Part shown: piece after piece, positions 1 to 35,069 of the stretch
Numbering within the stretch: position 1 is the first letter of the stretch
Layout of the letters: every line of letters begins with the position of its first letter
Notes under the pieces: model-generated
What the model was told of the DNA's origin: nothing
What the model saw: the letters and a program-made list of their open reading frames with translations, nothing else
The model's database searches: none
NCBI GenBank assembly: GCA_003697125.1
Contig: RFGB01000240.1
Location: 1-35,069 of the forward strand
From: Alphaproteobacteria bacterium
Lineage (GTDB): Bacteria > Pseudomonadota > Alphaproteobacteria > Rhodobacterales > Rhodobacteraceae
Length of the DNA: 35,069 nt
Direction: 5' to 3'
Program-made: the position numbers and the translations under genes

Positions 1-1
1 C

Positions 2-142
2 CCCGCGCCCGGCGACATGGCGCATGGGGCGGGCGCCACGCCCCCGCTCGGCCCCGCGCGCGGACCCGATCCCGGGCCCGAGGCCGGGGATGTGCCGGTG
101 ATCCGCCTTGGCACGCCGCGGCGCGATGGCGGGGAGGAGTGA
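2..142 (+). CDS. C-terminal fragment of an unrecognised protein (cut by window edge)
   Basis: An open frame runs in from the left edge and stops with TGA at 140-142. It encodes about 46 residues rich in Pro, Gly and Ala, ending in a more ordinary segment (DVPVIRLGTPRRDGGEE). Third codon positions are almost all G or C, as in the real genes here, which is why I favour coding. It converges on bolA with 19 bases between the two stops. The piece is too short and low in complexity to assign to a family, and the start lies outside the window. It could also be chance open frame in very GC-rich DNA. Confidence 0.35.
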   Translation, partial: PAPGDMAHGAGATPPLGPARGPDPGPEAGDVPVIRLGTPRRDGGEE

Positions 143-161
143 ACCGGACCGCGGCGCCGGT

Positions 162-431
162 TCAGGGATCGCGCGCGCCGCCCAGGTCAAGCGCCAGCGC
201 GTGGACCGGCCCGGCCAGCTCCTCGCGCAGCACCGCATGCACCGCCCGTTGCCGCGCGATCCGGTCAAGCCCCTCCAGCGCCGCCGCCCGCATCCGGACC
301 CGGAAATGCGTCCCCCCGCCCTCGCGCCAGCCGGCATGGCCGCGATGCCGCTCGCTCTCGTCGATCACCTCGATGATCGCGGGCTGGAAGGCCCGGATCA
401 GCTTGTCGCGGATCCGTTGCGCGTCAGTCAC
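162..431 (-). CDS. bolA: BolA family protein
   Basis: This 89-residue protein has the single-domain BolA fold pattern: a basic N-terminal helix, then VIDESERHRGHAG, the THFRVRM strand, and a C-terminal helix with REELAGPVHALALDL. BolA proteins partner with monothiol glutaredoxins and act in iron-sulfur cluster trafficking and stress response. The conserved His residues in the GHAG and VHAL segments are the expected cluster ligands. The start is GTG at 431 with a purine-rich AGAGGG upstream; no ATG fits the family N-terminus. It is transcribed divergently from the J-domain gene, with about 86 bases between them. Family assignment is secure; the physiological target is not visible from sequence. 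Confidence 0.9.
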   Translation of the reverse strand: MTDAQRIRDKLIRAFQPAIIEVIDESERHRGHAGWREGGGTHFRVRMRAAALEGLDRIARQRAVHAVLREELAGPVHALALDLGGARDP

Positions 432-517
432 GTTTCAACCCTCTCCGGCGCAGACTGTTTGCACATCCGCCGCACTTGCCTAACTTGGCCACAAGTCCCG
501 ACCCGAAGCGGACGCCG

Positions 518-1186
518 ATGACCAGACCGACGCCGTTCGACTACGACATCTCGGTCACCGCCGACAAGCTCCGGCGGGCGCGCCGGCGCGGCATGACCGG
601 AGAGGTCGCCGCCCGCGCGCGGCCCTGTGACCATCCCGGCTGCGACGGGAAGGGCCTCTACCGCGCCCCGCGGGCGCCGAACGAGCTGGACCGGTTCTGG
701 TGGTTCTGCCTCGAGCATGTGCGCGAATACAACCGCTCGTGGAACTTCTTCCGGGAGCTGAGCGAGGAGGAGTTCGCGCGCCTGGTCGAGAGCGACCGGC
801 TGTGGGGGCGCCCGACCTGGCGCCTCGGCGCCGCACAGGGCCGGCCCGGTGCCGCCCCGGGCTGGGCCCATGCCGAGGGCGCGGCGTGGCGCCGGCTCGG
901 CTTCGACGATCCGCTCGAACTTCTGGGGGACAGGGCCACCCGGGGCGGCGACCCCGAGGCGACTCGCCCCCCCAGACGGCGCCTGCCGCCCAGCGAACGG
1001 CGCGCGCTTGACATACTGGGCGCGAACGACCAGATGACGCGCGGCGAGATTCGCGCCCTCTACAAGTCCCTGGTCAAGCAGCTTCACCCCGATCAGAACG
1101 GCGGCGGGCGCGGAGAGGAGGAGCGCCTGCGCGCGGTCCTTTGGGCGTGGGAGCAGCTGAAGGCCAGCCGCAGCATCCGGGACTGA
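518..1186 (+). CDS. DnaJ-like protein with C-terminal J domain
   Basis: This protein of about 222 residues has its J domain at the C-terminus (last 60 residues or so), with the diagnostic HPD motif in KSLVKQLHPDQNGGG followed by a helix-IV-like segment (LRAVLWAWEQLKAS). J domains stimulate Hsp70 (DnaK) ATPase activity. The N-terminal part has a CDHPGCDGKGLYRAP segment, a small Cys/His patch that may bind metal, then an aromatic stretch (DRFWWFCLEHVREYNRSWNFF). It lacks the Gly/Phe region and zinc domain of true DnaJ. I chose ATG 518 (MTRPTPFDYD); a TTG at 476 would add 14 unlikely residues. It lies directly upstream of cobS, in an arrangement I recall from Rhodobacteraceae. Confidence 0.85.
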   Translation: MTRPTPFDYDISVTADKLRRARRRGMTGEVAARARPCDHPGCDGKGLYRAPRAPNELDRFWWFCLEHVREYNRSWNFFRELSEEEFARLVESDRLWGRPTWRLGAAQGRPGAAPGWAHAEGAAWRRLGFDDPLELLGDRATRGGDPEATRPPRRRLPPSERRALDILGANDQMTRGEIRALYKSLVKQLHPDQNGGGRGEEERLRAVLWAWEQLKASRSIRD

Positions 1187-1300
1187 GCGCGGGCGAGGCC
1201 CGCCCCGCCCGGGGGGCGGCCTTGAATCTCGCCGGGCTATGGTCCAATCAGGGCGGCGCGGCGGCGGGGATCTTCCGCGCGTGCGGAGGAGGCGTGAGCG

Positions 1301-2287
1301 ATGGCGGACGGATCGGTCGAGATGCAGGCGGAACCCACGGTCGACATCCCGGTGCGCGAGGTGTTCGGCATCGACAGCGACCTCGTGGTCAAGGGATTTG
1401 CCGAGCCGACCGAGCGCGTGCCGGCGCTGGACCCCACCTACCGGTTCGACCGCGACACCACGCTGTGCATCCTCGCAGGCTTCCGCTACAACCGTCGCGT
1501 GATGATCCAGGGCTATCACGGCACCGGGAAATCGACGCATATCGAGCAGGTCGCCGCCCGCCTGAACTGGCCCTGCGTGCGGGTCAACCTCGATTCGCAC
1601 ATCAGCCGCATCGACCTGATCGGCAAGGACGCGATCAAGATCCGCGACGGCAAGCAGGTGACCGAGTTCCACCCCGGAATCCTGCCCTGGGCGCTGCGCA
1701 ACCCGGTGGCGATCGTCTTCGACGAATATGATGCCGGCCGGCCCGACGTGATGTTCGTCATCCAGCGGGTGCTGGAGGCCGACGGCAAGCTGACGCTTCT
1801 GGATCAGAACGAGGTGATCACCCCCCACCCCTATTTCCGCCTGTTCGCCACCGCGAACACGGTGGGACTGGGCGACACCACCGGCCTCTATCACGGTACC
1901 CAGCAGATCAACCAGGGCCAGATGGACCGCTGGTCGCTGGTCGCCACGCTCAACTATCTTCCCCATGACGCCGAGGTCGAGATCGTCCTGGCCAAGAACC
2001 CCTCCTACAACACGCCCGAGGGGCGCAAGACCATCAGCCGCATGGTGACGGTCGCCGACCTCACCCGCTCGGCCTTCATGAATGGCGACCTGTCCACGGT
2101 GATGAGCCCGCGCACCGTGATCAACTGGGCCCAGAATGCCGAGATCTTCGGCTCGGTCGGATTCGCCTTCCGCCTGACCTTCCTGAACAAGTGCGACGAG
2201 CTGGAACGCTCCACGGTGGCCGAGTTCTATCAGCGCTGCTTCGGCGAGGAGCTGCCCGAGAGCGCGGCCAGCCTGAGTCTGGGCTGA
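1301..2287 (+). CDS. cobS: Cobaltochelatase ATPase subunit CobS
   Basis: CobS is the AAA+ ATPase subunit of the aerobic cobaltochelatase (CobN-CobS-CobT), which inserts Co2+ into hydrogenobyrinic acid a,c-diamide during adenosylcobalamin synthesis. The 328 residues match the family length. Walker A is GYHGTGKST at 71-79 and Walker B is VAIVFDEYD near 136-144. A sensor-like [10 protein letters not shown] segment and the family-typical N-terminus ([15 protein letters not shown]) are present. ATG 1301 follows a GGAGGAGG ribosome-binding site. The gene shares a strand with cobT, separated by a dehydratase gene; cobN is not in this window. Assignment is secure. Confidence 0.96.
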
Positions 2288-2292
2288 CGGCG

Positions 2293-3228
2293 ATGCCCCC
2301 GGGGCGGGCGGAGATCGCCGCGGCGCGCGCGCGCATCGCCCCCCATGTGCGGCGCACGCCGATGCTTGCGGTCGAACCGGGCGCGCTGGCCCCGGCGGGC
2401 GTGGCGCTGAAGCTGGAACACACCCAGATCACCGGCTCGTTCAAGGTCCGCGGCGCCTTCAATACCCTGCTGTCGGCCGATCCGCCCCCGGCGGCGGTGG
2501 TCTGCGCCTCGGGCGGAAACCACGGCGCCGCCGTCGCCCATGCCGCCCGCCGCCTGGGCCTGCCGGCAACGGTGTTCGTGCCCGCCGCGATCGCCGATCC
2601 GGTCAAGATCCGCCGCATGGAAGACCTCGGCGCCCGGGTGCGGCTGGTCGAGGGCGACGTGGACAGCGTGCTCGATGCCTGTCTGCGCCATGCCGAGGAG
2701 AGCGGGGCGCTGTTCGTCCACCCCTATGACGCGCCCGCCACCCTCGCCGGACAGGGCACGCTGGGCGCCGAGATCGAGGAGGATCTGCCCGACATCGACA
2801 CGCTGCTGGTCGCGGTCGGCGGCGGCGGTCTGCTGGGCGGCATCGCCGCCTGGTTCGCCGGGCGCATCCGCATCGTCGCGGTCGAGACCGAGGGCACCGC
2901 TTCGCTGGCCCGCACGCTGGCACAGGGCCGCCGGGCGCGGATCACCCCCCGCGGGCTCGCCGCCAGCGCGCTGGGCGCGCAGTCCATCGGCGAGCTGCCC
3001 CTTGCCGTGCTGGCCCGCCACCCGGTCGAAAGCGTGGTCGTGCCCGATGCCGCGCTGCCCGCCGCACAGGCGCGGCTGTGGGAGGCCTGCCGGCAGCTGG
3101 TCGAACCCGGCGCCGCCGCGGCGCTGGCGGCGCTGGTGTCGGGCGCCTGGCGTCCGGCCGGGGGCGAGCGCGTCGCCGTGCTGCTGTGCGGCGGAAATGC
3201 CGCGCCGGGCTGGTCCGGTGCCGGCTGA
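2293..3228 (+). CDS. PLP-dependent serine/threonine dehydratase
   Basis: This 311-residue protein belongs to the fold-type II PLP family that deaminates threonine or serine to a 2-oxo acid and ammonia. The Schiff-base lysine is K51 in GSFKVRGAF, the substrate/cofactor loop is SGGNHG (73-78), and the phosphate-binding glycine loop is VGGGGLLGG. There is no C-terminal ACT regulatory domain, so it resembles catabolic or single-domain dehydratases rather than the feedback-regulated biosynthetic IlvA. ATG 2293 lies 5 bases after the cobS stop; an open frame continues upstream into cobS but lacks family sequence. It sits between cobS and cobT in the same orientation. Substrate (Thr, Ser or another hydroxy amino acid) cannot be decided. 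Confidence 0.88.
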   Translation: MPPGRAEIAAARARIAPHVRRTPMLAVEPGALAPAGVALKLEHTQITGSFKVRGAFNTLLSADPPPAAVVCASGGNHGAAVAHAARRLGLPATVFVPAAIADPVKIRRMEDLGARVRLVEGDVDSVLDACLRHAEESGALFVHPYDAPATLAGQGTLGAEIEEDLPDIDTLLVAVGGGGLLGGIAAWFAGRIRIVAVETEGTASLARTLAQGRRARITPRGLAASALGAQSIGELPLAVLARHPVESVVVPDAALPAAQARLWEACRQLVEPGAAAALAALVSGAWRPAGGERVAVLLCGGNAAPGWSGAG

Positions 3229-3246
3229 AGGACGAGGTTCCCACCC

Positions 3247-5130
3247 ATGCCGCAGTCCGAGAACCCCGCAGATCCCTTCAAGAAGGCCCTGGCCGAAACC
3301 ACCAAGGCGATCGGGAATGCGCCCGACCTGCAGGTGACCTATTCGGTCGATCCGCCGGGTCTGTCCAACAGCGCCGCACGCCTGCCCCAGGTCAGCCGCC
3401 GCATGACGCGCGAGGAGGTGATGCTGGCCCGCGGCACCGGCGACGCCTATGCGCTGCGCCTGCGCTTCCACGACGAGGCGACCCATGCCCGGTTCGCCCC
3501 CCAGGGCGAGACGGCGCGCGCGCTGTATGAGGCGATGGAGACCGCGCGCTGCGAGGCGATCGGCGCCCGCGCCATGCCGGGCTGCGCCGAGAATCTCGAC
3601 GCCAAGATCGCCGCCGATGCCCGCCGGCTGGGCTATGAGGGGATCACCGAGGCCGAGAAGGCCCCGCTGGCCGATGCCGCGGGCTATCTGATCCGGCATC
3701 TGGCCACCGGGCGCGAGCTGCCCGCGGGCGCGCGCAACGTCATGAACCTGTGGCGCGCGGCAATCGAGGGCAAGGCCGGCGGCACGCTGTCGCGGCTCGA
3801 GGAGGTGCTTGAGGATCAGGCCGCCTTCGCGCGCATGGCGCGCAAGGTGATCGAGGATCTTGGCTATGGCGCGGAGCTTGGCGAGGATCCCGACGAGCCG
3901 CAGCGCGAGGAGGAGTCGGCCGAGGATTCGGGCGATGACAGCGCCGAGGAGGGCGGCGAGGAGGAGGGGGGCGAGCGCGACGAGAGCGAGGATTCCGCCG
4001 AGGAGGCCGAGGGCGACGACCGGCAGGAGATGCGCGCCCGGGTCAGCCTGGAGGATCTGGACGATTCGGAGCTGGAGGATGTGGACGAGAGCGAGGGCGA
4101 GCCGCTGGACGACCTGCCCCCGCCGCGGCCACCCTCCGAGGCCGACCCCGCCTACCGGGTCTTCACCGACCGCTTCGACGAGGTGATCGACGCGGCCGAG
4201 CTGGCCGATCCGGCCGAGCTGGAGCGGCTGCGCCACTATCTCGACCAGCAGCTCGAACCGCTGAAGGGCGCGGTCTCGCGGCTGGCCAACCGGCTGCAGC
4301 GCCGCCTGCAGGCCCAGCAGAACCGCAGCTGGGAATTCGACCGCGAGGAGGGGATCCTCGATGCCGGCCGGCTCGCCCGCGTCGTCGCCAACCCCACCAC
4401 GCCGCTGTCCTTCAAGGTCGAGCGCGACACCGAGTTCCGCGACACCGTGGTGACGCTGCTGCTGGACAATTCCGGCTCGATGCGCGGCCGGCCGATCTCG
4501 ATCGCCGCCATCTGCGCCGACGTGCTGGCGCGCACCCTGGAACGCTGCCAGGTGAAGGTCGAGATCCTGGGCTTCACCACCCGGGCGTGGAAGGGCGGGC
4601 AGAGCCGCGAGCTGTGGCTGCAGCAGGGCCGCCCGCCCCTGCCGGGCCGGCTGAACGATCTGCGCCACATCGTCTACAAGGCCGCCGATGTGCCCTGGCG
4701 GCGGGTGCGCGCCAATCTCGGCCTGATGATGAAGGAAGGCCTGCTGAAGGAGAACATCGACGGCGAGGCGCTGGAATGGGCCCATCGGCGGCTGCTTGGC
4801 CGGCCCGAGGCGCGGCGCATCCTGATGGTCATCTCGGACGGGGCGCCGGTGGACGATTCCACCCTGTCGGTCAACGCGGCCAACTATCTGGAAAAGCATC
4901 TGCGCGACGTGATCGCGATGATCGAGCGCCGCCGCGCGGTCGAGCTGATCGCCATCGGCATCGGCCATGACGTGACGCGCTATTACAACCGCGCCGTCAC
5001 CATCACCGACGCCGAACAGCTCGCCGGCGCCATGACCGACCAGCTGGCGGCGCTGTTCGACATCGACACCCGCGCCGCCGGGCGCGCCATGCGCCAGCAG
5101 GTCGCCGCCGGGGCGCGCCGTCTGGCCTGA
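3247..5130 (+). CDS. cobT: Cobaltochelatase subunit CobT
   Basis: CobT (627 residues) forms the chaperone-like ring with CobS that energises cobalt insertion by CobN. The N-terminal part is the family-specific helical domain (starting [16 protein letters not shown]). Residues about 210-295 form a strongly acidic linker of Glu/Asp/Ser, typical of CobT and of BchD/ChlD relatives. The C-terminal third is a VWA domain with an intact MIDAS motif, DNSGS at 407-411, and the matching later ISDGAP segment. ATG 3247 is 18 bases after the dehydratase stop. The symbol cobT is also used for the unrelated phosphoribosyltransferase; this is the chelatase subunit. Next downstream is the ssrA promoter. Confidence 0.96.
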
Positions 5131-5154
5131 TCGCGGCGACCGGCGCGCACCCCC

Positions 5155-5183
5155 TTTTCAGACCGGCTGCGCCCGCCTATATT
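5155..5183 (+). promoter_or_regulatory. Sigma-70-type promoter of ssrA
   Basis: A -35 box TTTTCA (5155-5160) and a -10 box TATATT (5178-5183) are separated by exactly 17 bases. The match is 4/6 and 5/6 to the consensus boxes and stands out in this GC-rich sequence. The expected start is near 5190, just before the acceptor half of the permuted tmRNA. This is a sequence match only; no start-site data are available. Confidence 0.65.
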
Positions 5184-5189
5184 GGGCCT

Positions 5190-5520
5190 GTCTCCGAAAG
5201 GGGACTATGGCGATAAACGCGCACGTAATAAGCGGATCGGACCCGGGGGCGGTACCCGGCGGCTCCACCAGAAACCCGATCGTTGGCGGGCACAAGGGGC
5301 CGAAACAGGATCGACGGACGTGTAAAGGTGTCGCTTTCGCCCGGTGAGCTACCACCGTTATCGGTGCAAGACGCACAATTGCCAACGACAATCGTGCTCC
5401 GGTGGCGATGGCCGCTTGATGCGGTCGGAGACACCGACATCTAAGCCCTGAGCCGTAGCAGGTTCAGGCGGGGTTCGCAGGCACCTGGCAACAGAAGCCT
5501 GCATCCCGTCCCGCCCGCAT
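5190..5520 (+). ncRNA. ssrA: Circularly permuted two-piece tmRNA (alphaproteobacterial type)
   Basis: tmRNA rescues stalled ribosomes and tags the nascent protein for proteolysis. The acceptor half lies first: T-stem CCGGG/CCCGG (5243-5247, 5255-5259), then CGGCTCC (5260-5266) and an encoded ACCA end (5267-5270). A spacer of 25 bases, presumably removed in processing, separates it from the coding half, which begins GGGGCCG (5296-5302). That heptamer pairs with CGGCTCC (one G-U) to form the acceptor stem across the gap. The tag frame is 5381-5419 and reads ANDNRAPVAMAA then TGA, with the hydrophobic-AA end recognised by ClpXP. GGCGGG (5467-5472) pairs with CCCGCC (5510-5515), enclosing GCAGGC/GCCTGC. 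The T-loop GGCGGTA is not the tRNA consensus. Outer ends are estimates. Confidence 0.93.
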
Positions 5521-5650
5521 CGCTTCGCACCGGCGTCCCGCCTTCGGGCTGCGGCGTGCATTCTCGGCCCGCAGGTCGCCCGGGGCGTGTGCTTCCCCTT
5601 TCCCTCGGTGGCGAATCGGTTATGGTCGCGGAAGGGAGGAGCCGCGCGGG

Positions 5651-6136
5651 ATGGCCCGGGACAAGCTCGACTACGGAAGGCTGATGCAGAAGGCGCTGCG
5701 CCGCCTTCTGGCCGAGGTTCTGGGGCAGGTGGCCGAAGAGGGCCTGCCGGGCGACCATCATTTCTACATCACCTTCGACACCACCCACCCCGGCGTCGAC
5801 CTGCCCGGCCATCTGCGCGCGAAATACCCCGAGCAGATGACCATCGTCTTGCAGGAATGGTTCGAGGATCTGGCCGTCGCGGGCGACCGGTTCTCGGTCA
5901 CCCTCAGCTTCGGCGGGGTGCCGCAGGGCATCGTCGTGCCGTTCGACGCGATCCTGACTTTCGTCGATCCCTCGGTGGAATTCGGCCTGCGCTTCGACAG
6001 CCATGATTCCCCCGGGCCGGAGGATCCCGACGACGGGCCCGACGGGGCACCGGACGAGGCCGCGTCGGCCGATGACGCGTCCGAGCCGCATGCGGGGGGC
6101 GATGTCGTCCGGCTCGACCGCTTCCGCTGCCACTGA
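5651..6136 (+). CDS. sspB: ClpXP adaptor protein SspB (alpha type)
   Basis: SspB tethers ssrA-tagged substrates to the ClpXP protease. The 161 residues show the conserved substrate-binding domain: DHHFYITFDTTHPGVDLP, then the strand segment YPEQMTIVLQEWFEDL, and FSVTLSFGGVPQ with IVVPFDAILTFVDPSVEFGL. After it comes a flexible acidic linker of about 35 residues rich in Asp, Glu, Pro and Ala, and a short C-terminal tail (DVVRLDRFRCH) of the kind that docks on the ClpX N-domain. ATG 5651 is preceded by GGAGGA. It lies 130 bases downstream of ssrA on the same strand, putting the tag RNA and the tag-recognising adaptor side by side. Family assignment is secure. Confidence 0.93.
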   Translation: MARDKLDYGRLMQKALRRLLAEVLGQVAEEGLPGDHHFYITFDTTHPGVDLPGHLRAKYPEQMTIVLQEWFEDLAVAGDRFSVTLSFGGVPQGIVVPFDAILTFVDPSVEFGLRFDSHDSPGPEDPDDGPDGAPDEAASADDASEPHAGGDVVRLDRFRCH

Positions 6137-6144
6137 TCTGGCGA

Positions 6145-6173
6145 TTGACCCTTCCCGGGCTTGCGATTAGGCA
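6145..6173 (+). promoter_or_regulatory. Possible promoter before the methyltransferase gene
   Basis: TTGACC (6145-6150), one base from the -35 consensus, is followed after 17 bases by TAGGCA (6168-6173), a poor -10 box. The position, about 35-60 bases before the GTG start at 6207, is reasonable. The weak -10 makes this only a candidate. Confidence 0.25.
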
Positions 6174-6206
6174 GGGCCGGGTTTCCGGACAGGGGGCGGA
6201 TTCAGG

Positions 6207-6785
6207 GTGAGGGAAGCGAAGCTCGGCCGCGACCGCCATGTCGGTCTGTTCCTGCGCCAGATGATGCGCCGCCCCGGCCGGGTGGTCGCGCTGGCGCCCT
6301 CCTCGGCGCATCTCGCCCGCGCCATGGTGGCCGGCCTCGGGCCGGGAACCGGATCGGTGATCGAACTGGGCAGCGGCACCGGGGTGATCACCCGCGCGAT
6401 CATCGCCCGCGGCATCCCCGAGGAACGCATCGCGATGTTCGAGATCGACGACGCCTTCGCCGATCTCCTGGCGCGGCAGTTCCCCCGCGCCAGGCTGTGC
6501 CGCCTTTCGGCCGAGCGGTGCGAGGAAGCGCCGCTAGAGGATGTCGGCGCCACCGTGTCGGGCCTGCCGCTTCTGTCCATGCCCACCGAGGTGCAGCGGC
6601 GCATCGTGGGCGGCGCCTTCCGCAAGATGCGCCCGGGCGGCGTCTTCATCCAGTTCACCTATGGCTATCGCCCGCCCATCGACCGGCCGGTGCGCGAGGA
6701 GCTGGGCCTGGTCTGGTCCCGCTCGCCCAAGATCTGGCGCAACCTGCCGCCGGCGCGGGTCTACACCTTCCGTCAGGCGGGCTGA
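6207..6785 (+). CDS. Class I SAM methyltransferase, phospholipid N-methyltransferase-like
   Basis: This 192-residue protein has the SAM-binding motif VIELGSGTGVITRAI (near residues 50-65) and an acidic residue after strand 2 (MFEIDDAF). The N-terminal FLRQMMRRPGRVVALAPSSAHLARAM resembles the rhizobial-type PmtA family, which makes phosphatidylcholine by methylating phosphatidylethanolamine, and related KsgA-like enzymes. The late motif SGLPLLSM is in the position where this group carries its catalytic-loop signature. The start is GTG at 6207; no ATG is suitably placed. The gene stands alone between sspB and fumC. The broad methyltransferase call is secure; lipid substrate is inferred from resemblance only. 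Confidence 0.75.
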   Translation: MREAKLGRDRHVGLFLRQMMRRPGRVVALAPSSAHLARAMVAGLGPGTGSVIELGSGTGVITRAIIARGIPEERIAMFEIDDAFADLLARQFPRARLCRLSAERCEEAPLEDVGATVSGLPLLSMPTEVQRRIVGGAFRKMRPGGVFIQFTYGYRPPIDRPVREELGLVWSRSPKIWRNLPPARVYTFRQAG

Positions 6786-6893
6786 GCGCGGCTTGGCAAG
6801 CCCCGCGGCCGGGCGTAAACAGCGCCCCGACCAGGGCGGGCCGGATCGCAGCCCGGAATCCGGACCGCCGCGAACACGGACAGGAGGACGCCG

Positions 6894-8288
<1,395 letters not shown>

Positions 8289-8292
8289 GACG

Positions 8293-8330
8293 CTGCGGCC
8301 GCGGGCGCGGCCGCAGATGGGGCTGTTTTT
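8293..8330 (+). terminator. Rho-independent terminator after fumC
   Basis: CTGCGGCCGC (8293-8302) and GCGGCCGCAG (8307-8316) form a perfect 10-bp stem with a GGGC loop, 4 bases past the fumC stop. A run of five T follows at 8326-8330, nine bases after the stem. The delayed T-run is less than ideal, but the hairpin placement right after the stop codon supports termination. Confidence 0.7.
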
Positions 8331-8402
8331 CGTCAAAATCCAGCGTTATCCTCGCGCCCGTGCCCGGGGCGCGATGGGGCCGGGGCGGACAGCGGGGTTG
8401 CG

Positions 8403-9470
8403 ATGGATACGCATGTCTACAACATCTACCGGCCCGAGGCGCTGGACTTCGGCGCGGGCACGCTGGCACTGGCGCCGGGCTATGATCCCCGAAACGACCT
8501 CGCGGTCCTGTCGGTCTCGGACAATGATTCCCGGTTCGAGGGCGACAGCCGCCGGCCCGAGGAGGGCGACGACCGCAGCCAGTTCGGCGAGCTGCGCGAT
8601 CTTCAGGGCAACCTGATCCTGGGCGGCCCCTCGACCCGCGTCTATCTGGAGGAGGCCTATGTGCTGGCCGCCCCCGACGGCAGCCGCATCACCGTCTATC
8701 GGGTCGAGATGGCGACCGATCCGGGCAGCGGCGGGGGCGAGGGTGTCCTGGTGGGCTATGTCGCCGACCGGGTGCTGACGCCCGGCGTGACCTATCAGGT
8801 CACCCCGCACGACGTGACCGATCGCACCGCGCCGACCTATCAGGAACTGGTCTCGGTGCCGATCTGCTTCACCCCCGGCACCCTGATCGCGACACCCGCA
8901 GGGCTGCGCCCGGCCGAGGCGCTGCGGCCGGGCGACGAGGTGGTGACCCGCGACCACGGGGTGCAGCCGTTGCGCTGGGTGGGGCGCCAGAGCTTCGGGG
9001 CGGCCGAGCTGGCGGCGCGCCCGGCGCTGCGCCCGGTCCTGATCCGGGCGCATGCCTTCGGGCCCGGCCGGCCCGCGCGGGACATGCGCGTCTCGCCCCA
9101 GCACCGGGTCCTGGTCGGCGGTGCCCGGGCCGACCTGATCTTCGGCGGGCCGGAATGGCTGGCCCCGGCGATCGGGCTGGTCGACGGGCGCAGCATCCTG
9201 CGCGACGGCACGGCCCGGGAGGTGACCTATGTCCATCTCCTGTTCGACCGCCACGAGGTCGTGATCTCGGACGGGCTGGAGACCGAGAGCTTTCACCCCG
9301 GGCAGTGGAGCCTGTCGACGCTGGACGCGGCGGCGCGGGCCGAGATCCTCGCGATCTTCCCGGGTCTCGACCGCCACCCGGCGGCGGCGGGGCCGGCGGC
9401 GCGCCCGGCGCTGACCCCGCGTGAGGCGCGGCTGATGCGCCCGGCCATGGCCGCGGCCGCCGCGGGCTGA
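8403..9470 (+). CDS. Hint (Hedgehog/intein) domain protein
   Basis: The 355-residue protein has a Hint_2-type domain beginning at C155 (CFTPGTLIATPAG) and continuing through RPAEALRPGDEVVTRDHG, QPLRWVGRQ, and the block-B-like SPQHRVLV, ending in HEVVISDGLETESFHPG. Hint domains catalyse an N-S acyl shift and can self-cleave before the cysteine. The 154 residues before it have no signal peptide and no family I recognise; they are acidic and beta-rich. There is no C-extein splice junction (His-Asn followed by Cys/Ser/Thr), so any activity is more likely cleavage than splicing. Such proteins are frequent in Rhodobacteraceae and sometimes linked to RTX-like secreted proteins. Function unknown. Confidence 0.85.
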   Translation: MDTHVYNIYRPEALDFGAGTLALAPGYDPRNDLAVLSVSDNDSRFEGDSRRPEEGDDRSQFGELRDLQGNLILGGPSTRVYLEEAYVLAAPDGSRITVYRVEMATDPGSGGGEGVLVGYVADRVLTPGVTYQVTPHDVTDRTAPTYQELVSVPICFTPGTLIATPAGLRPAEALRPGDEVVTRDHGVQPLRWVGRQSFGAAELAARPALRPVLIRAHAFGPGRPARDMRVSPQHRVLVGGARADLIFGGPEWLAPAIGLVDGRSILRDGTAREVTYVHLLFDRHEVVISDGLETESFHPGQWSLSTLDAAARAEILAIFPGLDRHPAAAGPAARPALTPREARLMRPAMAAAAAG

Positions 9471-9475
9471 CGTGC

Positions 9476-9817
9476 TCAGATCTCCTCGACCGTAATCCGC
9501 CGGGTGTCGAAGAAGACATGGCCGGCGATCGCGCGCGCCCCGGGCGGCGGGGCGGCGAGACTCCAGGCCGCATCGGCCAGCCGCGCCCCCTTCACCACCA
9601 CATGGTAATGCCTGATCCGCCCCTTCCTCGGGCAGTCGGTCACGGTCGCGGACGGCTCCAGAAAGGCGCCGACATCCGTGGGCGGGAAGCACACCGCCGG
9701 GGGCAGTTCGCCCTCGAACAGTTCGCTGGCGTCGCGGGTCTCGGCGATGATCGTGTCGTGGGTTCGGGCGACCCATGTGCCCGGGGCCCGGCGGATGATG
9801 AGGCCGCTTCCCGTCAC
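9476..9817 (-). CDS. DUF427 domain protein
   Basis: This 113-residue protein matches the DUF427 pattern: an N-terminal VARTHDTIIAETRDA segment, YxP-type PPAVCFPPTDV, CPRKGRIRHYHVVVKG, and the AAWSLAAPPPGARAIAGHVFFD stretch. Its biochemical role is not established to my knowledge; these small beta-rich proteins occur alone or in tandem. The start is GTG at 9817, overlapping the stop of the upstream aminopeptidase gene (GTGA, 9814-9817), so translation is probably coupled to it. A longer open frame upstream lies within the aminopeptidase gene and is a shadow. Its stop is 5 bases from the stop of the convergent Hint-domain gene. Confidence 0.85.
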   Translation of the reverse strand: MTGSGLIIRRAPGTWVARTHDTIIAETRDASELFEGELPPAVCFPPTDVGAFLEPSATVTDCPRKGRIRHYHVVVKGARLADAAWSLAAPPPGARAIAGHVFFDTRRITVEEI

Positions 9818-11661
9818 CGGTCCTCGCCCGCCCCGCCCGCCCCGGCGGCCAGCGGCGCGCAGGCCGCGCGCAGCCAGGCGGCGGTCTCGGGCGGCAGCAG
9901 GGGCGCCAGTGCCGCGGCGACATGGGCGTGATAGCTGTCGAGCCAGGCGCCTTCCGCGGCATCGAGCAGCGCGGGATCGATCAGGCGCCTGTCGATCGGG
10001 CACAGGGTCAGCGTCTCGAAGGACAGCATCGGCCGGTCGCCTCCCTCCGGCGGTTCGGCCGGACGGATCGCCACCAGATTCTCGATCCGGATGCCGAACG
10101 CGCCTTCGCGATAATAGCCGGGCTCGTTCGACAGCACCATACCGGGGCGCAGCTCCTCCAGGCTGCGCCGGGCGATGGCCGCCGGCCCCTCATGCACGCC
10201 CAGATAGGCCCCCACCCCGTGGCCGGTGCCATGGTCATAGTCCAGCCCCGCCCGCCACAGGGCGATCCGCGCCAGGCTGTCGAGATCGCGCCCGGCGATC
10301 CCGGGGGGAAAGCGCGCGGTCGAGATCGCGATCATCCCCTTCAGCACCAGGGTGAAGGCGCGGCGCGCGCCGGGCGGCACCGGTCCCGTGGCCATGGTGC
10401 GGGTGATGTCGGTGGTCCCGTCCTCGTATTGCCCGCCCGAATCGACCAGCAGCAGGTCGCCGGGCGTGATCGCGCGGTTCGACGCCTCGTCGACGCGGTA
10501 ATGGACGATCGCCCCGTTGGGCCCCGCGCCGCAGATCGTCTCGAAGCTGATGTCGCGCAACCGGCCGGTGGCGGCGCGGAAGCCTTCCAGCGCGCGCACC
10601 ACGTCGATCTCGGTCAGCGGCTTCTCGGGCAGCCCTGCCAGCGCCCCGTCAAGCCAGTGCAGGAATCGCACCATCGCCGCGCCGTCGCGCAGATGCGCGG
10701 CGCGGATGCCGGCCAGTTCGACGGCGTTCTTGCAGGCCTTGGGCAGGATGCAGGGGTCGCGCTGCCAGCGCAGCCGGGCCCCTGCCCGTTCCAGGACCAT
10801 CTGCACCCGGACCGGCGCGGTGGCCCGGTCGAGCGCCACGACCCGGCCGCCGAGATCCGCCAGCGCGGGTTCGAAATCCGCCCAGGGGCGAAGCGTGACA
10901 TCCGCGCCGAGATGCGCGCGCAGCTCGGGGCCGAAGCGCCCGGTGTCCGAGAACAGCATGACCCTTGCGTCGGCATGCAGCAGGGCGAAGGCCTGCACCA
11001 CCGGCATGCGGGGGATGTCGCTGCCGCGGCTGTTCAGCAGCCAGGCGATCGAATCGGTCAGCGTCAGCACCGCGGCGTCGATCCCGGCATCGGCCAGTCC
11101 GGCGGCGAGGCGGGTGCGCTTGTCGTGGTGCGATTCGCCGGCCAGTTCCAGCGGATGGATGCGCGCCGGGGCCGCTGGCGGCGGCGGCCGGTCGGTCCAG
11201 ACCCTGTCCACCAGATTGTCGACGGGGCGCAGTTCGACCCCCAGCGGTTCCAGCCGGGCGGTCAGGCGGTCGATCTCGTCGCGGCCATGCAGCCAGGGAT
11301 CGAAGCCGAGAACCTCGCCACGCCGCATCGCCGCGGCCAGCCATTCCTCGGGGCGGGTCTGGTGGATCGCCACCGGCTCGAACAGTTCGGTGTCGACCTG
11401 CCGGCGCAGCTGCAGCGTGTAGCGGCCATCGACGAAGACGGCGGCGCGCGTGGCCAGTGCGGCGCACAGCCCCGCCGATCCGGTGAAGCCGGTCAGCCAG
11501 GCCAGGCGCTCGTCGCAGGGTGCGACCGTCTCGCCCTGATGGCGGTCGGCGCGGGGGACGAGGAAGCCCTGCAGCCCGGCCTCGGCCATCGCCGCGCGCA
11601 GGGCGGCAAGCCGCGGGCGGCCATTGCCCGGATCGCTGCGGACCTCGAAGCTCTGGAACAT
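9814..11661 (-). CDS. pepP: Aminopeptidase P (M24 family metallopeptidase)
   Basis: The enzyme removes an N-terminal residue from peptides with proline at position 2. The 615 residues fit the long, eukaryote-like form with two creatinase-like N-terminal domains before the pita-bread catalytic domain. The five metal ligands are visible: D407 (LLVDSGGQ), D418 (TTDITRT), H481 (GTGHGVGAYLGVHEGP), E513 (LSNEPGYY) and E527 (RIENL). ATG 11661 (MFQSFEVRS) is 8 bases after an AGGAG; the upstream ATGs in frame are not well placed. It is translationally coupled to the DUF427 gene at its 3' end. The symbol is used in the broad sense; it is not a close match to E. coli PepP in length. Confidence 0.9.
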   Translation of the reverse strand: MFQSFEVRSDPGNGRPRLAALRAAMAEAGLQGFLVPRADRHQGETVAPCDERLAWLTGFTGSAGLCAALATRAAVFVDGRYTLQLRRQVDTELFEPVAIHQTRPEEWLAAAMRRGEVLGFDPWLHGRDEIDRLTARLEPLGVELRPVDNLVDRVWTDRPPPPAAPARIHPLELAGESHHDKRTRLAAGLADAGIDAAVLTLTDSIAWLLNSRGSDIPRMPVVQAFALLHADARVMLFSDTGRFGPELRAHLGADVTLRPWADFEPALADLGGRVVALDRATAPVRVQMVLERAGARLRWQRDPCILPKACKNAVELAGIRAAHLRDGAAMVRFLHWLDGALAGLPEKPLTEIDVVRALEGFRAATGRLRDISFETICGAGPNGAIVHYRVDEASNRAITPGDLLLVDSGGQYEDGTTDITRTMATGPVPPGARRAFTLVLKGMIAISTARFPPGIAGRDLDSLARIALWRAGLDYDHGTGHGVGAYLGVHEGPAAIARRSLEELRPGMVLSNEPGYYREGAFGIRIENLVAIRPAEPPEGGDRPMLSFETLTLCPIDRRLIDPALLDAAEGAWLDSYHAHVAAALAPLLPPETAAWLRAACAPLAAGAGGAGEDR

Positions 11662-11751
11662 GCGCATCTCTCCTCGCGATCCCGGCCGGGTCATGCGGCT
11701 TGCCCCGCGCGCCGATCGGCCCTAGCCTCGCCCGGTCGGGGGAGGGGCGAG

Positions 11752-12045
11752 GTGCGGACGGCGGGACTGATCCTGTTGCTGGCGGCGGGGCTGATCGCCC
11801 TGTCGGATGCCGTTGCGGCGAACTGGGACGCGGCGGCCTTCGCCTTCCGCCCGGTGGGCGCGCTGTGGTTCGCGCTGGACCGGGCCAGCCTGCTGTTCAT
11901 GGACAACCTGATCTCGCGCCATGTCTCGCAGCTGTTGTGGGAACGGATCTGGGTGCCGCTGATGGGGCTGCCCGCCGCGCCGGCCGCGGCGCTGGCGGGG
12001 CTGCTGCTGCTGCTGGCCGCAAGGCTGCGCCGGCGGGGGCGCTGA
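11752..12045 (+). CDS. Small two-TM membrane protein, uncharacterised
   Basis: GTG at 11752 follows a strong GGGAGGGGCGAG site and opens a 97-residue frame. There are two hydrophobic segments: residues about 4-24 (LILLLAAGLIALSDAVA) and about 72-90 (MGLPAAPAAALAGLLLLLAA), ending in a basic tail (RLRRRGR) that suggests a cytoplasmic C-terminus. The middle (NLISRHVSQLLWERIWVPLMG) is amphipathic and looks conserved in style. No family name comes to mind. It is divergent from pepP, with 90 bases between starts, and converges on the glyoxalase gene with 16 bases between stops. Confidence rests on the start site, composition and the lack of any better frame. Confidence 0.7.
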   Translation: MRTAGLILLLAAGLIALSDAVAANWDAAAFAFRPVGALWFALDRASLLFMDNLISRHVSQLLWERIWVPLMGLPAAPAAALAGLLLLLAARLRRRGR

Positions 12046-12061
12046 ACGCGGCGCGGCGGTG

Positions 12062-12486
12062 CTACCAGTGGCCGACATTCGGCATGCTGGTCCAGGGTTC
12101 CGCGGGTGGCAGGGCGCCGCCCATCTGCAGCAGCTCGATCGAGATGTTGTCGGGCGAGCGCACGAAGGCCATCCGCCCGTCGCGCGGGGGCCGGTTGATG
12201 GTCACGCCGTTGTCCATCAGATGGCGGCACATGGCGTAGATGTCCTCGACCTCATAGGCGATGTGGCCGAAATGGCGGCTGTCCGAGGGCAGGCCGGGGT
12301 CGCCGTCCCAGTTCCAGGTCAGCTCGATGGGGCATTCCGGCTGGTCCGGCGGGGCCATGAACAGCAGGGTGAAGCGGCCCTGTTCGTTGTCGACGCGGCG
12401 CGTCTCGCGCAGGCCCAGCAATTCGTAGAAGGCCTTCGACTTCTCCAGATCCAGGACGCGGACCATGGTATGCAGATAGCGGATCT

Positions 12487-12490
<4 letters not shown>
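12062..12490 (-). CDS. gloA: Glyoxalase I (lactoylglutathione lyase)
   Basis: This 142-residue protein aligns closely with E. coli Glo[40 protein letters not shown] and [12 protein letters not shown]. The four metal ligands of glyoxalase I are all present: H7, E56, H76 and E119. The enzyme isomerises the glutathione hemithioacetal of methylglyoxal to S-lactoylglutathione. ATG 12490 overlaps the tdh stop by four bases (ATGA, 12487-12490), so it is the third gene of a kbl-tdh-gloA operon. Threonine breakdown by that operon can leak aminoacetone and hence methylglyoxal, which this enzyme would remove; that link is inference. Paralogues acting on other thiols cannot be excluded. Confidence 0.9.
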
Positions 12491-13556
<1,066 letters not shown>

Positions 13557-13560
<4 letters not shown>

Positions 13561-14747
13561 GGGATGACCCCCGTCTCGCGCCCGGCCTCGGCAAAGGCGG
13601 CGACGGCGCGCTCCAGCGTGGCGGGGTCATGGGCGGCCGACATCTGGGTGCGGATGCGGTCCTGCCCCTTCGGCACCACCGGGAAGCTGAAGGCGGCGAC
13701 ATGCACGCCCCGCCGGCCCAGCGCGGCGGCCATGGCCTGGGCGTGGCGCGGGTCGCCCAGCATCACCGGGATGATCGGATGTTCGCCCGGCAGCAGCCGG
13801 AAGCCCAGCCGGGCGAGCGCCTCGCGGAAGCTGCGGGCGTTGCGCCACAGCCGCGCGCGCAGCTCTCCGCCGTCGCGGATGATGTCCAGCACCGCCAGCG
13901 TGGTCGCCGCGATCACCGGCGGCAGCGCGTTGGAGAAGAGATAGGGCCGCGACCGCTGGCGCAGCCAGGCCACGATTTCGGCCGAGGCCGCGACATAGCC
14001 GCCCGCCGCGCCGCCCAGCGCCTTGCCCAGCGTGCCGGTCATGATGTCGATTCGGCCCATCACGCCGCAATGTTCGTGGCTGCCGCGTCCCCCAGCGCCG
14101 AGGATGCCCACCCCGTGGCTGTCATCGACCATCACCAGCGCGCCGTGGCGCTCGGCCAGGTCGCAGATCTCGGCCAGCCTGGCGATGTGCCCGTCCATCG
14201 AGAACACGCCATCGGTGGCGATCAGCCGGAAGCGGGCATCCGCCGCCTCGGCCAGCCGCGCCTCCAGCGCCGCCATGTCGCCATTGGGGTAGACCAGGCG
14301 CCGCGCCTTGCACAGGCGGATGCCGTCGATGATCGATGCGTGGTTGAGCGCGTCGGAGATCACCGCATCCTCGGGGCCGAGCAGCGCCTCGAACAGCCCG
14401 GTATTCGCGTCGAAGCAGGACGGGTGCAGGACGGCATCCTCGAAACCCAGCCATTCGGCCAGCCGCGCCTCAAGCTGCCGGTGAACGCTGTGCGTGCCGC
14501 AGATGAAGCGCACGCTGGCCATGCCGTAGCCCCAGCGCGTCAGCGCCTCGCGCGCCGCCGCCACCAGCCGCGGATCGTCGGCCAGCCCCAGATAGTTGTT
14601 GGCGCACAGGTTGATCGCCTCGCGCCCGTCGGCAAGCCGCACCACCCCGCCCTGGGGCCCGGCGATCTCCACCTCGGGGCGGAACAGCCCGTCGGCCCGC
14701 AGCCGCTCCAGCCGGCCGGCCAGCTCTGACCGGAATGCATCGCGCAT
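13557..14747 (-). CDS. kbl: Glycine C-acetyltransferase (2-amino-3-ketobutyrate CoA ligase)
   Basis: Kbl cleaves 2-amino-3-ketobutyrate with CoA into glycine and acetyl-CoA, completing the Tdh pathway. The 396 residues match the alpha-oxoamine synthase family and the E. coli protein length. The PLP lysine is K242 in [10 protein letters not shown], preceded by the cofactor-binding VDDSHGVG (207-214) and the [15 protein letters not shown] segment. ATG 14747 begins [13 protein letters not shown], with an AGGTG element upstream; longer open frames upstream are spurious. First gene of the kbl-tdh-gloA operon and divergent from thyX, with 66 bases between starts. Relatives (AONS, ALAS) are excluded by context and overall similarity. 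Confidence 0.96.
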
Positions 14748-14813
14748 CCGACACCTCCCGGACGTGTTGTGGCACGCCCGCCCCCGCGATAACAAGGGCC
14801 GAGGAGAGCGGTG

Positions 14814-15716
14814 ATGACCCCCGAGGAACAGGCCGAGATCGACGCGCTGCGCGCCCGACAGACCCCGACCCGCCGCGTGGTGGCGCCGGGGCTGGAGGCG
14901 CGGCTCTATACCCCCCACCCGGTGCTTGACCACGGATTCGTGCGGGTCATCGACTACATGGGCGATGATGGCGCCATCGTGCAGGCGGCGCGGGTCAGCT
15001 ATGGTCCCGGCACCCGCCATACCCGCGACGATGCGGGGCTGATCCGCTATCTGATGCGGCACTGGCATTCGACGCCCTTCGAGATGTGCGAGATCAAGCT
15101 GCATGTGAAGCTGCCGATCTTCGTCGCCCGGCAGTGGATCCGGCACCGCACCGCCAATGTGAACGAGATCTCGGCGCGCTACTCGATCCTCGACCGCGAA
15201 TTCTACATCCCCCGGCCCGAGCATCTCGCCGCCCAGAGCGCGTCGAATCGCCAGGGCCGGGGCGAGGTGCTGGAGGGGGAGGAGGCCGCCCGCGTCCTGG
15301 CGATCCTGAAGGAGGACAGCGCCCGCGCCTATGACCATTACGAGGCGATGCTGTCCACCGATGGCCAGCAGGGGCTGGCGCGGGAACTGGCGCGGATGAA
15401 CCTGCCGCAGAACATCTACACCCAGTGGTACTGGAAGATCGATCTGCACAACCTGTTCCACTTCCTGCGGCTGCGCGCCGATGCCCATGCCCAGCACGAA
15501 ATCCGCGCCTATGCCGGGGTGATCGGCGAGATCGTCGCCGACTGGGTGCCGCTGGCCTGGGCGGCGTTCGAGGATTACCGCCTGCGCGGCGCGCATCTGT
15601 CGGGCAAGGCGCTGGACGCGCTGCGCCGCATGCTGCGCGGAGAGACCGTCACCCGCGAGCAGTCGGGCATGAGCCCCGGCGAGTGGCGCGAGTTCGAGAG
15701 CCTTCTGCGCGGCTGA
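14814..15716 (+). CDS. thyX: Flavin-dependent thymidylate synthase
   Basis: ThyX methylates dUMP to dTMP using methylenetetrahydrofolate, FAD and NADPH. The ThyX motif RHRxxxxNExSxRY is complete at residues 110-123 ([14 protein letters not shown]), and the flanking stretches [20 protein letters not shown] and [22 protein letters not shown] are typical of the alphaproteobacterial form. The product is 300 residues. I place the start at ATG 14814, 7 bases after GAGGAG; a GTG immediately before it (14811) is possible. It is convergent with hemH, with 12 bases between stops. Whether a ThyA also exists cannot be seen here. Confidence 0.96.
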
Positions 15717-15728
15717 GGGCGCGGCGCC

Positions 15729-16802
15729 TCAGACCCAGCCCCGAAGCTCGGCCAGGACGATCTCCTCCATCATCGCGATGTGGTCGTCGGCGTCGTTCAG
15801 GCAGGGGACATAGGTGAAGGTCTCGCCCCCCGCCTCAAGGAAGCTCTCGGCGATCTCGCCCCGGATCTCCTCCAGCGTCTCGACGCAGTCGCTGCTGAAG
15901 CCCGGCGCGACGACCGCGATCCGCCGCCGCCCGGTGCGCGCCAGCCGCGCCACTTCCTCGACCGTGTAGGGCCGAAGCCATTCCTCGGTGCCGAAGCGCG
16001 ACTGGAAGGCGGTGATCACCGCCTCCTCGGGCAGGCCCAGACGGGTGCGCAGAAGCCGCGTCGTCTTCTGGCACTGGCAGTGATAGGGATCGCCCTGCAT
16101 CAGATAGCGCTTGGGCATCCCGTGATAGGAGATCACCAGCGCATCGGGCCGCTGTGCCTCGGCGGCCAGCGCGGCCTCGATCGAGCGGGCGACCGCCTCG
16201 ATATAGGCCGGATGGTCGTGATAGGCCGGCACGGTGCGGATCGCGGGCTGCCATTTCAGCTTCATCAGGCTGCGGAAGGCCTGATCATTGGCCGTGGCGG
16301 TGGTCGGGCCGGAATACTGGGGATAGAGCGGGAAGAAGACCAGCCGCTCGCAGCCTTCGGCCTGCATGCGGCGGATCACGCTGTCGGTCGAGGGATTGCC
16401 GTAGCGGAAGCAGAAATCGACCAGCACGCGATCGCCGAAGCGCGCGGCCATGCGCGCGCCCAGCTTCTGCGCCTGGGCGCGGGTGATGGTGCGCAGGGGG
16501 CTCTCGTCGCGTTCCTGGTTCCAGATCTTGCGGTAGTTGCGGCCCGAGGAGAAGGGGCGCTTGGTCAGGATGATCAGCTGCAACAGCGGCTGCCACAGCC
16601 AGGGCGAATAGTCGATCACCCGCCGGTCGGAGAGGAATTCGTCGAGATAGCGCCGCATGGACCAGTAATCGGTGCCGTCCGGCGTGCCCAGATTGGCGAT
16701 GATGACGCCGATGCGCGCGGGCGGCATCGGCGGGTGGTCGGCCGGCGCGTGGATCAGGCGCTCCCGCGCCCAGGCAAGGCCCCGTTCCGTCGCGTCGGTC
16801 AT
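15729..16802 (-). CDS. hemH: Ferrochelatase
   Basis: HemH inserts Fe2+ into protoporphyrin IX, the last step of protoheme synthesis. The 357 residues include the N-terminal IGVIIANLGTPDGTDYWSMRRYLDEFLSDRRV, the catalytic His H227 in VISYHGMPKRY, and the metal-site acidic pair in the DCVETLEEI segment (E309, E312). The FFPLYPQYSGPTTATANDQ and FQSRFGTEEWLRPYT stretches are diagnostic. Six cysteines are present (131, 151, 242, 244, 306, 334), with none within 20 residues of the C-terminus. ATG 16802 gives a somewhat extended N-terminus (about 25 residues). Monocistronic by position, convergent with thyX. Confidence 0.95.
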   Translation of the reverse strand: MTDATERGLAWARERLIHAPADHPPMPPARIGVIIANLGTPDGTDYWSMRRYLDEFLSDRRVIDYSPWLWQPLLQLIILTKRPFSSGRNYRKIWNQERDESPLRTITRAQAQKLGARMAARFGDRVLVDFCFRYGNPSTDSVIRRMQAEGCERLVFFPLYPQYSGPTTATANDQAFRSLMKLKWQPAIRTVPAYHDHPAYIEAVARSIEAALAAEAQRPDALVISYHGMPKRYLMQGDPYHCQCQKTTRLLRTRLGLPEEAVITAFQSRFGTEEWLRPYTVEEVARLARTGRRRIAVVAPGFSSDCVETLEEIRGEIAESFLEAGGETFTYVPCLNDADDHIAMMEEIVLAELRGWV

Positions 16803-16851
16803 CGCCGCCCCTCCGTGCTGATGCCCCTACAGCCCCTCCGCGCCGGGGCTG

Positions 16852-17697
16852 TCAAGGGCTCTCGCCGTCGCCGCCGCGGGGCAGCGGCTGTTCGCGCGTG
16901 CCCAGCGCATCGGCCAGCCGCATCCGCGCCGAGCCCGGGCGCAGCGGGCGCGGCTGGCCGGGACCGGGGGCCCAGCCGGTCAGCCAGACCGTCTCGAAGG
17001 TCGCCGGGATCCGCCCCTCGGCATCCGCCAGGCCGGCATAGAGCGCCCCGGCCCGCGCGAACAGCCCGCGGCGGGTGAAGCGCCGCAGCCGCCCGGCCAT
17101 GGCATTGGTCTCGCCCATCGCCCGCAGATCACGCATCAGGTGGAAGATGTCGCGATAGCGCAGGGTCAGGCGGGTGGAATCGGCCACCGGCATGGCGTAT
17201 CCCGCGCGCTGCAGCAGCGCCCCCAGATCGCGGATGTCGCCCATCGGCGCCACGCGCGGCGACAGGCCGCCGGTCTCTGCCGCCTCGGCCTCGGCCAGAA
17301 CCGCGCGCAGCTCCGCCAGGGTGCGTCCGCCCAGAAGCGGGGCGAGCAGCAGCCCGTCGGGCCTGAGCGCCAGGCGCGACTGCACCAGCACCCCCACCGG
17401 ATCATTCGCCCAGTGCAGCCACAGCGCATGGATCACCAGATCGACGCTTCCGGGCGCCAGCGGCAGGGTCTCGGCCTCGGGCAGCGCGGCGATGCTTCCG
17501 ATCCGCGGATGCCCGGCCAGCCGCGCCGCCCATGCCGGGGCGGCATGGCCGATGATGGCGACATCGCGAAAGGATCTGTTAACCTCGAGCAGCCTTTCTG
17601 CCAGTTCGTCCGCCGCGGCGTCGTGCAGCGGAAAGTCGTGCGCCCGCGCCATGCGGGCGGCCCGGATCGCGGCATCGAACAGGCGCGGCGGGGTCAT
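16852..17697 (-). CDS. SAM-dependent methyltransferase, NDUFAF5/BioC-like
   Basis: The 281 residues begin PPRLFDAAIRAARMARA, a pattern seen in the bacterial relatives of mitochondrial NDUFAF5 (complex I assembly hydroxylase) and BioC. Core methyltransferase landmarks are DVAIIGHAAPAWAARLAG, PLAPGSVDLVIHALWLHWANDPVGVL and LRPDGLLLAPLLGG. The first motif lacks the usual Gly-x-Gly spacing (IGHAAPAW), so SAM binding may be altered; this is a feature I also associate with the NDUFAF5 group, but I cannot verify it. The C-terminal FETVWLTGWAPGPGQPRPLRPGSARMRLADAL is family-typical. Divergent from comF with 60 bases between starts. Substrate unknown. Confidence 0.8.
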   Translation of the reverse strand: MTPPRLFDAAIRAARMARAHDFPLHDAAADELAERLLEVNRSFRDVAIIGHAAPAWAARLAGHPRIGSIAALPEAETLPLAPGSVDLVIHALWLHWANDPVGVLVQSRLALRPDGLLLAPLLGGRTLAELRAVLAEAEAAETGGLSPRVAPMGDIRDLGALLQRAGYAMPVADSTRLTLRYRDIFHLMRDLRAMGETNAMAGRLRRFTRRGLFARAGALYAGLADAEGRIPATFETVWLTGWAPGPGQPRPLRPGSARMRLADALGTREQPLPRGGDGESP

Positions 17698-17757
17698 GTC
17701 GGGGCCTCCGGCGGTTCAGATAGCGCCGCGGGGGCGGGGAGGGAAGGGACGCCGCAC

Positions 17758-18510
17758 ATGCGCGCGCGGATGCTTCTGCCGGCGCTGGTCGATCTGATCT
17801 ATCCGCCGCGCTGCATCGGCTGCGGTGCCGAGGCCGGGGCCGCCCATGCCCTTTGCCCGGCCTGCTGGCGCGATACCGTCTTCACCGCGCCGCCCGGATG
17901 CCGGCATTGCGGCGCGCCGGTGCTGGATGCGCCCGGACGCGGGGGCGACATCGCCTGCGAGGACTGCACCCGCATCCCGCCGGGGTGGGACCGCGGCGCC
18001 AGCGCGATGCTCTATGGCGGCGGGGGGCGGGCGCTGGTGCTGGCGCTGAAGCATGGCGACCGTCTGGATCTGGTGCCCCCGCTGGCGCGCTGGATGATTC
18101 GCGCCGCAGGCCCCATCCTGCAGCCGCCGGCGCTGATCGTGCCGGTGCCGCTGCACTGGACCCGGCTTGCGCGGCGACGCTACAACCAGGCGGCCGAGCT
18201 GGCCCGCGCCATCGCCCGCGCCACCGGCCTGCCCTGCGCCCCGCGGCTGTTGCGCCGGGTTCGCGCCACCGGCAGCCAGGACGGCAAGTCGGCCGAACAG
18301 CGCGCGGCCAATCTGGTCGGCGCCTTCGCCGCCCGCCCGGTGCCGGCGGGGCTGCGGGTGGTGCTGGTCGACGACGTGATGACGACGGGGGCGACGCTGT
18401 CGGCCTGCGCGGCCGCGCTTCGGGCGGCGGGCGCGGACCGGGTCGACGTGCTGGTGGCCGCGCGGGTGACGCGCACGGACGCGCTTGCGCACGGGGCCGC
18501 CGATGCCTAG
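17758..18510 (+). CDS. comF: ComF family phosphoribosyltransferase-like protein
   Basis: This 250-residue protein has the ComF layout. An N-terminal zinc-ribbon pair has cysteines in PPRCIGCGAEAG, LCPACWRD, CRHCGAP and ACEDC. A type I phosphoribosyltransferase domain follows, with the RRRYNQAAELARAIA segment and the PRPP-binding loop VVLVDDVMTTGATLSACAAAL. ComF is needed for DNA uptake in naturally competent bacteria (known in Bacillus and Haemophilus); in Rhodobacterales its role is less clear. ATG 17758 follows GGGAGGGAAGGG. A glutaredoxin gene follows closely, probably in the same transcript. Family is secure, role inferred. Confidence 0.92.
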   Translation: MRARMLLPALVDLIYPPRCIGCGAEAGAAHALCPACWRDTVFTAPPGCRHCGAPVLDAPGRGGDIACEDCTRIPPGWDRGASAMLYGGGGRALVLALKHGDRLDLVPPLARWMIRAAGPILQPPALIVPVPLHWTRLARRRYNQAAELARAIARATGLPCAPRLLRRVRATGSQDGKSAEQRAANLVGAFAARPVPAGLRVVLVDDVMTTGATLSACAAALRAAGADRVDVLVAARVTRTDALAHGAADA

Positions 18511-18541
18511 ATCGGTGCCGGTTTCGGCAGGGATGCGGGCG

Positions 18542-18796
18542 ATGAAGCCGGTCACGATCTACAGTTCCGCCTATTGCGGCTATTGCCACGCCGCCAAGCG
18601 GCTTCTGGCGCGCAAGGGCGTGCCCTTCGCCGAGATCGTCGTGGATGGCGATCCCGATGCGCGCGCCGAGATGGTGGCCCGCGCCGGCGGGCGGCGCACG
18701 GTTCCGCAGATCTTCATCGACGGGCAGCATGTCGGCGGCTGCGACGAGCTGCATGCGCTGGAGCGCGAGGGCCGGCTGGACGCATTGCTGGCCTGA
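18542..18796 (+). CDS. grxC: Glutaredoxin 3 family protein
   Basis: An 84-residue dithiol glutaredoxin: redox motif C12-G-Y-C15 in SSAYCGYCHAAKRLL, the cis-proline TVP motif (RRTVPQIFIDG), and the glutathione-binding GGCDELHAL end. It reduces disulfides and glutathionylated proteins at the cost of GSH. The active site is CGYC rather than the common CPYC. I chose ATG 18542 (MKPVTIYSS) by family length; an in-frame ATG at 18503, overlapping the comF stop, would add 13 residues and allow coupling. Convergent with ubiG, 7 bases apart. Adjacent comF-grx order appears in other alphaproteobacteria as I recall. Confidence 0.9.
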   Translation: MKPVTIYSSAYCGYCHAAKRLLARKGVPFAEIVVDGDPDARAEMVARAGGRRTVPQIFIDGQHVGGCDELHALEREGRLDALLA

Positions 18797-18803
18797 GGGC
18801 CGG

Positions 18804-19544
18804 TCAGGCAGCCGGCCGTTCGGCCGCGATCACATAGTTCACCGCAAGGTCGCGGTCGCTGATCGTCCATGACCAGCGCAGCGGGTCGAAGACGAAGCCC
18901 TTGCGGTCGACGGGGCCGAGGCCCGCCGCCTGCAGCATCGCGCCCAGCTCCTGCGGCGTGATGAAGCGTCGCCAGTCATGGGTGCCCCGCGGCAGCCAGC
19001 GCAGGACGTATTCCGCCCCGACGATGGCCAGCGCGAAGCTGCGCGCGGTTCGGTTGATGGTCGACGTGATCATCAGCCCCCCCGGCCGCAGCAGCCCGGC
19101 GCAGGCGGCAAGATAGGCCGCCGGGTCGGGGACATGCTCGACCACCTCCATGTTCAGCACCACGTCGAAGCGTTCGCCCGCCGCGGCCAGCCCCTCGGCG
19201 GTGCCGTGGCGATAGTCGATGGCAAGGCCGGCCCGTTCGGCATGCAGCCGCGCCACGGGGATGTTGCGCTCGGCCGCGTCAACCCCCACCACATCCGCGC
19301 CCAGTCGCGCCATCGGCTCGCACAGCAGCCCCCCGCCGCAGCCGATGTCGAGGATCCTGAGGCCGGCGAGCCAGCCGGCCGCCCGCGGGGCGCGGGCGAA
19401 ATGGGCCGATATCTGGCCGGTGATGTAGTCCAGCCGGCAGGGGTTCAGCATGTGCAGCGGGCGGAACTTGCCCTCGGGATCCCACCATTCGGCGGCCATC
19501 GCCTCGAACTTCGCGACTTCCCTCTCGTCCACGGCACCCTGCAT
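18804..19544 (-). CDS. ubiG: Bifunctional ubiquinone O-methyltransferase UbiG
   Basis: UbiG performs both O-methylations of ubiquinone synthesis. The 246 residues include the N-terminal [37 protein letters not shown], motif [43 protein letters not shown], and the C-terminal [14 protein letters not shown] and GFVFDPL stretches, all diagnostic of UbiG/Coq3. ATG 19544 follows GGGAGG at good distance; an upstream in-frame ATG at 19625 would run into the region of the divergent peptidase start and has no family match. The gene is divergent from the prolyl iminopeptidase gene. Confidence 0.95.
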
Positions 19545-19608
19545 GCCCGGCCTCCCTCGCTGCGGGGGATGGATTCCCGCGCCCGTTGCGCTATCAGATA
19601 GAACGGAA

Positions 19609-20586
19609 ATGCGCGAACATGGCACACAAATCGGCGCGGGGCCGCGGCGGGCGCTCTATCCGCCCATCGAGCCGTTCCGGCTGCACATGGTCGAGGTGTC
19701 CGGCGGGCATACCCTGTATGTCGAGGAATGCGGCAATCCGCTGGGCGAGCCGGTGGTCGTCCTGCATGGCGGGCCGGGCGGGGGCTGCTCGCCGGGCATG
19801 CGCCGGTTCTTCGATCCCGACCACTACCGGATCGTGCTGTTCGACCAGCGCGGATGCGGCCGCTCGCGCCCCCATGCATCGGTGCGGTTCAACACCACCT
19901 GGGACCTGATCGAGGACATCGAGGCGATCCGCACGCGGCTGGGGATCGCGCGCTGGATCGTCTTCGGCGGATCCTGGGGGGCGGCGCTGGGGCTCCTCTA
20001 TGCGCAGGCCCATCCCGACCATGTGCGCGCGCTGGTGCTGCGCGGCGTGTTCCTGATGACCGCGGCCGAGCTCGACTGGTTCTATGGCGGGCCGGCGGGC
20101 GCCTTCTGGCCCGAACGCTGGGAGCGGTTCGTCGCCATGATCCCGCCCGCCGAGCGCGGCGACCTGATCGCGGCCTATCACCGGCGGCTGTTCGGGCCGA
20201 GTCAGGAGGAGCAGATCCGCTATGCCCGCGCCTGGGTGGCGTGGGAAAGCGGGCTGGCGGCGCTGGATCCCGGACCCGGGGCGGAACGGTCGGGCAGCGC
20301 CGAATATGCCCGCGCCTTCGCCCGGCTGGAGGCGCACTACTTCGTCAATCGCGGCTTTCTGGAACGCGACGACCAGATCCTGGCCAACATGGACCGGATC
20401 GCCGGGATCCCGGGATTCATCGTGCAGGGCCGGTATGACCTGATCTGCCCGCCGCGCAGCGCCTGGGCGCTGCACCGGGCCTGGCCGGGCAGCGAGCTGC
20501 ACATGGTCATGGCGGCGGGTCACGCCCTGAGCGAGCCGGGCATCGCCGCCGAGCTGGTCGCGGTGATGGACCGCCTGCGCGGCTGA
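19609..20586 (+). CDS. pip: Prolyl iminopeptidase
   Basis: An alpha/beta-hydrolase (peptidase family S33) that removes N-terminal proline. The 325 residues match the family length. The oxyanion-hole motif is [15 protein letters not shown], followed by [15 protein letters not shown]. The nucleophile is in [14 protein letters not shown]; the acid and base of the triad are in QGRYDLICP and [11 protein letters not shown]. The ATG at 19609 (MREHGTQIG) is my choice: it lies beyond the ubiG start, and YPPIEPF, the usual N-terminal landmark, follows at a normal distance. The preceding Shine-Dalgarno is weak. With pepP it gives two proline-specific peptidases in the window. Confidence 0.93.
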
Positions 20587-20688
20587 TCGCCCGCAGCCCC
20601 CGAACCCCGCCCGGCGGCAGCGGGCGCTTGCGTCCGCCCCCCGCGCCGGATTGATATGCGCCAGAGCGAAGCAAAGGGGGGAAGGCAC

Positions 20689-21639
20689 ATGCGACAGGTC
20701 ACGCTGGGGGCCACCGGCGCGCGGATATCGGCCCTGGTCTATGGCACGATGTCCTTCGGCGGGGATGCCGACGAGGCGGAATCGGCCCGCCTCTACGCCG
20801 CCTGCCGCGATGCGGGCATCGACATGTTCGACTGCGCCAACATCTACAATGGCGGCCGGGCCGAGGAGATCCTGGGCCGGCTGGTTGCGCATGAGCGCGA
20901 TGCCGTCCTGATCGCCTCGAAGGTGGGGATGCAGCCATCGGGCCTCAGCCGCCGCGCGATCATGCAGGAGGCCGAGGCCAGCCTGCGCCGGCTGGGGACC
21001 GACCGGATCGATCTGTACTACCTGCACGCCTTCCGCCCCGAGACGCGGATCGGCGAGGTGCTGCGCGCGCTGGACGATCTGGTGCGCCAGGGCAGGGTCG
21101 TCTGGCTGGGCGTGTCGAACTGGGCGGCGTGGCAGATCGCGCTGGCGTTGGGCCGGCAGGCGGCCGAGGGGCTGGCGCGTTTCGACGTGATCCAGCCGAT
21201 GTACAACCTTGTCAAGCGGCAGGCCGAGGTCGAGATCCTGCCGCTGGCCGCCGATCAGGGGCTGGCGGTGCTGCCCTACAACCCGCTGGGCGGCGGGGTG
21301 CTGAGCGGAAAATACCTCGAACCCGGCGCCGATCGCGGCCGGCTCGACGCGATGGAGATCTATGCCCGGCGCTACTCCGCCCCCTGGGTGCCCGAGGCGG
21401 TGCGCGCCTTCGTCACCTTCTGCCGCGAGAACGGCCACCACCCGGTGACGCTGGCCAATGCCTGGGTGATGGCCCATCCCGCGGTGACCGCGCCGATCAT
21501 CGGGGCGCGCAATGTGGAGCAGCTGCGCCCGGCCCTGGCCGCGGCGGATTTCGCGATGACGCCCGATCTCTATCGCGCGCTGTGCGACCTGACGCCCGCG
21601 CCGCCCCCGGCCACCGACCGGCTGGAGGAGCGCGGGTGA
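20689..21639 (+). CDS. Aldo/keto reductase
   Basis: A 316-residue NADPH-dependent oxidoreductase of the AKR superfamily, (beta/alpha)8 fold. The catalytic tetrad is visible: Asp and Tyr in MFDCANIYNGGRAEEILG, Lys in IASKVG, and His in IDLYYLHAF. The cofactor stretch TAPIIGARNVEQLRPAL is typical. ATG 20689 follows GGGGGGAAGG; an ATG 33 bases upstream lacks a site. It overlaps the guanine deaminase gene by GTGA (21636-21639), so the two are co-translated. The substrate is unknown; coupling to a deaminase suggests a role in purine or related heterocycle metabolism, but that is a guess. Confidence 0.9.
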   Translation: MRQVTLGATGARISALVYGTMSFGGDADEAESARLYAACRDAGIDMFDCANIYNGGRAEEILGRLVAHERDAVLIASKVGMQPSGLSRRAIMQEAEASLRRLGTDRIDLYYLHAFRPETRIGEVLRALDDLVRQGRVVWLGVSNWAAWQIALALGRQAAEGLARFDVIQPMYNLVKRQAEVEILPLAADQGLAVLPYNPLGGGVLSGKYLEPGADRGRLDAMEIYARRYSAPWVPEAVRAFVTFCRENGHHPVTLANAWVMAHPAVTAPIIGARNVEQLRPALAAADFAMTPDLYRALCDLTPAPPPATDRLEERG

Positions 21640-22949
21640 AGCAGCTCCTCCTGGGCCAGACCCTGGCCTTCCGGGACAACCCCTTCCGCGTGCCCCCCGA
21701 GGAGGCGGCGGTGCACGACCCGGCCGGCGCCGTGCTGGTCGCCGATGGCCGCATCCTGGCCACCGGCCCGGCCGGGGCGCTCGGCCGCGCCCATCCCGAC
21801 GCGGCGGTCACCGACATGGGCGCCGCGCTCCTGGTCGCCGGATTCATCGACTGCCACGCGCATTACCCGCAGACGCGGATCATCGCCTCCTGGGGAAGGC
21901 GGCTGATCGACTGGCTGAACGAATACACCTTTCCCGAGGAGATGCGCTTCTCCGATCCCGCCTACGCCGCGGCGGTGGCGCGGGACTATCTGGACCTGTG
22001 CCTTGCGAACGGCATCACCTCGGCCGCGGTCTACTGCACCTCGCATCCCGGCAGTGTCGATGCGATCATGGCCGAGGCGCGCGCGCGCGGCCTGCGTCTG
22101 GCCGCGGGCAAGGTGATGATGGACCGCAACGCGCCCCCTGCGCTGCTGGACACGCCCGCCCGCGCCCATGACGAGACCGCGGCGCTGATCGCGCGCTGGC
22201 ATGGGGTGGACCGGCTGCAGATCGCGATCACGCCGCGCTTCGCCCCGACCTCCTCGCCCGCGCAGCTGGAGGTGGCCGGGGCGCTGTGGCGCGCCCATCC
22301 GGACTGTCCGATGCAGACCCATCTGGCCGAGCAGCCCGAGGAGATCGCCTGGGTGCGCAGCCTGTTTCCCCAGGCGCGGGACTATCTGGACGTGTATCAG
22401 CGCCACGGCCTGGCCGGCCCGGGGGCGATCATGGGGCATGCGATCCATCTGTCCCCGCGCGAACGCGCCGCCCTGGCCGAGACCGGCTGCGCGATCGCCC
22501 ACTGCCCGACCTCGAACAGCTTCATCGGCTCGGGCCTGTTCGATGCCGCGCTCGCCGAGACGGTGCCGGTGGGCCTTGCCACCGATGTCGGCGGGGGGTC
22601 GTCCTTCTCGATGCTGCGGACCATGGCCGCGGCCTACGAGATCTCGCAGCTGCGCGGCCGCGCCCTTCATCCCGCCCAGCTTCTGTGGCTGGCCACGCAG
22701 GGCTCGGCCCGGGCGCTGCGCTGGCAGGACCGGGTCGGCAATCTCGCGCCCGGGATGGAGGCCGACATCGTCGCGCTGGATCTCGCCTCGACCCCGGTGA
22801 TCGCCCAGCGCGCCGCGCGGGCCGCCACGCCGTGGGAGGCGCTGTTTCCCACCATCATGCTGGGCGACGACCGCGCCATCGCCGCGGTCTGGATCGCCGG
22901 CCGGCGGGTTCAGCCCCGCCGCGCGCCCGGTTCCGGCAAGGAGGCTTGA
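21636..22949 (+). CDS. guaD: Guanine deaminase
   Basis: A 437-residue amidohydrolase-superfamily enzyme converting guanine to xanthine and ammonia. Zinc-site motifs: GFIDCHAHYPQTRIIASWG (HxH), the QTHLAEQPEEIAWV His, GHAIHLSPRE, and TDVGGGSSFSMLRTM with the metal-site Asp. The HYPQ, NEYTFPEE and CPTSNSFIGSG segments are specific to guanine deaminase rather than to cytosine deaminase or ATZ/TRZ relatives. The GTG start at 21636 has GGAGGAG upstream and overlaps the aldo/keto reductase stop. An ABC importer operon begins 138 bases downstream on the same strand, so joint transcription is possible. Confidence 0.93.
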   Translation: MKQLLLGQTLAFRDNPFRVPPEEAAVHDPAGAVLVADGRILATGPAGALGRAHPDAAVTDMGAALLVAGFIDCHAHYPQTRIIASWGRRLIDWLNEYTFPEEMRFSDPAYAAAVARDYLDLCLANGITSAAVYCTSHPGSVDAIMAEARARGLRLAAGKVMMDRNAPPALLDTPARAHDETAALIARWHGVDRLQIAITPRFAPTSSPAQLEVAGALWRAHPDCPMQTHLAEQPEEIAWVRSLFPQARDYLDVYQRHGLAGPGAIMGHAIHLSPRERAALAETGCAIAHCPTSNSFIGSGLFDAALAETVPVGLATDVGGGSSFSMLRTMAAAYEISQLRGRALHPAQLLWLATQGSARALRWQDRVGNLAPGMEADIVALDLASTPVIAQRAARAATPWEALFPTIMLGDDRAIAAVWIAGRRVQPRRAPGSGKEA

Positions 22950-23087
22950 TCAGGCCGGCCTTTTGCGGAACACTCGCCCCATGGGCACAGGGGGGAGGCG
23001 GCAGGGGATCCGTTCCGCCGATCGAAGCGGCGGGCCGGCGGCGTTCGCCTCTCCTCCCTTGGCCCGCCAGAACAGGGAGCGAAGGCC

Positions 23088-24395
23088 ATGAAGAAGGACA
23101 TGACCCCGAAAGGGCCGACCGCTGCGGGCGGCGTCTCGCGCCGCAGCGTTCTGAAGGCGGGCGCCGCGGCCGTCGGCGCGGCGGCGGGAAGCGGGGTGAT
23201 CGGCGCGCCGATGATCTGGGCGCAGAACATCAAGGACATCACCCTGAACCATACCGGCATGTCCTATTCGACCCTGATCGACATCGCCCGCAAGGCGACC
23301 GAGGATCTGGGCTTCAAGGTCGAGATGGCGGTGACCGACCATGCCGGCATGGTCAACCGCATGGTCAACGACCCGACCTCGATCGACATCGCCGATACCG
23401 AGATCTGGCAGACCAAGGTCTATGTGCCCCAGGGGGTGACCCAGGCGGTCCACACCAAGCGGATCAAGCTATGGGACAAGATCACCCCGCTCTATACCCA
23501 GGGGGTGTTCGCGGGCAAGGAGGTCTCGCGCCAGGGCGACAGCCCCTACGAGATCATGTATCGCGCCAGCAAGGACGCCACCAGCTTCCATGACGGGCCG
23601 ACCGAATGGGCCACTTTCCTGCCGGGGGTGTTCAACGCCGACACGCTGGGCATCCGCCCCGACCTGCTGGGCCGGAAGGTGGACAGCTGGGCGGACCTGT
23701 TCTCGGCCGACTTCAAGGGCCGTGCGGCGATCCAGAATATTCCCACCATCGGGATCATGGACGCGATCATGGCCATGGAGGCGTCGGGCGAGCTGACCTA
23801 TCGCGACAAGGGCAACCCCACGCGCGAGGAGCTGGAGAAGACCGTCGCCAAGCTGATCGCGCTCAAGCGCGCCGGCCATTGGCGGGCGCTGTGGAACACC
23901 TTCGATGAATCGGTCAACCTGATGGCCTCGGGCGAGGTGGTGATCCAGTCGATGTGGTCGCCCGCGGTCACCGCCGTGCGCACCCAGGGGATCAACTGCG
24001 TCTACCAGCCGCTGAAGGAAGGCTATCGCGGCTGGGGCAACGGGCTGGCGCTGATGAGCCATCTGGACGGGCTGAAGCTGGACGCCGCCTATGAATACCT
24101 CAACTGGTATCTCTCGGGCTGGGTCGGCGGCTTCATCGCCAAGCAGGGCTATTACATCAGCGTGCCCGAGACGGCGCGCCAGTATCTGACCGACAACGAG
24201 TGGGGCTTCTTCTATGAGGGCAAGCCGGCCACGGCCGACATCACCAGCCCCACCGGCGAGAAGACCAACTCGGCCGGCGACGTGCGTGACGGCGGCTCGT
24301 TCGAGGAGCGCTTCTCGAAGGTTGCGGTCTGGAACAACCTGATGGACGAGGCGCCCTTCCTGTTCGCCAAGTGGAACGAGTTCAACGCCGCCTGA
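23088..24395 (+). CDS. ABC transporter substrate-binding protein (PotD-like, Tat-exported)
   Basis: The 435-residue periplasmic binding protein carries a twin-arginine signal (SRRSVLKAG, then a hydrophobic Ala/Gly-rich stretch and a likely cleavage site after IWA near residue 46). The mature part has the family II binding-protein style (ITLNHTGMSYSTLIDIARKATEDLGFKVEMAV, FKGRAAIQNIPTIGIMDAIMAME, YEYLNWYLSGWVGGFIAKQGYYISV) of the spermidine/putrescine (PotD/PotF) group. Paired permeases and a PotA-like ATPase follow. Substrate cannot be read from sequence; the neighbouring hydantoin and imide hydrolases suggest a nitrogenous small molecule. ATG 23088 follows GGGAGCGAAGG. Confidence 0.9.
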   Translation: MKKDMTPKGPTAAGGVSRRSVLKAGAAAVGAAAGSGVIGAPMIWAQNIKDITLNHTGMSYSTLIDIARKATEDLGFKVEMAVTDHAGMVNRMVNDPTSIDIADTEIWQTKVYVPQGVTQAVHTKRIKLWDKITPLYTQGVFAGKEVSRQGDSPYEIMYRASKDATSFHDGPTEWATFLPGVFNADTLGIRPDLLGRKVDSWADLFSADFKGRAAIQNIPTIGIMDAIMAMEASGELTYRDKGNPTREELEKTVAKLIALKRAGHWRALWNTFDESVNLMASGEVVIQSMWSPAVTAVRTQGINCVYQPLKEGYRGWGNGLALMSHLDGLKLDAAYEYLNWYLSGWVGGFIAKQGYYISVPETARQYLTDNEWGFFYEGKPATADITSPTGEKTNSAGDVRDGGSFEERFSKVAVWNNLMDEAPFLFAKWNEFNAA

Positions 24396-24403
24396 CGGAC
24401 GGT

Positions 24404-24430
24404 CGGGCGGCCCGGTCCCCGGGCCGCCCG
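24404..24430 (+). promoter_or_regulatory. Perfect 12-bp stem-loop after the binding-protein gene
   Basis: CGGGCGGCCCGG (24404-24415) and CCGGGCCGCCCG (24419-24430) are exact inverted repeats with a three-base TCC loop. The hairpin starts 8 bases after the binding-protein stop and ends 21 bases before the first permease start. There is no T-run, so it is unlikely to be a full terminator. Such hairpins often stabilise the 3' end of binding-protein mRNA so that it is made in excess over the permeases; that role is inferred here. Confidence 0.7.
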
Positions 24431-24450
24431 CCACAGCCGGAGCCCGCCGC

Positions 24451-25311
24451 ATGACGCTGCGCCGCATCCTTCCCTATCTGCAGGTCGCGCCGCTGACGCT
24501 GGTGCTGGCGCTGTTCGTGGTGCTGCCGCTGGGGCTGGTCGTGGCGGTCAGCTTCTGGCGCTTCCAGTTCCTGGTGGGTCCGGTGCCGGACTTCACGCTG
24601 CAGAACTATGTCGATCTTCTGTCCAGCGAGACGACCTGGCGGCTCTACCTCTCGACGGTGAAGTTCACCCTGATCGTGCTGGCGATCACCGCGGTGCTGG
24701 GATTCTGGATCAGCTATTTCCTGGTGTTCCATGTCCGCAACCTGCTGACCGCGATCGCGCTGTTCTTGATCTGCACGGTGCCGTTCTGGACATCGAACAT
24801 CATCCGGATGATCTCCTGGCGGCCGGTGCTGGGCAAGGAGGGGCTGATCAACCAGGCGCTCATGAAGCTGGGGCTGATCGACCAGCCGCTGGCCTGGCTG
24901 CTGTTCTCGGACTTCGCGGTGGTGGTGGCCTATGTCCACCTGTTCACGCTGTTCATGATCGTGCCGATCTTCAACGCCATGGCGCGGATCGACAAGTCGC
25001 TGCTGGAGGCGGCGGTGGACGCGGGCGCCTCGCGGCTGGACGTGGTGTGGAACGTGGTGCTGCCGCTGTCGCGCACCGGCATCGCCCTGGGGGCGGTGTT
25101 CGTGGTGACGCTGGTGATGGGCGACTTCTTCGTGGTGATCGTGATGTCGGGCGGGCTGTCGGGGTCGGCGACATCGGGCATCTACAACGACGTGCAGATC
25201 CAGAACTACCCGCGGGCGGCCGCGAATGCGGTGATCCTTCTGGCCATCGTGCTGATGATGGCCACGGCGATCTTCCGGGTGGTGGATGTGCGCAGGGAAC
25301 TGGTGAGGTAG
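24451..25311 (+). CDS. ABC transporter permease (PotB-like)
   Basis: A 286-residue inner-membrane permease with about six transmembrane segments, beginning VAPLTLVLALFVVLPLGLVVAVSFW. The EAA loop that contacts the ATPase is ARIDKSLLEAAVDAGASRLDVVWNVVLPLSRTGI (residues about 178-211). The order binding protein, permease, permease, ATPase is that of the Pot-type spermidine/putrescine family. ATG 24451 lies 21 bases beyond the intergenic hairpin. The next permease gene starts only 4 bases after its stop. Substrate not determinable. Confidence 0.92.
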   Translation: MTLRRILPYLQVAPLTLVLALFVVLPLGLVVAVSFWRFQFLVGPVPDFTLQNYVDLLSSETTWRLYLSTVKFTLIVLAITAVLGFWISYFLVFHVRNLLTAIALFLICTVPFWTSNIIRMISWRPVLGKEGLINQALMKLGLIDQPLAWLLFSDFAVVVAYVHLFTLFMIVPIFNAMARIDKSLLEAAVDAGASRLDVVWNVVLPLSRTGIALGAVFVVTLVMGDFFVVIVMSGGLSGSATSGIYNDVQIQNYPRAAANAVILLAIVLMMATAIFRVVDVRRELVR

Positions 25312-25315
25312 CGCG

Positions 25316-26146
25316 ATGCTGACACCCGCGGGCCGCCGGCCCTGGACCTTCTATGTGCTGGCCGGGCTGTTCACGCTGTTCGTGATCTTCCTCTACGGCC
25401 CGATGATCTCGATCTTCATCCTCTCCTTCCAGGGGCCGACCGGGGGGCTGGTGTTCCCGCTGCGCGATCCGGGCTTCACATGGTTCCACGCCCTGTTCGG
25501 CCAGGCGCGCACCGGCGATGTGGGGGGGGCGTTCTCCCGCTCGCTGCCGCTGGCGCTGGTGGTGATGGTGCTGACGGTGCTGATCTCGGTCTCGGCCGGC
25601 TTCGCGTTCCGGCGCCGCTTCCGCGGGGCCTCGGCGATCTTCTTCACCGCCATCACCAGCCTGATCGTGCCGGGGCTGGTGCTCTCGATCGGCATCCTGG
25701 TGACCTTCCGCGAGGTGTTCGGCCTGCCGGTGCGCTGGTATTCCTCGGGGCTTGCGGCGCATCTGACCTGGACGCTGCCCTTCGGCCTGCTGATCATGTT
25801 CGCGGTGCTGGGGCGGCTCAACCCGTCATGGGAGGAGGCGGCGCACGATCTCGGCGCCTCGCGCTGGCAGACGGTCAGCCAGGTTCTGGTGCCGATCGTG
25901 TTCCCCGGCATGATCGCGGTGGCGCTTTTCGGCTTCACCCTGTCCTATGACGAGTTTCCGCGCAGCTGGCTGACGGTGGGCTCGAAGAACACCCTGCCGA
26001 TTGAGATCTGGACGATGACGACCAATGTCACCTCGCCCGCGCTCTACGCGCTGGGGACGGTGACCACCGCGGTCTCCTTCGTGGTGATCGCCATCGCGCT
26101 GGGATCGATCTGGGTGATCCAGCGTCGCCGTTCGCGGAGGGGTTGA
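25316..26146 (+). CDS. ABC transporter permease (PotC-like)
   Basis: The second permease (276 residues), with about six transmembrane helices from residue 14 on (FYVLAGLFTLFVIFLYGPMISIFILSF). Its EAA loop is LNPSWEEAAHDLGASRWQTVSQVLVPIVFPGM, with the conserved Gly. The YDEFPRSWLTVG segment is in the position of the PotC-type SFDEF..S.F.tG motif. It starts 4 bases after the first permease and ends 4 bases before the ATPase gene, so the three are a tight transcript. It forms the heterodimeric channel with the PotB-like protein. Confidence 0.92.
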   Translation: MLTPAGRRPWTFYVLAGLFTLFVIFLYGPMISIFILSFQGPTGGLVFPLRDPGFTWFHALFGQARTGDVGGAFSRSLPLALVVMVLTVLISVSAGFAFRRRFRGASAIFFTAITSLIVPGLVLSIGILVTFREVFGLPVRWYSSGLAAHLTWTLPFGLLIMFAVLGRLNPSWEEAAHDLGASRWQTVSQVLVPIVFPGMIAVALFGFTLSYDEFPRSWLTVGSKNTLPIEIWTMTTNVTSPALYALGTVTTAVSFVVIAIALGSIWVIQRRRSRRG

Positions 26147-26150
26147 GCCG

Positions 26151-27320
26151 ATGCTGAAGCCAAGCGAATCGCCCGGCGTGACCGGCAGCGGCGAGATCCG
26201 CCTGACCGGCGTGACCAAGCGCTTCGGCGAGACCGTCGCGGTGCGGGCGATCGACCTGACGATTCCGCATGGCTCCTATTGCTGCCTGGTCGGCCCGTCG
26301 GGCTGCGGCAAGACCACCATCCTGCGCATGATCGCCGGGCATGAACAGCCCACCGAGGGCGACATCCGCATCGGCGGCGATCCGGTGGTCGGCCTGCCCC
26401 CGGTGCGCCGCGGCACCGCGATGATGTTCCAGAACTACGCGCTGTTCCCGCATCTGAATGTGCGCGACAATGTGGCCTTCTATCTGAAGATGCGCGGTGT
26501 GGCGAAGGCCGAGCGCCGCGCCCGTGCCGACGAGATGCTGGCGCGCGTCCAGCTCGACCACCTGGCCGACCGCATGCCCGCCCAGCTGTCGGGGGGCCAG
26601 CAGCAGCGCGTGGCGCTGGCGCGGGCGCTGATCACCAATCCCCGCGTGCTGCTTCTCGACGAACCGCTCTCGGCGCTGGACGAATTCCTGCGGCTGCGCA
26701 TGCGCGGCGAGCTGAAGGGCCTGCAGAACGAGCTGGGGATCACCTTCGTCCATGTCACCCATACCCAGCCCGAGGCGATCGCCCTGGCCGACATGGTGGT
26801 GGTCATGGATCATGGCCGGATCGAGCAGGCCGGCCCCGCCGAGGAGATCTTCGCCCGCCCCCGCACCCCCTATGTCGCCCGCTTCATGGGCGGCCAGAAC
26901 GTGCTGGCCGGCATCGCGGCGCGCGAAGGCGGGGGGCTTTCCCTGACCACGCCCGAGGGCTGGGTCTTCCACGCCCCGGCGACCCATCCCGAGGCCCGCG
27001 ACGGCCAGCCCTGGGCGATGGCCATCCGCCGCGACCGCATCGCGTTGAGCCGCGGCGCCGGCGAGCCCGGGGCGCTGGGCCCGAACGCCGTGGCCGGCAC
27101 CGTGACCGCCACCGAGTATCAGGGCACCTTCGTGAAGGTGAGCCTGGAGGTGCCGGGTCTGGCCGGCTTCGTCGCCAACATCCCCGATCATGCCTGGTTC
27201 GCCGAACGCTTCCGCCCCGGTGATGCGGTGACCGCGCGCTGGCAGGGGCAGGACGTGCATGTGCTCGACCGCGCCGACAGCGCCGGCGATGCCGACCCCT
27301 ATGGTGGCGGCGAGCACTGA
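26151..27320 (+). CDS. ABC transporter ATP-binding protein (PotA-like)
   Basis: A 389-residue ATPase that energises the importer. Walker A is GPSGCGKTT (near 47-55), the Q-loop MMFQNYALFPHLNV, the signature LSGGQQQRVALARAL, Walker B VLLLDEPLSALDE, and the H-loop VHVTHTQ. The final 120 residues form a TOBE/MOP-type domain (WAMAIRRDRIAL...GTVTATEYQGTFVKVSLEV), as in PotA and MalK-like proteins, which can sense substrate or regulators. It ends the operon; the GNAT gene on the other strand converges, with 6 bases between stops. Confidence 0.94.
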   Translation: MLKPSESPGVTGSGEIRLTGVTKRFGETVAVRAIDLTIPHGSYCCLVGPSGCGKTTILRMIAGHEQPTEGDIRIGGDPVVGLPPVRRGTAMMFQNYALFPHLNVRDNVAFYLKMRGVAKAERRARADEMLARVQLDHLADRMPAQLSGGQQQRVALARALITNPRVLLLDEPLSALDEFLRLRMRGELKGLQNELGITFVHVTHTQPEAIALADMVVVMDHGRIEQAGPAEEIFARPRTPYVARFMGGQNVLAGIAAREGGGLSLTTPEGWVFHAPATHPEARDGQPWAMAIRRDRIALSRGAGEPGALGPNAVAGTVTATEYQGTFVKVSLEVPGLAGFVANIPDHAWFAERFRPGDAVTARWQGQDVHVLDRADSAGDADPYGGGEH

Positions 27321-27326
27321 GGCGGT

Positions 27327-27770
27327 TCAGGCCGGGGTGGTCAGCCGCATGGTCAGCGGCGGCCAGGGCGGGCCGGACAGCCAGGCCATCAGCCGCCGCG
27401 CGAAATCCCCCCGGTCGACCACCGCGGTGCTGCGGAACCAGAAGCGGACCTCGGCCTCGGCCAGCCCGGCGATCGAGGGATAGACATAGGCGCAGCCCAG
27501 ATAGGCGCCCCGGCCGTCGCGGATCACCCAGGCGAAGGACCGCCCGGCGGTGAATTCCCGCTGGTGCCAGGCCAGGTCGATGCGGTTCTCCTCCTCGGTC
27601 AGGCCGGCAGGCCAGCCGTCATGGGACTGGGCGGCCAGCGCCTCGGCGCTCTCCATCACCGCGGCATAGTCCTCGTCGGCATCGGCCAGCGTCAGCCAGT
27701 GCAGGTGGAACGGCCCCAGCGTCACCCGCCGGGGGATCTCGCGGCCGGCGAAGGCGGGATGGGGCCGCAT
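27327..27770 (-). CDS. GNAT-like N-acetyltransferase
   Basis: A 147-residue protein with GNAT-type layout: FHLHWLTLADADEDYAAVMESAEAL, a FAWVIRDGRGAYLGCAYVYPSI strand segment, and AEAEVRFWFRSTAVVDRGDFARRLMAWL, where the acetyl-CoA loop would be expected; the classical Q/RxxGxG/A loop is not clear, so cofactor binding is uncertain. ATG 27770 shares one base with the stop of the D-carbamoylase gene (TGATG); a GTG at 27773 is also possible. It is the last gene of the hyuA-hyuB-carbamoylase operon. It might acetylate an amino acid released by that pathway, which is speculation. Confidence 0.75.
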   Translation of the reverse strand: MRPHPAFAGREIPRRVTLGPFHLHWLTLADADEDYAAVMESAEALAAQSHDGWPAGLTEEENRIDLAWHQREFTAGRSFAWVIRDGRGAYLGCAYVYPSIAGLAEAEVRFWFRSTAVVDRGDFARRLMAWLSGPPWPPLTMRLTTPA

Positions 27771-28717
27771 CACGCGCCCCGCGCCGCCGGGGACAGGGGC
27801 AGCGGATCGCCCGCCCCCTTGCGTTCGACGATCAGCCGGTAGGCGCCCGGTTCGCGGTGGCGGGCGAGGTCGAAGATCGTCTCGCGATAGCGCCGGCCCA
27901 TGCCGAGGTCGATCTCGGCGCAGATCACCTCGTCGTCGAGCCCCGCGGCCATCGCCACGATTTGACCCGAGGGCGCGATGATCGCCGACTGGCCCAGCAT
28001 GTCGGAGCCCTCCTCGCGCCCGCATTTCGCCGCGGCCACCACCCACAGCGCATTCTGATAGGCCCCGGCCTGCATCGACAGATGGTTGTGGAAGGCCGAC
28101 AGCGAATCGATCTCCGCGTGGCCGGTATGGTCCAGCGGCGTGTTGTAGCCGAGGCAGACCAGTTCGGCCCCCTGCAGGCCGAGGCAGCGCCAGGCCTCGG
28201 GCCAGCGCCGGTCGTTGCAGATCAGCATCCCCAGCCGGGCGCCGAAGGCGGGGAACACCGGAAAGCCCAGATCGCCGGGAAGGAAGTAGCGCTTCTCGAG
28301 ATGCTGGAAGGCGCGGCCGGGCTGGGGCGCGTCATGGCCGGGCAGATGCACCTTGCGATACCGTCCGATCACCTGGCCGTCGGCGCCGACCAGGAGCGCG
28401 CTGTTGAAATGGCGCCCGTCGGCGGTGCGCTCGGCATAGCCCAGCACGAAGCCCACCCCCAGCGCGGCGGCGGTCTCGAACAGCGGCCGCGCCTCGGGGC
28501 CGGGCAGGGGACCCTCGAACCAGGCTTCCAGCGCATCGCCTTCCAGGATCCAGCGCGGAAAGAAGCTGGTCAGCGCCAGTTCCGGAAACACCACCAGCCG
28601 CGCGCCCCGGGCATGGGCTGCGCGCATCAGCGCCACCATGCGCGCCACGGCGGCCGAGCGGGGCTCGTGCCGGGCCACCGGGCCCATCTGTGCCGCGGCG
28701 ACGATCAGGCGGGTCAT
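27770..28717 (-). CDS. N-carbamoyl-D-amino-acid hydrolase (nitrilase superfamily)
   Basis: The 315 residues align along their length with Agrobacterium D-carbamoylase: VVFPELALTSFFPRW, YRKVHLPGH, FQHLEKRYFLPGDLGFPVF, LICNDRRWPEAWRCLGLQGAE and FHNHLSMQAGAYQNALW. The Glu-Lys-Cys triad is E46-K122-C167. The residues that bind the substrate carboxylate in the Agrobacterium enzyme are kept (H124, H139, R170, R171). It would hydrolyse N-carbamoyl amino acids to the amino acid, CO2 and ammonia. ATG 28717 overlaps the hyuB stop (ATGA, 28714-28717). D-specificity is inferred from similarity; beta-ureidopropionase and N-carbamoylputrescine amidase are less likely. Confidence 0.9.
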   Translation of the reverse strand: MTRLIVAAAQMGPVARHEPRSAAVARMVALMRAAHARGARLVVFPELALTSFFPRWILEGDALEAWFEGPLPGPEARPLFETAAALGVGFVLGYAERTADGRHFNSALLVGADGQVIGRYRKVHLPGHDAPQPGRAFQHLEKRYFLPGDLGFPVFPAFGARLGMLICNDRRWPEAWRCLGLQGAELVCLGYNTPLDHTGHAEIDSLSAFHNHLSMQAGAYQNALWVVAAAKCGREEGSDMLGQSAIIAPSGQIVAMAAGLDDEVICAEIDLGMGRRYRETIFDLARHREPGAYRLIVERKGAGDPLPLSPAARGA

Positions 28718-30501
28718 ACCGGCGCGCCCTGGCCGGCGCGGGCGCGGCGTTCGGCGGCGGTGGCGGCGGCGTCGAGCTGCCCGTCGCGGATCACCACGCC
28801 GTAGTCGGCCAGCGCCTTCCCGGCCGAGATCAGCCCGTCGCGCACATCGTCGAGCACCCGCGCCGGGTCGCGTTCCAGCGGGTCGCCATAGCCGCCGCCG
28901 CAGGGCCCGATGGCCAGGAAGGTGTCCCCCGCCCTGGCGGGATGGTAGGGCACCTTGGAGGGCAGCGCCTCGTCGCGCCCGTCGGCATGGATCAGGTGCA
29001 GCTCGGCCGGAACGCCGTCGGCGCCGCCGCTGAAGCCCCATGGCCGGAAGCGGTGACCCTCGCCCTCGACCGAGAACCCGCCGGGTTCCAGGAACTGAAA
29101 GGCGCGCACCGCGCCGATGCCGCCGCGGCTGCGCCCCGGGGCGGCGGCATTCTCGCGCAGCTCGTAGCGGGTGACGCGCATCGGCAGATGGCTTTCGATG
29201 TCCTCGATGGGGTTGTTGCGGGTATTGGCATAGAGCGTGTCCACCGCGTCCATCCCGTCGCGGCGGAAGCGTCCGCCATAGGCGCCCTCGAAGATCTCCA
29301 TGTGCACCCAGTGGGTCTCGCCGCGCAGGCCCGAGAAGGCGATGACCTTCAGATTGCCGATTCCGGCCGAGACCTTCTCGGGCACCGCCTGGGCCAGGGC
29401 CTTCATCACCGTGTCGGCCAGCTGGTTGCCCGGGGTGAAGCGCGCGATGACCGGGGCGGGGAAGATCGGGTTGGCAAGACAGCCCCGGGGGGCGACGATC
29501 CGGATCGGCCTCGTCAGGCCGGAATTCTGCGGGATGTAGCCATGGATGTCGGAATCGAGCAGCACCGACCGGATGGTCAGCCAGATGGCGATGTCCACCG
29601 TGCCCACCAGCGGCATGTTGATCGGCCGGTCGGGCACCTGCGGGGCGGTGCCGGTCAGATCCACGGTCATCTCGTCGCCGCTGACGGTGATGCTCACCAC
29701 GATGGGAAGCTCGCGCCGCGCGGGGTCGGGATCGTCGAGAAAGCCGTCGATGAAGGTCTCGGCGCGATAGGTCCCGTCGGGAACCGCGGCGATCGCCTGG
29801 CGCATCATGCGTTCGGAATGGTCCATCAGGGCGCGGCTGGCCGCCTCGACCGTGGCGATGCCGTAGCGGCCGATCAGCTCGCGGAACCGCTCGGCCCCGA
29901 TCTCGCAGGCGGCCACCTGGGCCTCCATGTCGCCCACCACCAGATCCGGGGCGCGGACATTGTCGCGCAGGATCTGCCAGACCGCCTCGTTGCGCACCCC
30001 GCCATCGACGACCTTGATCGCCTTGAACTGCAGGCCCTCGGCATAGACGTCGATGGCATCGACGATGCCGCACGATCCCGGGCTCAGCGCGCCGACATCG
30101 AGATGATGCGCGGTGGTGCCCGCGAAGCCCACCAGCGCGCCGTCGTGGAAGACCGGGACGATCAGGGCGATGTCGGGGCCGTGGCTGGCCCCGCCATAGG
30201 GGTCGTTGTGCATGATGACATCGCCGGGGCGGAACGGGGTGCCGCGGCGGCGGAACACCTCGATCACGTTCTTCACATAGCCCGGGATCGGGCCGGACTG
30301 CAGCGGGGTTGACTGCAGGGATTCGGCCAGCTGGTTGCCTTCGGCATCGGTCAGCGCGGTGCCGAAATCCTCCGATTCCCGGATGATCGAGGAATAGGAC
30401 ATCCGCATCAGCTTGTAGCCCATCTCGATCGCGATGTTCTGCAGCGCCCCCTGGATGACCGAGGCGGTGACGGGGTCGATCTGGTTCATGGGCATCCTCA
30501 T
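28714..30501 (-). CDS. hyuB: Hydantoinase B / oxoprolinase subunit
   Basis: A 595-residue protein of the HyuB family, the partner of HyuA in ATP-dependent hydantoinases, N-methylhydantoinase, 5-oxoprolinase and acetone carboxylase-like enzymes. Landmarks: IDPVTASVIQGALQNIAIEMGYKLMRMSYSSIIRESEDFGTALTD near the N-terminus, PGDVIMHNDPYGGASHGPDIALIVPVFHDG, and the C-terminal GPCGGGYGDPLERDPARVLDDVRDGLIS. ATG 30501 overlaps the hyuA stop (ATGA, 30498-30501), so the two subunits are translationally coupled. Substrate is not fixed by the family; the adjoining carbamoylase favours a hydantoin. Confidence 0.92.
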   Translation of the reverse strand: MRMPMNQIDPVTASVIQGALQNIAIEMGYKLMRMSYSSIIRESEDFGTALTDAEGNQLAESLQSTPLQSGPIPGYVKNVIEVFRRRGTPFRPGDVIMHNDPYGGASHGPDIALIVPVFHDGALVGFAGTTAHHLDVGALSPGSCGIVDAIDVYAEGLQFKAIKVVDGGVRNEAVWQILRDNVRAPDLVVGDMEAQVAACEIGAERFRELIGRYGIATVEAASRALMDHSERMMRQAIAAVPDGTYRAETFIDGFLDDPDPARRELPIVVSITVSGDEMTVDLTGTAPQVPDRPINMPLVGTVDIAIWLTIRSVLLDSDIHGYIPQNSGLTRPIRIVAPRGCLANPIFPAPVIARFTPGNQLADTVMKALAQAVPEKVSAGIGNLKVIAFSGLRGETHWVHMEIFEGAYGGRFRRDGMDAVDTLYANTRNNPIEDIESHLPMRVTRYELRENAAAPGRSRGGIGAVRAFQFLEPGGFSVEGEGHRFRPWGFSGGADGVPAELHLIHADGRDEALPSKVPYHPARAGDTFLAIGPCGGGYGDPLERDPARVLDDVRDGLISAGKALADYGVVIRDGQLDAAATAAERRARAGQGAPV

Positions 30502-32570
30502 GTCGCGATGCGGATCAGGATGTTGCCGGCCTGGTCGACATGGAAGCTGTCGCCCGGGCGCAGGATGGTGGTGCTGTCCTGCTGCACGATCACCGCCGGG
30601 CCCGGGATCGGGGTGTCGGCGGGCAGCAGGTCGCGGCGGTAGAACGCGGTCTGGTGCGCGGCGAGGCCGTCGCCGGTGCGGAAGACCACCGGCGCGACGC
30701 GGATCCTGGCCGCATCCAGGCTGCCGCCCGTGGGCCGCGGCGCGGGGCGGATCTTGACCGTCTCGCCGAAGCCGGTGACGCGCAGATTGACGATTTCCTT
30801 CGGCGCGCCGGGGAAGGCGCGGCCGTATTCCTCGCGGTGCAGCTGTTCGAAGCGCGCGAACAGCGCCGCCTCGGCGGCCGCGTCGAAGGCGCCCGCGGGC
30901 ACCGGCACGCGCAGCTCGTAGCCCTGGCCGACATAGCGCAGATCGGCCGCGCGCTGGAACCTGACCCGGTCCGGGCCGATTCCGTCGGCGGCGAACTGCG
31001 CGGCCAGCCCGGCCTCCATCTCCTCCAGCGCCCGGGTGATGTGCCGGTGCTCGATCTGCCCCGAGACCTGGAAGGCGGTGCGGATCGCGTCATACTTCAG
31101 GTCGGTGGTCAGAAGCCCGGTGGCCGAGGTGATGCCCGGATGGGGCGGCACGATCACCTCGGGGATCGACAGCATCGCCGCGACCTCGGCCGCCTGCATC
31201 GGCCCCGCCCCGCCGAAGGCGACCAGGGTGAAGTCGCGCGGATCCAGCCCCCGCTGCACGGTGCGCGAACGGATGGCATTGGCCATGTTGGCGTTGACGA
31301 TGGTCAGCACCCCTTCGGCCGCGGTCAGCCGGTCGAGGCCGAGCCGGCCGGCGAGCCGGTCGATCGCCGCCTCGGCCGCGGCGGGATCGAGGCGCATCTC
31401 CCCGCCGAGGAAATTCCCGGGATCGAGCCGGCCCAGCACGACATTGGCGTCGGTCACGGTGGGTTCGGTCCCGCCATGGCCATAGGCGGCGGGCCCCGGC
31501 CGGGCCCCGGCCGAACGCGGGCCGACCCGGAACGCGCCGCCCGCATCCACCCAGGCGATCGAGCCGCCCCCCGCGCCGATGGTGTGGATGTCGATCATCG
31601 GCACCATCAGCGGGAAGCCGGCGATCCAGGTGTCGCGGGGGCTGGCCTCGGCGAAGCTGCCCGCCCGGACGATGCCGATATCGGCCGAGGTGCCGCCGAC
31701 ATCGAAGGTGATCAGGTTGTCGCGCCCCGACAGCGCGCCGGCCCAGCGCCCGCCCAGCACCCCCGCGGCGGGTCCCGACAGCAGCGTCATCACCGGGCGG
31801 GCGGCGACCATCTGGGCGGTGGCCACGCCGCCGTTGGAGGCCATGATGTGCAGGTCGGCCTTCAGCCCCGCCCGCCCCAGCCCTTCGGCCAGATCGGTCA
31901 GATAGCGGCGCATCTTCGGGCCGACGAAGGCGTTCATCGCCGTGGTGGTGAAGCGTTCGAATTCGCGGAACTGCGGCGAGACCTCGGCCGAGCAGGTGAC
32001 GAAGGCCCCGGGGAACTCCTCCTCGACGATGGCGCGGGCGCGGGCCTCATGCGCCGGGTCGAGATAGGAGAACAGGAAGCACACCGCCACCGCCTCGACC
32101 CCGGCCGCCCGCAGCTGCCGGGCGGCCCGCCGAACCGCATCCTCGTCCAGCGGCACCAGAACCTCGCCCCGGGGCGGGGCGATGCGGTGCGGCACCGTCA
32201 GCCGGTGGCGGCGGCGGATCAGCGGCCGGTCCTGCCAGGGGATTTCCTGCTGGATCGAGAAATGCTGCGGGCGCTGGTGGCGGCCGATATGCAGGATGTC
32301 GCGATACCCCTCATTGGTGATCATGCCGCATTCGGCGCCGTCATGTTCCAGTATCGCGTTGGTCGCCGTGGTGGTGCCGTGATAGACGTGATCGATGACG
32401 CCGGGGTCGATGTCGAAGCGGCGGCACAGCTCCAGGATCCCCTCCAGAACCCCGCGCGCCGGATTGTCGGGCGTGGTCGGGGCCTTGTGGACATGCGTCG
32501 TCCCGTCGGCGGCGCCGAAATGGACCAGGTCGGTGAAGGTGCCCCCGACATCGACGCCGACAAGATGCAT
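30498..32570 (-). CDS. hyuA: Hydantoinase A / oxoprolinase subunit
   Basis: A 690-residue ATPase-like subunit of the ASKHA (actin/Hsp70/sugar kinase) fold. The phosphate-binding motif VGVDVGGTFTDLVHFG is at the N-terminus, with later family stretches YHGTTTATNAILEHDGAECGMITNEGYRDILHIGRHQRP, GPAAGVLGGRWAG, TFDVGGTSADIGIV and FGGAGPMQAAEVA. With HyuB it opens a cyclic amide with ATP hydrolysis. I chose ATG 32570 because GGAGG lies 8 bases upstream; an ATG at 32576 would be only 2 bases from it. First gene of a four-gene operon in which every junction overlaps. Divergent from the imidase-like gene with about 170 bases between. Confidence 0.92.
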   Translation of the reverse strand: MHLVGVDVGGTFTDLVHFGAADGTTHVHKAPTTPDNPARGVLEGILELCRRFDIDPGVIDHVYHGTTTATNAILEHDGAECGMITNEGYRDILHIGRHQRPQHFSIQQEIPWQDRPLIRRRHRLTVPHRIAPPRGEVLVPLDEDAVRRAARQLRAAGVEAVAVCFLFSYLDPAHEARARAIVEEEFPGAFVTCSAEVSPQFREFERFTTTAMNAFVGPKMRRYLTDLAEGLGRAGLKADLHIMASNGGVATAQMVAARPVMTLLSGPAAGVLGGRWAGALSGRDNLITFDVGGTSADIGIVRAGSFAEASPRDTWIAGFPLMVPMIDIHTIGAGGGSIAWVDAGGAFRVGPRSAGARPGPAAYGHGGTEPTVTDANVVLGRLDPGNFLGGEMRLDPAAAEAAIDRLAGRLGLDRLTAAEGVLTIVNANMANAIRSRTVQRGLDPRDFTLVAFGGAGPMQAAEVAAMLSIPEVIVPPHPGITSATGLLTTDLKYDAIRTAFQVSGQIEHRHITRALEEMEAGLAAQFAADGIGPDRVRFQRAADLRYVGQGYELRVPVPAGAFDAAAEAALFARFEQLHREEYGRAFPGAPKEIVNLRVTGFGETVKIRPAPRPTGGSLDAARIRVAPVVFRTGDGLAAHQTAFYRRDLLPADTPIPGPAVIVQQDSTTILRPGDSFHVDQAGNILIRIAT

Positions 32571-32743
32571 GGCCATGTCCTCCCTGCCGTGGCGGTCCGT
32601 CCGCGCGACGCTTCACATGCTAGGCAATGCCGCCGCGGCTGGCAACGCCGCCGCCCGCCGCGGCGGGGGTTGAGAAAGCCCGCGCGCTGGCGCAGTTTGG
32701 GCGCGCCGGGCCGCGGGCCGGCGGGACGAATGGAGGGAGCGCA

Positions 32744-33643
32744 ATGCCAAAGGAGATCTTCGTTGCCTATGGCGTCGATGTCGACGCGGTCGGCGGATGG
32801 CTCGGATCCTACGGGGGCGAGGACAGCCCCTGCGACATCAGCCGCGGCATGTTCGCCGGCGAGGTGGGGTCGATGCGGCTTCTGCGCATGTTCGACCGCT
32901 GGGCGATCCCGACCACCTGGTTCATCCCGGGCCATTCGATCGAGACCTTCCCCAAGCAGATGAAGGCGGTGGCCGATGCCGGCCACGAGATCGGGATGCA
33001 TGGCTATTCGCACGAGAATCCGATCGCCATGACGCCCGAGCAGGAGGAGGCGATCTTCGACAAGTGCATCGAGGTCATCACCGACCTGTGCGGCAAGGCG
33101 CCGCGCGGCTATGTGGCGCCGTGGTGGGAGTTCGGCCCGAAGACCAACGAGCTGTTGCTGAAGAAGGGCATCAAGTATGACCATTCGCTGATGCACAACG
33201 ACTTCCACCCCTATTACGTCAGGGTGGGCGACAGCTGGACCAAGATCGACTATTCCAAGCATCCCAGCCACTGGATGAAGCCGCTGGAGCGCGGGACCGA
33301 GACCGACCTGATCGAGATCCCCGCCTCGTGGTATCTGGACGACCTGCCGCCGATGATGTTCATCAAGGCCGCGCCCAACAGCCACGGCTTCGTCAGCCCG
33401 CGGGTGATCGAGGACATGTGGCGCGAGCAGTTCGACTGGGTCTATCAGGAATACGACTATGCCGTGTTCACCCTGACGATCCATCCCGACGTGTCGGGCA
33501 AGCCGCAGGTGCTGATGATGCATGAACGGCTGTTCGCCCACATGTCGCGCCATCAGGGGGTGCGGTTCGTGACCTTCGAGGAGATCGCCGACGACTTCGC
33601 CCGGCGCTATCCCCGCAGCGGAACCGCGCGCCCGGTCAGCTGA
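32744..33643 (+). CDS. Metal-dependent polysaccharide-deacetylase-fold hydrolase (HpPgdA / cyclic imide hydrolase-like)
   Basis: The 299 residues are strikingly similar from end to end to the H. pylori protein called Pgd[90 protein letters not shown] and [16 protein letters not shown]. The metal ligands align: D14, H86 and H90, with D12 beside them. There is no signal peptide or membrane anchor, so peptidoglycan is an unlikely substrate; relatives in this subgroup hydrolyse cyclic imides, and PuuE allantoinase shares the fold. ATG 32744 follows GGAGGGAG. It overlaps the next gene (TGATG) and is divergent from hyuA, which supports a cyclic amide or imide substrate. Confidence 0.85.
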
Positions 33644-33948
33644 TGTGCGGCCTGTGCGGGGTCTTCGGCGTCGCGCGGCACTGGACCGATGCGTCCGGTG
33701 CCGCCGATGCGGGCACCGGCACGGCCGAACGCATCCACCGCGCGCGGGTGGCAAACCGGATGCTGGGCCTGTTCGGGCTGAGCCTGCGCGAATGGGCCGG
33801 CCGCTACACCCTGGCCTCGCGCACCGGGCGTGCCGCGGTGGTGGACAATCTCGGCGCGGTCTGGCCCGAGGCCGAGCGTCTGGCGGGCCGGCCCTGCGAT
33901 CCGCTCGATCCCGCGGTGATCGCCGCGATGGAGGCGCGGCGTGACTGA
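33643..33948 (+). CDS. Conserved-looking small Cys protein, uncharacterised
   Basis: A 101-residue soluble protein beginning [16 protein letters not shown]: a C2-x-x-C5 pair at the very N-terminus, then H13-W14. A third Cys is at 85, and the centre is helical (TAERIHRARVANRMLGLFGLSLREWAGRYTLAS). The CxxC plus His pattern could bind metal or iron-sulfur. ATG 33643 shares a base with the stop of the imidase-like gene, and its 3' end overlaps the CobW gene by 8 bases, so all three are co-translated. I recall similar short N-CxxCG proteins next to CobW GTPases in other alphaproteobacteria, but cannot name a family. Function unknown; a metal-handling partner is a reasonable guess. Confidence 0.85.
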   Translation: MCGLCGVFGVARHWTDASGAADAGTGTAERIHRARVANRMLGLFGLSLREWAGRYTLASRTGRAAVVDNLGAVWPEAERLAGRPCDPLDPAVIAAMEARRD

Positions 33949-34981
33949 GCCGGCGCCCCCCGATCCCGCCCCGCCCGAGGGCGGGGCGATCACCGTCAAT
34001 GTGCTGACCGGCTTCCTCGGCTCGGGCAAGACCCATCTGCTCAACCGCCTGCTGCGGCTGCCCGAGCTGGGCGGGGTCGCGGTGCTGATCAACGAGTTCG
34101 GCGAGGTCGGGCTGGACCATCTGCTGGTCGAGGCGCTGGATGACGAGGTGGTGCTGCTCGCCTCGGGCTGCGTGTGCTGTTCGATCCGCGGCGATCTGAA
34201 GGAGGCGCTGGTCGGCCTGCATGACCGCATGCGCCGCGGGCTGGTCCCGCCCTTCGACCGGGTGGTGCTGGAGACGACCGGCCTTGCCGATCCCGGTCCG
34301 ATCGTCGCCACGCTGACCGCCGATCCGGTGCTGTGCCACCATTTCCGGCTGGGCAACATCGTGACCGTGGTCGACGCCCTGGCGGGGCTTCACAACCTTG
34401 ACGCGCATCCCGAGGCGCTGCACCAGGCGGCGGTGGCTGACCGGCTGGTGATCTCGAAGACCGACATGGCCGCACCCGACCGGCTGGAGGCGTTGCGCAC
34501 CCGGCTTCGGGCGATCAATCCGGCGGCCGAGGTGATCGAGAGCGGCGCCGACAGCCCGGTTCCGGCGACGCTGCTCGTGTCGGACATCCATCGCCCCGGT
34601 GCGCGCGAGGCCGAGGTGGCGCGCTGGCTGGCGGCGGAGGGTGACGGCGCGGGCCACGGTCATCACCATCATCACCATGACGGATCGGTGCGCGCCTTCG
34701 TGCTGAGCGCCGGGGCGCCGCTGGACTGGGCGGCATTCGGGCTGTGGCTGTCGATGCTGCTGAACCGCCACGGCACCCGCATCCTGCGCGTGAAGGGGCT
34801 TCTGGACATCCGGGGGGTGGACTCGCCGGTGGTCATCCACGGCGTCCAGCATACCATCCACCGGCCCGAGCATCTGGCCGCCTGGCCCGACGGCGACCGG
34901 CGCACGCGGCTAGTCTTCATCGTCGACGGTCTGGATCCGGCGCTGATCCGCCGTTCGTTCAGCGCCTTCGTCACCGGCTGA
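33941..34981 (+). CDS. CobW-family GTP-binding metallochaperone
   Basis: The 346 residues show the COG0523 pattern: Walker A GFLGSGKT (24-31), NEFGEVGLDH, the metal-binding CxCC at 77-80 (SGCVCCSIRGDLKEAL), ETTGLADPGPI and the guanine-specificity SKTD. After the GTPase domain comes a His-rich stretch (H239, H241-H246) and the CobW C-terminal domain (LSMLLNRHGTRILRVKGLLDIRG). These proteins deliver zinc, cobalt or iron to client metalloenzymes; some assist nitrile hydratase or Zn-enzyme maturation. GTG 33941 is the start, with GGAGG upstream, overlapping the small Cys gene. The operon suggests that the client is the imidase-like enzyme. No B12 role is implied. Confidence 0.93.
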   Translation: MTEPAPPDPAPPEGGAITVNVLTGFLGSGKTHLLNRLLRLPELGGVAVLINEFGEVGLDHLLVEALDDEVVLLASGCVCCSIRGDLKEALVGLHDRMRRGLVPPFDRVVLETTGLADPGPIVATLTADPVLCHHFRLGNIVTVVDALAGLHNLDAHPEALHQAAVADRLVISKTDMAAPDRLEALRTRLRAINPAAEVIESGADSPVPATLLVSDIHRPGAREAEVARWLAAEGDGAGHGHHHHHHDGSVRAFVLSAGAPLDWAAFGLWLSMLLNRHGTRILRVKGLLDIRGVDSPVVIHGVQHTIHRPEHLAAWPDGDRRTRLVFIVDGLDPALIRRSFSAFVTG

Positions 34982-35069
34982 CCGGCGCGCCGGACCGCGG
35001 CGCGTCCCGCGGCCCCGCCCGCCCGCCCGCCGCCGGCGCCCGGCCCCGCCGGTTGCGCGGCCCCCAGGC

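Follow-up and report, generated by a model that had tools for sequence, protein, structure and literature searches.

The window analysed here is the whole of a 35,069-nt stretch of DNA from an Alphaproteobacteria bacterium of the Rhodobacteraceae (assembly GCA_003697125.1, contig RFGB01000240.1, positions 1–35,069, forward strand), and it contains three overlapping plus-strand genes that we designate IMD, MID and COB. IMD (gene 1, 32744..33643, +) encodes a 299-residue deacetylase-fold hydrolase resembling HpPgdA of Helicobacter pylori, probably a cyclic-imide hydrolase, and is the proposed client of the other two. MID (gene 2, 33643..33948, +) encodes a 101-residue protein of an unnamed family, beginning MCGLCG, with a predicted flexible N-terminus and a small globular domain, and is proposed to be an adaptor or metal relay. 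COB (gene 3, 33941..34981, +) encodes a 346-residue COG0523 (CobW-type) G3E GTPase with a CVCC motif and a His stretch, the proposed metal chaperone. The TGA that ends gene 1 (33641–33643) shares one base with the ATG of gene 2 at 33643 (junction TGATG), and the GTG start of gene 3 at 33941 gives an 8-base overlap with gene 2; the coordinates and both overlaps claimed in a preliminary description of this DNA are confirmed exactly. None of the three is a chance open reading frame, since gene 1 matches PDB 3qbu, gene 3 matches PF02492 and CobW_C, and gene 2 has conserved counterparts in further genomes. Around them in the window lie genes resembling those for hydantoinase A and B, together with genes for a CN hydrolase and an ABC importer. 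A search of 32400–35069 for a plus-strand promoter-like site and a terminator-like site found neither, and the sole Rfam matches in the window at gathering thresholds are two overlapping tmRNA models.

The match of IMD to PDB 3qbu, the structure of H. pylori HpPgdA, has an E-value of 1.4e-152 and identity at 210 of 292 aligned positions (72%), and the protein also matches Pfam Polysacc_deac_1 with 61 bits. Residues D12, D14, H86, H90, W127, W128 and H247 all stand at the HpPgdA positions given in the structural paper (PMC3084791). Among these are the metal ligands (D14, H86, H90) and catalytic residues (D12, H247) by which, together with high identity to a member of known structure, an HpPgdA-like cyclic imidase is recognized, and the earlier description of a deacetylase-fold metalloenzyme with ligands D14, H86 and H90 is borne out by these residues and the 3qbu match. 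The protein falls below the cut-off of TIGR03212 (PuuE allantoinase; 71.7 vs 424.6 bits) and below those of the NCBI peptidoglycan-N-acetylglucosamine deacetylase (PgdA) models (33.9 and 20.5 vs 400 bits, 13.3 vs 800 bits). Passages of two papers describe HxnM of Aspergillus nidulans and the Pseudomonas putida YZ-26 imidase as HpPgdA-like cyclic-imide hydrolases whose step precedes that of an amidase (PMC9304392, PMC8478523). The 72% identity to HpPgdA, taken with these published imidases of the same family, supports the earlier term “imidase-like”; IMD is best read, with good probability, as a cyclic-imide hydrolase, and “polysaccharide deacetylase” would seem a misleading name for this branch. 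HpPgdA itself is a homotetramer that was crystallized alone, contained an ion, possibly zinc, when made alone in E. coli, and in this E. coli-made form showed no activity toward the substrates assayed, allantoin included (PMC3084791). The deacetylase activity of HP0310 on crude peptidoglycan or crude extract, reported earlier and cited there, speaks for the older name (PMC3084791).

COB scores 147.5 bits against PF02492 (cut-off 20.7) and 82.5 bits against CobW_C PF07683 (cut-off 22), matches YjiA at E 9.6e-41, and carries the motifs GFLGSGKT, NEFG, CVCC (77–80), SKTD and HHHHHH (at 241). These domains and motifs uphold the earlier assignment to COG0523, with CxCC and a His-rich stretch; by its sequence COB is a COG0523 family GTPase, and GTP hydrolysis and metal binding are predicted for it. 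Curated subfamily models are not reached: COB is under the NCBI equivalog cut-offs for CobW (116.5/332.1 bits), ZigA (103.6/600) and YjiA-type GTPases (173.8/361), and under the NCBIfam cut-off for HypB. According to PMC7895991, COG0523 proteins in their GTP-bound state have a tight grip on Co or Zn, probably via CxCC, and YjiA and YeiR prefer zinc. The sampled MID-linked GTPases form a single clade, separate from their paralogues: all 49 (48 distinct), namely 48 chosen from 134 collected plus the COB of the window, fall on one side of a branch with support 99/98, which is recovered in 98% of 200 bootstrap trees. On the other side stand 27 COG0523 paralogues taken from genomes with the trio (30 loci out of many more matches, minus three MID-linked ones), two of which (L212, L001) have very long branches. 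The CxCC motif is present in 49/49 of the linked GTPases and the His stretch in 33/49.

On sequence comparison MID is a conserved protein family to which the libraries searched give neither name nor function. The window protein has no Pfam or NCBIfam match at E<=1, no PHROGs match and no credible PDB match. Seventeen members scanned singly gave weak, scattered matches (best E 0.14 in Pfam, 0.019 in NCBIfam), with no Pfam family common to more than one of the 17 and no NCBIfam family to more than three (HVO_0649 zinc finger, E 0.019); HypA was absent from the Pfam and NCBIfam matches of these members, and the best PDB hit of their joint profile was rat RAP, at a non-credible E of 0.025. Class II glutamine amidotransferases have an MCGxxG-like start, and such an identity for MID was considered and found to be without Pfam support. 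By tblastn the gene is found in 67 of 72,556 plasmid records (E<=0.01), almost half of them from Rhizobium and the remainder from Shinella, Klebsiella, Thioclava, Paraburkholderia, Pantoea and others; among the matches listed it is annotated as “hypothetical protein” or not at all. The family is conserved and its start is positioned alike across relatives, and MID is therefore a real gene; a chance or mis-called middle reading frame is ruled out. A phage origin is rejected on the PHROGs result together with a search of viral contigs in which single-protein queries, sensitive to close relatives only, found no relative of MID or IMD. No fusion of MID with IMD or COB occurs in the sets of open reading frames compared.

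Both Cys2 and Cys5 are present in all 131 distinct MIDs (136 rows, as five named loci duplicate unnamed contigs), the intervening residue 3 being Ser, Gly, Ala, Asn or Glu. The named loci were found with patterns holding the Cys motif or a DPLD stretch, and their cysteines are therefore partly there by design; both cysteines are present too in the 56 loci outside the named set, found by profile or tblastn. The family profile opens with MCxxCG and has DPL toward its end. Starts were placed at the pattern [MV]C..[CS] close to where the profile begins, which matched in every row, and the first codon specifies Met in 133 of the 136 rows and Val (GTG) in 3. The sequence just 5' of this start is dissimilar across loci, and the conserved Cys is therefore most likely residue 2 of the protein. 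A small residue at position 2 favors removal of the initiator Met, which in MID would expose an N-terminal Cys. The window protein also has His13 and Trp14; His13 is variable, giving way to Gln, Asp, Pro, Tyr or Arg in some members. The earlier picture of an uncharacterized protein opening with CxxC and His thus holds for the missing library match and for the invariant cysteines, and is refined for the histidine, which varies across the family. AlphaFold was run twice, with a different first sequence each time, and both models give low confidence to the first ~26–30 residues and a confident alpha-beta-beta-beta-alpha-alpha domain to the remainder (structure alignment of 48 MIDs kept out of 82). 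Compared with solved folds, these models gave no match clearly above background: the lowest Foldseek E-values were 0.25 and 0.28, and the VIA search reached at most Z 4.6, over 63 residues. Four weak matches out of 11 (L011–L014; E 2e-4 to 0.007) were excluded from the MID relatives.

The three genes travel together. In 387 alphaproteobacterial genomes MID is found in 27 and IMD, at a threshold of E<=1e-60, in 27, with 26 in common; in genome G184 MID adjoins a more distant deacetylase (106 bits, locus L072), and genome G118 has a 40% identical IMD without MID. With the window excluded, a one-sided Fisher test yields 5e-37 when genomes are counted and 2.5e-22 when genera are counted, kinship beyond genus being uncorrected. 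All 30 alphaproteobacterial IMD places with at least 58% identity (window included) have MID adjacent or within about 1.2 kb, and the 30 MID loci outside the window have a deacetylase-fold gene in 30/30 (the distant one at L072 included) and COB in 28/30. Each of the two loci with MID and IMD but no COB (L071, L074) is a second copy, and the other copy in the same genome does include COB. In a Pseudomonadota sample 14 of 397 genomes contain IMD and 13 of 394 contain MID; the 13 are exactly those whose IMD is at least 61% identical, the fourteenth IMD being 38% identical, and all 12 loci outside the window hold the three genes within some 4 kb (COB in 12/12). The best 80 of 172 named MID loci, which were chosen by likeness to MID and so measure only what accompanies MID, all have COB in their fetched flanks, and 76 have IMD there, with an asparaginase or amidase gene near the four that have no IMD. 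IMD itself was found in 83 plasmid records, and 10 plasmid regions picked for diversity show the trio in five and IMD relatives without partners nearby in the other five. The regions around two of the four weak MID matches (L087, L088) have no trio and were left out of the locus counts. The preliminary description had proposed a dedicated three-gene unit and had set conserved co-occurrence as its test; the co-occurrence is very strong in both genome samples and extends over varied operons, and it is near certain that the three genes form one working unit.

The arrangement of this unit varies. In 26 of the 30 alphaproteobacterial loci MID lies directly 3' of IMD, on the same strand and within 256 bases, and wherever COB is on the MID strand the GTPase gene follows closely 3' of MID (28/28). 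An MFS gene and two SDR genes separate IMD from the MID-COB pair in Pantoea, Klebsiella and Paraburkholderia aromaticivorans, as well as in several genomes from other classes (families f180 and f185); in these split operons MID and COB stay adjacent and IMD is some 3 kb off. At two loci (L077, L080) the strands differ within the set. Beyond the Pseudomonadota, the trio is found in Rubrobacter (Actinomycetota) and on three contigs labelled Rokuibacteriota MAG (L098, L102, L105), and MID identities across loci fall to about a third while the set persists. Shinella sp. HZN7 carries the trio, and in Rhizobium tropici CIAT 899 MID and IMD are adjacent. Frequent neighbors are an amidase or asparaginase, SDR dehydrogenases, PotD-type ABC components, MFS or NCS1 transporters and a GntR regulator. 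The amidase or asparaginase, SDR and transporter genes would fit imide catabolism, where a half-amidase step is expected after the imidase; the combination of dehydrogenase, imidase and amidase fits because in A. nidulans the polyol-dehydrogenase-type HxnW, the cyclic imidase HxnM (likened to HpPgdA by the authors) and the amidase HxnN form one pathway (PMC9304392). Exceptions to the association do occur. Neither MID nor COB is present in the fetched flanks of IMD relatives from Rouxiella (70% identity), Variovorax (60%) and Cupriavidus (a fragment, 54%), of two haloarchaeal relatives (42–48%) or of those in genomes G118 and G777 (38–40%); in the Rouxiella relative Gly replaces Asp12, so that it may not be a normal enzyme. 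On one plasmid (L022) MID and COB occur without IMD nearby, with a dihydroorotase-family gene instead.

The earlier proposal that COB and MID would load or repair the metal of IMD draws on family knowledge and gene linkage, which make metal loading the likely task of the unit. The reading that we prefer, and consider reasonably probable, is that the trio is a module dedicated to loading metal into a cyclic-imide hydrolase, working like HypA/HypB. IMD would open small cyclic imides in a catabolic operon by means of one metal ion, probably zinc, held in its Asp-His-His site; COB in its GTP form would acquire the metal at the CxCC site; and MID would bind both COB and IMD and hand the metal on via its flexible N-terminal Cys-x-x-Cys, a third ligand possibly coming from the amine of Cys2, free once Met has been cleaved off, or, where present, from His13. 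We infer the bridging and relay role of MID, the imide substrate, the zinc and the GTP-driven loading. With the chaperone genes inside the operon of the client, all would be produced together. The partners would not be strictly needed, since HpPgdA alone held an ion and the P. putida imidase was, to judge from a title, reportedly studied as a cloned enzyme. The fungal HxnM, described without partners in the part of its paper seen (PMC9304392), and the bacterial and archaeal relatives without them in the fetched flanks argue in the same direction. The partners may matter mainly under metal scarcity or competition from the wrong metal. A more specific version, which we offer tentatively as possible and somewhat short of probable, is that MID founds a family of N-terminal-Cys metal-relay adaptors for a COG0523 GTPase, with Cys2, exposed by loss of Met, Cys5 and the chain amine forming a mobile hook that would take the metal from CxCC and deliver it to a cyclic imidase at its Asp-His-His site. 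If true, GTPase, adaptor and client would make up an entire delivery route encoded in one operon, and the H. pylori “peptidoglycan deacetylase” would share it.

A place of MID between the two larger proteins may be reflected in how the three diverge. These comparisons started from 119 loci, of which at most 57 were kept on the basis of IMD distance, in four selections, over which the rank partials are 0.59 to 0.72 for MID-COB, 0.25 to 0.59 for MID-IMD and -0.31 to -0.01 for IMD-COB; with MID taken out, IMD and COB distances show no positive relation, which we read as no more than a hint that the two are linked through MID. Genes of the same operons used as controls against MID given COB yield 0.13 (SDR), 0.02 (SBP), 0.21 (permease) and 0.41 (amidase), and IMD-permease given MID yields 0.38, so co-inheritance accounts for part of the pattern. 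With close IMDs only, the MID-COB partial is 0.72 vs 0.25 for MID-IMD. This closer tracking of COB, the adjacency of MID and COB in the split operons and the plasmid pair without a nearby IMD (L022) would suit a role for MID as partner or regulator of COB alone, acting in nucleotide exchange, GTPase activation or metal supply to CxCC, such that the pair supports the imidase without contact between MID and IMD. We consider this unlikely, though the most serious of the rivals, as MID and IMD occur without COB at L071 and L074, and in the wider selections MID still tracks IMD after COB is removed (0.56–0.59). Conversely, MID might be a small structural or activating subunit of IMD, with COB acting separately; its usual position directly 3' of IMD on the same strand and its presence in almost all IMD genomes are what one would expect of a subunit, whereas the HpPgdA homotetramer crystallized alone (PMC3084791), and in split operons MID accompanies COB rather than IMD, making this distinctly improbable.

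The two remaining rivals concern the client and the linkage itself. Dihydropyrimidinase or hydantoinase genes are present in some clusters (L015, L083, L085, L086, L098), and the dihydroorotase-family gene at L022 stands in the place of IMD, so that COB and MID could be imagined to serve another operon metalloenzyme of this kind; such genes are missing from many trio clusters (e.g. L016–L018, L023, L024), the hydrolase is the recurring gene, and we give the idea very little credence. That the linkage arises merely from catabolic cassettes moving as blocks is scarcely believable at all: many copies do lie on plasmids, but the set is kept despite changed neighbors, order and strand (L077, L080 and the Pantoea, Klebsiella and Paraburkholderia types) and at the lowest MID identities, reciprocal presence is near complete in two samples, and only five relatives without partners nearby turned up among the 10 diverse plasmid regions. 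The metal-loading module thus remains our preferred account of the trio.

The same three genes may be present in H. pylori. HP0312 is listed as a COG0523 member by Haas et al. (2009) (PMC2770081). A table in another paper annotates HP0309 as N-carbamoyl-D-amino acid amidohydrolase, calls HP0311 hypothetical and describes HP0312 as an ATP-binding protein (PMC3866246). As HP0310 is HpPgdA and HP0312 is COG0523, the order of locus numbers matches the trio, and H. pylori may carry it as HP0310–HP0312, with HP0311 a counterpart of MID by position only. The likeness lies in the 72% identity of HP0310 to IMD, the COG0523 assignment of HP0312 and the “hypothetical” gene between them; the difference is that HpPgdA is annotated as a peptidoglycan deacetylase. 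Our literature search found no paper linking COG0523 or CobW to an IMD-type hydrolase. Shaik et al. (2011) mention polyamine importers and D-Ala-D-Ala peptidases and refer to a supplementary figure of the gene neighborhoods of HP0310 and HP0312 (PMC3084791), so that an IMD-COB neighborhood may have been drawn in print before. The earlier suggestion of an “undescribed” system accordingly stands for MID, within the libraries searched and the papers found, and is weakened for the IMD-COB neighborhood. A 2022 review asks for gene clusters with which to predict the clients of COG0523 GTPases, many of which are unknown (PMC9164220). The trio provides a candidate client together with a dedicated clade of GTPases and a new family of small proteins. 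It also supplies a plain reason to re-examine HpPgdA, an enzyme that, made alone, was inactive toward the substrates assayed and is seemingly encoded beside a small protein and a COG0523 GTPase.

The closest functional parallels are HypA/HypB and UreE/UreG, in each of which a small metal-binding protein and a G3E GTPase load one nickel metalloenzyme, and HypA uses residues at its very N-terminus, as proposed here for MID. They differ in their metal, nickel, in their clients and in their sequence families, MID matching no Pfam family and COB lying below the HypB cut-off. Nha3, the COG0523 activator of Fe-type nitrile hydratase, is like COB in being encoded beside a single metalloenzyme client of nitrogen catabolism; its client is an iron enzyme, and no third small protein is described in the portions of the sources seen (PMC2770081, PMC9164220). 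HxnM and the P. putida YZ-26 imidase differ from IMD in that the accessible passages mention no MID or GTPase partner (PMC9304392, PMC8478523). YjiA, CobW and ZigA share the GTPase family and CxCC motif of COB, whereas COB scores under their curated cut-offs, and ZigA-type proteins respond to zinc starvation while COB sits in a catabolic operon. In ZNG1-METAP1, a COG0523 GTPase finds its client via a small cysteine-rich metal-binding module; compared by description only, that module is a domain of the client, and MID would be a separate protein.

The small protein that opens with Met-Cys-x-x-Cys and its COG0523 GTPase partner are also encoded apart from an imidase. On a plasmid of Paraburkholderia sp. 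D15 (comparison locus L022), the two genes adjoin a dihydroorotase-family gene, with no imidase nearby, and the product of that gene is possibly a second client of the pair.

Asp12, the catalytic position as in HpPgdA, is replaced by His in the imidase copies (family f71) of loci L071, L074, L077 and L080. At L071 and L074, where the small protein accompanies the Asp12-to-His imidase, no GTPase was found nearby. An imidase relative (70% identity) on a Rouxiella badensis plasmid (L217) carries Gly at this position, with neither the small protein nor the GTPase in the fetched flanks.

Deacetylase genes also occur in a cassette of another kind, where a "polysaccharide deacetylase" is accompanied by an amidase as well as a urea carboxylase-associated protein. 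This cassette is seen in Variovorax (L215), there without the small protein or the GTPase nearby, and at 15190-16083 of L019, a record that contains the trio as well.

Within the window lie an alphaproteobacterial (permuted) tmRNA gene (5151-5505, plus strand; RF01849, 286.9 bits) and a ferrochelatase gene (15732-16802, minus strand; PF00762, 359.9 bits). Beside the trio, and directed away from it, genes for a CN hydrolase and hydantoinase B-like and A-like proteins occupy 27770-32576 on the minus strand; these do not reach the caprolactamase cut-offs. A similar set adjoins the trio in L060, and in L080 the trio is adjoined by two hydantoinase genes like those of the window.
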